Of a stretch of DNA of 64,000 nucleotides, positions 1-64,000 are shown in pieces. Source of the stretch: Christiangramia flava JLT2011 (GTDB lineage: Bacteria > Bacteroidota > Bacteroidia > Flavobacteriales > Flavobacteriaceae); NCBI RefSeq assembly GCF_001951155.1, contig NZ_CP016359.1:2504001-2568000 (forward strand). The letters run 5' to 3'. The notes below the pieces were generated by a model, which saw nothing but the letters and a program-made list of their open reading frames with translations, did no database searches and had not been told where the DNA came from. Position 1 is the first letter of the stretch, and every line of letters begins with the position of its first letter. The translations under genes were made by a program, and so were the position numbers.

Positions 1-3000
1 CTATATATGTAAATTCATCGGCGCTGGAATCGTAGGAATACCAGCTGTATTCGTAATCGCTATCTGGATTGTCAACGCTAAGGTTGGAGGCCGTGTCGTT
101 CAAACAAAAAGTCAGATCAGTAGTTTCAGGATTATCAGGAATAGGATTGACCCGGAAAGTAAAGTTCTTCGAAGTAGCCTGCGGACAGGTAAAGTACTCT
201 GGCCCGTCAATTTCCACGGCATATACTCCCGAATCTTCTTCGGCAATATCCAGAATGGTCAAAGTCCCGGTGTATTCACCATTAGTGCCTTGAGGGGCCG
301 AAACTTCCATATCGTAATTTACTCCGTCATCGTTTATAGGATTGCCATCCTTGATCCACTGAAAGGTCAGCGGAGCCCCGTTGGCATGAGCGATGAATTC
401 AAAAGTAATTTCGGTATAATCTTCTTCGCATATGGTAAGATCTTCAGTTGGTTTGACGATAATGATATTTTCATCCACGTTCAGAGTAACCGTTTCTGAA
501 GTCGCTTCGCTGCAAGAATCAGCGCCTGATACCACTACATAGTATTCGCCGGCATCTATAGAGGTCGCATTGGAAAGACTGAAAACGGCATCATCTTCAC
601 CGGCTAAAAGCTGCGGAGTTCCTTCCACTATTCTGTACCACTGATAGCTTAGTCCATCACCCGAAGCGCTCACTTCAAATTGGGCCGGTTCACTGGAGCA
701 AATTCCCACATTTTGAGGCTCGGTTAAAATGGTGACTTTTTCATTGATCTGAACATCGGTTGTGGCAATAACTTCGTCACAACCGGCAGCAGCAGTTACG
801 GTATAAGTGATTGTATGGACTCCAGGAGTGGAATTAGCGGCATTGATGTTTCCATTGGCGTCAATATCGAGTCCGCTAGTACCACTAAAGGCTCCACCGG
901 TATATTCGCCGGCCGTGCTGGTAAATGTAACAGGAATATGATCGGTTTCTGAAGTACAGACAGCTTCAGGATATTCAATGCTAACCTGCGGATTTTGGGT
1001 GATTTCAATAGTAGTGGTCAGAATAACTTCCTGACATCCCCCGGAAGCCGGAATGGTATAAGAAATCGTATAGGTATTTGGGTCGCTGGTTTTAGGTGCA
1101 ATTTCACCGGTGGATGCATTGATATTAAGACCGGCAGGTTGGGCAGAAAAACTTCCGCCTTCGTAATTTCCTTCAGTATTTGCGAATACAGGCAAGTAGG
1201 CAGCAATATCGTTATTACATAATGGATCTGTGTAGGAGATCTCGGCGTAAGGAGTGGCATTAATGACTACAGTAGTTTCAGCAGTCACAACCGCACAGAT
1301 TTCCGGAGTTGTGTAGGTAACTGTATATGTGCCCGGATCGCTGTCGCCAGGTGTGATTTCTCCGGTAGAAGTGTTGATTGATAAACCGGAAGGGGAGGAG
1401 CTGTACGTTCCATTCTCATATTCTCCGGAGCCTGTAAGACCAGGCATAACCGTACCCGACTGAGATTCGCAGAAATCTCCGGTATAAGATAGTTCAGCAG
1501 TAGGATCTGGTTTTACGGTGATGGTCCCTGTTGCCGTAGCCTGTTGGCAATCTCCTTGCGTGGTAACTGTATAGGGAAATGTTCCTGCCTCAGTTGGATT
1601 CCCGGAAATACTGAAAACACCATTGCTGAAAGAGGTGGTAATTCCATCTGGAAGTCCGCTAATAATAGCATTCGTACCAGGTTCAGTGATAGAGAATTCG
1701 ATAGTTTCCAGAGCGGTATTGATACAGATTTCCTGATCAGTTTCAGAAGTAGACGTGATGGTTACATCCGGATTGACCACCAAAGTACCTGAAGTAGTAG
1801 TGCTATTACAGCTTCCCACGCTGGTAAGCGTATAATAGAAGGTGCCCGCTTCGGTTGGTGTACCGGAAATAGTGTACTGGTTATTGCTCAGGCTTCCTGA
1901 AAGCCCGGCAGGTAACCCACTGGTGTTGATTGCAGTAATAGGATTATTAGTGCCAAACACCATTGGCGAAATGGCAGTATTAATGCATATTTCCTGGTCT
2001 TTATTGTTCGCATCGGTAATCAGGTCATCATCAGTTACCGTGATGGTTCCGGTGGTACTGGTTTGCTGGCCGGAACAATTACCCGTAGTAGATATGGTGT
2101 AAGTAAAACTTCCGGTTTGTGTAGGTGTTCCACTGATCGTAAAGGTACCCGCATTATAATTACCACTAAGATCCGATGGAAGTCCGGTGATAGTCGCACC
2201 TGTCGCACCGCCTCCAATAGTAAACGCCATATTTGTCAAGGCGGTATTGATACAAACCTGTTGATCTTTATTAGCGGGCGAAGTAATAGTTGAAGTGGGT
2301 ATAAAGTAAATCAGCATCTCATCACTACCTGGTCCGCATGCTCCACCTCCCGGAGCTTCCGTGATTAAAGTGATTTTTACCGGTGAACTGTTGAAATCAC
2401 TTGAGTTAGGTGTATAGATGAAGCTAAAATTATTAACTTTTCCATTTGGAACATTAGAAATAGTACCACCTCCCGTTGTTGTCACCTGACTTATCTTTAA
2501 TTTTCCATTAAAACCTATTGAACCATTGATGGTAATTGGATTTGTAGACTGGCATAAGGTCATATCTTCACCAATATATGCCTGAACGTGTTTCTTAATG
2601 GTGATACCGCTATATGTAGAAGCAGTACTTGATCCACAGATGTTTTTAGCGCTTACACTTACTGAGGCATTATTGGTTTCCGGACTGGAAGCATTGACTC
2701 TTACAGTTATAGAACTGGTATTTTGGCCATTCGTGATTTCCCATCCGCTAGGAAGAACCCAGTCATATCCATTTGCATTTACATCGTTGGCTACGGTAAA
2801 AGTTATACCTGTTGCCGGAGGGCAAATACCGTCATTGGGTAAATTTGTAGTAATAGTTCCGGGATTATTCGGAACGCCATTAACAGAAGTTACTGCCAGT
2901 GTTACTTCGCTGCTGCCTCCGCAGTCATTATGGGCTGAAACACGGATATTTCCGGAATTGGCCGAAGCTGATACGGTAATCGTATTGGAAGTAGGATTGG

Positions 3001-4780
3001 AAGAGGTGATATTCCATCCTGCGGGAAGAATCCATTCATACCAGCTGGCATCGGTAACACTGGCGACCGAATATGTTAGGCCAGTAGCCGATGAACAAAC
3101 TTCCGTATCACCCGTAATACTACCCGGGGCCACCGGGGCCGGGGCTTTGACCGAAACTGCTAATGTCTGAGCAGTACTGATTCCGCAGTCATTTTCAGCT
3201 TTTACACTGATTGTTCCGTTCCCAGAGCTTCCGGTTGTAAGTGTTATGGAATTTGATGTGCTGGTGCCACTCCAGCCATTTGGAATGGTCCAGGTGTAGC
3301 TGGTGGCGTCTGGCACCTCGGCAATAGTATAGGTTTCTGTGGTACCGGGACACACAGCTGTATTTCCATTTATTGTTGAGGGAACAGCGGGAGTACCGGG
3401 TTTAACCGTAATATTCAGGGTTTGAGCACTGCTGGTTCCGCAGTTATTGATGGCTTCCACTTCAATAGTCCCTCCACTGGAACCCGCGGTAAGCTGGATG
3501 CTGTTTGTTGTGCTGCTTCCGCTCCAACCAGATGGCAGCGTCCAGTTATAAGTTGTAGCACCATTCACCGGAGAAATACTATAGGTGTTCGTAGTTCCTG
3601 GACATACTTCGGTTTCCCCGGAAATCGATCCCGGCGTTGCGGGGGGTCCGGGCTGTACGCTCACATTAAGCGTTTTGGTATTACTGGTCCCGCAATCATT
3701 ATAGGCGCTGACGGAAATGCTTCCTCCGGAAGTTCCCGTGGTTACATCAATAGAATTTCCTGAATCAGATCCGGTAATGGTCCATCCAGATGGAACTGTC
3801 CAATTATATGCTGCGGCATTAACTACGGAACTGATACTGTAAGTTTGAGAAATCCCTGGGCAAACCGATGCCTCACCGGTAATAGTTCCTGGTTGAGCGG
3901 GAGTTCCTGGTTTTACGGTAATTGCCAGATCTCTGGTGGTGCTTGTTCCGCAGTCATTTTTCGCTGCAACACTGATGGTTCCGGAACTGGAGCCCACGGT
4001 GATATTAATGCTGTTATTGGTGCTGTTTCCACTCCATCCTGAAGGTAAGGTCCAAACGTAACTGCTGGCATCAGGGACTGCAGCTATGGAGTAGGTCTGC
4101 GTGGTTCCTGGGCAAATTTCCACCGTACCACTGATACTGCCTGGTTGTGAAGGCGTTCCTGGTCTTACGGTAATCGTTGGACTTGTTGCTTCCGCGGTAG
4201 TGTTGGTAACGCAGGAATAGTTGCTGGTTAAAACAACCTTCACGGTGTTGGATCCGGAATTGAAGGCCGCTGTTGTAAAGGTATTGCTACTACCAGATTG
4301 AGCCGGGCTGGAACTGGAATTGATATACCAGTCATATTGCGGATTAGGCCCTCCGTAGCTGGAAGTGGCGGTAAACGTCACATTTTGACCAGGACATACA
4401 CTATTGGTACTCGAAGTTAGGCTTACTCCTGGAGTTCGGTTGGTATTCACGGTCATGGTATAAGCGCTGCTGGTAACTGAACAGGCTGAACCATTTGCAT
4501 CAGTAACAATAACAGAAATTTTCTGGTTGTTTGACAGACTGCTGGAAGTATAGGTGTTGCTGTTTGTGGCACTTCCCACATTAGAGCCGTCAATCTGCCA
4601 CTGATATGTGAAAGGCGAAGTCCCGTTTGTGACATTCGCGGTAAAAGTAACCTCGGTTCCCTGGCAAATGTTATTGCCTTCGCTCGACGATATGCTAACT
4701 GCAGTAGGACATTGCCCCCAGCTGAAAAGTGGGAGGAACAGGAGAGTTAGTAAGAAGGAATATCGTAGTTTTTTCCCCAT
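1..4780 (-). CDS. Giant secreted PKD/Ig-like repeat protein, N-terminal part (gene runs off left edge)
   Basis: The frame is open from an ATG at 4780 to the window edge with no stop, giving 1593 residues, and the C-terminus is missing. It starts MGKKLRYSFLLTLLFLPLFS followed by WGQ, a clear signal peptide. After it come PKD/Ig-like beta-sandwich units rich in Thr, Ser, Gly and Asn, first about six near-identical units of about 85 residues (positions about 4160 back to 2590), then more diverged units with phrases such as SGTPTEAGTFYYT and EICINTA. In Flavobacteriia such proteins are large surface or secreted proteins that usually end in a type IX secretion or gliding-motility C-terminal domain; that end is not visible here. 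The role is probably adhesion or a cell-surface scaffold. An exact function cannot be given. Confidence 0.85.
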   Translation of the reverse strand, partial: MGKKLRYSFLLTLLFLPLFSWGQCPTAVSISSSEGNNICQGTEVTFTANVTNGTSPFTYQWQIDGSNVGSATNSNTYTSSSLSNNQKISVIVTDANGSACSVTSSAYTMTVNTNRTPGVSLTSSTNSVCPGQNVTFTATSSYGGPNPQYDWYINSSSSPAQSGSSNTFTTAAFNSGSNTVKVVLTSNYSCVTNTTAEATSPTITVRPGTPSQPGSISGTVEICPGTTQTYSIAAVPDASSYVWTLPSGWSGNSTNNSINITVGSSSGTISVAAKNDCGTSTTRDLAITVKPGTPAQPGTITGEASVCPGISQTYSISSVVNAAAYNWTVPSGWTITGSDSGNSIDVTTGTSGGSISVSAYNDCGTSNTKTLNVSVQPGPPATPGSISGETEVCPGTTNTYSISPVNGATTYNWTLPSGWSGSSTTNSIQLTAGSSGGTIEVEAINNCGTSSAQTLNITVKPGTPAVPSTINGNTAVCPGTTETYTIAEVPDATSYTWTIPNGWSGTSTSNSITLTTGSSGNGTISVKAENDCGISTAQTLAVSVKAPAPVAPGSITGDTEVCSSATGLTYSVASVTDASWYEWILPAGWNITSSNPTSNTITVSASANSGNIRVSAHNDCGGSSEVTLAVTSVNGVPNNPGTITTNLPNDGICPPATGITFTVANDVNANGYDWVLPSGWEITNGQNTSSITVRVNASSPETNNASVSVSAKNICGSSTASTYSGITIKKHVQAYIGEDMTLCQSTNPITINGSIGFNGKLKISQVTTTGGGTISNVPNGKVNNFSFIYTPNSSDFNSSPVKITLITEAPGGGACGPGSDEMLIYFIPTSTITSPANKDQQVCINTALTNMAFTIGGGATGATITGLPSDLSGNYNAGTFTISGTPTQTGSFTYTISTTGNCSGQQTSTTGTITVTDDDLITDANNKDQEICINTAISPMVFGTNNPITAINTSGLPAGLSGSLSNNQYTISGTPTEAGTFYYTLTSVGSCNSTTTSGTLVVNPDVTITSTSETDQEICINTALETIEFSITEPGTNAIISGLPDGITTSFSNGVFSISGNPTEAGTFPYTVTTQGDCQQATATGTITVKPDPTAELSYTGDFCESQSGTVMPGLTGSGEYENGTYSSSPSGLSINTSTGEITPGDSDPGTYTVTYTTPEICAVVTAETTVVINATPYAEISYTDPLCNNDIAAYLPVFANTEGNYEGGSFSAQPAGLNINASTGEIAPKTSDPNTYTISYTIPASGGCQEVILTTTIEITQNPQVSIEYPEAVCTSETDHIPVTFTSTAGEYTGGAFSGTSGLDIDANGNINAANSTPGVHTITYTVTAAAGCDEVIATTDVQINEKVTILTEPQNVGICSSEPAQFEVSASGDGLSYQWYRIVEGTPQLLAGEDDAVFSLSNATSIDAGEYYVVVSGADSCSEATSETVTLNVDENIIIVKPTEDLTICEEDYTEITFEFIAHANGAPLTFQWIKDGNPINDDGVNYDMEVSAPQGTNGEYTGTLTILDIAEEDSGVYAVEIDGPEYFTCPQATSKNFTFRVNPIPDNPETTDLTFCLNDTASNLSVDNPDSDYEYSWYSYDSSADEFTYI
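2590..4160 (-). repeat. About six tandem ~255-bp coding repeats
   Basis: A recurring stretch around 'ccgcagtcatt' appears near 2632 (diverged), 2918, 3178, 3436, 3690 and 3946, so the period is about 254-260 bp, or about 85 codons. Each unit encodes a PKD-like domain with a conserved Cys-Gly pair, a phrase like WTLPSGWSG and a linker like ITGEVCPGT. The units are similar enough that recombination could change their number. Confidence 0.75.
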
Positions 4781-5006
4781 AGTCAAATGGTTTAAATGCA
4801 TAAACAATACTGGTAGGGGTCAAAAAAATGTGGGGCTGCTGCTGGGGCGGGCTAACCTTTAAATATTTGGGGAGTAGGGAATTAGCAAATAAATTTAAGT
4901 CAATTTTAATAATAAACACTAAAATTTCGCTCAACGGTTATAAAAATCGATGAAATTGTCAGAAAATACTTCTAAATATCTGATTAGCAAATGTTAATAA
5001 ATGAAA

Positions 5007-5035
5007 AAGCCCGGTTTTAAAACCGGGCTTCATGA
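5007..5035 (-). terminator. Rho-independent terminator of pruA
   Basis: A perfect palindrome AAGCCCGGTTTTAAAACCGG plus GCTT lies just past the pruA stop. On the minus strand it is followed by a short T run before position 5000. The rest of the gap between 4781 and 5052 is AT-rich and shows no gene; it should hold the promoter of the giant repeat protein, which I could not pin down. Confidence 0.7.
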
Positions 5036-5052
5036 AATTTAATCTTATTCAA

Positions 5053-6681
5053 TTATTCTCCCATAAACGGATAACGGTAATCCTCAGGAGCATCAAAGGT
5101 TTCTTTAATAAGTCTTGGTGAAACCCATCTTAATAAATTCAATTTGGAACCAGCCTTATCATTGGTCCCACTGGCACGTGCACCACCAAATGGCTGCTGA
5201 CCTACAACTGCTCCGGTAGGTTTGTCATTGAGGTAAAAGTTTCCTGCTGCATTCTGAAGTGCTTTCGTGGCCTTTGCCAGCTCATATCGATCACCAGAGA
5301 AAACTGCCCCGGTAAGTCCGTATGGGCTGGTTTCATCAACCAGTTTCAGGGTTTTTTCCCATTCGCTGTCCTCATAAACATAAATGGTCACCACGGGACC
5401 AAATAATTCGGTATGCATGGTTTCATATTGAGGATCGGTGGTCACAATCACGGTAGGCTCTATGAAATAACCTTTGGATTTGTCGTAATTTCCGCCCACA
5501 ACGATTTCAGCTTTCTTACTTTTCTTAGCCTGGTCGATATATTTGGCCAGTTTGTCGAAGGAACCTTCATGGATCACTGCAGTGATAAAATTGCTCATAT
5601 CTTCTGGTGAACCCATTTTGAAGGATTGAACATCTTCCACCACATAATCCTTAATCTCTGGCCATAAACTCTTCGGAAGATATACTCTAGAAGCGGCGCT
5701 ACATTTTTGTCCCTGGAATTCAAAAGCTCCCCTGGAAATGGCGGTTGCTACTTTTTTCGCATTGGAAGAAGGGTGAGCAACAATAAAATCTTTACCTCCC
5801 GTTTCTCCAACGATTCTAGGATAAGTCTTGTAGTTATGGATGTTATTTCCAATTTTCTGCCAGATGTCTTTAAATACGGTGGTGCTTCCGGTGAAATGGA
5901 TTCCGGCGAAATCAGGGCTGGCAAGCAGTGTATCTGTGATCATGGCCGGATCGCCCATTACCATATTGATCACCCCGTTTGGCACTCCCGCTTCTTTGAA
6001 TACTTCCATGATGATTTGTGCGGAAAATACCTGGCTGTCACTAGGTTTCCAGATCGCTACATTCCCCATCAAAGCCGCACTCGATGGAAGGTTCCCGGCG
6101 ATAGCGGTAAAATTGAAAGGAGTGATGGCATACACAAAACCTTCTAAAGGGCGGTATTCCACACGGTTCCAGTTTCCTTCAGATGATTCCGGCTGCTCAT
6201 CGTATATCTGTGACATATATTCCACGTTGAAACGTAAGAAATCACATAATTCGCAAGCTGAATCAATTTCTGCCTGATAGATATTTTTAGACTGGCCAAT
6301 CATCGTAGCCGCGTTGATGCGTGCACGATACTTCCCGGCGATCAGATCAGCAGCTTTAAGAAAAATCGCTGCACGCTGTTCCCATTCCAGGTTGGCCCAT
6401 TGATCACGAGCTTCCAAAGCCGTCTCGATCGCTTTTTCAACGTTTTTTTTGCTGGCTTTATGATATACACCCAGGTTGTGCTGGTGGTCGTGCGGGGGAT
6501 GCATGGTTTCGGTATCCCCGGTTTTGATCTCCTCACTGCCAATATATAAAGGCACCTCCATTTTCGAATTGTAAAGGTCTTTGTAAGTGAGTAGTACTTC
6601 TTCTCTTTCGGGGGTTCCCGGAGCGTAACTCTTAACTGGTTCGTTAACGGCTACAGGAACGTGAAAAAATCCTTTTCCCAT
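5053..6681 (-). CDS. pruA: L-glutamate gamma-semialdehyde (1-pyrroline-5-carboxylate) dehydrogenase
   Basis: The 542-residue protein oxidises glutamate semialdehyde, in equilibrium with pyrroline-5-carboxylate, to glutamate with NAD+. This is the second step of proline breakdown. It is a cytosolic aldehyde dehydrogenase of full family length. The activating Glu lies in VGETGGK (Glu293), the nucleophile in FQGQKCSAASR (Cys327), and PFGGARASGTNDKAG is the usual C-terminal PruA motif. It is monofunctional: no proline dehydrogenase domain is fused, and no putA-like gene is adjacent. A terminator follows the stop. Confidence 0.95.
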   Translation of the reverse strand: MGKGFFHVPVAVNEPVKSYAPGTPEREEVLLTYKDLYNSKMEVPLYIGSEEIKTGDTETMHPPHDHQHNLGVYHKASKKNVEKAIETALEARDQWANLEWEQRAAIFLKAADLIAGKYRARINAATMIGQSKNIYQAEIDSACELCDFLRFNVEYMSQIYDEQPESSEGNWNRVEYRPLEGFVYAITPFNFTAIAGNLPSSAALMGNVAIWKPSDSQVFSAQIIMEVFKEAGVPNGVINMVMGDPAMITDTLLASPDFAGIHFTGSTTVFKDIWQKIGNNIHNYKTYPRIVGETGGKDFIVAHPSSNAKKVATAISRGAFEFQGQKCSAASRVYLPKSLWPEIKDYVVEDVQSFKMGSPEDMSNFITAVIHEGSFDKLAKYIDQAKKSKKAEIVVGGNYDKSKGYFIEPTVIVTTDPQYETMHTELFGPVVTIYVYEDSEWEKTLKLVDETSPYGLTGAVFSGDRYELAKATKALQNAAGNFYLNDKPTGAVVGQQPFGGARASGTNDKAGSKLNLLRWVSPRLIKETFDAPEDYRYPFMGE

Positions 6682-6817
6682 AAATATAATTTTTGCTTTT
6701 TTCTATTTGTTTTTACTGCCGTTAAAGGTAAAAAAATTAAGTGGTTTACAAGAAGGGCACTTGCTCCTTCACGAAAGCTTAACTTTTTTCGTACTTTTCT
6801 TAAAAATTACCAATTTC

Positions 6818-7540
6818 ATGTGTACGGTCACTCTGGCCCCTCAGCCGGATTCTCCCAACGGTTTTGTACTTACTTCCAATCGCGATGAAGCGATCTCCAG
6901 GCATGCATTGCTGCCAGAATATGAAAAATATCATTCCAGAAATTTATATTTTCCGAAGGATGCCCAGGCAGGAGGTACCTGGATTGGAGTGAGCGACCTG
7001 CAGCGTTGCCTTTGCTTGATGAACGGCGCTTTTGAACCTCATATTCGGAAGGCTGGCTACCGGAAGAGCCGCGGCATTGTGGTCAAAGATATACTGGCTG
7101 AAACCGGGAAGCTTTCTGAAGTTCTGGAGCATTATGACCTGAAGGGAATTGAAGCTTTTACGCTGGTGGCGGTCGACTGGAGTAACGGACTCCAGTTTAT
7201 CGAACTCGTGTGGGATGAAAATAAAAAACATCTTCAGAAACTGTCTTTAAAACCACATATCTGGTCATCATCTCCTTTATACGACCAGAATATGAAAAAA
7301 AGTAGGCGGCAATGGTTTCAGCAATTCCGGGAGACTCATGAGCTTCATGCAGACATGCTTCGAGATTTCCACTTGAATACTGAAAAAGACAATATGGAAT
7401 TCGGTTTAATTATCGATCGTGGTTTCCTGAAAACGCAGAGTGTAAGCCAGATCATCAGTTCGGATCAGGGAATCAGGTTTTGGTTCCGCGATTTACAATC
7501 TGGAAAAGAGCAGGAGGAACGGCTTCAGTTTAAAGCGTAA
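6818..7540 (+). CDS. NRDE/TANGO2 family protein
   Basis: I chose the ATG at 6818, which gives a 240-residue protein starting MCTVTLAPQ. Cys2 directly after Met is characteristic of the family, and the NRDE motif follows (LTSNRDEAISRH). A longer reading from 6707 adds 37 residues with no homology. NRDE proteins are relatives of N-terminal nucleophile hydrolases; human TANGO2 is linked to lipid or heme metabolism, but the bacterial role is not settled. The 3' end overlaps the convergent apaG by 16 bp. Confidence 0.8.
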   Translation: MCTVTLAPQPDSPNGFVLTSNRDEAISRHALLPEYEKYHSRNLYFPKDAQAGGTWIGVSDLQRCLCLMNGAFEPHIRKAGYRKSRGIVVKDILAETGKLSEVLEHYDLKGIEAFTLVAVDWSNGLQFIELVWDENKKHLQKLSLKPHIWSSSPLYDQNMKKSRRQWFQQFRETHELHADMLRDFHLNTEKDNMEFGLIIDRGFLKTQSVSQIISSDQGIRFWFRDLQSGKEQEERLQFKA

Positions 7541-7911
7541 GTTGCAGCCAGTTTGAAGGAGGGTATTGAAACCTGGAATTTTTTGGTAGTATTCAGATTG
7601 ACCATATTATAATGACCTTTCATGGCGCCGAATGGACCGGTTAGTAAGCAGCCGCTTTGATAAGTATGGTGCTCGCCGGGCTGTAAAACGGGTTTTTTTC
7701 CAATCACCCCTTCGCCCTGAACAAATTCGGTATCGTTCAGCGCATCTTTTATTTCCCAGAAGCGCGTTTGGAGCTGCACCGTATCATTGCTCTGGTTTTC
7801 GATGTGAACCCGGTAGCCAAATGCATAACGCAATTTGTAGTTTTTGTAGAACATCCCTTCAAAATGCGTTTCAACCGAAATTTTTATTCCCTGAGTAATT
7901 TGTTGAACCAT
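7525..7911 (-). CDS. apaG: ApaG-domain protein
   Basis: The 128-residue protein has a single ApaG (fibronectin III-like beta sandwich) domain. Visible motifs are RYAFGYRVHIENQ, the RFWEIKD strand, GEGVIGKKPVLQPGE and GPFGAMKGHY, which are diagnostic of ApaG. The start at 7911 (MVQQITQGIKISV) fits the family; an upstream in-frame ATG at 7935 would overlap the preceding gene. ApaG was named for a locus linked to diadenosine tetraphosphate and Co2+/Mg2+ resistance; its biochemical role is unclear. It begins one base after the stop of the DUF3667 gene and is probably co-transcribed with it. Confidence 0.85.
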   Translation of the reverse strand: MVQQITQGIKISVETHFEGMFYKNYKLRYAFGYRVHIENQSNDTVQLQTRFWEIKDALNDTEFVQGEGVIGKKPVLQPGEHHTYQSGCLLTGPFGAMKGHYNMVNLNTTKKFQVSIPSFKLAATYALN

Positions 7912-7912
7912 A

Positions 7913-9010
7913 TCAGTAGATTGAAAATGATGCAAGCAGTGAAATAAACACTGCTATAGTCGCTAAAGTAAAGAAAATCAGGTTTAAAATGATGAACTTT
8001 AGAATCGTTTTAACACGGCGCTGGCGGTAAAAATTGCGCATGGATTTATAGAGGTAAACGGCAAAAACGATATTGGCCATGGTAATCCCCACATTTAAAG
8101 AAGCGATGAGATCGAAAGTGAGCCCTACGATATAAAAGACGAACAGCGTGGTTTGCACATGGAAGGCGAAGATAAGATGCTCCATATAATTAAAATTTCG
8201 TCTCATATATAGTAACCAGATAAAAAGAGCAAAGACCGGCAGGTAGAAAAAGATGATGAATGGCAGTTTACTGATGAAATAATCTATAAAAAGGCCGGGA
8301 TTGTTCTTAAAAACGTTAGCGTCTACCGCCTTCTTGTAGAGCCAGTGATTGTAATTGGTCTGGTCGTGTTTTAGTGAATCCAGGGCGCGATCTGGTGTAG
8401 CGATCCCTGTCTCATCCTGAAATTCGTAATACAGGTTGAATTTTTTGAACAGCGCCGAGAGATTGCTCATCGTATCAACTGTTTTCTGGGAAATATAGTA
8501 GTCTTTATAGGTTTTCTGAACGGTATCCAGTTTGAGCTTGTCCAGCGAAAGATTTTCTTTAGCCAGGGCCGCATTAACTGAATCTAGTGCCTCCGGCGGA
8601 ATTGGTGGTGTTTTCCCGGCAAGTTCCACCATGTCGCGATCCCGGGGGCCAATCATATCGTTTTCTGAATGGATCGAGTAATTGAAGAGCAGGAAAAATA
8701 TGATGGATGCACTCAGGTAGAACCTGAAAGGATTGGCATACCGCATCCGTTTTCCGTCTATGTAATCCCTGGAAATCTTTCCGGGTTTGAAAAGCATGAC
8801 GCGCAGCGTTCGCTGGAAACGGGAATCGTAGGCCAGCAAGCCTGAAAAGAATTCATTGAAAAAATCATCAAAAGTTAATTTTTTGGTGCTGTTGATCTGG
8901 CCGCAATTCGGGCAGAACTGGTCACTTTTTTCCAGGGGTATATGGCAATTCTGGCATTTTTCGCCACGATATTTTAAAACCGATTGCCGGCCTGGGAGTG
9001 ATCTTTTCAA
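7913..9010 (-). CDS. DUF3667 family zinc-ribbon membrane protein
   Basis: The 365-residue protein opens with a zinc ribbon (Cys19, Cys22, Cys33, Cys36), then the conserved block around FFSGLLAYDSRFQRTLRVML and a PGKISRDYIDGKR motif typical of DUF3667. One membrane segment follows near residues 100-112 (FYLSASIIFFLLF), then a soluble middle region, then about four segments after residue 250. The function of the family is unknown. It sits between the type IX plug gene and apaG with 1-bp gaps, so the three likely form one transcript. Confidence 0.8.
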   Translation of the reverse strand: MKRSLPGRQSVLKYRGEKCQNCHIPLEKSDQFCPNCGQINSTKKLTFDDFFNEFFSGLLAYDSRFQRTLRVMLFKPGKISRDYIDGKRMRYANPFRFYLSASIIFFLLFNYSIHSENDMIGPRDRDMVELAGKTPPIPPEALDSVNAALAKENLSLDKLKLDTVQKTYKDYYISQKTVDTMSNLSALFKKFNLYYEFQDETGIATPDRALDSLKHDQTNYNHWLYKKAVDANVFKNNPGLFIDYFISKLPFIIFFYLPVFALFIWLLYMRRNFNYMEHLIFAFHVQTTLFVFYIVGLTFDLIASLNVGITMANIVFAVYLYKSMRNFYRQRRVKTILKFIILNLIFFTLATIAVFISLLASFSIY

Positions 9011-9011
9011 A

Positions 9012-10265
9012 TTAATTTGTGATGTTTTTGGAATTGGCAGAGCCTACTCCGATAAGGCGATCGTAACGCGCTCCTGGAGCATGATAATAAGCTAAAATGG
9101 TATAGGTATTTTCAGTCTCGTCAAAATTACCGCTGATGAAGCCTTCATCCAGCTGCCCGTTTTCATCCAGCAGCACGTATTTGTAATTGTAATAACCCTG
9201 TTTGAAAAGCCTGGCGCATTCGTAATAACCGGTCTCCTCATTATATCTCAGTTGGGTACTTTCATCCAGCTGAAAATTATTGAAGCCTCCGTATAGGTGC
9301 AGTTGGCTTTTACCGATAGGGTCATAATTCTTCAGCTGAAAATGTACCCAGACATATTCGGCTTCGATATCAGAATTTTCAGCAGGATAGCTTCGAACTA
9401 CAAATCCGCCGTTGAGGTCGGGATTATAGGTATAGGGATTTCCATTCCGGGTACGATCGGTATACAGATAATGATGGTAGAGTTCGTCCAGTTCCACGGA
9501 AGCGATATCTGCCGTGGTAGCGCGAAGATCCTTATCGTCGAATTGAAGGAATTCGTTGCCTCCCCAAAAAGCTGATTCGGCATCATACTTATAGATCAAC
9601 TCGCTGGCAATGGTATATTGCGGTTTCAGGTCAAGAATGGCAGATTTCAGATTGTAATTCTGCATTAGCAATACCCTTACGTTGTTTTCAGGGTTCTTCA
9701 GGATAAAATCTGGCGAATTGATGCTGAAATTCACTACCTGTTTTTCGTTGATGAATTCCAGGTCACGCGATCGTTTCACCTGTGCCGAAACCTGTGCGAA
9801 ATTTTCGTAGACCATAAATTTCCTGGAGAAGACAAGTTCGCGATTGGCATTGAAAATCTTCAGCAGGTAATTTCCGGAGACTTTTAATGCTTTTGTTCGG
9901 TTATTCGGAATGCTGAGCTCATAATGGGTGTAAGGCTGCAACGTATTGTAGGCATTGGTGTAATTTGTAATGCGAAGGTCATCAAAACCGTCCATGTACT
10001 CATTTTTCGAAAGTTGGGATGGCGTCCAGTCGAAATTATAATGTTCCACGGTGTAATAATAATCGGCTTCATCACCAATAATATCATCAAAGCTCAATTG
10101 CAGGGTACCGCCGAGGAGGATGATAGGATTGCCGGGATTTTCCGTGTTTTCACCGGTAAAACTGATGGTGCGGATATAGTTAGGCGAAGCCGTTTCCTGA
10201 ACTGCCTGGCCGTAAAACTGGCAAAAACCTGAAAGACTTATTAGAAATGTTAGAAAAAACCTCAT
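9012..10265 (-). CDS. Type IX secretion system plug protein (DUF5103 family)
   Basis: The 417-residue protein starts MRFFLTFLISLSGFCQFYGQ, a signal peptide, so ATG 10265 is preferred over an in-frame start at 10310. The N-terminal half has the DUF5103 pattern (PIILLGGTLQLSFDD, VEHYNFDWTPSQLSKNEYMDG, ITNYTNAYNTLQPYTHYEL). The C-terminal half includes FNNFQLDESTQLRYNEETG and FKQGYYNYKYVLLDENG. In Flavobacteriia this family includes the protein that closes the periplasmic side of the SprA translocon of the type IX secretion system; the assignment here is by family. The giant repeat protein at the left edge would be a plausible client. Confidence 0.8.
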   Translation of the reverse strand: MRFFLTFLISLSGFCQFYGQAVQETASPNYIRTISFTGENTENPGNPIILLGGTLQLSFDDIIGDEADYYYTVEHYNFDWTPSQLSKNEYMDGFDDLRITNYTNAYNTLQPYTHYELSIPNNRTKALKVSGNYLLKIFNANRELVFSRKFMVYENFAQVSAQVKRSRDLEFINEKQVVNFSINSPDFILKNPENNVRVLLMQNYNLKSAILDLKPQYTIASELIYKYDAESAFWGGNEFLQFDDKDLRATTADIASVELDELYHHYLYTDRTRNGNPYTYNPDLNGGFVVRSYPAENSDIEAEYVWVHFQLKNYDPIGKSQLHLYGGFNNFQLDESTQLRYNEETGYYECARLFKQGYYNYKYVLLDENGQLDEGFISGNFDETENTYTILAYYHAPGARYDRLIGVGSANSKNITN

Positions 10266-10378
10266 AATTCGAATAATGAACAAATTTATAAGAAAATACG
10301 ATTCTGCCACTCATTATTTTAACATTGGTACAACGGTAAAATTCTGACATTTGTTGGGATAAGTGGTCTGAAAATTCA

Positions 10379-10386
10379 TAAATTTG
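10379..10386 (+). promoter_or_regulatory. Putative -7 box of the nqr operon promoter
   Basis: TAAATTTG matches the Bacteroidota -7 consensus TAnnTTTG exactly and lies 40 bp before the nqrA ATG. A TTTG that could serve as the -33 element is at 10350-10353, with a 25-bp spacing that is longer than the usual 19-21. Confidence 0.45.
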
Positions 10387-10426
10387 CACGACTTTAAAAT
10401 AAAAATTTTAACATACACTCCATCCT

Positions 10427-11770
10427 ATGTCAAAAGACATTCGAATTAAAAGAGGATTGACTCTGAAATTAGAAGGAGAGGCGGAAAAGGAGCTGGTCGA
10501 GGCTCCAAGATCTAAGACTTACGCAATAAAGCCGCCAGATTTTCATTCGGTTGTACCAAAAATGGTTGTTAAAGAAGGGGCTAAACTTCTTGCCGGTGAT
10601 GAGATTTTCTACTCGAAATACACAGACGAAATTCGCTTTACCTCACCTGTTAGCGGGGTTCTAAAAGAAATTAAACGCGGCGCTAAAAGAAAGGTTCTTG
10701 AAGTGATTATTGAAGCTGATCCTCAAGATGTTTACCGCGACTTCGGAAAAATGGATGCTTCCAAAGCTGAAGCCAAAGACGTGAAAGAGCGTATTTTGGA
10801 AAGTGGTTGCGGGGCATTTATCTACCAGAGGCCTTACGATATCGTAGCTGATCCTAAAGACACGCCGAAAGCGATCTTTATTTCAGCAGTGACGACGGCA
10901 CCTCTTGCGGGTGATAAAGGTTTTATCATCAAGGATAAGATCGCGGCCTTTCAGGAAGGTGTCAACGCCCTGAAGAAATTAACGCCTGGAGCCGTTCACG
11001 TTTCCGTAGATGATCATTCCGCTCAATACCTGAAGAGCATTCAGGGAGTGGAGCTACATCATGTAAAAGGGCCGCACCCTGCCGGAAACGTTGGTGTGCA
11101 GATCCATAATATAGACCCGATTAACCGTGGGGAACGAGTGTGGACGATTGGAGTGGAGGATGTAGCGACCATTGGGACGCTGTTCCTTACCGGAGAGTAT
11201 CACGCGGAAAGAACCATTGCGGTTGCCGGGAGCGAAGCAACCAATCGCAAATATTATAAAACAAAGATCGGAGCCAATGTTTCAGATCTTATCGGGCAGG
11301 TTTCTGATGAGGTTCGAATCATTTCCGGCGATGTGCTAACCGGAACGCAGCTGAGCAACAATCAGTACGTTGGTTTCTTTGAAAATGAAGTGAGCCTGAT
11401 TCCGGAAGGTAAGAACTATCGTTTGTTCGGTTGGCTGCCATTTACCTATAATAATATTCATTCACATTCTCATACGTCACTTTCGTGGTTATTTCCGAAT
11501 AAAAAATATACGCCTACTACCAATTTGAATGGGGAAGAGCGTGCTTTGGTAGTAACTGGTGAAATGGAAGAGGTGTTGCCGATGGATATCTACCCAATGC
11601 AGCTGATCAAAGCCTGTATGGCGGGAGATATCGAAAAAATGGAAAATCTAGGGATCTACGAGGTGGCTCCGGAAGATTTTGCAGCGGTAGAATATGTGAA
11701 TACTTCCAAAATTGAAATTCAGGAGGTGATCCGTCTGGGTCTGGATTTAATGATAACCGAAGTAGGTTAA
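10427..11770 (+). CDS. nqrA: Na+-translocating NADH:quinone reductase subunit A
   Basis: The 447-residue peripheral subunit has no membrane span. It belongs to the six-subunit complex that passes electrons from NADH to ubiquinone or menaquinone and pumps Na+ out of the cell. Family features include the opening IRIKRGLTLKLEGEA, the RPYDIVADP block and the conserved HNIDPINRGERVWTIG region. It is first in a complete nqrABCDEF operon and lies 14 bp ahead of nqrB. Confidence 0.95.
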   Translation: MSKDIRIKRGLTLKLEGEAEKELVEAPRSKTYAIKPPDFHSVVPKMVVKEGAKLLAGDEIFYSKYTDEIRFTSPVSGVLKEIKRGAKRKVLEVIIEADPQDVYRDFGKMDASKAEAKDVKERILESGCGAFIYQRPYDIVADPKDTPKAIFISAVTTAPLAGDKGFIIKDKIAAFQEGVNALKKLTPGAVHVSVDDHSAQYLKSIQGVELHHVKGPHPAGNVGVQIHNIDPINRGERVWTIGVEDVATIGTLFLTGEYHAERTIAVAGSEATNRKYYKTKIGANVSDLIGQVSDEVRIISGDVLTGTQLSNNQYVGFFENEVSLIPEGKNYRLFGWLPFTYNNIHSHSHTSLSWLFPNKKYTPTTNLNGEERALVVTGEMEEVLPMDIYPMQLIKACMAGDIEKMENLGIYEVAPEDFAAVEYVNTSKIEIQEVIRLGLDLMITEVG

Positions 11771-11784
11771 AAAGCTGAAGAATT

Positions 11785-12966
11785 ATGGAATGGATTAGAC
11801 AAAGATTAGATAAAATCAGAGCGCCTTTTGAAAAGGGCGAGAAATTTGAAAAGTATGCTCCGGCGATCAATGCCCTGGATACTTTTCTTTATACTCCTAA
11901 TCACGTAACGAAAAAAGGGGCTCACATTCGTGATGCCGTAGATTTGAAGCGTACCATGATCACCGTGGTTATCGCTTTGATCCCCGCCCTGATCTTCGGG
12001 ATGTGGAACGGAGGATACCAGCACTATTCTCAATTAGGAGAATCTTTTACTTTTCTTGATGCAATTTTGCACGGGGCTAGTAAAATCGTACCGATGATCG
12101 TTGTTTCTTATGCAGTGGGTCTTGGTATCGAATTCGCCTTTGCGATCTTTAGAGGTCACGAGGTAAACGAAGGTTACCTGGTAACAGGGTTATTGATCCC
12201 GATGATCATGCCAATTGATATTCCACTTTGGATGGTGGCAATTTCAGTGGTATTTGCAGTATTGATCGGGAAAGAAGCTTTTGGGGGAACAGGAATGAAT
12301 ATCCTGAACCCGGCGCTTACGGCGAGAGCTTTCGCATTCTTCGCCTATCCAACGTTCATGTCTGGTAACACCGTTTGGGTGAGCGAGGCGTCGAATGTAG
12401 ATGCGATCTCTGGGGAAACGATTCTTGGTAAACTGGCCTCCGGAGTAGACGTGCCTTATTCTTCTATGGATATGTTCTCGGGAATGATCCCTGGATCTAT
12501 TTCAGAAACCTCTGTGATCTGCATTCTTGCAGGTGCATTGCTGTTGGTTTTGACAAAAGTGGGAAGCTGGAGAATCATTTTGAGCGGATTCATTGGAGCC
12601 GCGGTAATGGGATTGATCTTTAACGCACTTCCTTCTTTAGGAGTAACAGGTAATGATCTTACAAATTTCCCTTGGTATCTTCACCTGATGGTTGGAGGTC
12701 TTGCTTTCGGAATTGTATTTATGGCTACCGATCCGGTTTCTGCGGCGCAAACCATGAAAGGAAAATGGATCTACGGATTCTTGGTTGGATTCTTCTCGAT
12801 CATGATCAGGGTTTTTAACCCGGCTTATCCGGAAGGTGTGATGTTAGGAATTCTTTTGATGAACGTATTTGCTCCAACTATCGACCATTTCGTGATTCAA
12901 TCGAATGTGAAAAGAAGAAATAAACGACTTAAAAACGCTACTACTCAGGTAGAAACAGCAGTTTAG
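11785..12966 (+). CDS. nqrB: Na+-translocating NADH:quinone reductase subunit B
   Basis: The 393-residue integral membrane subunit has about ten hydrophobic segments. Conserved blocks include GGTGMNILNPALTARAFAFF and MATDPVSAAQTMKGKW. The covalent FMN site of NqrB is a Ser-Gly-x-Thr motif; here DAISGETIL puts the candidate acceptor at Thr212, with Glu211 where Ala is more usual. In the complex it carries riboflavin and FMN and forms the Na+ channel. Gaps to nqrA and nqrC are 14 and 2 bp. Confidence 0.95.
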   Translation: MEWIRQRLDKIRAPFEKGEKFEKYAPAINALDTFLYTPNHVTKKGAHIRDAVDLKRTMITVVIALIPALIFGMWNGGYQHYSQLGESFTFLDAILHGASKIVPMIVVSYAVGLGIEFAFAIFRGHEVNEGYLVTGLLIPMIMPIDIPLWMVAISVVFAVLIGKEAFGGTGMNILNPALTARAFAFFAYPTFMSGNTVWVSEASNVDAISGETILGKLASGVDVPYSSMDMFSGMIPGSISETSVICILAGALLLVLTKVGSWRIILSGFIGAAVMGLIFNALPSLGVTGNDLTNFPWYLHLMVGGLAFGIVFMATDPVSAAQTMKGKWIYGFLVGFFSIMIRVFNPAYPEGVMLGILLMNVFAPTIDHFVIQSNVKRRNKRLKNATTQVETAV

Positions 12967-12968
12967 TT

Positions 12969-13742
12969 ATGGAAGAAAAATCAGTAAACAAAACAAACAG
13001 TAACGGTTATACCTTTATGTTCGCGATCATCCTCGTGGTGGTAGTGGCTGCTTTGCTGGCTTTTGCTGCGACCTCTCTTCAGCCAATTCAGCAGAAGAAT
13101 GTTCGCCAGGAGAAGAAGCAAAACATTCTGGCAACCGTTGGAGTGGATTCAGTAGAGGTTGATGGTCAAAAAGTACCTTTGACACGTGATCTTGCCGATG
13201 AATTTTTCGACAAATACATTACGGAATCAGTTGCTTTGAAAGAAGACGGTTCTGTAGACGATTCAGTAGATGCATTTGAAGTGGACCTGGCGAAAGAACT
13301 GAAAAAACCAGTATCAGACCAGATCTATCCTTTATATATTGCTGATATTGAGGGAAGCAAATATTATATCGTGCCTTTAAGAGGAAAAGGTCTTTGGGAC
13401 GCGATCTGGGGATATATTTCTCTGAAAGACGATATCAACACCGTGAAAGGTGCGGTTTTCGATCATAAGGGAGAGACTCCGGGTCTTGGAGCCGAGATCA
13501 CTAAAGACTGGTTTCAGCAAAGATTCCAGGATGAGAAGGTATTTGACGGTAATGGGAACTTAATTGGAGTTTCAGTAGCAAAAGGTAGTTTAGGAAACGG
13601 CAATAAAGACGATAACCGTGTGGATGCAATTTCAGGAGCTACTATTACAGGTCGTGGTGTTTCAGATATGATTTCTGAAAGATTAAAGCACTATCTGCCT
13701 TACTTCAAGCAACAAGGAGATATTAAAGTAGCAAGTAAGTAA
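12969..13742 (+). CDS. nqrC: Na+-translocating NADH:quinone reductase subunit C
   Basis: The 257-residue protein has one N-terminal membrane helix (about residues 14-36) and a periplasmic FMN-binding domain. The flavinylation motif DAISGATIT at residues 219-227 carries the Thr that ApbE modifies. [11 protein letters not shown] (about 168-178) is also typical. The flavin transferase gene lies four genes downstream, at 16844. Confidence 0.95.
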
Positions 13743-13744
13743 TT

Positions 13745-14491
13745 ATGGCTAAAGATAAAAAATTCAACTCTGCAAAAGAGGAAGAGAAAAAGCAGGAGAT
13801 GATCCTTTTTATGTCAGATTCTGAAGAGAAAGAATCTTTTCTTTCAAAACAGAATGTGAAGCTTCTGAAGGATCCTCTGAATGATAATAACCCGATAACC
13901 GTTCAGGTTCTGGGTATCTGTTCAGCATTGGCAATTACTGTACAATTAGAGCCGGCTATCGTGATGGCATTGGCGGTAATGGCTGTAATGGCGTTCAGTA
14001 ACATGATTATTTCGATGTTGCGAAACCTGATTCCTAGCCGAATCAGGATCATCGTTCAATTGGTGATCGTAGCGGCTTTGGTAATTCTTGTAAACGAGGT
14101 GTTGAAAGCTTATGCTTACGACGTGAGTAAACAGCTTTCGGTATTTGTTGGACTGATTATTACAAACTGTATCGTAATGGGGCGTCTTGAGGCGTTCGCA
14201 TTAGGGAACGGTGTTTATAAATCTTTTCTTGATGGTATCGGAAACGCTGCGGGTTACGGATTGATACTTGTAATCGTTGCATTCTTCCGTGAACTTCTTG
14301 GTTCCGGTAAATTATTCGGATTCGAGGTTCTTGGTCATAAAGCTGCTACCATGGCAGACTCAACTGGAGTATATGCTTTAGGATATCAGGATAACGGTTT
14401 GATGCTTCTTTCACCAATGGCGTTGATCGTGGTGGGAATCATCATCTGGGTACAACGTTCCAGAAACAGAGAACTGATTGAAGAAAACTAA
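13745..14491 (+). CDS. nqrD: Na+-translocating NADH:quinone reductase subunit D
   Basis: The 248-residue membrane protein has six hydrophobic helices, including [14 protein letters not shown], which contains the conserved Cys that with NqrE holds an iron centre inside the membrane. The charged N-terminal tail of about 40 residues (KEEEKKQEM) is longer than in proteobacterial NqrD. It is followed 27 bp later by nqrE. Confidence 0.93.
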
Positions 14492-14518
14492 AAGCGCAAC
14501 AGCTTAAAAACTTAAAAA

Positions 14519-15133
14519 ATGGAATTAGTTAATTTATTCGTTAGAAGTATTTTTATCGAAAATATGATATTCGCCTACTTCCTTGGGATGTGTTCCTACC
14601 TGGCGGTATCAAAAACTGTAAAGACAGCTGTTGGTTTAGGTGCTGCGGTAATCTTCGTTCTCGCTATCACCGTTCCTATCAACTTTCTTTTAGATACATA
14701 CTTATTACGTCCGGGAGCACTTAGCTGGTTAAGCCCTGATCTTGCAGATGTAGACTTGAGTTTCTTAAGTTTCATCATGTTCATCGCGGTAATTGCTTCT
14801 ATGGTGCAGCTGGTAGAGATGTTGGTAGAAAAATTTGCGCCGGCCTTGTATGGTGCGCTGGGTATCTTCCTTCCACTTATTGCAGTAAACTGTGCAATCC
14901 TTGGTGGTTCACTGTTCATGCAGCAAAAAGATTTTGGAGGAGTTTCTGAAGCGATCACTTACGGTCTTGGTAGTGGAATTGGATGGTTCCTTGCGATCCT
15001 GGCCATTGCGGCCATTCGCGAAAAGATCGCTTATTCAAATGTTCCTGCTCCATTAAAGGGACTTGGAATCACATTTATTATAACGGGACTTATGGCTCTA
15101 GGGTTCATGAGTTTTATGGGAATCGAATTATAA
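14519..15133 (+). CDS. nqrE: Na+-translocating NADH:quinone reductase subunit E
   Basis: The 204-residue protein has six membrane helices and is the pseudosymmetric partner of NqrD. The motif [15 protein letters not shown] and the later [16 protein letters not shown] each supply a conserved Cys near the membrane centre. Length and order fit the family. Confidence 0.94.
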
Positions 15134-15149
15134 TCGAAAAGGGAAGATA

Positions 15150-16436
15150 ATGACAGTTATTGTAGCAAGTATTGTAGTATTCTTAATTCTTATCCTGTTA
15201 TTGGTCTCCGTGCTTTTGGGAGCGAAAGCGAAGCTTGTTCCTTCAGGGCCGGTAACCATTAACGTGAATAATGAGAAAGATATCGAAGTAGGATCTGGGG
15301 GCACACTCCTTTCTACTTTAGGAGATAATAAACTATTTCTTCCTTCTGCCTGCGGTGGTGGTGGTACATGTATCCAGTGTAAATGTATCGTTAGCGAAGG
15401 TGGTGGAGCTATTCTGCCTACTGAAGAGCCGCATTTTACCAGGAAAGAGATCGCCGATGGTTGGCGTCTTGGTTGCCAGGTAAAGGTGAAGCAGGATATG
15501 AAAATTCAGATTCCGGAAGAAGTATTCGGAATTAAGAAATGGGAGGCTACCGTTGTTAGAAATTATAACGTAGCATCGTTCATTAAGGAATTCGTTGTGG
15601 AAATTCCTGAAGATATGGATTACAAAGCTGGAGGTTATATCCAGATTGAAGTTCCTAAGTGTGAGGTGAAATTTGAAGATATCGATATCACTGCGCATCC
15701 TGAAGAACATGAAACTCCTGATAAGTTTCAGCAGGAATGGGATAAATTCAATCTTTGGCCTTTGGTGATGAAAAATCCAGAGACTGTGGAAAGAGCTTAT
15801 TCCATGGCTTCTTATCCAGCGGAAGGTCGTGAGATCATGCTGAATGTTCGTATTGCGACTCCGCCATGGGATCGTGCTAAGAATGGCTGGATGGATGTTA
15901 ATCCTGGTGTGGCCTCTTCTTATATTTTCAATCTGAAAAAAGGTGACAAGTGTACCATTTCAGGACCTTATGGTGAATTCTTCATAAACGAATCAGACGC
16001 TGAAATGCTGTACGTTGGTGGGGGAGCTGGAATGGCACCAATGCGTTCACACCTTTACCACTTGTTCAGAACATTACAAACCGGTAGAAAAGTTACTTAC
16101 TGGTATGGTGGTCGTTCTAAACGTGAGTTGTTCTACACAGAACATTTCCGAGCATTAGAGAGAGATTTCCCTAATTTCCGTTTCTTCCTGGCGCTTTCTG
16201 AACCAATGGAAGAAGATAACTGGAAAGTAAAGGATGGTGTAGATGGAGAAGGAGACGGATTCGTAGGCTTCATCCACCAGGTTGTGATCGATAACTATTT
16301 AAGTTTACACGACGAACCGGAAGAAATTGAACTATACTTCTGTGGGCCACCATTGATGAACAAAGCTGTTCAGAAAATGGGAGAGGATTTCGGAATCCCG
16401 CCAGAGAATATCCGCTTCGATGATTTCGGAGGATAA
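15150..16436 (+). CDS. nqrF: Na+-translocating NADH:quinone reductase subunit F
   Basis: The 428-residue NADH-oxidising subunit is the electron entry point of the complex. It has one N-terminal membrane helix (about residues 3-24), then a [2Fe-2S] ferredoxin domain with Cys68, Cys74, Cys77 and Cys109, then FAD binding (RAYSMASYP) and NADH binding ([14 protein letters not shown] and [12 protein letters not shown]). It ends with the usual FDDFGG. A terminator follows 13 bp later. Confidence 0.96.
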
Positions 16437-16449
16437 TCATAAAAACAAG

Positions 16450-16474
16450 CCGGTGCAAACGCACCGGTTTTTTT
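16450..16474 (+). terminator. Terminator of the nqr operon
   Basis: CCGGTGC-AAAC-GCACCGG followed by seven T forms a 7-bp GC-rich stem with a tetraloop. It separates nqrF from the next two genes, which could still be reached by read-through because the following start is only 11 bp away. Confidence 0.85.
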
Positions 16475-16484
16475 ATCTTTGAAT

Positions 16485-16841
16485 ATGCCTAAACTTAGTG
16501 AACAGGAACTGCATAATCTTGCCATGAATATTGTGGGAAAAGATCTGGAGGATAACGGATACGAATTTCTAGGAGTTAATTCCAAGCTGAAAAGGAATCC
16601 GCAATTCGTGGCTTTAAAGGACAAAAAACTCCATTTTGTGATCGTTCGAGCCATTCTGTATCCAGATGATCCTGCAGCATTCGATCCTGCTTTTATGAAA
16701 GATATCAAAGAGCACGCAGAGAAATTCAATGCGAAGACTTTCTATGCCGGTGTAGGGCTGGCCAATTCAACCGATTATGATAAACCAATTTCCAGCGATG
16801 ATGATTACGTGGTCAATTATCAGGGATGGAAGGAATTCTGA
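16485..16841 (+). CDS. Small conserved protein between nqrF and apbE (unknown function)
   Basis: The 118-residue soluble protein starts MPKLSEQELHNLAMNIVGKD; ATG 16485 is preferred over the TTG two codons earlier. No signal peptide, membrane span or metal motif is visible. The fold looks mixed alpha/beta, with a phrase KDKKLHFVIVRAILYP and an acidic end. I do not recognise a characterised family. Similar genes in this place are sometimes labelled as an extra NqrF, but it has none of the NqrF domains. It is 2 bp ahead of apbE, so a role in Nqr assembly or flavin loading is possible. Confidence 0.7.
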   Translation: MPKLSEQELHNLAMNIVGKDLEDNGYEFLGVNSKLKRNPQFVALKDKKLHFVIVRAILYPDDPAAFDPAFMKDIKEHAEKFNAKTFYAGVGLANSTDYDKPISSDDDYVVNYQGWKEF

Positions 16842-16843
16842 TT

Positions 16844-17854
16844 ATGAAAAATTTACTTTTTAGCTTTCTTTTTATGAGCCTGCTTTCCTGCGAGAAAAAC
16901 AATTCAATTCAAAAATATGATACGGTTGGCGAAGCCTTAGGAACAACTTATTCCATTCAGTTTTATGCTGAAAATGAATTTGATGTGGAAAAGGCGCTGG
17001 ATAGTATTTTTGAGGATGTCAATGCTTCCATGAGCACTTATCGGCCAAATTCTGATATTTCAAAAATCAACCAAGGAGATTCTACTGTAGTGGTCGATCA
17101 GAATTTCAGAAATGTTTTTAAAGCTTCCGAGGATATTTACCAAAAAAGTAATGGCTTTTTCGATCCCACTGTGGGCTCTTTGGTTAACGCCTACGGCTTT
17201 GGTCCCGGAAAACAATTAAAGCAGTTAGACAGTGTTCATTTAGATTCTGTGAAGCGATTAGTTGGTTTCAGTAAAGTAAGACTTACTGCCGATAATACTA
17301 TCAGGAAAGAGAACCAGGATATTTATTTAGATTTCAATGCGATCGCGAAAGGTTATACTATTGACCTGATTGCAGAATATCTCGAATCTAAATCGGTTTC
17401 TAACTACCTGGTGGAATTGGGGGGCGAGCTCCGCGCGAAAGGAGAAAATATTGACAGGCAGAAATCCTGGGCGGTAGGAATTGATGATCCATTTCAGCAG
17501 GAAGGCGAGCGTGTTCTCCAGGCGGCAATCGAATTAAAGGACCGGGCAATGGCAACTTCCGGTAATTACCGGAAACATCGTGAGGATTCCATAACCGGTC
17601 AGAAATATGTGCATACCATAAACACCAAAACAGGAAAAGCTGAAAAAAGCAATCTCTTAAGCGCTTCGGTATTGGCGAAAACCTGCATGTATGCCGATGG
17701 ATATGCTACTACTTTCATGGCCATGGGGCTGGAACGGTCTCAGGAGCTATTAAAGAAATTAGAAGGTGTAGAGGCTTACCTGATGTATTCCGACGAATCA
17801 GGAAATTTGCAGGTTTTTGCTACGCCTGGTTTTCAGGAAACAGTGCTGGAATAA
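16844..17854 (+). CDS. apbE: FAD:protein FMN transferase (lipoprotein)
   Basis: The 336-residue protein starts MKNLLFSFLFMSLLSCEK: a lipoprotein signal with lipobox Cys16, so it is anchored outside the inner membrane. ApbE moves FMN from FAD onto a Thr of target proteins, here presumably NqrB and NqrC. Family motifs are the early ALGTTYSIQFY, MSTYRPNSDISKIN, FFDPTVGSLVNAYGFG, DFNAIAKGYTIDLIAEYL and DGYATTFMAMG with the Mg2+-binding Asp. Its place just after the nqr operon is the usual one. Confidence 0.93.
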   Translation: MKNLLFSFLFMSLLSCEKNNSIQKYDTVGEALGTTYSIQFYAENEFDVEKALDSIFEDVNASMSTYRPNSDISKINQGDSTVVVDQNFRNVFKASEDIYQKSNGFFDPTVGSLVNAYGFGPGKQLKQLDSVHLDSVKRLVGFSKVRLTADNTIRKENQDIYLDFNAIAKGYTIDLIAEYLESKSVSNYLVELGGELRAKGENIDRQKSWAVGIDDPFQQEGERVLQAAIELKDRAMATSGNYRKHREDSITGQKYVHTINTKTGKAEKSNLLSASVLAKTCMYADGYATTFMAMGLERSQELLKKLEGVEAYLMYSDESGNLQVFATPGFQETVLE

Positions 17855-17866
17855 TTCACAACAGGA

Positions 17867-18367
17867 TCATATCTTCGTAAAGATTTGTTTAAAAGTGAGA
17901 TTCCTGGTTTGGCCGCCCTCGAAAAACGGACCTACCACCACATCTACTGAAATCTCCCATTTGGAAGAGGAAATCCTTTCTCCGCTCACGCTGCCTTCTG
18001 TGATACGACTTGGCAGGTGTGCTATCCATGCGCCGTTAGGCTGGTAGATCGCCTGGATGGAAGCAAGTTCTTCATCGGTATATTCAAAAGATTCCAGGTC
18101 TGAGCCTATTTCAAAATAAAAATTTTCGCCGGTTTCATCATCGATTACTTCAGGACATTCCGCGCCTACATATTCATATTTAAAGACCTGTTTGTCTCCT
18201 TCAGAAATAGTAAATGAAAATGTGCCATCTTCGGTGTCTTCGGTCAGCGTGATTTTCTGGTTTTCCTGGAACCTGGTGCTAAGTTGCTCCGGGTTACAAG
18301 CATCGCCTTTCAGGCTACAGGCTGAAAATAGGAAAATGAAGGGAACGAATAAATATATTTTGCTCAT
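17867..18367 (-). CDS. Putative lipoprotein, unknown function
   Basis: The protein has 166 residues when started at MSKIYLFVPFIFLFSACSLK, with lipobox FSAC; an in-frame ATG at 18388 would add seven residues. The rest is a predicted beta-rich, acidic exported domain without a motif I recognise. It has two further Cys (DACNP, AECPE) that could pair. It is convergent with apbE, with a 12-bp gap. Confidence 0.65.
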   Translation of the reverse strand: MSKIYLFVPFIFLFSACSLKGDACNPEQLSTRFQENQKITLTEDTEDGTFSFTISEGDKQVFKYEYVGAECPEVIDDETGENFYFEIGSDLESFEYTDEELASIQAIYQPNGAWIAHLPSRITEGSVSGERISSSKWEISVDVVVGPFFEGGQTRNLTFKQIFTKI

Positions 18368-18430
18368 ACTCTTTAGTAGTAGATGCATGAGCTTTGAAAA
18401 GGTTGCGTGAACTTAAATTGTGGATAACGC

Positions 18431-19195
18431 TTACTTATAACAAACGGGAATGATTTCGCCTTCTGCCAGCCGGAAACGGTCAATTTCTTCCGGAGTCAGT
18501 TTTTTGGTGTAATCCTCTTCCTGAACCTGGAAACCGATGCTTCGCAGTTTGTCAAAATAGTCTCTTCCGTAGACTCTTACATGGTCATATTGCCCGAAAA
18601 TGCGGGCTCTTTCAGAAGGATTGGTAATACTGTCATCCTGGAAGGTCTGTTCCCGATCCAGTTCCTGCGGAATTTGCAAAATGGCGGTCCCGCCGGGTCT
18701 TAGAATTCGATAAAGCTCCTGCATTGCTTTCGTATCATCAGGAATATGCTCCAGCACGTGATTGCAGAGAATAAAGTCGAATGAATTTTCCTTAAAAGGC
18801 AAATTACAGATATCTGCCTTTACATCTGCAAGAGGCGAATTGAGATCGGTCGTGGTATATTTTAAATTTTTCAGCTTACGGAAACGTTTGTAGAAAGCCT
18901 GCTCCGGTGCAAAATGCAATACTTCCAACTTCTTCTGAAAGAAGTCAGTTTCCTGTTTGAGGTAAAGCCATAGCAGCCTGTGCCTTTCTAAGGACAGGGT
19001 AGAAGGAGAGAGCACATTTTCTCTCTGGTTCTCATATCCATAAGGAAGGAATTTACGAAAACTATTGCCGTCAATCGGGTCGGTATAGCGGGAACCTTTA
19101 AGGTAAACCTTTAAAAATGGCCTTACCAAATAACTGATTCTGATAAGAAACGGCCTTGGAATACTGTTTAAGGCCAGTTTAAAAAGTTTACCCAT
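18431..19195 (-). CDS. Class I SAM-dependent methyltransferase (type 11)
   Basis: The 254-residue protein has a C-terminal methyltransferase fold. The region LEVLHFAPEQAFYKRFRK stands in place of the usual Gly-rich motif I, YTTTDLNSPLADVKADI gives the acidic motif II, and CNHVLEHIPDDTKAMQE with YRILRPGGTAILQIP gives the typical later motifs. The substrate is unknown. It is last in the compact minus-strand run from gpmI, 9 bp after the HNH-type gene. Confidence 0.8.
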   Translation of the reverse strand: MGKLFKLALNSIPRPFLIRISYLVRPFLKVYLKGSRYTDPIDGNSFRKFLPYGYENQRENVLSPSTLSLERHRLLWLYLKQETDFFQKKLEVLHFAPEQAFYKRFRKLKNLKYTTTDLNSPLADVKADICNLPFKENSFDFILCNHVLEHIPDDTKAMQELYRILRPGGTAILQIPQELDREQTFQDDSITNPSERARIFGQYDHVRVYGRDYFDKLRSIGFQVQEEDYTKKLTPEEIDRFRLAEGEIIPVCYK

Positions 19196-19204
19196 TGAAT
19201 TCCT

Positions 19205-19768
19205 CTAAACTTCGATATCTCCCCAGTTTTCTCCAGATTTGATTCGATACAGCTGCATTTCAGACACACCAAATTGTTTGGCGAGTACTTTGATCCTTGT
19301 TTTTCTTTCGGGATCTAACAACTTTTTCTTGAGAATTACAGCCTGCGCATAGGTCAACTTGGAATAGGAAGTTACCTTACGCAACTTTCGTTTTCGTTTG
19401 TTTTCCTGCACTTTCGGACTGTGATACTGGTGCTGGACCCATTCTTCTTTTGTAGCCCATGCAAGGTTTTCCACGCGATTGTCGTTCTTCACGAAGTTCT
19501 TGTGAATCACGTACTGATCGCCTTCTTTCTTTTCTAAAAATAATTCTGCAACAATGCGATGAATGTAGTAAGTCTTATGCTTACCATTCTTCAGTCTTAC
19601 TGCAAAATTTAAATAGCCACCTACTCTTCCGCCATTCATAAGTTCTCCCTCCGGATTTTTCAGATAACTGATCATTCTTCCGAAGTTAGAGACTTTATAG
19701 ACAAAGCGGTCTTGCCAGGAATCTTTGTGTAGGGTTTTCCAGATTTCCTGTCTGTAACTTTTAATCAT
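19205..19768 (-). CDS. NUMOD4/HNH-type endonuclease-like protein
   Basis: The 187-residue basic protein opens with a NUMOD4-like block (EIWKTLHKD, YKVSNFGRMISYL), goes on to an HNH_3-like core (YYIHRIVAELFL, then VIHKNFVKNDNRVENLAWAT), and ends with a helix-turn-helix-like segment (VLAKQFGVSEMQLYRIKSGE). This layout is found in stand-alone, homing-type HNH endonucleases and in phage genes. The His and the Asn-Arg of the core are kept, but the usual 'HxDG' is HKNF, so catalytic activity is uncertain. Its start overlaps the map stop by 8 bp, which suggests translational coupling. Confidence 0.7.
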   Translation of the reverse strand: MIKSYRQEIWKTLHKDSWQDRFVYKVSNFGRMISYLKNPEGELMNGGRVGGYLNFAVRLKNGKHKTYYIHRIVAELFLEKKEGDQYVIHKNFVKNDNRVENLAWATKEEWVQHQYHSPKVQENKRKRKLRKVTSYSKLTYAQAVILKKKLLDPERKTRIKVLAKQFGVSEMQLYRIKSGENWGDIEV

Positions 19769-20576
19769 AAACTTTAGCTCTAAATTGGTCTTCTTCTTTG
19801 GTTTTAATGTTTAACGAATCGTAAATGTACTTAAATGTTGATAGCAGCTCTGGTTTTCCATCAACCAGGGCTACATTGTGCTCAAAATGAGCACTTGGTT
19901 TTCCATCGGCAGTAAGAATAGTCCAACCGTCTGGTAACTGCTTAATGCGCTTGGTTCCCAGGTTGATCATAGGTTCGATGGCAACGACCATTCCTTCCAC
20001 GAATTTCTTTCCGCGGCCCCTTTTTCCATAATTCGGCATTTCAGGATCTTCATGCATGGTTCGACCAAGACCATGACCAACAAGTTCCCGAACCACGCCA
20101 TAACCATGATTTTCGGTGTATTTCTGAATGGCGTAACCCACGTCTCCTACGCGGTTTCCGCTCTTGAACTCTGCAATGCCAAGGTATAGGGACTCCTTGG
20201 TCACTTCAAGCAGCTTTTTGACTTCGGGACTTACTTCACCGACTTCAAATGTATAAGCATGGTCTCCATAGAAACCATTTTTCTTTGCTCCACAATCTAT
20301 GGAAATGATGTCACCTTCCTTAAGCGGTGTATCATTTGGAACGCCGTGCACGACCTGAGCATTCGGGCTCATGCATAGCGTATTTGGAAAATCATACAGC
20401 CCTAAGAAGCCGGGTTCGGCTCCATGATCTCGTATGAAATCTTCAGCCAGTTTATCCAAATACAGAGTTGTTACCCCCGGTTTAATTTCCGAAGCCAGCA
20501 TGCCAAGCGTTTTTGACACAATCAAAGCGCTTTCTCTTACTAATTCAATTTCTTCCTTGGATTTAGGTATGATCAT
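19761..20576 (-). CDS. map: Methionine aminopeptidase, type I
   Basis: The 271-residue enzyme removes the initiator Met from new proteins. The five metal ligands are visible in SIDCGAKKNGFYGDHAYTF (two Asp), GHGLGRTMHEDPEMPNYG (His), VVAIEPMINLG (Glu) and AHFEHNVAL (Glu); the substrate His lies in VVHGVPND. There is no N-terminal zinc finger, so it is a type Ia-like form. It lies in the run HAD phosphatase - map - HNH gene, with a 5-bp gap and an 8-bp overlap. Confidence 0.95.
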   Translation of the reverse strand: MIIPKSKEEIELVRESALIVSKTLGMLASEIKPGVTTLYLDKLAEDFIRDHGAEPGFLGLYDFPNTLCMSPNAQVVHGVPNDTPLKEGDIISIDCGAKKNGFYGDHAYTFEVGEVSPEVKKLLEVTKESLYLGIAEFKSGNRVGDVGYAIQKYTENHGYGVVRELVGHGLGRTMHEDPEMPNYGKRGRGKKFVEGMVVAIEPMINLGTKRIKQLPDGWTILTADGKPSAHFEHNVALVDGKPELLSTFKYIYDSLNIKTKEEDQFRAKVYD

Positions 20577-20581
20577 AAATT

Positions 20582-20986
20582 CTAAAATCTTCCGAATAAA
20601 CGGGATTTCTTCTTTTTCTTTTTCAGTTGGCCGGGTTGCTCCAGTGATAATTTCTGATACATTTCTCCCCAGCCTTTTAAACCGCCCATATTACGGTCGT
20701 CAATAAAAATATCTGCCAGGATTTTCCGACTTATGGTGTTATCGAATTCTTCTTCAGGATAGCTCTTGTTGATGCAGTAAAATTCTATTCCGTTTTTCCG
20801 GCAAAATTCAACCGCCTCTTCCAGTTTGACCCCGTGACGATACGTCCAGAGAATTAACCGGTGGCCTTCCTGTTGCAGCTTTTTCAAAGATTCAAATGCA
20901 AACAAAATAGGTTTGCCAATTTCGGGATAGCGATTCTCCACTATAGTCCCGTCAAAATCAACTGCTATGGTTAGAGAATTAGACAT
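20582..20986 (-). CDS. Small HAD-family phosphatase (BT0820-like)
   Basis: The 134-residue cytosolic protein has the HAD nucleophile motif AVDFDGTIVENRYPEIG, motif II in LILWTYRHG and the acidic motif IV in DIFIDDRNMGG. A Lys-rich tail (KKKKKKSRLF) ends it. There is no cap domain, as in the small hydrolases of the Bacteroides BT0820 type. The substrate is not known. Confidence 0.8.
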   Translation of the reverse strand: MSNSLTIAVDFDGTIVENRYPEIGKPILFAFESLKKLQQEGHRLILWTYRHGVKLEEAVEFCRKNGIEFYCINKSYPEEEFDNTISRKILADIFIDDRNMGGLKGWGEMYQKLSLEQPGQLKKKKKKSRLFGRF

Positions 20987-21039
20987 ACACTGCGAAATTA
21001 CTGATAATTTTTTAAACCGAGCTTTATTCGGCTAATTTC

Positions 21040-21588
21040 CTAATCGCTGTATGAATCGTGATATTCCTCGCCGCTTACGATTTTTGCAATATCTTCTTCC
21101 AGGCTCGCTCCCTGGGCATATTCCACAAAGCGGTTCACTTCTTTCCCATCTTTATAGAAAATGATGGTTGGAACGTGGTGAATATCATATTTTTCCTCTA
21201 ATTGATCGGGCGTGGTTTTGTCATAATCTACCGCGAACATTTCGAGGTTGTTATAGTTATAACCGGCTTCATCGAGCAACTTCAGCATTTTAGGAGTTTC
21301 TCTTTTGCTGTCGCCACACCAGGTTCCCATAAATAGCTTGATCTGGTAATCGTTGATATTTTCTTTAATAGTCTCCAATGCCTCGTTTTCCGGAGTGAAC
21401 TTCTCGTACCGTGGATTGAACCAGCCGGCGTATGGCTTAGCCTGAAGATCTTCTTTATGAAAAGGACCAATGAGGATATCACTCTGTACCGAGCTTTCTT
21501 CCTTCGGCTTTTCACTTGAAAGATTACTTTTTTGAGTGTTCACGCAGCTTAGTGCGATCGCGGCAAATAGAAAAATTGTTCTGATCAT
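21040..21588 (-). CDS. Thioredoxin-fold lipoprotein with a CGDS active site
   Basis: The 182-residue protein starts MIRTIFLFAAIALSCVNTQK; the lipobox Cys is residue 15, so it is membrane-anchored outside the cytosol. The thioredoxin fold runs from about residue 65 to the end, with KLFMGTWCGDSKRETPK and the cis-Pro region HHVPTIIFYKDGKEVNR. The active site is Cys91-Gly-Asp-Ser94, not CxxC, so it cannot form the classical internal disulfide. It is 6 bp after gpmI. Confidence 0.8.
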   Translation of the reverse strand: MIRTIFLFAAIALSCVNTQKSNLSSEKPKEESSVQSDILIGPFHKEDLQAKPYAGWFNPRYEKFTPENEALETIKENINDYQIKLFMGTWCGDSKRETPKMLKLLDEAGYNYNNLEMFAVDYDKTTPDQLEEKYDIHHVPTIIFYKDGKEVNRFVEYAQGASLEEDIAKIVSGEEYHDSYSD

Positions 21589-21594
21589 AAAATT

Positions 21595-23109
21595 TTAAAT
21601 TAAGGCATCTTCGGTCATCAGGTCGGGTTTTTCAATTCCCATCAGCTTCAAAATAGTAGGAGCGATATTACCTAATTTCCCGTCTTTAATATTTTTAATA
21701 TCCTTATCCATCAGGATTAAAGGTACTGGATTCGTGGTGTGGGCGGTGTTCGGGCTGCCATCAGGATTGATCATCGTTTCGCTGTTTCCGTGGTCGGCGA
21801 TGATAATTACTGAATAATCATTTTCAAAAGCCGTTTCGGCAACTTCCTTGGCGCAGGTGTCGACGGTTTCACAGGCCTTTACCGCTGCATCAAAATCTCC
21901 TGTGTGGCCAACCATATCGGGATTTGCAAAATTCAGACAAATAAAGTCTGCTGAATGTTTTTTGATCTCCGGTACAATCTTGTCCTTGATCTTTTCAGCG
22001 CTCATTTCCGGCTGAAGATCATACGTTGCCACTTTTGGGGAATTTAGCATGATCCTGTTTTCACCTTTGAAAGGCTTCTCCCTTCCGCCGGAAAAGAAAA
22101 AGGTCACATGAGGATATTTTTCGGTTTCCGCGATACGGATCTGTTTTTTGCCCTGGTATTCCAGCACTTCTCCCAGGGTGGCCTTGATGTTATCTTTTTT
22201 GTAGATGACGTGAACATTGGTGAAATTATCATCATACTTGGTCATGGTGACGTAGTAGAGCGGAAGTTTTTTCATGTCATACTCCGGAAAATCTCTTTGA
22301 GATAGTGCCTGTGTAAGCTGGCGGCCACGATCTGTTCTAAAATTGAAGAAAATTACCACGTCTTTCTCCTGAAGTTTGGCAACCGGCTCCCCGTTTTCAG
22401 TCAGGACAATTGGTTTAATGAATTCATCGCTTACCCCTTCGTCATAACTTTCCTGAATGGCATCAGTTGCGCTGGTGGTTTCCTTTCCTATTCCTTTTAC
22501 GATAAGATCGTAGGCTTCTTTTACCCGTTCCCAGCGATTATCACGATCCATGGAATAATAACGGCCAATTACAGATGCCAGTTTTCCGTTTGTTTTGTCC
22601 AGGTGCTGTTCCAGTTCCTCGATAAATCCTTTCCCGGAATGTGGGTCAACATCACGACCATCTGTAAAAGCATGGACATATTTGTTCTCAATTCCCAGCT
22701 CTTCCGCAGCGGTAAGAAGACCTTTTAAATGGTTGATATGTGAATGCACGCCACCGTCGCTAACAAGGCCCATGAAATGAACCGCCTTGTTGTTTTTCTT
22801 GGCATAGTTGAAGGCCTCTTCCAAAACCGGCTCTTCTACCAATGTGCCTTTTTCCACCGCCATATTGATTTTTACCAGATCCTGATAAACCACACGGCCA
22901 GCACCCAGATTCATGTGCCCAACCTCGCTATTTCCCATTTGCCCTTCCGGAAGGCCAACATTCATGCCGTCTGTTCGAAGAGTGGCATGTGCAAATTTCT
23001 CGGGAAGAGAGTCAATAAATGGAGTGTTTGCCTGTGCTACGGCAGAAACCTTGGGATCCTGGGTAATTCCCCAGCCATCCAATATCATTAAAAGTACCTT
23101 TTTACTCAT
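21595..23109 (-). CDS. gpmI: 2,3-bisphosphoglycerate-independent phosphoglycerate mutase
   Basis: The 504-residue glycolytic enzyme interconverts 3- and 2-phosphoglycerate with Mn2+. The metal-binding Asp11 is in LMILDGWGI and the phospho-accepting Ser61 in QMGNSEVGHMNLGAGR. Later ligands are in ADFICLNFANPDMVGHTGD and VIIIADHGNSE. Length and motifs are standard. It heads the minus-strand run of six closely spaced genes down to 18431. Confidence 0.96.
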   Translation of the reverse strand: MSKKVLLMILDGWGITQDPKVSAVAQANTPFIDSLPEKFAHATLRTDGMNVGLPEGQMGNSEVGHMNLGAGRVVYQDLVKINMAVEKGTLVEEPVLEEAFNYAKKNNKAVHFMGLVSDGGVHSHINHLKGLLTAAEELGIENKYVHAFTDGRDVDPHSGKGFIEELEQHLDKTNGKLASVIGRYYSMDRDNRWERVKEAYDLIVKGIGKETTSATDAIQESYDEGVSDEFIKPIVLTENGEPVAKLQEKDVVIFFNFRTDRGRQLTQALSQRDFPEYDMKKLPLYYVTMTKYDDNFTNVHVIYKKDNIKATLGEVLEYQGKKQIRIAETEKYPHVTFFFSGGREKPFKGENRIMLNSPKVATYDLQPEMSAEKIKDKIVPEIKKHSADFICLNFANPDMVGHTGDFDAAVKACETVDTCAKEVAETAFENDYSVIIIADHGNSETMINPDGSPNTAHTTNPVPLILMDKDIKNIKDGKLGNIAPTILKLMGIEKPDLMTEDALI

Positions 23110-23551
23110 TGGGATTTTCTAATTTGGGCGTTAAAGATAAAAACAATTGACTGCCCAACCTGAGCAAGTTTCTATAATGTTTTATTAAAAGTCTCCAACA
23201 CTATTTTCTAACGGGGGTAGGGTCTTCTTGTTGTGTATCAACTAGCTTTTATGCCCCGGAATATTTAGGGCATTCCTTTCTATCGTTTCTAATTTTTGTT
23301 GTTATGGGTAATGTTACAATTCCTTAACAAAATTGCTGTATAACAAAAACTTAAATTTTAACACCTTCAAAATTTATCCGCAATACTATTCTTCAAAATG
23401 ACTCGTTTTTGAATCGGTCTTAAGCCTCAAAATTGGTGGATTTAGCAGCTTAAAATGTTAAAAAATAACTCTTTAGCATATTTTTGAATAAATTTTGTAT
23501 GTTGGCAAGGCTTTTGGTTTTTATTAACAAAAAATTAGAAAAAGAAGATTT
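23110..23551. other. Intergenic region with divergent promoters
   Basis: This 442-bp AT-rich stretch lies between gpmI (-) and an L,D-transpeptidase gene (+). I see no gene. ATGCCC (23251-23256) and GGGCAT (23268-23273) form a 6-bp stem with an 11-base loop, of unknown meaning. TAAATTTTG at about 23490-23498 resembles a -7 box with one extra base and could serve the plus-strand gene. Confidence 0.4.
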
Positions 23552-24286
23552 ATGAAGTACCGAGTCCTGACTGTTTTAGGCGTGTTAGTTTTTTCTTTTG
23601 CATTCCATAACGCGGATGCCATTAATTCCAAAACCAGTATAAAGCCCGCCCCGGTCGCTACTGAAACAGAGCCTACATTTGAAGCCCGTGTGGCTGACCT
23701 TTATGACAGCTTTTCCCTGAAAAACTCATCCATGCCCAATATGCTGGCTTTCGAGCGAGCCTTCAAAGGTTATTCAAAACTCAAGGAAGAAGGGAAAGTG
23801 CAGAACAATTTACTCACTATTGTAGATTTTGATCTTTCCTCTACCAAAAAGAGAATGTGGATCCTGGATATGGATTCTCACACAGTGCTCTTTAATACGT
23901 ATGTAGCACATGGCCAGGGAACTGGCGGGGAGTTCGCCAAGAATTTTTCAAACATCGAAAATTCCCACCAAAGCTCATTAGGTTTCTACATGACAGGCGC
24001 GACGTATTATGGTGGAAATGGCCTTTCTCTATACATGGACGGAATGGAAAAACAATTCAATTCCAACGCCAGAAAAAGGTATATCGTCATTCATGGGGCT
24101 GATTATGCTGAACCTTCTTTCATTCAGCGTGTGGGGAGACTCGGCAGAAGTTATGGCTGTCCTGCTGTTCCAAATAAAATTGCCAAAAACCTGATTAATA
24201 CTATCAAGGGACAATCAGTAGTATATATTCATAAATCGAATCCAAACTACCTTCAGAATTCTACTTTTCTGAATTACGAGGCTTAA
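23552..24286 (+). CDS. Murein L,D-transpeptidase catalytic domain protein (YkuD_2 family)
   Basis: The 244-residue secreted protein has an N-terminal signal peptide (MKYRVLTVLGVLVFSFAFHN). The catalytic block is YIVIHGADYAEPSF followed by GRLGRSYGCPAVP, giving His181 and nucleophile Cys203. This is the YkuD_2 (PF13645-type) variant found mainly in Gram-negative bacteria. It probably acts on peptidoglycan crosslinks or attaches a partner to peptidoglycan; the exact reaction is unknown. Its 3' end overlaps the convergent transpeptidase gene by 26 bp. Confidence 0.85.
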   Translation: MKYRVLTVLGVLVFSFAFHNADAINSKTSIKPAPVATETEPTFEARVADLYDSFSLKNSSMPNMLAFERAFKGYSKLKEEGKVQNNLLTIVDFDLSSTKKRMWILDMDSHTVLFNTYVAHGQGTGGEFAKNFSNIENSHQSSLGFYMTGATYYGGNGLSLYMDGMEKQFNSNARKRYIVIHGADYAEPSFIQRVGRLGRSYGCPAVPNKIAKNLINTIKGQSVVYIHKSNPNYLQNSTFLNYEA

Positions 24287-25892
24287 GCCGTTCCCAAAGG
24301 TCCTGATCATAATTGTACACGTCGTTTATAAACCGAACGGTGTTGCCAACAGGATACGCCGTCCAGTATAAATGATGCACTTTGAAGTTCCTGGTAACGG
24401 GAACTTCTGTTGTTTTACCAGATTCCAGGATCTCTTCGATCTTTTCATGATCGTATTGCTTCTGGTCATTCAGTAAAAATTCGGCAAGTGCCAGTGCATC
24501 CTCCACGCGAACGCAGCCAGAACTTCTGGCGCGACTATTCTTTTGAAACAGTGATTGGGATGGAGTGTCGTGCAGGTAGATCATGTATTGATTCGGGTAA
24601 ATGATCTTCACGCGGCCCAGCGGATTGCCTGGTCCGGGATTTTGCCTGAAAACGTAATGATTGGCCTCTCCATTTTTCCAGTTGATCGTGGTAGGGTCAA
24701 CCGCATTGCCGCTGCTATTATAGACTTTTAAATTTCGGCTGTACAAATAATCGAGGCTTTTAGCGGCTCCCGGGATCACATCGTGTTTTTTGATGGTAGG
24801 AGGGATGGTCCAGGTAGGATTAAAAACCACATACCTTACCCGATCAGAAAATACAGGCGTTTTGCGGGCGAGTGTCCCTACCATTGTTTTGTGAGAACGC
24901 AGCGTATCACCGTCTTCCACCACATCGAGGTGATAATTGGCAATATTGATCAGGATAAAATTTTCGCCAAGATCCTTTGGAAACCATCTCCAGCGTTCCA
25001 TGTTCACCAGTATTTGATGGTAGCGATCCTTCCTGCTCATATTGAGCTCCCGGATCGTGGAATTTCCAAGGATCCCATCATTCTCAAGTCCGTGGTCATC
25101 CTGAAATTTCTTAAGCGGTTCCTGTAAATTGGAATCGTAAATTGTCGTAATAGAATCAAAGGAATCTGGAAAATAGCCGAGTTCCTGTAGTCTTTCGTAA
25201 ACCAGTGGAATTCGATCGTCAGACTCTTTGGGGTGTATTAATTTTCCGGTGCTGATCTTCGGAAGGGATTCTTCGGAAAAAGTGGTGGAATCTTTTAAAA
25301 TTTCAGCCAGTTCTTTCTGCAAACCTTCGTAAACAGGGTTCTGAGGAGCGATTTCCTGTAGCGTTTCTGAAATATTTTGGTTAGAAACAGCTTTTTTCAG
25401 AAGTTGTATGGAAGGAATTTGATTTCTTGGTATGCCCCAAATTTCATAAAGATCATATGGATCCAGTTTCCCGCTTCCAAGATCCTGGGCGTAGCTTAAA
25501 AAAGTATCGGTAAGTAGAATTTCCAGTTGTGCCAGCTCTGTTTCAGAAAGTTCGTCGAGCTTTGATAAATTTTCCTGAAGAAGTTCGAAATGATAATCTT
25601 CCCGAAACAAACCCTGAAACTGGCTGTTTTCAATAGCTCGGTACAAATCTTCCCGCAATTCCCGCTCATTCCAAACCGGTTGAAAATTGTTTTGGTGGTA
25701 AAATGCCAGCAAAGAATCCCTGGCCTCCAACGGGAGGCCAGACTGATCCAAATTTTGCTGAAGATTGTCAGGATTTGTTAATCGCGTGATCTCGGGTAAC
25801 TCGTTCTTCTCTTCAATTCCTGGTTTTTGGTCGTTCTTACAGGAGCTGAAGATTAGGAGAAATACGGCGATCTGGAGCAGGCGTATTTTCAT
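24261..25892 (-). CDS. L,D-transpeptidase (YcbB/LdtD-like lipoprotein)
   Basis: The 543-residue protein starts MKIRLLQIAVFLLIFSSCKN, a lipoprotein signal. It has an N-terminal scaffold domain, a peptidoglycan-binding repeat (PLKKFQDDHGLENDGILGNS), and a C-terminal YkuD domain with IYLHDTPSQSLF and RARSSGCVRVEDALALAE, nucleophile Cys460. The layout matches the E. coli YcbB type, which makes 3-3 crosslinks in peptidoglycan. It is 20 bp upstream of the GNAT gene on the same strand. Confidence 0.9.
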   Translation of the reverse strand: MKIRLLQIAVFLLIFSSCKNDQKPGIEEKNELPEITRLTNPDNLQQNLDQSGLPLEARDSLLAFYHQNNFQPVWNERELREDLYRAIENSQFQGLFREDYHFELLQENLSKLDELSETELAQLEILLTDTFLSYAQDLGSGKLDPYDLYEIWGIPRNQIPSIQLLKKAVSNQNISETLQEIAPQNPVYEGLQKELAEILKDSTTFSEESLPKISTGKLIHPKESDDRIPLVYERLQELGYFPDSFDSITTIYDSNLQEPLKKFQDDHGLENDGILGNSTIRELNMSRKDRYHQILVNMERWRWFPKDLGENFILINIANYHLDVVEDGDTLRSHKTMVGTLARKTPVFSDRVRYVVFNPTWTIPPTIKKHDVIPGAAKSLDYLYSRNLKVYNSSGNAVDPTTINWKNGEANHYVFRQNPGPGNPLGRVKIIYPNQYMIYLHDTPSQSLFQKNSRARSSGCVRVEDALALAEFLLNDQKQYDHEKIEEILESGKTTEVPVTRNFKVHHLYWTAYPVGNTVRFINDVYNYDQDLWERLKPRNSEK

Positions 25893-25912
25893 GGGGTGAA
25901 AATTTTGAAAAT

Positions 25913-26194
25913 TCAGGCGCGTACATCTGCGTAGCTTTTGTGCAGCTCAAACTGAACTTCAGCAAAAGGGCAAAGCGGTTCAATTTTCAGGTCGTTTTCA
26001 CGGGCATATTCCACGCTTTCTTTCACCAGCCAGGTACCAATTCCCTGGTTTTCCATTTCCTTTTTCACTTCGGTATGATCGATTGTCAGCACATTTTCTC
26101 CGTCTCGGCGGTAGGTCAACTCACCAATCACTCCTTTGTCATCTTCAATATAGAAAAGCCCGCGCTGGTCATTTTCTTTGTGCTTGATCTCCAT
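25913..26194 (-). CDS. Small GNAT-type N-acetyltransferase (YjdJ-like)
   Basis: The 93-residue, single-domain protein has a short GNAT core. IDHTEVKKEMENQGIGTWLV carries the acetyl-CoA loop (Q-G-I-G-T), followed by ESVEYARENDLKIEPLCPFA. Proteins of this size and motif set are the YjdJ/Gtt1-like mini-GNATs; the substrate is unknown. It lies 2 bp after the clpP stop, so the two are probably co-transcribed. Confidence 0.8.
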   Translation of the reverse strand: MEIKHKENDQRGLFYIEDDKGVIGELTYRRDGENVLTIDHTEVKKEMENQGIGTWLVKESVEYARENDLKIEPLCPFAEVQFELHKSYADVRA

Positions 26195-26196
26195 GC

Positions 26197-26757
26197 TTAT
26201 TTTTTAAATATTCCGTCTACAATTCCGTATTCCAGGGATTCATTGGCGTCCATCCAGTAATCGCGATTAAAATCCTTCAGTACCTTTTCCACCGTTTGAC
26301 CGCAGTTCTCAGCAAGTATTTCTGCACTCAGGTGTTTAGTCTTGAGAATTTCCGCAGCAGCGATTTCGATATTGGACGCCTGCCCGCGTGCGCCTCCGCT
26401 GGGCTGGTGAATCATTACTTTGGCGTGCGGCTGGATGAATCTTCTTCCTTTTTTTCCTGCGGAAAGAAGGATCGATCCCATGGAAGCGGCCAGACCCGTG
26501 CAGATGGTAGAAACGGGACTATCCAATGACATAATGGTATCGTAGATCGCAAAACCATCGGTCACATATCCTCCGGGGCTATTGATGAATAACTGAATTT
26601 CTCCGTCACCTTCCAGATCCAGATACTCCAGGCGATCGATCACATATTTGGCGCTGGCGTCGTTCACCTCACCCCACATATAGATTTTTCTTTTTTCAAG
26701 AAGTTTGTTGTCTATGAGATCCTGGATCTTATCAGTTTTATTTTTTATTAATGACAT
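26197..26757 (-). CDS. clpP: ATP-dependent Clp protease proteolytic subunit
   Basis: The 186-residue serine protease subunit is complete. The catalytic triad by motif is Ser92 (GLAASMGSILLSAG), His117 (VMIHQPSGGARGQ) and Asp166 (NRDYW). It forms the tetradecameric chamber that works with a Clp ATPase. No clpX or tig is adjacent, unlike the usual tig-clpP-clpX layout, so this may be a second ClpP of the genome. The adaptor gene clpS is in the window but 11 kb away. Confidence 0.92.
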   Translation of the reverse strand: MSLIKNKTDKIQDLIDNKLLEKRKIYMWGEVNDASAKYVIDRLEYLDLEGDGEIQLFINSPGGYVTDGFAIYDTIMSLDSPVSTICTGLAASMGSILLSAGKKGRRFIQPHAKVMIHQPSGGARGQASNIEIAAAEILKTKHLSAEILAENCGQTVEKVLKDFNRDYWMDANESLEYGIVDGIFKK

Positions 26758-26893
26758 TGTTTTATTTTTTTTGAAGTAGTCCTAAAAATAGAACTATTTT
26801 ATCAGAATAAAGAATGGCGCTTTGAGCATTTAACAAGATTTTGATAGAAAGCAGGAATCGGATTCCCGGCAGATGAAAAAAGTTCTGGAAAGT

Positions 26894-26926
26894 TTTGGAA
26901 GTTGGAAATATTTAAAATTATATTTG
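26894..26926 (+). promoter_or_regulatory. Promoter of tRNA-Gly
   Basis: TTTG at 26894-26897 and TATATTTG at 26919-26926 are separated by 21 bp. Both match the Bacteroidota -33/-7 consensus (TTTG, TAnnTTTG). The tRNA begins 10 bp later. Confidence 0.75.
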
Positions 26927-26935
26927 CAGCCGCAG

Positions 26936-27008
26936 GCGGGAGTAGCTCAGTTGGTAGAGCGTCAGCCTTCCAAGCTGAATGTCGCCGGTTCGAACCCGGT
27001 CTCCCGCT
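26936..27008 (+). tRNA. tRNA-Gly (anticodon TCC)
   Basis: A 73-nt cloverleaf: the acceptor GCGGGAG pairs with CTCCCGC, the D arm starts TAGCTCAGTTGGTAGAGC, the anticodon loop CTTCCAA reads TCC, and the T arm is GCCGGTTCGAACCCGGT-like. CCA is not encoded. It decodes GGA/GGG. Confidence 0.95.
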
Positions 27009-27019
27009 CACTAAAAAGC

Positions 27020-27045
27020 CCTATCGATTCGATAGGACTTTTTTA
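27020..27045 (+). terminator. Terminator of tRNA-Gly
   Basis: CCTATCG-ATT-CGATAGG is followed by AC and six T, starting 11 bp after the tRNA end. Confidence 0.8.
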
Positions 27046-27065
27046 TTTTAGTCATTTTCAGAATT

Positions 27066-27095
27066 AAAAAAGCCGGAATAAGTTCCGGCTTTTTC
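27066..27095 (-). terminator. Terminator of rho (symmetrical, may act both ways)
   Basis: AGCCGGAA-TAAG-TTCCGGCT at 27071-27090 is flanked by an A run on the left and a T run on the right. On the minus strand it lies 27 bp past the rho stop; it can also back up the tRNA terminator on the plus strand. Confidence 0.8.
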
Positions 27096-27117
27096 AAGTA
27101 GGGTTATTTAACAGTGT

Positions 27118-28785
27118 TTAACCGTTCATGGAGATTAAAAACTCTTCATTATTTCTGGTTCCCTTAATCTTATCATTAATGAATTCCATGGCTTCCACAG
27201 GATTCATATCGGCCAGATACTTGCGGAGTACCCACATTCTCTGGATGGTACCTTCATCAAGCAACAGGTCGTCGCGTCTGGTGCTGGAAGATACAAGATC
27301 GATAGCAGGGAAAATTCTTCTGTTGGAAATTCTTCTGTCTAACTGAAGTTCCATGTTACCGGTACCTTTGAATTCTTCAAAGATCACTTCGTCCATTTTT
27401 GAGCCGGTTTCAGTTAAAGCTGTTGCAATGATCGAAAGCGATCCGCCATTTTCAATATTACGGGCGGCACCAAAGAATCTTTTCGGTTTATGTAATGCAT
27501 TTGCATCGACACCACCAGAAAGTACTTTACCACTGGCCGGTTGTACGGTGTTGTATGCTCTCGCCAAACGGGTAATAGAATCTAAAAGGATCACTACATC
27601 GTGCCCGCATTCCACCAGACGTTTTGCTTTATCTAATACGATATTCGCAACTCTTACGTGCTCGTGCGCTTCTTTATCAAAAGTTGAAGCAACTACTTCA
27701 CCTTTCACGTTACGCTGCATATCTGTAACTTCTTCAGGGCGTTCATCGATCAAAAGGATGATCTGGTATACTTCAGGATGGTTCGCGGCAATCGCGTTGG
27801 CGATATCCTTCAGCAACATGGTTTTACCGGTCTTCGGCTGTGATACGATCATACCACGCTGTCCTTTTCCGATAGGTGCAAAAAGATCCATTACCCTGGT
27901 GGAAATCGTACTTTGCTTTTCAGCGATATTGAATTTTTCTTTAGGGAATAGGGGAGTAAGGTGTTCAAAAGAAACACGGTCTCTCACTACCTGTGGATCC
28001 AACCCGTTGATTTTATTGATCTTGATTAGTGGGAAATATTTCTCACCTTCTTTTGGCGGCCTAATTTGACCTTGTACGGTGTCCCCGGTTTTTAAACCAA
28101 AAAGCCTGATTTGTGACTGGGAAACATAAATATCATCAGGAGAAGTGAGGTAATTGTAATCTGAAGATCTGAGGAAACCGTAGTTATCCTGCATGATGTC
28201 CAGCACGCCTTCACTCTCTATAATGGCATCGAACTCATAATCTGGCTCGCGGTAGCGGTTGCGGTTGTCGCGGTTGCCATTGGTGTCGCGGTTATTATGA
28301 GGATTGTTTTTCTTGTCGCTGCGGTTATCGTTGCGGTTATCATTGCGATTATCGTTGCGGTTGTCGCTATGAGTGCGGTTATCGTTACGATTATCGTTTT
28401 TGCCTCTTTGATGGTCCTTCCGGTTGTTGGAATGAGGCTTGTTCGATTTTCCAGATTTCTGATCGTCCCCTTTTGCAGTTTCCTGATCTTTTGGGGCTGA
28501 TTCTTTTGGATTGGATTTCGAATTTCGAGGTTTCCTGTCGCTACCAATTTTGCCTTTTCTGGGTGGATTCGGCTTTGTAGATTCTTGAGGAGCGGAAGCA
28601 GAAGTGTCTTCCTGGTCATCGGTAAGCGCGTCTTTTACTTTTTTAGGATTGGATGCCTGATAGTCCAGGATTTGGTAGACCAAATCCAGTTTTTTCATCG
28701 TCTTGTACTTGGGAACATTCAGGGCTTCAGCAATCTCCTTAAGTTCAGGAAGCTTTTTAGCTTTTAGTTCTGAAATTTCAAACAT
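27118..28785 (-). CDS. rho: Transcription termination factor Rho with long disordered insert
   Basis: The 555-residue protein has a Rho N-terminal helical domain (about 1-45), then a low-complexity, highly charged insert (about 51-180) dominated by Asn, Asp, Arg and Lys, then the cold-shock RNA-binding domain (from about 188, [17 protein letters not shown]) and the ATPase core ([20 protein letters not shown], then [16 protein letters not shown]). It is an RNA-dependent helicase that ends transcription. The insert makes it about 130 residues longer than E. coli Rho; such inserts are common in Bacteroidota. A terminator hairpin follows. Confidence 0.97.
28316..28400 (-). repeat. 12-bp tandem repeats inside rho
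   Basis: On the plus strand the unit CGGTTATCGTTG recurs with small changes about seven times. On the coding strand it encodes the four-residue unit Asn-Asp-Asn-Arg (DNRN). The array builds the core of the disordered insert and could change length by slippage without breaking the frame, as 12 is a multiple of 3. Confidence 0.8.
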
Positions 28786-28948
28786 GAATTCGTTTAAATA
28801 AATTTATTTCTTTGGATTGTTTTAAAAATTCTCGAAGAGAAAAAAGTTTGGAGACTTAAGTAACCAATATTGAATGGGTTACGAAATGTACTTGCAATTA
28901 TACAACTTTATTTTAAATATTTACGCAGTAATTCTGAAAAGAATCTGT

Positions 28949-28956
28949 TATTTTTG
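28949..28956 (+). promoter_or_regulatory. -7 box upstream of the DUF4293 gene
   Basis: TATTTTTG fits TAnnTTTG and lies 18 bp before the ATG at 28975. A clear -33 TTTG is not seen at the right distance. Confidence 0.4.
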
Positions 28957-28974
28957 TGCGCGAAACAGCCGAAA

Positions 28975-29385
28975 ATGATTCAACGAATACAAACTGTTTA
29001 CCTGCTAATTGCCTTCGTGGTGAGCGCCGTGCTCATCTTTGTTTTTCCAGTTTGGGAAAACGCGGCCGGAGAGCCTGTTTTTGCACAGGAACAATTAATT
29101 TCTTTCGGAATGTTTTTGATTTCCGGAGCATTGTCGTTAATTAGCATATTCATGTTCAAAAATCGTAAACTACAGTTCGTCCTTGGGCGACTGAACATCA
29201 TATTGAACTTTTTTTTACTAGGAGTGTTTGTTTATTGGTCTCTAAGTTTACCTGGAGAAATGGATATTTCAGAGAAGGGTATTGGGATGTTCCTTCCCAT
29301 TGTTTCTATCGTTTTTCTTGTGTTGGCCAACAAGGCCATCAAAAGGGACGAAGATCTCGTAAAATCTGTTGACCGATTGCGATAA
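28975..29385 (+). CDS. DUF4293 family membrane protein
   Basis: The 136-residue protein starts MIQRIQTVYLLIAF, which is the family's usual beginning; in-frame sequence upstream to 28870 has no family similarity and would precede the promoter. Four hydrophobic segments are visible (about residues 8-25, 43-60, 68-85 and 100-117), with a charged C-terminal tail (KRDEDLVKSVDRLR). The function is unknown. It lies divergent from rho, which is common for this family in Flavobacteriia. Confidence 0.8.
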   Translation: MIQRIQTVYLLIAFVVSAVLIFVFPVWENAAGEPVFAQEQLISFGMFLISGALSLISIFMFKNRKLQFVLGRLNIILNFFLLGVFVYWSLSLPGEMDISEKGIGMFLPIVSIVFLVLANKAIKRDEDLVKSVDRLR

Positions 29386-29415
29386 GCCTATCATCTTAGT
29401 AGTATTAGTGCGTGA

Positions 29416-29446
29416 AAAACCCGGAATTGTCATTCCGGGTTTTTTT
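29416..29446. terminator. Shared terminator between convergent genes
   Basis: CCCGGAAT-TGTC-ATTCCGGG at 29420-29439 has A's on its left and seven T's on its right, so it can end transcripts from both sides: DUF4293 on the plus strand and the phosphoesterase on the minus strand. Confidence 0.85.
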
Positions 29447-29933
29447 ATGCGAGTTCGATAACTTCCAGGTCTGAGATCTCTTTTTGGTCAATTTTAAACC
29501 GCAGCATCGTCCGTTTCTTATGAAACCCCTGCTTGCCTGCCGCACCAGGATTCATGTGCAGCAATTTCAAATTCTTGTCATTCATGACCTTCAGGATATG
29601 GGAATGCCCGCAAATAAACAATTTTGGCGGATTTTTTCTGATTTCCTCCCTGATTGCCGGAGCGTATTTTCCCGGGTATCCGCCTATGTGGGTGATCCAA
29701 ACATCTACATCTTCGCACATAAACCGGTTGTTCAGCGGGAATTCCTTCCGGATAGTGGCATTGTCGATATTTCCGTAGACCGCTTTAACAGGTTTAACGG
29801 CCGCCAGTTGATCAGTTACATGAAGATCGCCAATATCACCGGCATGCCAAACCTCGTCGGCCTGCTCGGCATAATGCAGTATTCTATCGTCCATATACCC
29901 GTGGGTGTCACTTAAAAGCAATATTTTTTTCAC
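29445..29933 (-). CDS. YfcE/MJ0936-type metallophosphoesterase
   Basis: The 162-residue cytosolic enzyme has the calcineurin-like metal motifs: LLLSDTHGYMDD (Asp, His), WHAGDIGD (Asp), VYGNID (Asn), then ITHIGGYPGK and CGHSHILKV (His pairs). This family hydrolyses phosphodiesters in a Mn2+-dependent way; the natural substrate is often unknown. Its start region lies just upstream of the truA promoter on the opposite strand. Confidence 0.88.
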   Translation of the reverse strand: MKKILLLSDTHGYMDDRILHYAEQADEVWHAGDIGDLHVTDQLAAVKPVKAVYGNIDNATIRKEFPLNNRFMCEDVDVWITHIGGYPGKYAPAIREEIRKNPPKLFICGHSHILKVMNDKNLKLLHMNPGAAGKQGFHKKRTMLRFKIDQKEISDLEVIELA

Positions 29934-30001
29934 AGCAGTTCCTTTTAAAAGCTTCCGCAGAAATGCCCATTCAATAGTATTTCTCCTTCTGCGATTTGCC
30001 T

Positions 30002-30009
30002 TATCTTTG
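30002..30009 (+). promoter_or_regulatory. -7 box of the truA promoter
   Basis: TATCTTTG fits TAnnTTTG. TTTC at 29980-29983 could act as a weak -33 element 18 bp upstream. The box lies inside the longer possible truA reading frame, which supports a start after it. Confidence 0.5.
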
Positions 30010-30039
30010 CGTTTCGCTAATATAAAAATTACGGCGCGC

Positions 30040-30786
30040 TTGCGGTATTTTATTGAACTTTCATATTACGGAAAACACTATCACGGCTGGCAGATTCAAC
30101 CACAATCTGTTAGCGTTCAGGAAGTACTGCAAAACCAGATGCGGAAAATCCTGCCTGGTTTTTCTGAAGTGGTGGGCGCAGGCCGCACTGATGCGGGTGT
30201 GCATGCGAAGCAACTGTTCGCTCATTTTGACCTGACGGAAGAAATTGATGTTGCTGAAATGGCTTATAAGCTGAACTGTATGCTGCCAGATGATATCGCG
30301 ATCGCCGAAATTTTTCCGGTAACGGAGGAAGCACATGCTCGTTTTGACGCGACTTCCCGGAGCTATGAATATCATATTATTCAGGAAAAAGACGTGTTCA
30401 ATCGCGAGCTGGCGTGGTTTTTTAAACCGGAACTGGATCTGGAAAAAATGAATTCTGCAGCTGCAATTCTAAAAGAGTATTCAGATTTTCAATGTTTTTC
30501 ACGAAGCAGGACCGATGTGCGTACGTATATTTGCCAAATTTTCCATGCCGAGTGGAAAAAGGAAAAAAATAAGTTGGTTTTTCATATTTCTGCCGACAGA
30601 TTTCTTCGAAACATGGTTCGCGCCATCGTGGGAACGCTGGTGGAAATCGGGCAGCGAAAACTGCCGGTCGCAGCGATGCATGAAATCATAAAAAGTAAAG
30701 ATCGGGCGAAGGCGGGTGCTTCAGTTCCTGCTCATGGCTTATATTTGACAAAGATCGAGTATCCCGAAACAATCAGAATTAATTAA
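30040..30786 (+). CDS. truA: tRNA pseudouridine synthase A (TTG start)
   Basis: The protein has 248 residues from a TTG codon at 30040 (reads as M-RYFIELSYYGKHYHGWQ, the family's normal N-terminus). A longer frame from 29905 adds 45 residues with no homology and lies upstream of a good promoter box. The catalytic Asp is in VVGAGRTDAGVHAKQ. Other TruA motifs are FDATSRSYEYHI, FQCFSRSRTDVRTYIC and FLRNMVRAIVGTLVEIGQ. It makes pseudouridine at tRNA positions 38-40. Its stop abuts the ATG of the ABC gene. Confidence 0.92.
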   Translation: MRYFIELSYYGKHYHGWQIQPQSVSVQEVLQNQMRKILPGFSEVVGAGRTDAGVHAKQLFAHFDLTEEIDVAEMAYKLNCMLPDDIAIAEIFPVTEEAHARFDATSRSYEYHIIQEKDVFNRELAWFFKPELDLEKMNSAAAILKEYSDFQCFSRSRTDVRTYICQIFHAEWKKEKNKLVFHISADRFLRNMVRAIVGTLVEIGQRKLPVAAMHEIIKSKDRAKAGASVPAHGLYLTKIEYPETIRIN

Positions 30787-32553
30787 ATGGCTTCAAAGAC
30801 AGGTAATGCTTTCGATATGGATTTGTTTAAGCGCTTGCTTAAATACACCAATCCTTATAAACGAATCTTCTATTTCGTAGCCGTTGCCGCGATACTCACT
30901 TCGCTGTTCGGGGTGGTGCGCCCAATGATCCTGCAATATACGATCGATAATGCGCTGATGACTTCAGATTATGAAAACCTGGTCCTCTTCGTGAGCATCA
31001 TGGTTGGAATTCTCATTCTGGAGGTGGTCTTCCAGTTCTGTTTTATCTATTACGCGAACTGGCTGGGGCAGGAGGTTGTACGGGATATCAGGGTGAAACT
31101 CTTCAAGCATATGCTGGGTTTCCGAATGAAATATTACGACAAATCGGCGGTAGGAAGACTGGTTACCCGGGCAGTGAGTGATATTGAGACCATCGCCAGT
31201 ATCTTTTCCCAGGGCTTGTTCATGATCATCAGTGACCTGCTGAAAATGCTGATCGTCATTGGTGTGATGTTCTATAAAAGCTGGGAACTCAGCTTGCTGG
31301 TTTTGACGGTGCTGCCGTTCATCGTTTATGCTACTCGTGTTTTTCAGAAAAAGATGAAACTGGCTTTTGAAGAGGTGCGAACCCAGGTGGCCAATTTGAA
31401 TACCTTCGTGCAGGAGCGAATTACCGGTATGAAGATCGTTCAGCTTTTTACCCGTGAAAAGACCGAATATGAACGATTTAAAGATATCAATGACAAACAC
31501 CGGAATGCCTGGGTGAAAACCGTATGGTATAATTCTATTTTCTTCCCAATCGCGGAAATGTCTACATCCATTACCATAGGTTTGATCGTGTGGTTCGGAG
31601 GTTTGCGGGTCTTTGCCGGCGACGATATGTCTCTGGGTATTATCGTTCTTTTTATAGAACTGTCCCAAATGCTTTTCAGGCCGTTAAGACAGATTGCTGA
31701 TAAGTTCAATACCCTGCAAATGGGAATGGTTGCGGCCAACCGCGTGTTTGATATCATCGATACCGAAGCGCATATTGAAGACAACGGAAAACTGGATATT
31801 TCAGCTATCAAGGGAGAAATTGAATTTCGCAATGTACGTTTCAGCTACGTGGAAGACGAAGAAGTGTTGAAAGGGATTTCCTTTAAAGTGAACCCGGGTG
31901 AAACCGTGGCGATCGTTGGGGCAACCGGCGCCGGGAAATCAACCATTATCAACCTGCTCGGCCGATTTTACGAGATCGACAGTGGGGAAATCCTGGTAGA
32001 CGGGACCAACGTGCGCGATATTAGCCTGAAGAGCCTGCGCTCTCAGATCGCCGTTGTGCTGCAGAACGTTTTCCTGTTTGCGGATACGATCATGAACAAC
32101 ATTCATCTGGACAAAGAAGGGATTTCAGAAGAAGATGTGATCAATGCGGCCAAAGAGATCGGGATCCACGAATTTATCAATGCCTTGCCGAATGCTTACC
32201 ATTATAACGTAAAAGAACGTGGAGCGATGCTTTCTTCGGGACAACGCCAGTTGATCTCGTTTCTTCGGGCTTTTGTGAGCGATCCGGGAATCCTGGTGCT
32301 GGATGAAGCGACCTCTTCCGTAGACAGTTACAGCGAACAGCTCATCCAGGAAGCTACCGAACGTATTACCAAAGGCAGAACGTCTATTGTGATTGCGCAC
32401 AGGCTGGCGACGATCAAACAGGCTGATAAGATCATTGTGATGGACCAGGGAGAGATCGTTGAAACCGGTAGCCATCAGGAATTGCTTAAAAAGGAAGACG
32501 GTTACTATCGCAAACTGTACGAGGTGCAGTTCAAGGAAGAAGAAACGGTTTAA
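30787..32553 (+). CDS. ABC transporter, fused membrane and ATPase domains (MsbA-like exporter)
   Basis: The 588-residue half-transporter has six membrane helices (about residues 20-320) with YYDKSAVGRLVTRAVSDIET in the coupling region. The nucleotide-binding domain has Walker A GATGAGKST (about 378-386), signature LSSGQRQ (about 481) and Walker B ILVLDEATSS (about 502). It acts as a homo- or heterodimer exporting lipids or drugs; the substrate cannot be told. It starts right after the truA stop, so the two are co-transcribed. Confidence 0.9.
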   Translation: MASKTGNAFDMDLFKRLLKYTNPYKRIFYFVAVAAILTSLFGVVRPMILQYTIDNALMTSDYENLVLFVSIMVGILILEVVFQFCFIYYANWLGQEVVRDIRVKLFKHMLGFRMKYYDKSAVGRLVTRAVSDIETIASIFSQGLFMIISDLLKMLIVIGVMFYKSWELSLLVLTVLPFIVYATRVFQKKMKLAFEEVRTQVANLNTFVQERITGMKIVQLFTREKTEYERFKDINDKHRNAWVKTVWYNSIFFPIAEMSTSITIGLIVWFGGLRVFAGDDMSLGIIVLFIELSQMLFRPLRQIADKFNTLQMGMVAANRVFDIIDTEAHIEDNGKLDISAIKGEIEFRNVRFSYVEDEEVLKGISFKVNPGETVAIVGATGAGKSTIINLLGRFYEIDSGEILVDGTNVRDISLKSLRSQIAVVLQNVFLFADTIMNNIHLDKEGISEEDVINAAKEIGIHEFINALPNAYHYNVKERGAMLSSGQRQLISFLRAFVSDPGILVLDEATSSVDSYSEQLIQEATERITKGRTSIVIAHRLATIKQADKIIVMDQGEIVETGSHQELLKKEDGYYRKLYEVQFKEEETV

Positions 32554-32554
32554 A

Positions 32555-33331
32555 TTACCTGCTCAGGTCTTCCTTCAGTTTTTCACGAAGTTCCTCCATC
32601 GTTTCGAACATCACGAACTGCCCGTCTTTGATAAAAGAAGTCTGGCCGGTTTCTTCGGAAACAACTAACGCTAACGCATCAGTCTTTTCAGTGATCCCAA
32701 CAGCCGCGCGGTGTCTTAAACCGAAGCGCAGCGGGATGGAACGATCGTTCGATACGGGTAAAATGACCCGGGTTGCCGTGATCTTGTTCTCTTCGATGAT
32801 CATCGCGCCATCGTGCAGTGTACTGTTTTTAAAAAAAACCGACTCGATAATGGGTTGGTTAAGTTCTATTTTCATCTTATCCCCGGTGGTTTTAACAAAA
32901 TCGAGCTTGTTATTTCGCTGGATCACCATGAGCGCGCCAGTTAGCGATTCGCCCATCGACTGGCAGGCGTTGACAATAGCATCGATATTGGTTCTGGATT
33001 CGGTTTCATCCCTGCTAAAGCGAAGATTTCGGAAGAAGCGGCCATTATGCGTAAAATTCGTCGAACCGATCATTAACAGAAATTTCCTGATCTCCTGCTG
33101 AAAAACCACGATCAACGCGAAAACTCCCACTCCAATGAACTCTCCAAGCACACTGCTCAGCAATTCCATCTGGAGCAAACGCGTGAGCAGCCACACCAGG
33201 TAGATCACCACGATCCCGATAAAGATATTGACTGCGGCGGTGCCTCTTACCAGTTTATACACGTAATAGAGGAGAAGCGCGACAAAAACTATATCGAGGA
33301 TATCGAGAATTCGAATATCTATGATGTCCAA
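32555..33331 (-). CDS. cdaA: Diadenylate cyclase CdaA
   Basis: The 258-residue protein has three membrane helices in the first 80 residues, then a DisA_N domain with DGA at 174-176 (TLHDGAMIIEE) and RHR at 206-208 (GLRHRAAVGITE). It makes the second messenger cyclic di-AMP from two ATP at the inner membrane. It is convergent with the ABC gene (1-bp gap) and lies 37 bp downstream of folP on the same strand. A folP-cdaA pair is common in Bacteroidota. No CdaR partner is seen. Confidence 0.93.
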   Translation of the reverse strand: MDIIDIRILDILDIVFVALLLYYVYKLVRGTAAVNIFIGIVVIYLVWLLTRLLQMELLSSVLGEFIGVGVFALIVVFQQEIRKFLLMIGSTNFTHNGRFFRNLRFSRDETESRTNIDAIVNACQSMGESLTGALMVIQRNNKLDFVKTTGDKMKIELNQPIIESVFFKNSTLHDGAMIIEENKITATRVILPVSNDRSIPLRFGLRHRAAVGITEKTDALALVVSEETGQTSFIKDGQFVMFETMEELREKLKEDLSR

Positions 33332-33368
33332 ATTGCTGGGGTTTTATGTAAAAATAGAAAAACTATGA

Positions 33369-34193
33369 TTAGTTTATAATTTCAGAAGTTAATTTGATGC
33401 ATTCCATCGCTTCTTTGACATCGTGAACGCGCAAAATATGAACTCCTTTCTGAAGCGCGACGGTGTTTAAAACGCTGGTCCCGTTCAAGGCTTGAGCAGC
33501 TTCGATCTCCAGCGTTTTCCAGATCATGCTTTTACGGGAAAGACCGATCAATATTGGCAATTCCAGCATTTGCAAGAGTTCGGCTTTGGAAAGCAATTCA
33601 AAATTCTGCCGAATGTTTTTCGCAAATCCGAAGCCCGGATCCACAATAATATCATTAATTCCCAGTTGTCTCGCAGCGTTTACTCGTTCAGAAAAATAAA
33701 ATAAGATGTCTTTCAGGAGATCGTCATACTGGTTTTGGTCTTTCATGTTCTGTGGCGTTCCTTTCATGTGCATCAAAATATACGGCACCTGCAGTTCTGC
33801 TACCGTTTGGAGCATATGAACATCCAGTTTTCCGCCGGAAATGTCATTAATGATCGCGCCGCCGGCTTCAATTCCCTTTCTTGCCACTTTTGATCGAAAA
33901 GTGTCCAGGGAAAGTAAAGCTTCCGGAAATTCTTTCAGAATAACTTCAATTGCGGGAAGGAGTCGGTTGATTTCCTCTTCTTCGGAAATATCAGTGGCCC
34001 CGGGACGGCTGCTGTAGGCGCCGAGATCCAGGAAGGTCGCACCCTCCTTCAGCATTCGTTCGGCTTTTTTCAAAATATCGGAATTGGTCTGAGCCCGGCT
34101 TCCGCTGAAAAAAGAATCGGGGGTGATATTGATGATTCCCATAACCCTGGGAGTGGAAAGATCGATTAACTCGCCCTTGCAATTGATGTACAT
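33369..34193 (-). CDS. folP: Dihydropteroate synthase
   Basis: The 274-residue folate-pathway enzyme joins p-aminobenzoate to dihydropterin pyrophosphate. Motifs are VMGIINITPDSFFSGSR, FLDLGAYSSRPGATD, AIINDISGGKLD, DPGFGFAKNIRQN and the late GLSRKSMIW. All usual pterin and phosphate contacts appear present. Confidence 0.95.
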   Translation of the reverse strand: MYINCKGELIDLSTPRVMGIINITPDSFFSGSRAQTNSDILKKAERMLKEGATFLDLGAYSSRPGATDISEEEEINRLLPAIEVILKEFPEALLSLDTFRSKVARKGIEAGGAIINDISGGKLDVHMLQTVAELQVPYILMHMKGTPQNMKDQNQYDDLLKDILFYFSERVNAARQLGINDIIVDPGFGFAKNIRQNFELLSKAELLQMLELPILIGLSRKSMIWKTLEIEAAQALNGTSVLNTVALQKGVHILRVHDVKEAMECIKLTSEIIN

Positions 34194-34264
34194 GAAATAG
34201 CGGCTTTAAATAACTTTGACTATCTGAAATATTTGCCCGAAATTTACGGAAATTAGTGCTATTC

Positions 34265-34822
34265 ATGCAGGATACTTCCAAACAATACGATGCGGTCATT
34301 GAAGTGTGCCGCTCGCTTTTTACCAATAAAATGAAGGATTACGGCTGTGCTTGGCGAATTTTACGCCTGCCGTCGCTTACTGACCAGATTTTCATCAAAG
34401 CCCAGAGAATAAGAAGGCTTCAGGAAAATGAGGTGCGAAAAGTTGATGAGGACGAAAAATCAGAATTTATCGGCATCATTAATTATTCGATCATGGCGCT
34501 GATCCAGTTGGAGAAGGGAATAGCCGAGCAGCCAGACCTTTCCGCAGATGAAGCTACGCAACTGTACAACGATAAAATTGCGGAAACCAAGCAATTAATG
34601 ATGGATAAAAACCATGATTATGGCGAGGCCTGGCGGGATATGCGCGTAAGTTCCCTTACCGATCTGATTATTCAGAAATTATTGCGGGTGAAGCAAATAG
34701 AAGACAATAAAGGCAAAACCCTGGTAAGTGAGGGGATCGATGCCAATTACCAGGACATGATCAATTATTCGGTTTTCGCGATGATCCATATCCAGGAAGC
34801 TGAAGAAGCCAAAACCGTTTAA
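34265..34822 (+). CDS. DUF1599 family protein with an internal duplication
   Basis: The protein has 185 residues from ATG 34265; a GTG at 34256 is possible. Two copies of one motif are visible: NKMKDYGCAWRILRLPSLTDQIFIKAQRIR near residue 20 and DKNHDYGEAWRDMRVSSLTDLIIQKLLR near residue 120, each followed by I-N-Y-S. The family is all-alpha, cytosolic and of unknown function, though some members are described as MazG-like. It is 9 bp ahead of the DoxX gene. Confidence 0.8.
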   Translation: MQDTSKQYDAVIEVCRSLFTNKMKDYGCAWRILRLPSLTDQIFIKAQRIRRLQENEVRKVDEDEKSEFIGIINYSIMALIQLEKGIAEQPDLSADEATQLYNDKIAETKQLMMDKNHDYGEAWRDMRVSSLTDLIIQKLLRVKQIEDNKGKTLVSEGIDANYQDMINYSVFAMIHIQEAEEAKTV

Positions 34823-34831
34823 AAAATTAAG

Positions 34832-35917
34832 ATGAAGGCAATTACCGGAATAGCCAGGGTGCTGGTTGGAATACTTTTTATTTTTTCAGGATTTGTAAAA
34901 CTGAATGATCCGCTGGGTTTTTCGTATAAACTTCAGGAATACTTCAGCGAACAGGTGCTGGACATTCCGGTTTTAATTCCGTTCGCGCTCATAATTGCGA
35001 TTGTGATTGTGATCTATGAACTGGTGCTGGGAATTATGCTTCTCATTGGTTATTCTCCCAAATTCACAACCTGGAGTTTGCTCATCATGATCGTGTTCTT
35101 CACGTTTCTCACCTTTTATTCAGCTTATTTCAATAAGGTGACAGATTGTGGTTGTTTTGGGGATGCCATCCCGCTAACTCCCTGGCAGTCTTTTTATAAA
35201 GATGTGATTCTGCTGGTGTTGATCCTGATCCTCTTTTTTAATAGGAAATATATTAGTCCGTTATTCGCACCGGCTTCCCATCGCTGGATCATATTTGCTT
35301 CTTTTTTCGCGTGTTTTGCGTTTTGTTATTATGTTTTAATGCACTTGCCACTTATCGATTTTCGGGCGTATAAGATTGGGAATAACATTCCGGAGCAAAT
35401 GCAATTACCGGAAACTGCGGAAGTGACCTATCGCTGGAAATTCAAGATTGATGGGGAAGAGCAGGTTATCGAAAATACCGGTGCCTATCCGCAGGTTGAT
35501 GGGGAATTCATAGGCGTCGAAACCTCCCAGGAAGGAGCAGAGATGATTGCGCCTATCCACGATTTTGTGATCGAAGGTCCTGATGGAGATATTACTGAGG
35601 AGGTGCTGAACGCTGAAAAAGTGCTGCTGATCGTGGCTTATAACATCCGATCCACCGAACTGGAAGGCTACGCAGGCATCAAAAACCTGATTAGTGAGGC
35701 AAAGACCAAAGATTATATGATCGTGGGGCTTACGGCTTCCGGGGAACGACTTCAGCAAACTTTGAAAAAGGAAACAGGTGTAGACCTCGATTTTTACCAG
35801 GTAGACGAAACAGCGCTTAAGACCATAGTTCGGGCAAATCCCGGTATTTTGATACTGAACAATGGGACGATCAGCCAGAAAAAACACTGGTCAGATTCTT
35901 CGGAAATAGAATTGTAA
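34832..35917 (+). CDS. DoxX/MauE-like membrane protein with thioredoxin-like tail (BT_3928 family)
   Basis: The 361-residue protein has about four N-terminal membrane helices starting RVLVGILFIFSGFVKLNDP, the DoxX/MauE opening. Between helices lies TDCGCFGDAIPLTPWQSFYKD with a CGC pair that could be redox-active. A fifth span is at about 150-170, then an extracytoplasmic domain of thioredoxin-like outline (residues about 240-361, MIVGLTASGERL) without a CxxC. Related proteins are thought to pass electrons across the membrane or help thiol redox balance; this is inference. Confidence 0.8.
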   Translation: MKAITGIARVLVGILFIFSGFVKLNDPLGFSYKLQEYFSEQVLDIPVLIPFALIIAIVIVIYELVLGIMLLIGYSPKFTTWSLLIMIVFFTFLTFYSAYFNKVTDCGCFGDAIPLTPWQSFYKDVILLVLILILFFNRKYISPLFAPASHRWIIFASFFACFAFCYYVLMHLPLIDFRAYKIGNNIPEQMQLPETAEVTYRWKFKIDGEEQVIENTGAYPQVDGEFIGVETSQEGAEMIAPIHDFVIEGPDGDITEEVLNAEKVLLIVAYNIRSTELEGYAGIKNLISEAKTKDYMIVGLTASGERLQQTLKKETGVDLDFYQVDETALKTIVRANPGILILNNGTISQKKHWSDSSEIEL

Positions 35918-35975
35918 AATCAGATAAATCGCTATTCTTTGGCTCGGCTTTAGGAAATAGCTGCGGGCCATTTTT

Positions 35976-35983
35976 TATATTTG
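35976..35983 (+). promoter_or_regulatory. -7 box of the tpiA promoter
   Basis: TATATTTG matches TAnnTTTG exactly, 38 bp before the tpiA ATG. The -33 element is weak (TTTA at 35949). Confidence 0.5.
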
Positions 35984-36021
35984 TAGCACAGGAATAAAAT
36001 CAACTACTGAAACCAAAAATT

Positions 36022-36774
36022 ATGAGAGAAAAAATTGTAGCAGGAAACTGGAAAATGAACATGGATCTTGCGGAAGCCGAAGAACTGGTTACCAAACTGA
36101 AGCTTCAGATGGTGAAGGAACCGGAAGCGACCGTGATGGTAGCGCCTCCGTTTACGAATTTATATCCTGTATTTAAAGCATTGAAAGACACTCCCGTGGT
36201 TGTGGCTGCCCAGAACATGAGCGAGCATGAAAGCGGGGCCTATACCGGCGAAATTTCGGCTAAAATGCTGAAGAGCGTTGGGGTAAAAACGGTAATTCTT
36301 GGGCACAGTGAGCGACGAGCTTACTACGCGGAAACGAACGAATTGCTGGAAAAGAAGGTAAAATCAGCCATCGAGCAGGACATGACCGTCATTTTCTGTT
36401 TCGGTGAAGAACTGGAAGATCGTAAAAGTGAAAAACATTTTGAGCTGGTGGAAACGCAGTTAAAAGAAAGCTTGTTCAACTTGCCAAAAAGTGCCTGGGA
36501 AAAGCTCATTCTTGCCTATGAACCGGTTTGGGCAATTGGGACTGGTGAAACAGCAAGCCCGGAGCAGGCGCAGGAAATGCACAAGCACATCCGTACGCTG
36601 ATCGAGAAAAACGTGGGCAAGGAAACGGCAGATAAAACATCGATTCTTTACGGCGGAAGTGTGAAGCCTGGCAATGCACAGGAGATCTTTGCCAAGGAAG
36701 ATGTAGATGGTGGTCTTATTGGTGGTGCCAGCCTCAAGGCGGTAGATTTTGTGGAAATTGTAAACGCATTTTAA
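36022..36774 (+). CDS. tpiA: Triose-phosphate isomerase
   Basis: The 250-residue glycolytic enzyme interconverts dihydroxyacetone phosphate and glyceraldehyde 3-phosphate. Catalytic residues are Lys11 (GNWKMN), His95 (ILGHSERR) and Glu167 (LAYEPVWAIGTGETAS); GGSVKPGNAQEI binds phosphate. The stop overlaps the prmA start (TAATG). Confidence 0.97.
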   Translation: MREKIVAGNWKMNMDLAEAEELVTKLKLQMVKEPEATVMVAPPFTNLYPVFKALKDTPVVVAAQNMSEHESGAYTGEISAKMLKSVGVKTVILGHSERRAYYAETNELLEKKVKSAIEQDMTVIFCFGEELEDRKSEKHFELVETQLKESLFNLPKSAWEKLILAYEPVWAIGTGETASPEQAQEMHKHIRTLIEKNVGKETADKTSILYGGSVKPGNAQEIFAKEDVDGGLIGGASLKAVDFVEIVNAF

Positions 36775-37610
36775 TGTCGGGGAATTACCTGGAATTTGAC
36801 TTTCAGATTGAGCCTTTGCAACCAGCTTCCGAGATCCTGATCGCGGAATTGGGTTACCTGGGCTTTGAGAGTTTTGTAGAAAACGAAGACGGAGTGACGG
36901 CCTATATTCCGGTAGAGGAATATGAAGACGACCTGCTCACGAATGTACACATTCTGCAATCTGAAGAAGTCAAGATCACCTACGAACAGAAGGAAATTGA
37001 AAGAATTAACTGGAACGAGGAGTGGGAAAAGAATTTCACTCCTATTCTGGTTGATGATATTTGCAGCGTGCGTGCACCATTCCATCCGAAGCCGGAAGTG
37101 GAATTTGATATAGTGATCGAGCCGAAAATGTCTTTCGGTACCGGGCACCACGCGACAACGCACATGGTGATCCAGCATATTCTGAAAAATGACTGGGAAG
37201 GAAAGCGTGTTTTAGATATGGGTTGTGGCACCGGTGTGCTCGCAATATTAGCTGCTATGAAAGGCGCTAAGCGCATTGACGCCATCGATATCGATAACTG
37301 GTGTTATCTCAATACCCTCGAGAATGTGGCGAAAAATGAGTGTGACCATATCCAGGTGGAAGAAGGTGGTGCGGAATTACTCAATGAGAGTAGAAGTTAC
37401 GACATGATTCTGGCCAATATCAATAGGAATATTTTATTAAGGGACCTTCCTGAATACATTCAATGCCTGAATGAGAACGGAAGTATTTTCCTCAGCGGAT
37501 TTTATTCTGAAGACCTTCCGGTGATCCAGAAAACCTGTGAAAAATTGGATCTGAAATTCGTGGAACATCTGGAACGTAGCAACTGGGTGGCTGCAAAGTT
37601 TTCACGCTGA
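36774..37610 (+). CDS. prmA: Ribosomal protein L11 methyltransferase
   Basis: The 278-residue SAM-dependent enzyme trimethylates ribosomal protein L11. It has an N-terminal recognition domain (about 1-95) followed by the methyltransferase core: FGTGHHATTHMV, VLDMGCGTGVLAILAAMKGA (motif I) and DMILANINRNIL (motif IV, NxNI). The ATG shares one base with the tpiA stop, so translation is coupled. Confidence 0.93.
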   Translation: MSGNYLEFDFQIEPLQPASEILIAELGYLGFESFVENEDGVTAYIPVEEYEDDLLTNVHILQSEEVKITYEQKEIERINWNEEWEKNFTPILVDDICSVRAPFHPKPEVEFDIVIEPKMSFGTGHHATTHMVIQHILKNDWEGKRVLDMGCGTGVLAILAAMKGAKRIDAIDIDNWCYLNTLENVAKNECDHIQVEEGGAELLNESRSYDMILANINRNILLRDLPEYIQCLNENGSIFLSGFYSEDLPVIQKTCEKLDLKFVEHLERSNWVAAKFSR

Positions 37611-37628
37611 GGTTTTTATGAATAGTTG

Positions 37629-37636
37629 TATCTTTG
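37629..37636 (+). promoter_or_regulatory. -7 box upstream of clpS
   Basis: TATCTTTG fits TAnnTTTG, 30 bp before the clpS ATG. A -33 TTTG is not clear. Confidence 0.4.
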
Positions 37637-37665
37637 CCGCGAATTACATGAGAAAATAATTGAAG

Positions 37666-37941
37666 ATGAGCACGAAAGAAGAATTACTTGAAGAAGTTGA
37701 TCTCAAGACCCAAAAGGAAAGAGAGAATGAGATCGTTCTCTATAATGACGATTACAATACTTTTGACCATGTTATCGAGACGCTGATCTATGCCTGTGAT
37801 CATACTCCGGAACAGGCAGAACAATGTTCCATATTAGTTCATTATAAAGGAAAATGTACGGTAAAAACCGGGCCTTATGATGATTTGAAGCCGAGGTGTT
37901 CCAAGCTGTTGGACGCGGGACTTAGCGCTGAAATAATTTAA
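37666..37941 (+). CDS. clpS: ClpS, adaptor of the ClpAP-type protease
   Basis: The 91-residue protein starts MSTKEELLEEVDL; ATG 37666 is preferred over the TTG two codons earlier. It has a flexible N-terminal tail and the ClpS core: IVLYNDDYNTFDHVIETLI with the N-degron pocket Asn-Asp pair, then EQCSILVHYKGKCTVKTG and the closing AGLSAEII. It delivers proteins with destabilising N-terminal residues to a ClpA/ClpC ATPase. No clp ATPase gene is in the window. Confidence 0.93.
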   Translation: MSTKEELLEEVDLKTQKERENEIVLYNDDYNTFDHVIETLIYACDHTPEQAEQCSILVHYKGKCTVKTGPYDDLKPRCSKLLDAGLSAEII

Positions 37942-37963
37942 TTCAGATTTTTTTTCCGGAAAC

Positions 37964-37994
37964 TTTTCAGTTTTTAAAATAAACAATATATTTG
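37964..37994 (+). promoter_or_regulatory. Promoter of tRNA-Arg
   Basis: TATATTTG at 37987-37994 matches the -7 consensus. TTTT at 37964-37967 sits 19 bp upstream, the right place for a (degenerate) -33 TTTG. The tRNA starts 37 bp after the -7 box. Confidence 0.6.
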
Positions 37995-38030
37995 CACCCG
38001 CTTTGTAAGACACAGAGCAACTGAAAAACT

Positions 38031-38104
38031 GGCCTCGTGGCGCAACTGAATAGCGCATCTGATTACGGCTCAGAAGGTTCCAGGTTTGAATCCTGGCGAG
38101 GTCA
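38031..38104 (+). tRNA. tRNA-Arg (anticodon ACG)
   Basis: A 74-nt cloverleaf with acceptor GGCCTCG paired to CGAGGTC (one G-U), anticodon loop TTACGGC reading ACG, and T loop TTTGAAT. CCA is not encoded. It decodes CGU/CGC/CGA through A34-to-inosine editing. The polysaccharide locus starts directly downstream. Confidence 0.94.
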
Positions 38105-38110
38105 CAAAAA

Positions 38111-38143
38111 ACCCTAATAACTAAAGTTGTTAGGGTTTTTTTA
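38111..38143 (+). terminator. Terminator of tRNA-Arg
   Basis: ACCCTAATAAC-TAA-AGTTGTTAGGGT-like 11-bp stem (one G-U) followed by eight T, starting 6 bp after the tRNA. Confidence 0.85.
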
Positions 38144-38223
38144 TGCTGACCTCTCAGTGATTTTTATTAAATGTATTTAGTACGTTTAATAAAAAGTCTT
38201 ATCTTCCTACAAATTCCATAAAT

Positions 38224-40359
38224 ATGAAATCTTTGTTTAGAATTGGCTTTTTGCTAGTGTTCACTACCTTTTTATTCCAGTCATGTGCGGGAACCAAAAA
38301 TGAAACTCCTGAATTCTCCAATTATCTGTTCGCCTATTTTACCGGGAATGGCGATGGGGAAGAGGCCGTGCATTATGCGATTAGTTCAGATGGTTACAAT
38401 TACTACGCATTGAACGATGATAAAGCCATTCTGGATAATCGATCGATCAGCAGTACTGGAGGCGTGCGCGATCCACATATCCTGCGAGGTCCAGATGATC
38501 AGTTTTATATGGTGTTGACCGATTTGAAAACTTCGGAAATGGGATGGAATAACACGGCTATGATTCTTTTGAAGTCTAATGACCTAATAAACTGGAAATC
38601 CAGTGTGATAGACATTACCCGCAGTTTTCCTCAGGAATTTTCAGATGTAAACCGCGTTTGGGCACCACAAACGATTTACGATGAGCACTCAGGTAAGTTC
38701 ATGGTGTATTTTTCCATGCTTCAGCCAGGCGGCTACGATAAGATCTATTATGCTTATACCAATCAGGATTTCACGGCACTGGAAACAGCCCCGAAACAGC
38801 TGTTTTTCAGTCCTAATGAGAAAGCGACGATCGATGGAGATATCATTTTAAAAGACGGGAAATATCACCTTTTTTATAAGACGGAAGGGACCGATGATAA
38901 AGGGATTAAAGTAGCCATTTCAAATAGTCTTACCTCTGGTTATCAAGCGCTTCCTGGGAATGTGGACCAGACTGATAAAGCCGTTGAAGGATCGGGAGTT
39001 TTTAAACTCATTGGCTCTGATCAATACATTCTCATGTATGACGTGTATCGCGATGGCGAATATCAATTTGCCGAGAGTAACGATCTTCAGAATTTTAAAG
39101 TGGTAGATGAACAGATTTCCATGAATTTTCATCCAAGGCACGGAACCGTCATTCCTATTACTGAGGAAGAAACCAGCCGCCTTCTTCAGAATTTTCCATC
39201 CAAAAATATTCCGGGTATTATCGGCGTACAAGGCGAAAATGTACGTTGTCCCAACATGGTGGTGGATGAAGAAAATAAGACGGTTTTCATTCCGGTAAAG
39301 CCAGGTACCGATATTTCCAGTTTTGAACCTTCTTTTAGGCTGGCTCAAACGAAAAGCATCGAACCAGGCGGACCTCAGGATTTTACGAATGGCCCCGTAA
39401 AATATACTATTAATTCAGATAAAACCTATGAAGTTCATGTGGCGGTCAATAACAACCCGATCGTAGATGGGTACTATGCCGATCCCGAAATTCTATACTC
39501 TAATAAAACCAGTAAATACTATCTGTATCCTACCAGTGACGGTTTCACCGGTTGGAGTGGAACATACTTCCGAACCTTTTCTTCGGAAGATCTCATCAAC
39601 TGGAAAAAAGAAGATACGATCCTGAACCTGAAGACCAACGTTAGCTGGGCCGATCGCAATGCCTGGGCTCCTGCAATGGCTGAAAAGAAAATCGATGGAG
39701 AATACCAGTATTTCTACTATTTCACAGCTGCCCAGAAAATTGGAGTAGCTGTGGCGAGCGATCCTACGGGACCTTTTAAAGATAGTGGTGAACCATTGAT
39801 CGACTTTAAGCCTGCCGGGGTGAAAGGCGGACAGGAGATCGACCCGGATGTGTTTACCGATCCAAATTCAGGTAAGAGCTACCTCTACTGGGGTAATGGT
39901 TATATGGCGGCTGCGGAACTGACTTCAGATATGCAACATATCAAACCGGAAACCATCAAGGTACTCACGCCAGATGAGACTTTTAGAGAAGGAACTGAAG
40001 TGTTTTTTCGAAATGGGAAATATTATTTCCTGTGGTCTGAAGATGACACCCGAAGTCCAAATTACCGGGTGCGTTATGCCACTGCTAATTCTCCGCTGGG
40101 ACCTTTGGAAATCCCGGAGAATAACCTTGTGATTAAAAGGAATGACCAGCAACAGATCTATGGAACCGGGCATAATTCAGTAATTAATAAAACCGGAACA
40201 GACGAGTGGTACATCGTATATCACCGTTTTACCAGGCCAAAAGGAATTGAAATGGGAGATGCTGCAGGCTTCAATCGGGAAGTCTGCATGGACGAACTGC
40301 ATTTCGATGATTCTGGTAAAATTCTGGAAACAATCCCTACTTTGGAAGGAATTCAGTAG
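38224..40359 (+). CDS. Lipoprotein with two GH43 domains joined by an Ig-like linker
   Basis: The 711-residue protein has a lipoprotein signal (MKSLFRIGFLLVFTTFLFQS then CAG). Domain 1 (about 30-330) has a full GH43 set: Asp83 (GGVRDPHIL), Asp204 or Asp206 (TIDGDIIL) and Glu255 (AVEGSGVF). An Ig-like linker (about 345-410, VKPGTDISSFEPSF) follows. Domain 2 (about 412-711) has Asp420 (GYYADPEIL), Asp540 or Asp542 (EIDPDVF) and Glu589 (FREGTEVFF). GH43 enzymes act mostly on alpha-L-arabinofuranose, beta-xylose or beta-1,3-galactose ends. Both domains look active. It is first in the locus, on its own transcript, and convergent with the GH105 gene (10-bp gap). Confidence 0.88.
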   Translation: MKSLFRIGFLLVFTTFLFQSCAGTKNETPEFSNYLFAYFTGNGDGEEAVHYAISSDGYNYYALNDDKAILDNRSISSTGGVRDPHILRGPDDQFYMVLTDLKTSEMGWNNTAMILLKSNDLINWKSSVIDITRSFPQEFSDVNRVWAPQTIYDEHSGKFMVYFSMLQPGGYDKIYYAYTNQDFTALETAPKQLFFSPNEKATIDGDIILKDGKYHLFYKTEGTDDKGIKVAISNSLTSGYQALPGNVDQTDKAVEGSGVFKLIGSDQYILMYDVYRDGEYQFAESNDLQNFKVVDEQISMNFHPRHGTVIPITEEETSRLLQNFPSKNIPGIIGVQGENVRCPNMVVDEENKTVFIPVKPGTDISSFEPSFRLAQTKSIEPGGPQDFTNGPVKYTINSDKTYEVHVAVNNNPIVDGYYADPEILYSNKTSKYYLYPTSDGFTGWSGTYFRTFSSEDLINWKKEDTILNLKTNVSWADRNAWAPAMAEKKIDGEYQYFYYFTAAQKIGVAVASDPTGPFKDSGEPLIDFKPAGVKGGQEIDPDVFTDPNSGKSYLYWGNGYMAAAELTSDMQHIKPETIKVLTPDETFREGTEVFFRNGKYYFLWSEDDTRSPNYRVRYATANSPLGPLEIPENNLVIKRNDQQQIYGTGHNSVINKTGTDEWYIVYHRFTRPKGIEMGDAAGFNREVCMDELHFDDSGKILETIPTLEGIQ

Positions 40360-40369
40360 CAATTACCAT

Positions 40370-41548
40370 TTATTGCTGTTTTTGAGCAAACCGATACATT
40401 TCCGAAGCTGCTAATAAGTAGGCTCCAACACCAAAATCGGCCGTAGAATTTTTGTCTACGATCTGCCCGGGAATCGCTTTTTCCCCAATTGGCTGTACAT
40501 AACCAATTTCACCATTTTCCTGCAAGGCCACCTTGTTCAAATACTGCCAGGATTTTTCAACAACAGGCTGGTAGGTTTCTTTACTGAGAACCCCGTTGTT
40601 CATTCCCCAAAGAAATCCATAGGTGAAGAAGGCTGTTCCGCTGGTTTCAGGACCGGGGGCGTGCTCCGGGTCGAGAATACTCCGGGTCCAGTAACCTGCA
40701 TTTTGTTGCGCATTCTTTAAGGCTTCAGCCATATCTTTAAACCTTTCTTCAAAAAAGGCACGGTGTTCATAATCCTCCGGAAGGTCCTGCAAAACCTTGG
40801 CCAGACCCGCGAAAACCCATCCGTCACCACGTGCCCAGAAATCCTTTTTGCCATTCAGGCTCTTATGCTGCGGGAACACGTATTTGGCATCACGATAATA
40901 GAGACCTGCCTGCTCATCGTACATGATGGAATTAGCGTATTGGAAGTATTCGTAAAGTTTATCCAGGTAATGTTCATTACCCGTAATTTTATAAAGTTTC
41001 GTCATTACCGGCATGACCATATACAGCCCGTCTGCCCACCACCAATAATCTTCTTGTGGAGTGCTCATCTGGTATTCCATTACTTCACGGGCACGCGCGA
41101 TCTTCGTGGAATCTTCTGAACCTTCTAAAGTATAGATATCCGCATAAGTCTGAAAAGCGATCTGCCAGTCCCCAAAAAGCACATGTTCCGGAGTTTCGCC
41201 ATAATGATATTTCCAGTTTGAACGATCATCTGAAGTGGCTCCTTTCCAGTTATTATGCTCAGCCCATTTTTTTGAGTATTCCAAAAATCGTTCGTTTCCG
41301 GTAACCTTATAAGCTTCGATATTTCCCGTATGATAAGCAGCCGGATGCCAGAAAGCCCGGTCTGGTTCTGGATGCGAATTTTGCCAGTGATCGTTCACCA
41401 GGTTGATGATGTTCAGAACACTGTCGGCTTTTGGCGGAAAATGTTTTTCATCGTTTGGCGTTTCACTCATTTTCTTATTACTGAAGTTGCAGGAAAGAAG
41501 CAGTAAAGTTACAAGCGGCAGGCTATTTCGGATAATAAGGTGATACAT
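40370..41548 (-). CDS. GH88/GH105 family unsaturated uronyl hydrolase
   Basis: The 392-residue lipoprotein (signal MYHLIIRNSLPLVTLLLLSC, Cys20) has an alpha/alpha-barrel. Typical motifs are DNWYWWADGLYMVMP-like (here DYWWWADGLYMVMPVMTKLY), KKDFWARGDGWVFAGLAKVL and PETSGTAFFTYGFLWGMNNG. GH105 enzymes remove 4,5-unsaturated uronic acids left by polysaccharide lyases. It is last in the minus-strand enzyme array, 5 bp after the DUF2264 gene. A lyase partner would be needed; the BNR protein at 44617 is the candidate. Confidence 0.88.
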   Translation of the reverse strand: MYHLIIRNSLPLVTLLLLSCNFSNKKMSETPNDEKHFPPKADSVLNIINLVNDHWQNSHPEPDRAFWHPAAYHTGNIEAYKVTGNERFLEYSKKWAEHNNWKGATSDDRSNWKYHYGETPEHVLFGDWQIAFQTYADIYTLEGSEDSTKIARAREVMEYQMSTPQEDYWWWADGLYMVMPVMTKLYKITGNEHYLDKLYEYFQYANSIMYDEQAGLYYRDAKYVFPQHKSLNGKKDFWARGDGWVFAGLAKVLQDLPEDYEHRAFFEERFKDMAEALKNAQQNAGYWTRSILDPEHAPGPETSGTAFFTYGFLWGMNNGVLSKETYQPVVEKSWQYLNKVALQENGEIGYVQPIGEKAIPGQIVDKNSTADFGVGAYLLAASEMYRFAQKQQ

Positions 41549-41553
41549 ATTTT

Positions 41554-42780
41554 CTATTTTTCGGCTTTATCGATTGGTATATTTTGTCCGTTCCAGATCT
41601 TTTTCTGAGTCCATGGTTTGGCTTCATCGGTCCAGAATCGATTATTTTCGGGCAATCCGAGGACTAAGAATGCTTCGGAACACAGGTACAGCGAACCGGT
41701 GGAGATATAACCTTCTCCAATACTAGGCTGGTGGCCAAAAAAGCCAATTTGAAGCCAGCCATTTTCATCAAAAGTCCCTGGAGTATTCAGCTGATTAAAA
41801 ATGACTTTCTGAAGTGCTCCCCGAACCTGTGACGGTTCCAGTTCTTCTGGAAGTTCTTCCCAAAGGGCAATTTGAGAAAGCAACTGGAATGCACCAAACC
41901 TGTACGCCAGTGAGCGGCCAATAGGCGGATAGGTTCCTTCCGGAGAGATCAGTCTTTCCTGGATCTCAGCATAGCGTTTTGCCCGGTTCAGTACAGCTTC
42001 ATATTCCTCTTCGTGTTTCAGGCCTGCCTCATTCATTGTTTTGAGAATGTCCAGAAGCATCGGCTGAATGACAAAACTGTTGTAATAGTCCCAGTGAAAA
42101 TCAGGACCATCGCCATACATTCCATCGCCTAAATACCATTCCATATGCTTTCGAATGGGTTGCTGCAACCTGAAATCATCTGCCGAATCATCAAATTTTA
42201 ATAATGCGGCTTCAATCATGGAACTGAACAATAACCAGTTGCTATAATACGGTTCAATACTCCTCGTAGCTTTCAGGGATTTGGTCACCTGCTGCTTGGT
42301 TTCAGCAGGAAGCGGGTCCCATAATTGGGTTGGGGCGCGTAATAATGCCTGCGCCAGAAAAGCGGCATCTACCAGGGGCTGGCGATCTTCCGTGAAGTTC
42401 ATATAATCGGCCGCTTCAGGATTGGTGGCATTGGTAATGCCTTTTCTGGCCATTTCAAGATATTTTTTCCGAAGTTTTCCTTCTGAAGAATCATCAGGCC
42501 CCAATTCCAGCCAGGGAGCCATCCCGGAAAGTAAGCGTCCAAAGCCTTCCAGGTACGTGACATGAGTTCGATCGTCCCAGGCACTGGGCGAACGTTCCAC
42601 CGGCATCTGCAACTTTAGTTGATCTTTGCTGATGGCAGAAAGTAAAGGATCGGCGATCCTCACCAGCGAAGCCACATAAAATTCGCGGGAATGGGAAGGG
42701 AATTCTTGATTTTCGGGATTCTGGCCACAAACCAGGAAAGGCATTCCAAAGAATAGTAAAATCAGCAGTTTATTACTCAT
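41554..42780 (-). CDS. DUF2264 family protein (possible GH154-type glucuronidase)
   Basis: The 408-residue protein from ATG 42780 (MSNKLLILLFFGMPFLVCGQ) carries a secretion signal. This start overlaps the stop of the preceding GH2 gene in ATGAGTAA; an alternative in-frame ATG at 42801 would lie inside that gene. Family blocks are SPSAWDDRTHVTYLEGFGRL, AADYMNFTEDRQPLVDAAFL, SNWLLFSSMIEAALL, GDGMYGDGPDFHWDYYNSFV and YPPIGRSLAYRFGAFQLLS. DUF2264 proteins have an alpha/alpha-barrel, and some have been placed in GH154 with beta-glucuronidase activity. That activity is inferred here, not shown. Confidence 0.8.
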   Translation of the reverse strand: MSNKLLILLFFGMPFLVCGQNPENQEFPSHSREFYVASLVRIADPLLSAISKDQLKLQMPVERSPSAWDDRTHVTYLEGFGRLLSGMAPWLELGPDDSSEGKLRKKYLEMARKGITNATNPEAADYMNFTEDRQPLVDAAFLAQALLRAPTQLWDPLPAETKQQVTKSLKATRSIEPYYSNWLLFSSMIEAALLKFDDSADDFRLQQPIRKHMEWYLGDGMYGDGPDFHWDYYNSFVIQPMLLDILKTMNEAGLKHEEEYEAVLNRAKRYAEIQERLISPEGTYPPIGRSLAYRFGAFQLLSQIALWEELPEELEPSQVRGALQKVIFNQLNTPGTFDENGWLQIGFFGHQPSIGEGYISTGSLYLCSEAFLVLGLPENNRFWTDEAKPWTQKKIWNGQNIPIDKAEK

Positions 42781-44617
42781 ACTGAGTTTCCATGTTTTCA
42801 TAATATTCTTTCAAAGTGAAAAAGGCCTTTTTCTTGTTCCCCTTATCGTCGATTAGGCCTTTACGGTTCCAGCCATCCTGAAATTGCGGATTGTTCCTTT
42901 TGGGAGATCGAAAATCTGCAAGGATCCACGGCATCATACCAGAAAAATTTTCCGGCATCTGCTGCATCATTTTGATGGTTTCTTCATAATACCATTCCTG
43001 GAATTCTTCCGTCCAGCGTTGTTCCTTTTCTCCGTGATATCCGCCTTTTGCCCCGGCGCCGGTTTCACTGATTAAAAGCGGCTTGTCATAGGCTACACCC
43101 CATTTGGCCTGAGCTTTGGCTCCAGGCAGATCCCCATACCAGCCTAAATATTCATTTACGGAAACCACATCTGTATATGCTCCAAGGGGATCGTCAATAA
43201 AGTTTTCTTCACGATTGTAGTGTACCTCCAAAGCGGCCGAAACGAGTCTTGTTTGATCCATCACCTTGGTCTTTTTTATAAGATTATGCATGAAATTGGT
43301 CCGCGCTTCACTCACCGGGGTTTCATTTCCCACAGACCAGATGATCACCGAAGCCTTATTCCGGTCCCTAATGATCATTTCTTCCAGCTGTTTTTCGGCT
43401 TTTTGATAAACGGAATCATTCTTAAAATTGATAGTCCAGTAAACCGGAATTTCAGACCATACCAGAACGCCTAGCGAATCGGCCATTCGGGTCATGTATT
43501 CGTTATGCGGGTAGTGCGCCAGGCGAACCATATTGGCATTCAGGTCTTTCACCCATCCAAATAATTGGGCTGCGTCTGTTTCATTTTTTGCTCTTCGGGC
43601 TTCTTGCGGAATTTCTTCATGAAGGCAGATTCCTCTTAAAAACAGCTTTTCGCCATTCAGTAAAATATCTTTTCCGGAAACTTCGATCTTTCTGAAGCCG
43701 ATCTTATCGGAAAGTGTATTTCCTTCAAAAACGATTTGTACATCATATAGTTTGGGCTTTTCAGGAGACCATAATTGCAGTTTTCTGGCAGTAAGATTGA
43801 AGCTTACTTCCCGGCCATCAATGGCTAGTTTTTTATTGATTTTCAATTCCGGGATCTGGATATTTACTGAACCGCTGGTAGAATGATTGAATTTCAGGTT
43901 TCCCGAGATCTCAAAGCTTTTTTTCTTTTTAGCTTGTTCAATGTCCTGTTCCTGTTTCAGCTGAATAGCATATTGTTGAACAAACGTTTCAGGCGTGGAA
44001 ATTAATTTTACATCCCGAGTAATGCCACCATAATTCCACCAGTCGGTATTCACTGTGGGGATTTCATCAGGATGTCTTTTATTGTCTACTTTCACCACGA
44101 GGAAATTTTCTTTTTCTTTGAGCAGTTGCTTCGGTATTTCAAAATTGAAGGGTGTAAAACCACCTTTGTGCATTCCCAGTTTTTCGCCGTTGAGATAAAC
44201 CTGTGCTTCATAATTGACCGCTCCGAAATACAGGAAATACCTGTTATTTGCAGCCACACTAGAAACATCGAATTCCCGCTGGTACCAAACAGTGCCTTCG
44301 TAATATTTAAAAACTTCGGCCTGAGAATTCCAGTCTCCGGGTACATTCAACGTATAGTTATCGCTGTACCCGTGCTCCTTTCGGTCTGATGCATTTTTTA
44401 TAACCGGGTTATTCCAGTAGGCCTCCGGATCGTCAGCGTTTTTTTCTTTAAATCGGTAATTATAAAAGCCTGTTTCGTAAGGATCGATAATGTAATGCCA
44501 TTTCCCGTTGAGCGATTGAGTTTGGCGGTTAGCCGTATTGATGATGAGGTTATCCTGTGCCAGTAAGCTGAAAGGGAAAACTAGGAAGAGGAATAATTGC
44601 AATATTCTCATATACAT
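42773..44617 (-). CDS. GH2 family enzyme (beta-glucuronidase or beta-galactosidase type)
   Basis: The 614-residue secreted protein (MYMRILQLFLFLVFPFSLLA signal) has the GH2 order: jelly-roll sugar-binding domain (NGKWHYIIDP to NTDWWNYGGITRDV), Ig-like domain and TIM barrel. The acid/base is Glu432 (WSVGNETPVS) and the nucleophile Glu518 (LLISETGAGAKGG). The short length and the NYGGITRDV block resemble beta-glucuronidases more than LacZ; this is a judgement by eye. Its start shares a base with the stop of the BNR gene (TAATG) and its stop overlaps the DUF2264 start, so the three are tightly coupled. Confidence 0.88.
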   Translation of the reverse strand: MYMRILQLFLFLVFPFSLLAQDNLIINTANRQTQSLNGKWHYIIDPYETGFYNYRFKEKNADDPEAYWNNPVIKNASDRKEHGYSDNYTLNVPGDWNSQAEVFKYYEGTVWYQREFDVSSVAANNRYFLYFGAVNYEAQVYLNGEKLGMHKGGFTPFNFEIPKQLLKEKENFLVVKVDNKRHPDEIPTVNTDWWNYGGITRDVKLISTPETFVQQYAIQLKQEQDIEQAKKKKSFEISGNLKFNHSTSGSVNIQIPELKINKKLAIDGREVSFNLTARKLQLWSPEKPKLYDVQIVFEGNTLSDKIGFRKIEVSGKDILLNGEKLFLRGICLHEEIPQEARRAKNETDAAQLFGWVKDLNANMVRLAHYPHNEYMTRMADSLGVLVWSEIPVYWTINFKNDSVYQKAEKQLEEMIIRDRNKASVIIWSVGNETPVSEARTNFMHNLIKKTKVMDQTRLVSAALEVHYNREENFIDDPLGAYTDVVSVNEYLGWYGDLPGAKAQAKWGVAYDKPLLISETGAGAKGGYHGEKEQRWTEEFQEWYYEETIKMMQQMPENFSGMMPWILADFRSPKRNNPQFQDGWNRKGLIDDKGNKKKAFFTLKEYYENMETQYE

Positions 44618-45906
44618 TATTTTTTAGGCAGTTTGGTTAATTCAACGATCTTGATCATGGTGGGTTCGGTATCTGAAAGTCCTTCGGCATCTTCCTGTTT
44701 TACATTCTGAACGAAAAGGTGTAATTCCTTATTCGATTTAAATACCCTGCGGTCATAATTTGGTTCCCATTGGCCAACCGAATAGGAGGTAAGGTCTTTC
44801 ACCTTCCAATCGGTCGTCATTCCGTATTTTTTATAAGCCAATGAGATCCTGTTGTTTCTTTCGGCATCGCGATACACCAGGTAAATGATACCACCGGTAA
44901 CCAGTATTTCAGGCCTGGAAATGGGAATGCTTTTGGTGCCGCCACCTCCCAGGTCAAAGGTGCTATTCCTGAAATCAGTTATTTCTTTTTTCCATTTTCC
45001 GTCCTGAAAATAGACGATCTGAAATTGGGTCTGGTCACCTTCCTCCCAGTAACTGCTAATAAATGGTAAACCTTTATCATTCACGGTCATCGAGGTTTGG
45101 TTGATCAGGTTTTGTTTTTGCGGGATTTCCCACGCTATTTCTGCGGAAGACTGGTTGATAGGAAGAGTATAGGTTTCACCAGATGATTTTTTCCAGGTTT
45201 TTCCTTTATCTGAAGATACTGCGTAGGCAATATCATGATTGGTTGAAACATCCCATGTTTCACGCCAGGTCCAGGAAAGATGGATCCTATTTTTCTTATC
45301 AACTGATGCCTGCCAGTAAGCATTTCGCTCTCCTTCGCCATCTATCAAATTGTTCTGAATTTGCTTCCATTTACGCGTTTCATTATTGAAATAATTGAGC
45401 ACCAGGCTTCCTTTTCCCGACTGCCCTGAGCGGTACATGAAAAGCAGATCACCATCTGAAAAATTATAAAACTGCGGATAGGAAACTTTGCTTTCCTGTT
45501 TGCCGGTCATGCTTTGCATTTCACCCAATTTCAAACTAAGGGGTTGTTTGCTTACGGCATATTTTAAGTTCGAATCGTGATGATCCCAGCTAACATGTAA
45601 AAAGCCGTCACCATCAAGCGCAATACTAATCGCATTATGCGCATCTTTGGTATTTCCCTGATATTGTGTTTTCTGAATCTTCCATTTGGAACTGCCAACT
45701 TCTCTTCTGGCAAGTACGAGATAGGAATCATTATCGTAATAAGCCGTAAACTGGTATTGCTGATCGGAAGTGATCGCACTCTGCCGGAATATGACCGTAT
45801 TGATGGAATTCTTTGCCCATCCTGGTCCTACCTCAGAAGTCCTGATCTTAATCCCTGAGCAGGAACAGATAAGGATGCAAAATATTAGTAATAATTGTTT
45901 TTTCAA
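44617..45906 (-). CDS. BNR-repeat beta-propeller lipoprotein (candidate rhamnose-glucuronate lyase or rhamnosidase)
   Basis: The 429-residue lipoprotein (MKKQLLLIFCILICSCSG) has the BNR_4-type seven-bladed propeller pattern. The block KDAHNAISIALDGDGFLHVS followed by WDHHDSNLKYAVSK carries the His residues typical of the family; further blades include YPQFYNFSDGDLLFMYRSG, ERNAYWQASVDKKNRIHLSW and VYRDAERNNRISLAYKK. Relatives with known activity are polysaccharide lyases PL24, PL25 and PL27 (ulvan, or rhamnose-glucuronate caps) and GH145 rhamnosidases. Next to a GH105 gene, the lyase reading is attractive because it would supply unsaturated glucuronate. The exact family cannot be fixed by eye. 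Confidence 0.75.
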   Translation of the reverse strand: MKKQLLLIFCILICSCSGIKIRTSEVGPGWAKNSINTVIFRQSAITSDQQYQFTAYYDNDSYLVLARREVGSSKWKIQKTQYQGNTKDAHNAISIALDGDGFLHVSWDHHDSNLKYAVSKQPLSLKLGEMQSMTGKQESKVSYPQFYNFSDGDLLFMYRSGQSGKGSLVLNYFNNETRKWKQIQNNLIDGEGERNAYWQASVDKKNRIHLSWTWRETWDVSTNHDIAYAVSSDKGKTWKKSSGETYTLPINQSSAEIAWEIPQKQNLINQTSMTVNDKGLPFISSYWEEGDQTQFQIVYFQDGKWKKEITDFRNSTFDLGGGGTKSIPISRPEILVTGGIIYLVYRDAERNNRISLAYKKYGMTTDWKVKDLTSYSVGQWEPNYDRRVFKSNKELHLFVQNVKQEDAEGLSDTEPTMIKIVELTKLPKK

Positions 45907-45929
45907 TTTAAAGGATTGTGTGATTCAAC

Positions 45930-46922
45930 TTATGGATTGAAAGGCTTACCTACAATAATCTTATCCCCTGAATCGTCTACTCTAAATAATTTTGGATGCC
46001 GAATATAATTTCCATTAGCTCCTACGCGATGACTGTGCAGAGACATTAGCAGCTGTCCGTCAAATGTTTTAAATAACATTCCGTGGCCGTAATTTGGAGG
46101 TGTGATCGGTTCTTTTTCTTGAATCCACGGTCCGTCGATCGTACCGCTTTCAGAATAGGCAATTCCCTGCGTATAATCTCCGTATATCCAGCTAGTCCAT
46201 AGCATCCCCAGTTTTCCCGTTTGAGTTCGAAATACGAAAGGACCATCTGTTACCATATTGGGCATGATCTTGCCATCACGCTTATCACGGCTCCACGGTG
46301 AATCACTTGCCCTGAAGAGAATCTCTCCTTCTCCAATCGATCCGCTGAGGTCGGGTTTCAGCTCGATTTTCTCCATTGTACCATCAAGATTCTGAAGCCA
46401 TTCATGGCAGTAGATCATATATGGTGTATGATCATTGCTCACCCATAATGTTCCGTCCAGCGTTGGTTTTTCAGGAGGAAGATAAGTCGTGTCGGCCATA
46501 GGTTTATAGGGGCCATCTGGCTTGTCACTTACCAGAACATGGCTTGCTCTTCTATTGATGGGTCTTCCTTTTACAGTATCAATAAAGACTTCCTGATTCG
46601 TGAAAGTCGCAAAATAATAATATTGATCCTTATACTGATGTATTTCAGCAGCCCAGATCATAGGATCTTTTCCCATCCAGGAAGCGGTGTCATGTTCCAC
46701 AATATTAAAAGGACCGGTCCAGTAAGCCAGATCTTTACTTTTCCAGAGTTTTCCCCCGGTCCCAGTCATATAATAGGTTTTGGAGGGTTTGTCTGCAAGG
46801 ATAAAGGGATCGCTAAGCCTGATGGAATCCAGTAAAATGCTATCCCGAACTTCTTGTTTTTGGGCAAAAGCAAGGGTGGGACCTATTACCAGAAATATAA
46901 AAAAGCATTTTACAGTTTTCAT
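45930..46922 (-). CDS. Secreted GH43-like five-bladed propeller protein
   Basis: The 330-residue protein has a signal peptide (MKTVKCFFIFLVIGPTLAFA). GH43 features are RLSDPFILADKPSKTYYMTG with the catalytic-base Asp, MIWAAEIHQYKDQYYYFATF and KPTLDGTLWVSNDHTPYMIY with the second Asp. Where many GH43 have the acid Glu in an 'EGP' motif, this has VTDGPFVFRTQTGKLGML, so Asp stands at that place. It is likely an arabinofuranosidase or galactosidase, or a member with changed chemistry. It is 4 bp after the large GH2 gene. Confidence 0.8.
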   Translation of the reverse strand: MKTVKCFFIFLVIGPTLAFAQKQEVRDSILLDSIRLSDPFILADKPSKTYYMTGTGGKLWKSKDLAYWTGPFNIVEHDTASWMGKDPMIWAAEIHQYKDQYYYFATFTNQEVFIDTVKGRPINRRASHVLVSDKPDGPYKPMADTTYLPPEKPTLDGTLWVSNDHTPYMIYCHEWLQNLDGTMEKIELKPDLSGSIGEGEILFRASDSPWSRDKRDGKIMPNMVTDGPFVFRTQTGKLGMLWTSWIYGDYTQGIAYSESGTIDGPWIQEKEPITPPNYGHGMLFKTFDGQLLMSLHSHRVGANGNYIRHPKLFRVDDSGDKIIVGKPFNP

Positions 46923-46926
46923 GATA

Positions 46927-50049
<3,123 letters not shown>

Positions 50050-50152
50050 TCATATCCGAAAGACATAAAAATTAGGATATTTGAATTTAATAGGTGTGTA
50101 AAATACATTTAAATACAGATATATGAAAATTAGTTTTAAAACTACTGTAGTC

Positions 50153-51670
50153 TTATTGAATTAAGAATGTGGTGATTGATCTTTCAGGTAGAATGAAATA
50201 GTCTTTTTCTTGTATATCATGCAAGCTAAGGTTGCTAGAAGTAGAAGTAATATATGTCTTAGGTTGAAAATTGGGCGACATATTTAAAAATCGTAATTTT
50301 TGGGTTTGGCTTTCTGAATTTATTACTACGATAACCTTTTCTGCGCCGTTAGAATAACCTGATACTAATAAGTTTTCATCATTGCTTTTTACCTGAATTC
50401 TATAATATCCCGGTCGTATAAACCTACTAAAATTTCCCAGTGTCCATAGTAATTTACTCTCGTAAAATTTACCGTCTGTTTTATTTTTATCAATATAAAT
50501 AAGACCATCTTTATAATCATAAGGCGATACAGCGAGCCACCAATGCCATGCTGAAGCATTCGCAACGGTAAGGTCGTTATGAATAACCTTTGCCATATAT
50601 AGCGCTGGTTCGATGCCCAGATCTCGGCCGTTACCAATTATTTCACCATAATTATCTCCCAAAATACAATACTCAGACATCCAAAACTTTAAATCGGGAT
50701 AGTTATCAAGAGTATCCTTTAAATTTTGGCGCGTTCCCAAAAGTTTGATAGCAGGAGAAGTTGTAAAATAACTATGACCAGAAACCTTGTGGCTGATATT
50801 TTCAAGATCGCCTAAATAGTAGTCAGAGTTCTCATTAAAAAAACTAAAAATTTGATTAGCTGGTTTTTTTTGTGAGCTCTGGTAGAGAAAATTTAGCTGA
50901 GCCGCTTCCGGAATGTCAATAAGCGTTGATATATTACGATCTTCAAATTCGTCATTAATTTTTCTCGTAATCTTTGCAATTTCCTGGTTTTTGTAGGATG
51001 TTCCTTCCTGTTTGGAATCAATCCAGTCCCATTGAGGTTCATTGAATGGACTAAGATAAGTTATTTGCAAGCCAAGTGATTTGAAACCTTGAATAGCATC
51101 GGCCAGATATTGTGCAAAATTTTGATAGTGGGTTTCTGACAGATTCGACCTATTCGGTTTTGAAGCGTGTGCAATACCATTCCGGGTAAAATTTACATGA
51201 GGGGAATTTGTGAAAAGAAGTAAATCTTTCACGTGGAAACTTTTAGCAGCACTGGCCATCCAGATCTGCCCTCTCAGAGCACTCCAGTCGTGAGTGCCAT
51301 CTAATTTTAAAAAGGATCTACCACGATGCCATTCATCTTGGATATGACTATTGTCACCTTGTTCAAAACTTCCTCCCCCTAAATTTATGCGCCATAGAGA
51401 TAAACCTATCCCAAGCGCTTTGCCAGTATCATCAAAATCTTTGCTAAAAAGCAATTTTGCAATTTGTTGTTTTTTGGCATTAGGCCATAGTCCAACATAC
51501 TGAATAGACCATGCATCTGAAGCACCAAAATTATCAATAGTTTGGTAAATCACGGAATCGTTAATTTCTATTTCCGAGATAAGATTGCTTTGAGCTCGCA
51601 ATTTTAGATTTAAGAATATTATAACATTTAAAGTTAGAAGGTATTTCCAATAGCTGTAAAGTTTTCTCAT
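50153..51670 (-). CDS. GH30 family hydrolase (candidate endo-beta-1,6-galactanase)
   Basis: The 505-residue secreted protein has an N-terminal hydrophobic signal (about 1-26, ending LRAQ). GH30 features are TIDNFGASDAWSIQYVG, SLWRINLGGGSFEQGD, the acid/base Glu211 in SPFNEPQWDW and the nucleophile Glu333 in WMSEYCILGDN, then a C-terminal beta-sandwich. The 'FGASDAW' form resembles the GH30 group that holds endo-beta-1,6-galactanases; xylanase or beta-1,6-glucanase activity is not excluded. It is 121 bp upstream of the LacZ-type gene and divergent from susC. Base composition here looks more AT-rich than the GH2 genes below it. Confidence 0.85.
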   Translation of the reverse strand: MRKLYSYWKYLLTLNVIIFLNLKLRAQSNLISEIEINDSVIYQTIDNFGASDAWSIQYVGLWPNAKKQQIAKLLFSKDFDDTGKALGIGLSLWRINLGGGSFEQGDNSHIQDEWHRGRSFLKLDGTHDWSALRGQIWMASAAKSFHVKDLLLFTNSPHVNFTRNGIAHASKPNRSNLSETHYQNFAQYLADAIQGFKSLGLQITYLSPFNEPQWDWIDSKQEGTSYKNQEIAKITRKINDEFEDRNISTLIDIPEAAQLNFLYQSSQKKPANQIFSFFNENSDYYLGDLENISHKVSGHSYFTTSPAIKLLGTRQNLKDTLDNYPDLKFWMSEYCILGDNYGEIIGNGRDLGIEPALYMAKVIHNDLTVANASAWHWWLAVSPYDYKDGLIYIDKNKTDGKFYESKLLWTLGNFSRFIRPGYYRIQVKSNDENLLVSGYSNGAEKVIVVINSESQTQKLRFLNMSPNFQPKTYITSTSSNLSLHDIQEKDYFILPERSITTFLIQ

Positions 51671-51975
51671 TTGAGGTAATTATTAATGTGAATTATACAT
51701 TTAAATAATTGTTTTTAATTTAGTAATTGAATTGTCATTTTGAAAATTTTAAATAAAAAAACCTGTAAAAGCCCAAAATAATCTGTTAGAATTAAGAATT
51801 TTTTATATATTCGATTTTTAATTGTTTGATTAACACTTATAATAATTATCAAAATTGATTCCTGTTCACTCTATTTTCAAGTTTAAAATAGTGGAGAGTT
51901 TAATCATGAGATAAGCGATCAAGTGTTAAATATTTTTAAATTTTTAAAAACTAACTACTAACTAAAACCAAATTT
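51671..51975. promoter_or_regulatory. Divergent promoter region of the GH30 and SusC genes
   Basis: This 305-bp, very AT-rich gap holds no gene. It must carry the promoters for GH30 on the minus strand and susC on the plus strand. I found no TAnnTTTG box that fits either start, which would suit activator-dependent transcription, as is usual for SusCD loci. Confidence 0.45.
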
Positions 51976-54900
51976 ATGGGGGGATTTATTCTTACTAAAT
52001 TAAAAAAGAGGAAAACCATTCTACCTTTTTTAATTATCGCACTTTCATGGTTTCCCATTTCCGCCAAGCCAAATTCTTCATTGAAGGATATTCAGCAGAC
52101 CATTACTGGAACTGTGGTTTCCGAAAATGATCAAATGCCACTTCCTGGAGTAACCGTAATGGTAAAAGGTACTCAGAATGGTACAGTTACCGATTTTGAT
52201 GGAAATTATGAACTTACCGTCTCTGAGAACGATGCTATTTTAGTTTTTTCATTTGTTGGATTTAAGTCACAGGAAATTGCCATTGATGGGCAAAATTCTG
52301 TAAACGCCACAATGGAAGAAGATATGGGCCAGCTCGATGAAGTTGTCGTGGTGGGGTATGGTGAACAAAAACGAAGTAATATTCCTGGGGCTGTATCGCA
52401 GATTGAAGCTACAGAAATGGAGAAAAACCCGGCTCCAAACATGACCAGTGCATTGGTTGGTCAAACTTCAGGAATTATTGCAACTCAAAGGTCTGGTTCA
52501 CCAGGTGACGACTACTCTAATATTTATATTAGAGGTATCGGAACCACTGGAAATGCCTCTCCAATATTTGTGATAGACGGTATAATTAGAGGATATCGTG
52601 ATTTTGAGCAACTTAATGCGAACGAAGTAGAATCAGTTTCAGTGTTGAAAGACGCAGCTAGTGCAGCAGTATTTGGAGTTCGTGGAGGAAACGGCGTGAT
52701 ACTGGTAACAACTAAACGGGGTAAGGAAGGAAGAATGCAAATTAGCTTTACAACTAATTTGGGAATTCAGGAAAGAACCAATGAACCTAAATATTTGGGA
52801 TCTTATGAATATGCAAAATTATACAATGAAGCTTTAGTAAACCAGGGAGATGAACCCTTTTATACACAGGAAGATTTAGATAAATATCTGTCTGGATCAA
52901 GTCCTGATACGCACCCTGATGTAAATTGGTTCGACTTTTTGAAAAGTACTGCAGCTATGCAGGAATATAGTATTTCTGCCAATGGAGGTTCAGAAAAAGT
53001 TCAGTATGCCACTTCCCTAAGTTTCTTAAATCAAGATGGTATTGTTCCTTCCAATAATTTTAAGCGGTACAATTTCAGATCTAATATTGATGCCAACGTA
53101 ACGAAGACCACAAAACTCTCTTTTGATCTTTCTGGTCGAGACGACAGAACCAATAACGTAGCAGCTCCAGAACTTTTTCGTTGGTTGTCCAGTGAAAGAC
53201 CCAATAAGATTCCCGCTATATGGTCAAATGGCACCTATTCCGGTGGTCCGGCATATCTAGCATTACCAGAGAATGGTTATAGAAATAGGGCAATCATGGC
53301 ATTTAAAAGTAGAATGCAACTTCTTCAACAGCTTCCTGTAGATGGTTTAACGCTGAAGGCTATCGCCTCATATGACAAAACATTTCAGGATCAAAAGAAT
53401 TTCCTATTCCCGCAAATTCCGAACTATAGTCGAAATAGCGATGGAACTTTTACCGAAGGACCAATAGGAAAAACAGAATTATATCAGGATCATAATGATT
53501 ATCAGTCAATTACATTGGAAACGCACTTGAATTTCGATAAAGAATTTGGTAAATCAGATATCTCAGCACTTGTGCTTTACACTCAAACCGAAGAGAAATG
53601 GAAATTTATGTCGGCTTACAGAGATCAATTTACCCTTGCCATTGATGAATTGAATTTTGGAGGTGCTGCAAACAGAACTAACAGTGGTTATTCTGGCAGG
53701 AGTGCCAGAAGAGGTGTTGTAGGAAGATTAAACTATACCTTTGATGACAAATATATCTTGGAAGGAAGTTTTCGCGCAGATGCTTCTGAGCAATTTGCAC
53801 CGGGTCAGCGTTGGGGCTTTTTCCCTTCGGGATCTGCAGGGTATGTTATCTCAAAAGAATCCTTTTTGGAGGATTCAGAAGTGATTGATTTCCTAAAATT
53901 AAGAGCATCTTATGGTGTTTTAGGAAATGACCGTATTGGAGGGGCCAGGTTCCTATACCTTCAATCATTCAATCAGTCTGGTAATGCTGTCTTCGGAAAT
54001 GGGGATGTTCAACCAGCCATAGTAGAAGGGAATTTGGCGAATCCAAATGTCACCTGGGAAACTGTGAAAAAGTTTAATGTTGGAGTAGATGCAAATTTCT
54101 GGAATAGAATGCTATCGGTAAGTCTTGATTACTTCTATGACAAACGTACTGATATTTTAGGAAGCAGGAATTTAACTGTTCCAAGTTTGTTAGGAGTAGG
54201 TCTTCCGGTTGAAAATCTTTCCAGAATTGATAATAAAGGATTTGAAGCAGTCCTTGGACATCAAAACAGAATTAATGACGACTTTAAATATACGGTGAAC
54301 GCCAATTTCACCTACGCTAGAAATGAGATTGTATTTATTGATGAACCTGAAACGTCGAATCCAAGAATTAGACAAACCGGCCGTCCTTTATATGGTCAAT
54401 ATGGATATGTGTCTTTAGGGCTTTTCCAAACTCAGGAAGAAATTGATAATGCTGCTACACAAACCGGCAATATAGCGCCCGGAGATATACGATATGCCGA
54501 TTTGAACAATGATGGTGTTATTGACGATCTAGATAGAACTTTTATTGGGACTTCTAACACTCCAGAAATTATTTTTGGTCTCAACGGGAATTTTACTTAT
54601 AAAAACTTTCAACTTTCGTATCTTTTTCAAGGTGCGACTAACGTGAATCAATATTACGGGGGAGAGGCTTATTGGCCATTCTTCTTAGGAACAAGCCCGG
54701 CATTTGAACATAATCTAGACAGGTGGACGCCAGACAATCCTGATGCCAGTGAACCTCGTGTACTTATAGATTCCAATAGCAATCAGGCTGGTTCAGATTT
54801 TTGGCTTCAGGACGCTTCCTATGTTCGACTTAAAAATTTAGAGTTAGCTTATAATCTGCCGGTTGATAAAATTGGAGATAATTTTTTACAGTCGGCAAGA

Positions 54901-55032
54901 ATATATGTTAATGGTAACAACATTTATACCTGGACAGGAATTGAAGGTTATGACCCAGAAAACGGTGATGGCCGAGGCTGGGGGTACCCTCAATTGAGGC
55001 TTTGGAATGTTGGAGTAAATTTAACTTTTTAA
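51976..55032 (+). CDS. SusC/RagA-type TonB-dependent outer-membrane transporter
   Basis: The 1018-residue protein has a signal peptide (about residues 8-30), a carboxypeptidase-regulatory-like domain (about 41-115: ITGTVVSENDQMPLPGVTV, DGNYELTV), the TonB box-like region LDEVVVVGYGEQKRSN, a plug domain (about 125-235: IYIRGIGTTGNASPIFVIDG, GGNGVILVTTKRG) and a C-terminal beta barrel ending RLWNVGVNLTF. With SusD it takes up oligosaccharides across the outer membrane by energy from TonB. The substrate specificity must be inferred from the neighbouring enzymes. Its stop is 11 bp before susD. Confidence 0.96.
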   Translation: MGGFILTKLKKRKTILPFLIIALSWFPISAKPNSSLKDIQQTITGTVVSENDQMPLPGVTVMVKGTQNGTVTDFDGNYELTVSENDAILVFSFVGFKSQEIAIDGQNSVNATMEEDMGQLDEVVVVGYGEQKRSNIPGAVSQIEATEMEKNPAPNMTSALVGQTSGIIATQRSGSPGDDYSNIYIRGIGTTGNASPIFVIDGIIRGYRDFEQLNANEVESVSVLKDAASAAVFGVRGGNGVILVTTKRGKEGRMQISFTTNLGIQERTNEPKYLGSYEYAKLYNEALVNQGDEPFYTQEDLDKYLSGSSPDTHPDVNWFDFLKSTAAMQEYSISANGGSEKVQYATSLSFLNQDGIVPSNNFKRYNFRSNIDANVTKTTKLSFDLSGRDDRTNNVAAPELFRWLSSERPNKIPAIWSNGTYSGGPAYLALPENGYRNRAIMAFKSRMQLLQQLPVDGLTLKAIASYDKTFQDQKNFLFPQIPNYSRNSDGTFTEGPIGKTELYQDHNDYQSITLETHLNFDKEFGKSDISALVLYTQTEEKWKFMSAYRDQFTLAIDELNFGGAANRTNSGYSGRSARRGVVGRLNYTFDDKYILEGSFRADASEQFAPGQRWGFFPSGSAGYVISKESFLEDSEVIDFLKLRASYGVLGNDRIGGARFLYLQSFNQSGNAVFGNGDVQPAIVEGNLANPNVTWETVKKFNVGVDANFWNRMLSVSLDYFYDKRTDILGSRNLTVPSLLGVGLPVENLSRIDNKGFEAVLGHQNRINDDFKYTVNANFTYARNEIVFIDEPETSNPRIRQTGRPLYGQYGYVSLGLFQTQEEIDNAATQTGNIAPGDIRYADLNNDGVIDDLDRTFIGTSNTPEIIFGLNGNFTYKNFQLSYLFQGATNVNQYYGGEAYWPFFLGTSPAFEHNLDRWTPDNPDASEPRVLIDSNSNQAGSDFWLQDASYVRLKNLELAYNLPVDKIGDNFLQSARIYVNGNNIYTWTGIEGYDPENGDGRGWGYPQLRLWNVGVNLTF

Positions 55033-55043
55033 AATACTGAAAT

Positions 55044-56690
55044 ATGAATAATAGAATTTCTAGTCTTAGGAAAATATTTGGCACAGTGTTTTGCGTGCTT
55101 ACTTTGCTGAGTTGTCAGAAAGATTTTCTGGATCAGGTTCCCAAAGATTCCCTAACGGAAGAAACCGTTTGGTCCGATCCACAAGGTGCAACTCAATTTG
55201 TGAATGCAATTTATGGTGAAATGCCATCTGGTTTCGATCGATGGTATGATGGCTGGGCCAAAGGCCTGTATTTGTTTGATGGAGCATCAGATGATGGTGA
55301 TGTATCAATGGGATGGACGCATTCAACCTTACTTCAAAACGCAGAATTTTTGCCAACCTATGTTCCATGGGGAAATATGTGGAGTAACTATTATAATTTG
55401 ATACGAAAGGCGAATGTCGCTTTAGAGAATTTGGATAGGCTTGAGGATGAAGAGCTAAGAACAAGACTGAAAGGAGAAGTTTACTTTTTAAGAGGTTTTA
55501 TGTACCACAAGCTTTTAAGGTTGTTTGGTTATCGTTCATCTGGAGGTGAAGCAACTGGAGTTCCGTTGGTAACTACAAGTTTAAGCCTGGATGATGATTT
55601 GGCTATTCCTCGAGCGACCTATTCCGAGGTGGTAAGCCAGATTATAAGTGATTTGGATACCGCAGCAAGTTTATTACCCGCTAAAGGAGGAATAGAAGAA
55701 GGCAGGGCAACTTCTGGTGCCGCAATAGCCTTTAAAGGCAGAGTTTTGATGTACGCGGAAAAGTGGGCGGAATCTGCTAGTGCTTCTAATCAGATTATCA
55801 CTAATGCTAATTATTCACTATTTCCAGATTACAAAACCTTGTTTCTAACAAAGAACAACGAAGAGATAATCTTTGCCAAGAAATTTTTATACCCAGACAA
55901 ACATCATCAAACTAACGCAGGAGGAACCCAGAATGCTGGTTGGGATGTTTATAATACGCCTCCATCGTATAGAGGTGTAAGTGACGGCGGCTGGGGAGGA
56001 AATCTTCCAACTCAAAATTTTGTGGACTCATATGACATGGTAGACGGGTTGCCACAGGATGAATCTCCTCTGTATGACTCAGAAAAACCTTGGGATAATC
56101 TAGATCCTCGTTTCGAGGCAACAGTTGTTCATAATGGTGCAATGTTCAGAGGTCGTGAGGTTGAACTATTTGTAGGAGGCAGGGATATTCAATTTATTAA
56201 TACAGGATATTTCCTGAGAAAATTTCATAATGAAGACCTTGTAATCTATTCGCAATCCAGTGATCAGGATTGGATTTTTATGAGGTATGCTGAAGTGCTT
56301 CTTAATTATGCGGAAGCTCAAAATGAAGCAGTGGGACCAGATGCCACTGTGTATAGCGCAATTAATCAAATTCGTGGTAGGGCAGGTATGCCAGAACTTC
56401 AGTCTGGACTTTCACAAGACCAGATGAGAGAAAAGATTAGAAATGAAAGAAGAATTGAGTTGGCATTTGAAGAGCACAGGTTCTTCGATATTAGAAGATG
56501 GGAGATTGCTCCAAATGTTCTAAATGGACCTGTATATGGTATCCAACTGACTCCTAATGGAGATGGGACTTTTGAGTATAATCGTATTGAAGTTGAAGAG
56601 AGGCCTTTCCCAGAGAAAATGTATGTGTTACCAATACCTCAGGATGAAATTGATAAAAATCCTGCTGCAACACAGATTTTAGGATGGTAA
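55044..56690 (+). CDS. SusD/RagB-type surface glycan-binding lipoprotein
   Basis: The 548-residue lipoprotein (lipobox LLSCQKDF, Cys24) has the SusD start FLDQVPKDSLTEETVWSDPQ, TPR-like helices (EVYFLRGFMYHKLLRLFG) and the late hallmark RRIELAFEEHRFFDIRRWE with the closing PFPEKMYVLPIPQDEI. It forms the lid on the SusC barrel and binds the glycan. A strong terminator follows 28 bp downstream. Confidence 0.95.
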   Translation: MNNRISSLRKIFGTVFCVLTLLSCQKDFLDQVPKDSLTEETVWSDPQGATQFVNAIYGEMPSGFDRWYDGWAKGLYLFDGASDDGDVSMGWTHSTLLQNAEFLPTYVPWGNMWSNYYNLIRKANVALENLDRLEDEELRTRLKGEVYFLRGFMYHKLLRLFGYRSSGGEATGVPLVTTSLSLDDDLAIPRATYSEVVSQIISDLDTAASLLPAKGGIEEGRATSGAAIAFKGRVLMYAEKWAESASASNQIITNANYSLFPDYKTLFLTKNNEEIIFAKKFLYPDKHHQTNAGGTQNAGWDVYNTPPSYRGVSDGGWGGNLPTQNFVDSYDMVDGLPQDESPLYDSEKPWDNLDPRFEATVVHNGAMFRGREVELFVGGRDIQFINTGYFLRKFHNEDLVIYSQSSDQDWIFMRYAEVLLNYAEAQNEAVGPDATVYSAINQIRGRAGMPELQSGLSQDQMREKIRNERRIELAFEEHRFFDIRRWEIAPNVLNGPVYGIQLTPNGDGTFEYNRIEVEERPFPEKMYVLPIPQDEIDKNPAATQILGW

Positions 56691-56717
56691 TTCTAATTTC
56701 TATATTAGTTTGAAATT

Positions 56718-56759
56718 AAAAGGGTTGTAGGATTTGCAAAAATGCCACAACCCTTTTTT
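56718..56759 (+). terminator. Terminator after susD
   Basis: AAAAGGGTTGT at 56718-56728 pairs with ACAACCCTTTT at 56747-56757, an 11-bp stem with an 18-base loop, and the T run goes on to 56759. It separates susCD from the VCBS lipoprotein gene 46 bp later, so that gene is either read at a lower level or has its own promoter. Confidence 0.8.
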
Positions 56760-56805
56760 AATAAACTTTTTCCCATACAACGGAAACTACTTTACTTTTT
56801 AGGCA

Positions 56806-59800
56806 ATGGATTTCTTCTTTAAAAGAGTTTTGATCATCGTGATTTCGCTATTCAGTTTGGTTGCATGTAATAAAAAACATGAAGCCGATAAAATGCATGA
56901 ACCCAAATTATTTGAATTGCTAGATGCAAGTGAAACTGGGGTCAATTTTATGAATGAAATAGAGGAGACAAAGGAGCTAAATGTGATGCAGTATGAATAT
57001 ATGTATAATGGGGGGGGGGTTGGCATTGGAGATTTCAATGGCGACGGACTTCAAGATATTTATTTCTCTGCTAATATTAAGGATAACAAACTATATCTCA
57101 ATAAAGGCAATTTTCATTTTCAGGACATTACATCGGTATCACATACCGCAGGCAAGCACGGCTGGAAAACAGGAGTGGCTGTCGCAGATGTAAATGGTGA
57201 TGGTCTTTTGGATATTTATGTTTGCTATTCCGGTTTAGGTAATAATATAGAACGTTCCAATGAACTCTATATCAATCAAGGAAATGGTGCGGATGGTATT
57301 CCAACTTTTAAGAATAAAGCAAAAGAATTTGGACTGGAGGCCGAGGGAAGCTACAGTACACAATCGGTCTTTCTTGATTATGATTTAGATGGGGATTTAG
57401 ATATGTTTTTACTTAATCACTCGAAAGATTATTATTCCCCTTTTTATAATAGTACCAAGCTAAGGAATTCAAGACATCCTTTATACGGAAATAGGCTTTA
57501 CGAAAATAAGGATGGTAAATTTCAGGATGTGAGTGTCAAGGCGGGAATTCATGGCAGTGGTCTTAACTTTGGGTTAGGGGTCATCATTAGTGATATAAAT
57601 GAAGATGGGTTACCAGATATTTATGTATCGAATGACTATGTAGAACAGGATTTTTTCTATTTGAATAATGGAGATAAAACTTTTAATGAGGTCTCGAAAA
57701 GTTCGTTCGGTCATATTTCGCAATTTTCAATGGGAAATAATGCCGCAGATATTAATAATGATGGGCATATAGATATCCTCACTTTGGATATGTTGCCAGA
57801 AGATAATTATCGGCAAAAAATTTTAAAAGGATCTGATGAGTATGATCGCTATCATCTGGCAATAGACAGTGGGTATCATAAGCAGCAGATGCGAAATATG
57901 TTTCAATTAAACATGGGTATGGACAAAAACTCGATCCCAAAGTTTAGTGAAGTGGGGCAGCTTGCTGGCATATCTAATACAGATTGGAGTTGGGCACCCT
58001 TAATTGCGGATTTTGACGGAGATGGTCTAAAAGATGTCTATATCACAAATGGATACTTAAGAGATTATACGAATAAAGACTTTATGAAATTTGAGGTAAA
58101 TGAAGCCATAGCAAAAGTTAGGAAAAAAGGAGGTGAGTTATTTGGAAAAAAGGGAAAGGAAAAGTATGCAGACGTGATTTATGACCTCGTAAGAAAAATG
58201 CCATCTACAAAAATCTCGAATTATATGTACAGAAATACAAATGGTCTTAAGTTCGAAAATGTGAGTGAAGATTGGGGACTTGATAATCCAACTGTATCTA
58301 CAGGTGCAGCCTATGCTGATCTGGATGGTGATGGAGATTTAGATTTAGTGGTGTCTAATACGAATGAATTAGCTGGTATTTATCGGAATAACAGCGGGAA
58401 AGAAACTGATTATCTTAAAATCAGATTAAAAGGTAGTCATAAGAATACCCAGGCTATTGGAGCGAAAGTTTGGGTTACAACAGATTCATTAGAGCAGTAT
58501 CAAGAAAATTATAATGTTCGAGGATATCAATCTTCTGTAGATCCGATTTTATTTTTTGGCCTGGGACATTCCGCTAATAATATAAATGTGAAAGTTGTAT
58601 GGCCAAACAACAAGCTAACTATTTTAAAGGGGATTAAACCAAATCAATTATTAGAGTTGAACGTGCAGGAGGCAAAGAATAATGAACCTGAAAAAAGTGA
58701 AAGTGGTGATAAAAAGCTTTTAACTGAAATTGATAAGGGATATTTTCCATATAAACATGAGGAAAATAGATATATTGATTTTAAGGTAAACCGTTTGGCA
58801 CTTAAAGAAACCTCTAAATCTGGGCCAAAGATTTCGGTTGGCGATGCCAATAATGATGGTTTGGATGACGTTTTTATAGGTGGCGCTTTTGGCCAGGCGG
58901 ATGCTTTATTTCTAGGTACAAAAGAAGGAAGGTTTGAAGAAGTAAATAGGAGTTTTTGGGAAAAAACAAAAAAATATGAATCAACAGGATCAACTTTTTT
59001 TGATGCAGATGGAGATGGGGATATGGACTTATATGTGGTTAGTGGAGGGAGTCAGGCTCAGGAAGACATTTCTCTCCTAAGAGATCGAATCTATATAAAT
59101 GATGGACATGGAAATTTTTCAGATGTTACCCAAGAAGCTTTACCGGAAGCTTATGCGAATGGTAGTTTAGTAATCGCCGGGGACTATGATGGAGATGGAG
59201 ACCAGGATCTTTTCGTAGGTGGAGGTAGTAACGCTGCAACATATCCTGGATCAGAACTGGGAGGGATATTGCAAAATGAGAGTATAAACGGACAAGCAAG
59301 GTTTAAAATTGTCACAAAAGAAGTTAACGATGAATTGCGAAATCCGGGACTGGTTACCGATGCTTTATGGATAGATATTAATAAAGATAACCAGCTTGAT
59401 CTGGTGCTTTGTGGAGAATGGATGCCAATTAGAATTTTCATCAATGTAAATACCAAATTGGTAGAAAGGACAGCCGAATATGGTTTATCAGAAAGTTTTG
59501 GTTTGTGGCAAAAGATTATCGCTTATGATCGCGATAATGATGGCGATTTGGACCTAATGGTCGGAAATGTGGGAAATAATTTTCCGTTTCAGGTTAATAA
59601 AGATGAACCACTTGAGGCATTCATAGGGGATTTCAGAGGAGATGGAGTAGAATCCCCCGTATTGAGCAGCTATATTCAGGGGAAAAGATACCCTATTGCG
59701 ACTTTGGATGAATTACATGATGCATTCCCTTATATCAAAAAGAAATTTTTGAAATATGACCAATATGCCAAAGCTACATTGGAAGAAGTTTTCGATGTGG

Positions 59801-60207
59801 AAAAATTAAACAAAGCAAAACATTTAAAGGTTACCAATTTAAATAGTGCGTATTTGGACAATATTGGTGGCAAATACGTTATTAAAAATCTTCCGGAGGC
59901 GGCTCAATTTTCGGCTATACAGGGTATCAATCAATATGATTTTAATCAAGATGGAATTTCAGATGTATTACTAACGGGTAATTTTTATCCTATGAAAGTG
60001 GAATATGGGCCCAGTGATTCCGGAAAAGGTACTATTCTCTTAGGAGATAGTCATGGAGGATATACCGTACTGGATCACGCGGAATTAGGAGTATTCATAG
60101 AAGGAGATATTAGAGATGCTGAAATAGTGACTGTGGGTGATCAAAAAATTATAGTAGTATCGAAAAATAACGATAATCTCCAGTTATTAAGAATTAATGA
60201 ATTTTAA
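56806..60207 (+). CDS. Large VCBS/FG-GAP and ASPIC-UnbV repeat lipoprotein
   Basis: The 1133-residue lipoprotein (lipobox LVACNKK, Cys21) is full of Ca2+-binding DxNxDG/DxDGDG loops (GDFNGDGLQDIY, ADVNGDGLLDIY, ADLDGDGDLDLV, ADGDGDMDLYV), the mark of FG-GAP/VCBS propellers, in two blocks. Between them, at about residues 530-625, sits an ASPIC/UnbV domain (LKIRLKGSHKNTQAIGAKVW). Such proteins are frequent beside SusCD genes in Flavobacteriia and probably sit on the cell surface, binding glycan or steadying the complex; the exact job is not known. A run of ten G lies in codons 69-72. Confidence 0.85.
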   Translation: MDFFFKRVLIIVISLFSLVACNKKHEADKMHEPKLFELLDASETGVNFMNEIEETKELNVMQYEYMYNGGGVGIGDFNGDGLQDIYFSANIKDNKLYLNKGNFHFQDITSVSHTAGKHGWKTGVAVADVNGDGLLDIYVCYSGLGNNIERSNELYINQGNGADGIPTFKNKAKEFGLEAEGSYSTQSVFLDYDLDGDLDMFLLNHSKDYYSPFYNSTKLRNSRHPLYGNRLYENKDGKFQDVSVKAGIHGSGLNFGLGVIISDINEDGLPDIYVSNDYVEQDFFYLNNGDKTFNEVSKSSFGHISQFSMGNNAADINNDGHIDILTLDMLPEDNYRQKILKGSDEYDRYHLAIDSGYHKQQMRNMFQLNMGMDKNSIPKFSEVGQLAGISNTDWSWAPLIADFDGDGLKDVYITNGYLRDYTNKDFMKFEVNEAIAKVRKKGGELFGKKGKEKYADVIYDLVRKMPSTKISNYMYRNTNGLKFENVSEDWGLDNPTVSTGAAYADLDGDGDLDLVVSNTNELAGIYRNNSGKETDYLKIRLKGSHKNTQAIGAKVWVTTDSLEQYQENYNVRGYQSSVDPILFFGLGHSANNINVKVVWPNNKLTILKGIKPNQLLELNVQEAKNNEPEKSESGDKKLLTEIDKGYFPYKHEENRYIDFKVNRLALKETSKSGPKISVGDANNDGLDDVFIGGAFGQADALFLGTKEGRFEEVNRSFWEKTKKYESTGSTFFDADGDGDMDLYVVSGGSQAQEDISLLRDRIYINDGHGNFSDVTQEALPEAYANGSLVIAGDYDGDGDQDLFVGGGSNAATYPGSELGGILQNESINGQARFKIVTKEVNDELRNPGLVTDALWIDINKDNQLDLVLCGEWMPIRIFINVNTKLVERTAEYGLSESFGLWQKIIAYDRDNDGDLDLMVGNVGNNFPFQVNKDEPLEAFIGDFRGDGVESPVLSSYIQGKRYPIATLDELHDAFPYIKKKFLKYDQYAKATLEEVFDVEKLNKAKHLKVTNLNSAYLDNIGGKYVIKNLPEAAQFSAIQGINQYDFNQDGISDVLLTGNFYPMKVEYGPSDSGKGTILLGDSHGGYTVLDHAELGVFIEGDIRDAEIVTVGDQKIIVVSKNNDNLQLLRINEF
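57010..57019 (+). repeat. Homopolymer G10 tract in coding sequence
   Basis: Ten G in a row encode Gly69-Gly71 plus the first base of Val72 (motif NGGGVGIGD). Losing one G would move translation into a frame that closes at 57193; any change not a multiple of three truncates the 1133-residue protein to a short N-terminal piece. Confidence 0.9.
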
Positions 60208-60227
60208 TAACTATAAGAAATATATTA

Positions 60228-60593
60228 ATGTGTCCTTTTAATTCTACTATTGTTACAGAAGTACGTGATAGAGCTTTTAAATCGAACCCCGAAAAAGCAA
60301 CAGTGACAGGGAGTGAACTGGAGTCTGGTAGCGTTTATGACTATGGTCTTCGCAATGAAGATGCTACTACAGAAGAAGGAGGAGATGACATCATGTACGG
60401 TAGGTTTTTAGATGAATTAGCCTGGGAATTTAATCAGGAAGGGCATAGGCGCCAGGACATGATCCGTTTTGGGATCTTTACTGAAAAATCCTGGTTTTCC
60501 CATTCTCCGGATGGTGATTTCAGGGCCTTGTATCCAATCCCACAACAGGCATTGAACAACAACCCTAATCTTACGCAGAACCCGGGTTATTAA
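60228..60593 (+). pseudogene. 3' remnant of a second susD gene
   Basis: A 121-residue frame encodes only the C-terminal part of a SusD/RagB protein: TEVRDRAFKSNPEKATVTG, then FLDELAWEFNQEGHRRQDMI and the closing FRALYPIPQQALNNNPNLTQ followed by NPGY. A normal SusD has about 500-550 residues and a lipoprotein signal; here about four fifths, the signal and the TPR region are missing. The first ten or so codons (MCPFNSTIV) look like junction sequence. It differs from the intact SusD at 55044, so it is not a simple duplicate. It lies 20 bp after the VCBS gene and ahead of GH51. Confidence 0.85.
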
Positions 60594-60615
60594 TATATAA
60601 TTGTTTTAGCTGATT

Positions 60616-60646
60616 ATCCTGATGGCCGAAAGGCCATCAGGATTTA
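60616..60646 (+). terminator. Perfect 12-bp hairpin with GAAA tetraloop
   Basis: ATCCTGATGGCC-GAAA-GGCCATCAGGAT has no mismatch and is closed by a stable GNRA tetraloop. Only three T follow, so it may be a weak terminator or an RNA-stabilising element between the susD remnant and the GH51 gene 16 bp beyond it. Confidence 0.6.
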
Positions 60647-60658
60647 ATAAAAATAAGG

Positions 60659-62209
60659 ATGAAGAAGATTTTACTCAATTTTTTAGTTGCCACTGCATGT
60701 ATTGCGGGAAACGGGTTAATGGCCCAGGAAGTTTCCACAATTACTTTGAAACCCACAGATAGTGCTCCCATTATCAATAAGAATATATATGGTCATTTCG
60801 CCGAGCATTTGGGAAGACTGATCTATGATGGATTGTATGTGGGAGAAGACAGTTCCATTCCCAACACCAAAGGTGTTCGTAATGATATTATCAAGGCTTT
60901 GAAAGACCTGGATATCCCGGTTCTTCGTTGGCCTGGAGGCTGTTTCGCTGATACCTATCATTGGAAAGATGGAATTGGCCCTAAAGAAGATAGGCCTACA
61001 ATTGTAAACCAGTGGTGGGGCGGTGTTACCGAAGATAATAGTTTTGGAACGCATAATTTCCTCGATCTGTGCGAAGAATTGGAAACAGAGCCTTACCTGG
61101 CAGCAAATGTAGGTAGTGGAACGGTGAAAGAACTGGCAGATTGGGTGCAATATGTGAACCATGCCGGGGTAAGCCCAATGTCAAAATTACGGCAGGAAAA
61201 CGGCAGAAAAGAACCCTGGAAAGTAACCTATTGGGGTGTAGGTAATGAAGCTTGGGGTTGTGGCGGTCATATGACGGCAGAATACTATGCCAATGTGTAT
61301 AAAAAATACGCAACTTTTATGACCGATTGGAATAATGGTACAGGTTTATACAGAATTGCCTCCGGAGCAAATGCTGGTGATTATCACTGGACTGAAGTCT
61401 TGATGAGAGACATCCCAACAAACCTTTTGGAAGGCGTTGCCCTACATTCCTATTCGGTTATTGACTGGAGCAACAAAGGCTCCGCAACCGGATTTACCAA
61501 AAAACAGTATTTCCAGACCATGCAACGGGCATTGCATATGGAAGAACTTGTTACCAGGCATTCAGCGATCATGGATAAATATGATCCAGAAAATAAAGTA
61601 GCATTGATTGTAGATGAATGGGGAGGATGGTATGATGTAGAAGAAGGCACTAATCCAGGTTTTCTTTATCAGCAGAATACCATGAGAGATGCCATGATTG
61701 CAGGAACTACGCTGAATATTTTTAACAATCACGCCCGTAGGGTCAAAATGGCCAACCTGGCGCAGGCAGTAAACGTATTACAGGCTGTAATTCTTACTGA
61801 TGGGGAAAAGATGCTTCTCACTCCAACCTACTGGGTAATGCAAATGTATAAAGTGCACCAGGATGCCACTTTGATTCCACTAAATCTGGAGGGTGAAAAC
61901 TATGTAATGGATGGAGAAGAATTGCCTGCTATTTCAGCATCAGCATCCAAAGCAAAAGATGGGAAAGTGCATATTTCCCTGGTCAATATCGACTCTGAAA
62001 ATGCACATGAAGTTAGTATAGACCTTTCGGAAATGACTTTATCTGATTTATCAGCCAGGATACTGACTTCAAAAAATGTACAGGATTATAACTCCTTTGA
62101 AGATCCGGAAAGTATCAAGCCAGTGCCATTCAAAGATTTTAAAATGAAAAAGGGAAAACTGGATGTGGAAGTACCACCCTTTTCCGTGATCGTATTTGGA
62201 GAAAAATAA
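60659..62209 (+). CDS. GH51 alpha-L-arabinofuranosidase
   Basis: The 516-residue protein has a signal peptide (MKKILLNFLVATACIAGNGL then MAQ), so it is exported, unlike many cytosolic GH51 enzymes. Motifs are NKNIYGHFAEHLGRLIYDGL, LRWPGGCFADTYHW, acid/base Glu197 (YWGVGNEAWGCGG) and nucleophile Glu320 (LIVDEWGGWYDVE), with a C-terminal beta-sandwich. It cuts terminal alpha-L-arabinofuranose from arabinan, arabinoxylan or arabinogalactan. It is 42 bp ahead of the GH127 gene. Confidence 0.94.
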   Translation: MKKILLNFLVATACIAGNGLMAQEVSTITLKPTDSAPIINKNIYGHFAEHLGRLIYDGLYVGEDSSIPNTKGVRNDIIKALKDLDIPVLRWPGGCFADTYHWKDGIGPKEDRPTIVNQWWGGVTEDNSFGTHNFLDLCEELETEPYLAANVGSGTVKELADWVQYVNHAGVSPMSKLRQENGRKEPWKVTYWGVGNEAWGCGGHMTAEYYANVYKKYATFMTDWNNGTGLYRIASGANAGDYHWTEVLMRDIPTNLLEGVALHSYSVIDWSNKGSATGFTKKQYFQTMQRALHMEELVTRHSAIMDKYDPENKVALIVDEWGGWYDVEEGTNPGFLYQQNTMRDAMIAGTTLNIFNNHARRVKMANLAQAVNVLQAVILTDGEKMLLTPTYWVMQMYKVHQDATLIPLNLEGENYVMDGEELPAISASASKAKDGKVHISLVNIDSENAHEVSIDLSEMTLSDLSARILTSKNVQDYNSFEDPESIKPVPFKDFKMKKGKLDVEVPPFSVIVFGEK

Positions 62210-62251
62210 GAACTCTCAGTGAAATTTCGCCTTAGAAGGCGAGGATTTAAA

Positions 62252-64000
62252 ATGCAGACTATGAAGAAGAAAATATATAGAAATCTCAGTGTATTATTGA
62301 TGACCATGGGCTTAAGTTTGGGAGTAGCTCATAGCCAGCAGGAAAAGATACAGCTGTTTAAACTTCAGGATGTTCAATTAACATCCGGGCCTTTTCGCGA
62401 TGCAATGATGACAGACCTGGATTATATCATGGAACTGGATGCAGACAGGTTGCTGGCTCCATTTCTGAAAGAAGCAGGTTTGGAACCGAAGGCTGAGAAT
62501 TACCCGAACTGGGAAAACACAGGGCTGGATGGCCATATTGCGGGCCATTATCTCACAGCGCTTTCCCAAATGTATGCTTCTGCGGGTGATGAGGCTGCGC
62601 TGGAACGCTTGGAGTATATGCTTCAGGAATTGGAGCGCGTTCAAAAGGCCAATGGGAATGGGTATATTGGTGGGGTTCCAGGCAGTAAAAAACTTTGGGA
62701 CGAAATTGCTAGTGGAGAAATAAAAGCCGGGAGTTTCAGCCTGAACGACCGCTGGGTGCCTCTATACAACATCCATAAAACCTATTCCGGTTTAAGGGAT
62801 GCATATCTGATTGCCGGTCAGGAATCCGCAAAAGAAATGCTGATACAATTTACTGACTGGATGTGGAATACCACAAGGGAGCTTTCCAAAGACCAGATTC
62901 AGGATATGTTGCGATCGGAACACGGCGGATTAAATGAAGTTTTTGCCGACGTTGCGGAAATAACCGGCGACCAGAAGTATCTGGATCTGGCTTATAAATT
63001 TACACAGGAAGCAGTGCTGAAGCCTTTGGAAAAACAGGAGGATATCCTGAACGGGATGCATGCAAATACGCAGATTCCAAAAGTTATAGGCTATGAAACG
63101 ATTTATCACCTGGATGCCAATGAAGATTACCACACTGCTGCGGAATATTTTTGGGAGAATGTGGTGAACGAACGAACCGTGGCCCTAGGAGGGAATAGCG
63201 TGCGGGAGCATTTCAATCCGGCTGATGATTTTACATCAATGATCAATGACGTTCAGGGACCAGAGACCTGCAACACCTACAATATGCTTAAATTAACTGA
63301 AAAGTTATTCCAAAGTAAGCCAGAGGAGAAGTATGCAGCCTATTATGAAAAGGCCCTGTATAATCATATCCTGTCTTCACAACATCCTGATACCGGTGGC
63401 TTTGTTTATTTCACGCCAATGCGGCCGGAGCACTACCGCGTTTATTCCCAACCGGAAACCAGTTTTTGGTGTTGCGTGGGTTCAGGAATTGAAAACCACG
63501 GAAAGTACAACGAATTTATTTACGCCCATACAGCAAATGACCTGTATGTAAACCTTTTCATTCCTTCAGTTTTAAATTGGAAAGAAAAAGGTCTAAAGCT
63601 CACTCAGAAAACCCAATTTCCTCAGGAAGACGCTACTTCCTTTACCATTCATACCAGGAAATCCCAAAAATTGAACCTGTTGATAAGGTTTCCTGAATGG
63701 ACCGATAAGGAAGGATTTCAAATAAAGGTGAATGGTAATAACTGGAATATAGACCAGGTTTCAGGCAATTATATTTCAGTGAACAGGAAGTGGAAAGATG
63801 GCGATGAGGTGAGCGTGGAATTACCCATGCACATTTCTACGGAAGCTTTGCCTGATGGATCGAATTACCAGGCTTTTGAATATGGACCAATCGTTCTCGG
63901 AGCAAAGACTGGTGAGGAAGATTTGAAGGGCCTGTATGCCGATGCCAGTAGAGGCGGCCATATTCCGGCGGGCAGAAAAATCCCCTTATCAGAAACTCCG
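62252..64000 (+). CDS. GH127 beta-L-arabinofuranosidase (partial, runs off right edge)
   Basis: An open frame runs from ATG 62252 (GAGG eight bases upstream; another ATG at 62261) to the window edge, 583 residues without a stop. The signal peptide is MKKKIYRNLSVLLMTMGLSL with GVAHSQ. The DUF1680/GH127 core has LNDRWVPLYNIHKTYSGL, HGGLNEVFADVAEITGD, Glu319 (SVREHFNP), the zinc ligands Glu338 and Cys340 (GPETCNTYNMLKL) and the Cys407-Cys408 pair (SFWCCVGSGIENH) with the nucleophilic Cys. It removes beta-L-arabinofuranose. The missing C-terminus lies beyond the window. Confidence 0.9.
   Translation, partial: MQTMKKKIYRNLSVLLMTMGLSLGVAHSQQEKIQLFKLQDVQLTSGPFRDAMMTDLDYIMELDADRLLAPFLKEAGLEPKAENYPNWENTGLDGHIAGHYLTALSQMYASAGDEAALERLEYMLQELERVQKANGNGYIGGVPGSKKLWDEIASGEIKAGSFSLNDRWVPLYNIHKTYSGLRDAYLIAGQESAKEMLIQFTDWMWNTTRELSKDQIQDMLRSEHGGLNEVFADVAEITGDQKYLDLAYKFTQEAVLKPLEKQEDILNGMHANTQIPKVIGYETIYHLDANEDYHTAAEYFWENVVNERTVALGGNSVREHFNPADDFTSMINDVQGPETCNTYNMLKLTEKLFQSKPEEKYAAYYEKALYNHILSSQHPDTGGFVYFTPMRPEHYRVYSQPETSFWCCVGSGIENHGKYNEFIYAHTANDLYVNLFIPSVLNWKEKGLKLTQKTQFPQEDATSFTIHTRKSQKLNLLIRFPEWTDKEGFQIKVNGNNWNIDQVSGNYISVNRKWKDGDEVSVELPMHISTEALPDGSNYQAFEYGPIVLGAKTGEEDLKGLYADASRGGHIPAGRKIPLSETP

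Follow-up and report, generated by a model that had tools for sequence, protein, structure and literature searches.

A SusD gene remnant points to loss of an uptake pair ahead of the GH51 operon of Gramella (Christiangramia) flava JLT2011

Results

The short frame before GH51 is the end of a type-A susD

In the stretch of Gramella (Christiangramia) flava JLT2011 DNA analyzed here (64,000 nucleotides, henceforth ‘the window’), the gene for the GH51 α-L-arabinofuranosidase is preceded by the 3' remnant of a susD of type A. The homology of this stump, the loss of the rest of its gene pair and the synteny in relatives together indicate the deletion of one uptake pair, with a different pair now preceding GH51. 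It is quite likely, in our assessment, that the type-A pair was deleted and that the W-type pair of a neighboring cluster now stands ahead of the GH51 operon as a result.

The open frame at 60228-60593 codes for 121 amino acids that correspond to a SusD C-terminus (PF07980, the C-terminal SusD/RagB domain; Pfam E 1.7e-12; score 48 bits, cut-off 23.1), and in a whole-genome profile scan it covered profile positions 185-297 of 297. Residues 426-541 of the 541-residue SusD of the relative G346 align with it at 72%, and from this alignment and the profile match, the remnant was delimited as the last 115 codons plus stop, at 60246..60593 of the plus strand. Homology sets in at codon 6 or 7, i.e., at 60243 in the tblastn alignments and at 60246 by eye. 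The junction stretch (60208..60245, plus strand), which runs from the end of VCBS to the point where susD homology begins, contains the ATG at 60228 and five or six codons that have no counterpart; its first part resembles, by eye, the sequence 3' of VCBS in the congener G021. The first-pass annotation had guessed a junction near 60230-60260, which could thus be placed at about 60230-60246.

The N-terminal SusD domain (PF14322) and the length of about 500 amino acids are both absent from the stump, whereas the W-type SusD has both domains; the stump is therefore a remnant and not a SusD. It was also distinct from the full SusD at 55044-56690, against which blastp gave no match at E 1e-3, in keeping with the annotation's claim of a partial, different susD between the VCBS gene and GH51. 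The search proposed there for the parent clade led to type A, since the stump grouped with the A/A2 SusD types at 100/100 in the tree.

An intact type-A pair precedes GH51 in relatives and is lost in G. flava

Full-length SusD orthologs, 68-73% identical over the part shared with the stump, were found in G346, G425 and G242. In these relatives, which account for 3 of 12 stump-relative loci and represent three genera, the orthologous full susC-susD pair immediately precedes GH51, as the annotation's synteny check had anticipated. The gene order is araR, divergent, followed by susC, susD and GH51, although in G242 araR stands beyond another pair. The annotation's further claim that an older susCD pair before GH51-GH127 had been lost is borne out by the G. 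flava genome, in which neither the matching susC nor the 5' part of the susD was found. The best match to the type-A SusC, at 53%, is a paralog at 734 kb; other proteins are closer to this paralog (63-65%), which means that the true partner susC is gone; residues 1-425 of the type-A SusD had no match above 48% in the genome. The upstream neighbor of the stump is the VCBS gene and not a cognate susC.

The event was wider than the annotation saw, since araR is parted from the operon and a GH43 gene is missing as well. In all seven relatives' loci that have a full susCD, GH51 is followed by a GH43 of 506-541 amino acids (507-537 amino acids in G346, G425 and G242); no such gene follows GH51 in G. 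flava, and none was found elsewhere in its genome with one of the two GH43 subtypes, which are about 35% alike, as query. GH51 itself (60659..62209, plus strand; PF06964, PF22848; 79% to congener G002) is the first retained gene of the arabinan operon, followed by GH127 (62219..64000, plus strand; PF07944), which extends beyond the window end.

The AraR ortholog of G. flava (C1:992712-993398) is 85% identical, the next best match being 49%, and lies 1.57 Mb from the GH51 operon. By comparison, araR was next to GH51 or its susCD in all nine relatives' loci read first and in 27 of 40 loci of a later survey; linkage in the survey was scored on the final seven frames listed for each locus, with L142, L144 and L158 ending at contig ends, some loci starting inside a gene, and type names being best-hit labels. 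In the remaining 13 of 40 no araR was seen near GH51, so G. flava is not alone in this separation.

The W-type unit is shared with congeners

The pair now ahead of GH51 belongs to a W-type unit of three plus-strand genes, namely susC (51976..55032; PF13715, PF07715), susD (55044..56690; PF07980, PF14322) and a VCBS/FG-GAP, ASPIC-UnbV gene (56806..60207; PF13517, PF07593). Divergent from it is a GH30 gene (50153..51670, minus strand; PF14587), and a GH2 gene occupies 46927-50031. The unit is common to 3 of 23 congeners (G021, G002 and G004; susD 80-83%), in all of which it is located away from GH51; in G021 and G004 it shares strand and contig with GH51 and is found about 48 and 31 kb upstream of it, respectively. 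In two other genera the unit precedes GH51, directly in G334 and with one 728-amino-acid frame between them in G121. A recent import from outside the genus was rejected on the susD identity in congeners; transfer of the segment between congeners may have occurred. The annotation's proposal that an older pair was lost or replaced by the present segment is supported, with the refinement that the segment is not foreign to the genus.

The annotation had also described the region of 50.1-60.2 kb as more AT-rich than its flanks. This was confirmed in level, but the edges proved graded rather than sharp. GC in 1-kb windows was 0.32-0.41 over about 49.5-60.5 kb and 0.39-0.46 in the flanks, and GC3 was 0.29-0.31 in GH30 (0.294), susC, susD and VCBS, against 0.39-0.46 in the nine flanking genes examined; the stump and GH51 had 0.388 and 0.387. 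The counterparts of these genes in as many as three congeners were likewise low in GC3 (0.275-0.314), and the dip is therefore partly a property of the genes. The GC3 offset to congeners was +0.002 in the segment (8 gene pairs) versus +0.083 in other genes (53 pairs), but since the four segment genes were counted up to three times, and the GH30 pair shares no more than 53% identity, the rank-test p of 1.7e-5 overstates the evidence. The offset fades across 45.9-50 kb and remains small in GH51, with no step. With the unit present in congeners at equally low GC3, the composition dip is no proof of import.

Candidate regulatory signals

A weight matrix trained on nine sites chosen by eye was used to scan for AraR operators. 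The best candidate in the window precedes GH30 (51682..51703, minus strand; 18.2 bits), and weaker ones lie before the GH2 gene (50090..50111, minus strand; 15.9 bits) and upstream of the present susC (51819..51840, plus strand; 14.6 bits), the last being a score that chance alone can reach in 64 kb (maxima of 10.0-15.4 bits in 10 simulations). A box before araB scored 21.1 bits, and those before the W-type susC of G004, G002 and G021 scored 23.6, 15.8 and 13.3 bits. None of the window's twelve best matches (at least 10.0 bits) fell between VCBS and GH51. The exact AraR pattern had 6 matches in the whole genome, two of them the GH2 and GH30 sites, versus 12 for the reversed control, so that the pattern alone is without power; with two mismatches allowed, the window held 18 matches versus 14.3 expected.

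Between the stump and GH51 is a 12-bp stem-loop (60616..60643, plus strand; z -5.67 against shuffles), which is followed by UUAAUAAAAA and thus lacks the 3' U-run of an intrinsic terminator. Stems were found in 8 of 8 susD/GH51 gaps folded. A terminator-like hairpin also lies 3' of the W-type susD, and could cut readthrough into GH51. No Bacteroidetes-type promoter was found between VCBS and GH51; the search was equally negative before the present susC and is therefore not sensitive.

Proposed course of events and its alternatives

We propose that the ancestral arabinan operon (GH51, GH127, further glycoside hydrolases, araB, araD and araA) would have been headed by the type-A susC-susD pair, with araR divergent upstream, an arrangement that G346 and G425 keep and that G242 shows behind a further pair. 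Either a deletion or a rearrangement would then have removed susC, the first 425 susD codons and the operator-promoter, with araR gone from its place, and would have fused the operon to the neighboring cluster at that cluster's 3' end. The neighboring cluster appears arabinogalactan/RG-I-like by its enzymes. The W-type susC-susD-VCBS would thereby have come to stand in front of GH51. Judging from the candidate operators, the W unit appears to be in the same AraR regulon as the GH51 operon, and readthrough from its promoter could hence provide arabinose-dependent GH51 expression. The W-type SusCD probably takes over uptake for the arabinan operon. Use of arabinan by G. flava has been reported in published text, in which the transporter is not named.

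It is also possible, if somewhat doubtful, that nothing moved in, and that two tandem pairs, W-VCBS and then A, stood before GH51, of which the second alone was deleted. Tandem pairs do occur at this position: in G242 a B pair is followed by an A pair and both have an AraR operator, and in G163 a B pair is followed by a C pair. W-VCBS ahead of GH51 in G334 and G121 would also fit such an origin. However, the order W then A was seen in no genome examined, the three congeners having W carry it away from GH51, and to the left of the G. flava unit are GH30 and further enzyme genes instead of araR. Rather unlikely is an inversion or translocation that broke the operon in or before susD and moved araR to 992 kb, with susC and the 5' susD lost later. 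It would account for an araR that is intact yet displaced, but no susC or susD of the GH51 operon, whole or in pieces, lies beside araR at 992 kb, and the araR move and the susCD break need not be linked.

That the 121-residue frame is a working small gene is very improbable. The frame is open over 115 codons, its tree branch (0.11) equals the median, and its identity to intact type-A relatives (70-77%) is comparable to the values obtained when the other type-A rows are compared with one another (65-76%); nonetheless, it lacks the N-terminal domain, no lipoprotein signal peptide was seen by eye in its 121 residues, and no short ortholog was found at E 1e-16 among 397 family genomes, where the other matches were frames of at least 500 amino acids, except one 324-amino-acid frame on a 3.2-kb contig. 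A short frame conserved in relatives, which the annotation had named as evidence against a remnant, was thus not seen, and a functional small gene was rejected on this ground; the frame would still be open because the break is recent. Finally, that the stump is a stray copy made from the 3' end of the paralog at 733 kb, the nearest SusD in the genome and part of another cluster with GH51-/GH127-like genes, is hardly credible and was rejected by identities and tree, as the stump is 55% identical to this paralog versus 70-77% to the type-A genes of other organisms, and the paralog clusters with four further A2 rows (100/99).

Other stumps

A second, independent SusD stump precedes GH51 in G076. 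In the protein collection, the G. flava stump itself is represented by 2 member sequences on 6 contigs, from further strains or copies of this genome. Among the 83 proteins besides P0001 and P0002, 72 are probably cut genes, their longest contig being shorter than 10 kb, 2 list no contig, and the 9 on longer contigs (P0019, P0023, P0025, P0026, P0032, P0033, P0037, P0040 and P0075) could include further stumps. P0019 had looked by eye as if the start of a SusC were fused to the tail of a type-A SusD; since no SusC match to its N-terminal part was significant (best E 0.07), it was not counted as a third case. In literature on truncated, pseudogene or lost susCD, titles and abstract openings showed nothing on such stumps, and no papers were found on stem-loops 3' of susD.

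Discussion

A PUL is usually regarded as a fixed unit whose substrate can be predicted from its SusCD. The G. flava enzyme operon outlasted its own uptake pair and partner GH43 and now lies behind the transporter of another cluster, and loci of this kind mislead substrate prediction based on the adjoining susCD. Regulon membership could make such operon fusions viable. The locus is an ordinary yet unusually clear example of the remodeling of bacterial sugar-utilization clusters. A broader and decidedly speculative reading is that uptake pairs at the AraR-controlled site form an exchangeable module, with four or more types (A, B, C/C2 and W) occupying the site across the family, and that deletions of the module would tend to end inside susD because its 3' end and the stem-loop act as a leader that sets GH51 expression. 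If true, SusD stumps would be scars of module exchange, usable to trace past transporter swaps genome-wide.

Compared with the SusC-SusD pairs of Bacteroidota PULs, the stump derives from the same parent gene, which is placed after susC and ahead of the enzymes, but in G. flava no more than the final fifth of this susD remains, and the susC that went with it has been lost. The arabinan PULs of G346, G425 and G242 have GH51, GH43s and araB in the same order as G. flava where present, as is GH127 in G346, but unlike G. flava they retain susC, susD, the GH43 after GH51 and an adjacent araR. The account of the NrtR/Nudix-type AraR arabinose regulon of Bacteroides describes a semipalindromic 21-bp site with a GTGT element (PMC4666351). 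The regulator is alike in having NUDIX, NrtR_WHD and AraR_C domains, which were identified on the G002 ortholog, whereas in G. flava araR is unlinked from the operon, which has also lost the operator of its own susC.

Identity and break point of the susD remnant

The open reading frame at 60228-60593, between the VCBS gene and GH51 (60659..62209), encodes 121 amino acids that represent a SusD C-terminus (Pfam PF07980, 1.7e-12), as the first-pass annotation had proposed. In a genome-wide scan, this stump covered positions 185-297 of the 297-position profile and was the sole short frame among the 19 SusD places in the G. flava genome, a single contig of 4,007,868 bases, the remaining 18 having frames of 447-644 amino acids, with an internal TAA flagged in one; 18 susCDs are reported for strain JLT2011 (PMC5306329). 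Homology to relatives starts at base 60243 or 60246 (codon 6 or 7) and extends over residues 426-541 of the 541-residue SusD of genome G346. Taken with the 38 bases from the VCBS stop to 60246, which by eye partially resemble the sequence 3' of VCBS in the congener G021, this start points to a junction with the VCBS side at about 60230-60246.

In a tree of 34 SusD C-termini, the stump grouped with the A and A2 types (100/100), which identified its parent clade, the tree giving it no firm position among the A rows. Its branch length of 0.11 equaled the median, which suggests either that the break is recent relative to the divergence or that the frame is still constrained. Type-A SusD tails also occur in three other proteins: P0019 (138 amino acids), behind what by eye is a SusC-like start, a likeness that is not significant; P0031 (165), behind a sigma-factor domain (PF04542); and P0032 (113, on a 95-kb contig), which starts at almost the same residue as the stump.

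Relatives of the stump and the genes lost or displaced

The stump found matches at E 1e-16 in 16 of the 397 family genomes, a set that includes the genome of the window, with a best identity of 72% outside G. flava. Gene order was read at 12 loci of these relatives, and three of them (G346, G425 and G242, representing three other genera) indeed revealed the full pair that the annotation had suggested looking for, i.e., susC, then SusD, then GH51 directly, with a divergent 229-residue gene upstream of the three; at the other nine, GH51 is not directly 3' of SusD. A scan of named-species genomes returned one relative each in Thermophagus xiamenensis (75%) and Zunongwangia pacifica (72%); the Thermophagus stretch contains GH127-, GH51- and araB-like frames, its closest GH51 relative being on the opposite strand, and none of these three was seen in the Zunongwangia stretch.

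Type-A SusC has no better match in G. flava than a paralogue at 734 kb (53%), whose own nearer relatives lie in other genomes, and the first 425 residues of type-A susD have no match above 48% in the genome. The 229-residue neighbor belongs to the NrtR/Nudix regulators and has an AraR_C domain (domains read on the copy of congener G002); araR adjoins GH51 or its susCD in all nine GH51 loci of relatives that were read first, of which six are from the same genus as G. flava. The G. flava orthologue (85%) lies at chromosomal position C1:992712-993398, adjoining an unrelated 415-residue frame. A GH43 of 506-541 amino acids, of two subtypes about 35% alike, lies 3' of GH51 in all seven first-read loci with a full susCD (G002, G004, G021, G006, G346, G425, G242); the two congener loci that lack susCD (G011, G015) have no such gene between GH51 and GH127. 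The G002 copy matches an NCBIfam endo-arabinanase model below its cut-off and, as query against the G. flava genome, found at best (33%) a shorter GH43 that belongs to the GH51 operon. The absence of type-A susC, the 5' part of susD and this GH43 indicates that the operon has lost a presumed endo-enzyme along with its uptake pair but has kept GH51, GH127, its smaller GH43s and its ara genes.

The transporter unit now before GH51

The present unit, of SusD type W, comprises susC (51976..55032), susD (55044..56690) and VCBS (56806..60207). Three of the 23 other congener genomes searched (G002, G004 and G021) carry its susC and susD at 77-86% identity. In these three, GH51 is headed by a different pair, of type B, and the W unit lies either upstream of GH51, about 48 kb (G021) or 31 kb (G004) away and sharing its strand and contig, or about 810 kb from it (G002). 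In G334, GH51 is immediately preceded by a W-type unit, with araR divergent upstream, and in G121 one 728-residue frame separates the two; judging by position, W-type transporters could therefore serve the GH51 operon.

With respect to 51671-51975, a second susCD pair and a 1370-1376-residue frame adjoin GH30 in G002 and G021, these GH30s being 53-56% identical to that of the window (50153..51670, reverse strand), and neither is next to the G. flava GH30. Between the present susD and VCBS (56691-56805) lies a terminator-like hairpin with a T-run; by eye, such a hairpin also follows five other G. flava susD genes (L051, L127, L133, L134, L135).

The first-pass annotation had placed compositional edges at about 50.1 and 60.2 kb, and GC3 was indeed 0.29-0.31 in GH30, susC, susD and VCBS versus 0.39-0.46 in the nine flanking genes examined. 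Relative to congener orthologues, the other G. flava genes examined have a GC3 higher by a mean of 0.083 (53 pairs), the segment by 0.002 (8 pairs). Another G. flava susD and its following VCBS-type frame show the usual offset (0.146 and 0.136); a third susD (0.047) and its neighbor (0.004) show little. Among the 18 susD genes (mean 0.39, sd 0.06), the present one is low at 0.308, not the lowest. Offsets are already smaller at 45.9-50 kb and still small in GH51 against G002 (0.003). In base composition the two edges are real; as evidence of an arrival they lack sharpness.

Occupancy of the site across the family

GH51 orthologues (E 1e-200) were found at 45 places in 44 of the 397 family genomes, and the upstream stretches were read at all of them (40 survey loci, four relatives and the window). 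Full SusDs, one or two, precede GH51 at 20 places, which by best reference hit are A (2), B+A (1), B (9), C (1), B+C (1), C2 with VCBS (4) and W with VCBS (2). Stumps occur at two and no SusD at 23, where tblastn with SusD references (E 1e-3) detected none on the GH51 strand in the 22 fetched stretches and G015. In 27 of the 40 survey loci, araR is one of the last seven frames.

The second stump, in G076 (L144:4635-5199), has 156 residues matching residues 367-522 of a 522-residue C-type SusD (74% identical), with a 20-codon frame starting just upstream; a predicted AraR operator (27.9 bits) stands directly in front of it, and GH51 follows. In the 34-row tree, types A and C belong to separate clades, which argues that the two stumps arose independently. 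Occupancy of the site is fluid. Two different susCD pairs stand in tandem before GH51 in G242 (L061:749-10541) and G163 (L139), in G242 each with its own predicted AraR operator, and such tandems would offer an easy route to loss.

Predicted operators and the stem-loop before GH51

A near-palindrome, AARTGT-N7-ACAYTT, is common to all nine araR/susC or araR/GH51 gaps and fits the AraR site of Bacteroides, described as 21 bp with a GTGT element (PMC4666351). A weight matrix built from these nine sites scored 21.1 before araB, downstream, and 18.2, 15.9 and 14.6 at candidate sites before GH30, the next GH2 and the present susC; none of the twelve best matches in the window (at least 10.0) fell within 60.2-60.66 kb. 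The GH2 and susC candidates are weak on their own, because the maxima of ten simulated sequences of 64 kb were 10.0-15.4, and support for the weak sites comes from boxes upstream of the W-type susC in G004 (23.6), G002 (15.8) and G021 (13.3). Fusion of two operons of one regulon would keep GH51 under arabinose control.

All eight loci folded (window 60616-60643 and the gaps of L059, L060, L061, L053, L054, L057 and L058) have a strong stem in the gap that separates GH51 from the preceding susD or stump, with z of -3.0 to -6.5 and at most one of 200 shuffles as stable. The stems differ in sequence and have no U-run; that of the window resembles, by eye, those of G002 and G004, whose SusDs belong to another clade. 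The structure may stabilize or process the mRNA.

Loss and proposed replacement

The stump is the surviving tail end of a susCD pair that has been lost and whose place another transporter unit now occupies, as the first-pass annotation had suspected; neither type-A susC nor the 5' part of its susD was found in the genome. The G. flava case is clear. Mosaicism of polysaccharide utilization loci makes this kind of event known in principle; the displaced regulator, the missing GH43, the possible fusion within one regulon and the second stump make the case more than a trivial pseudogene.
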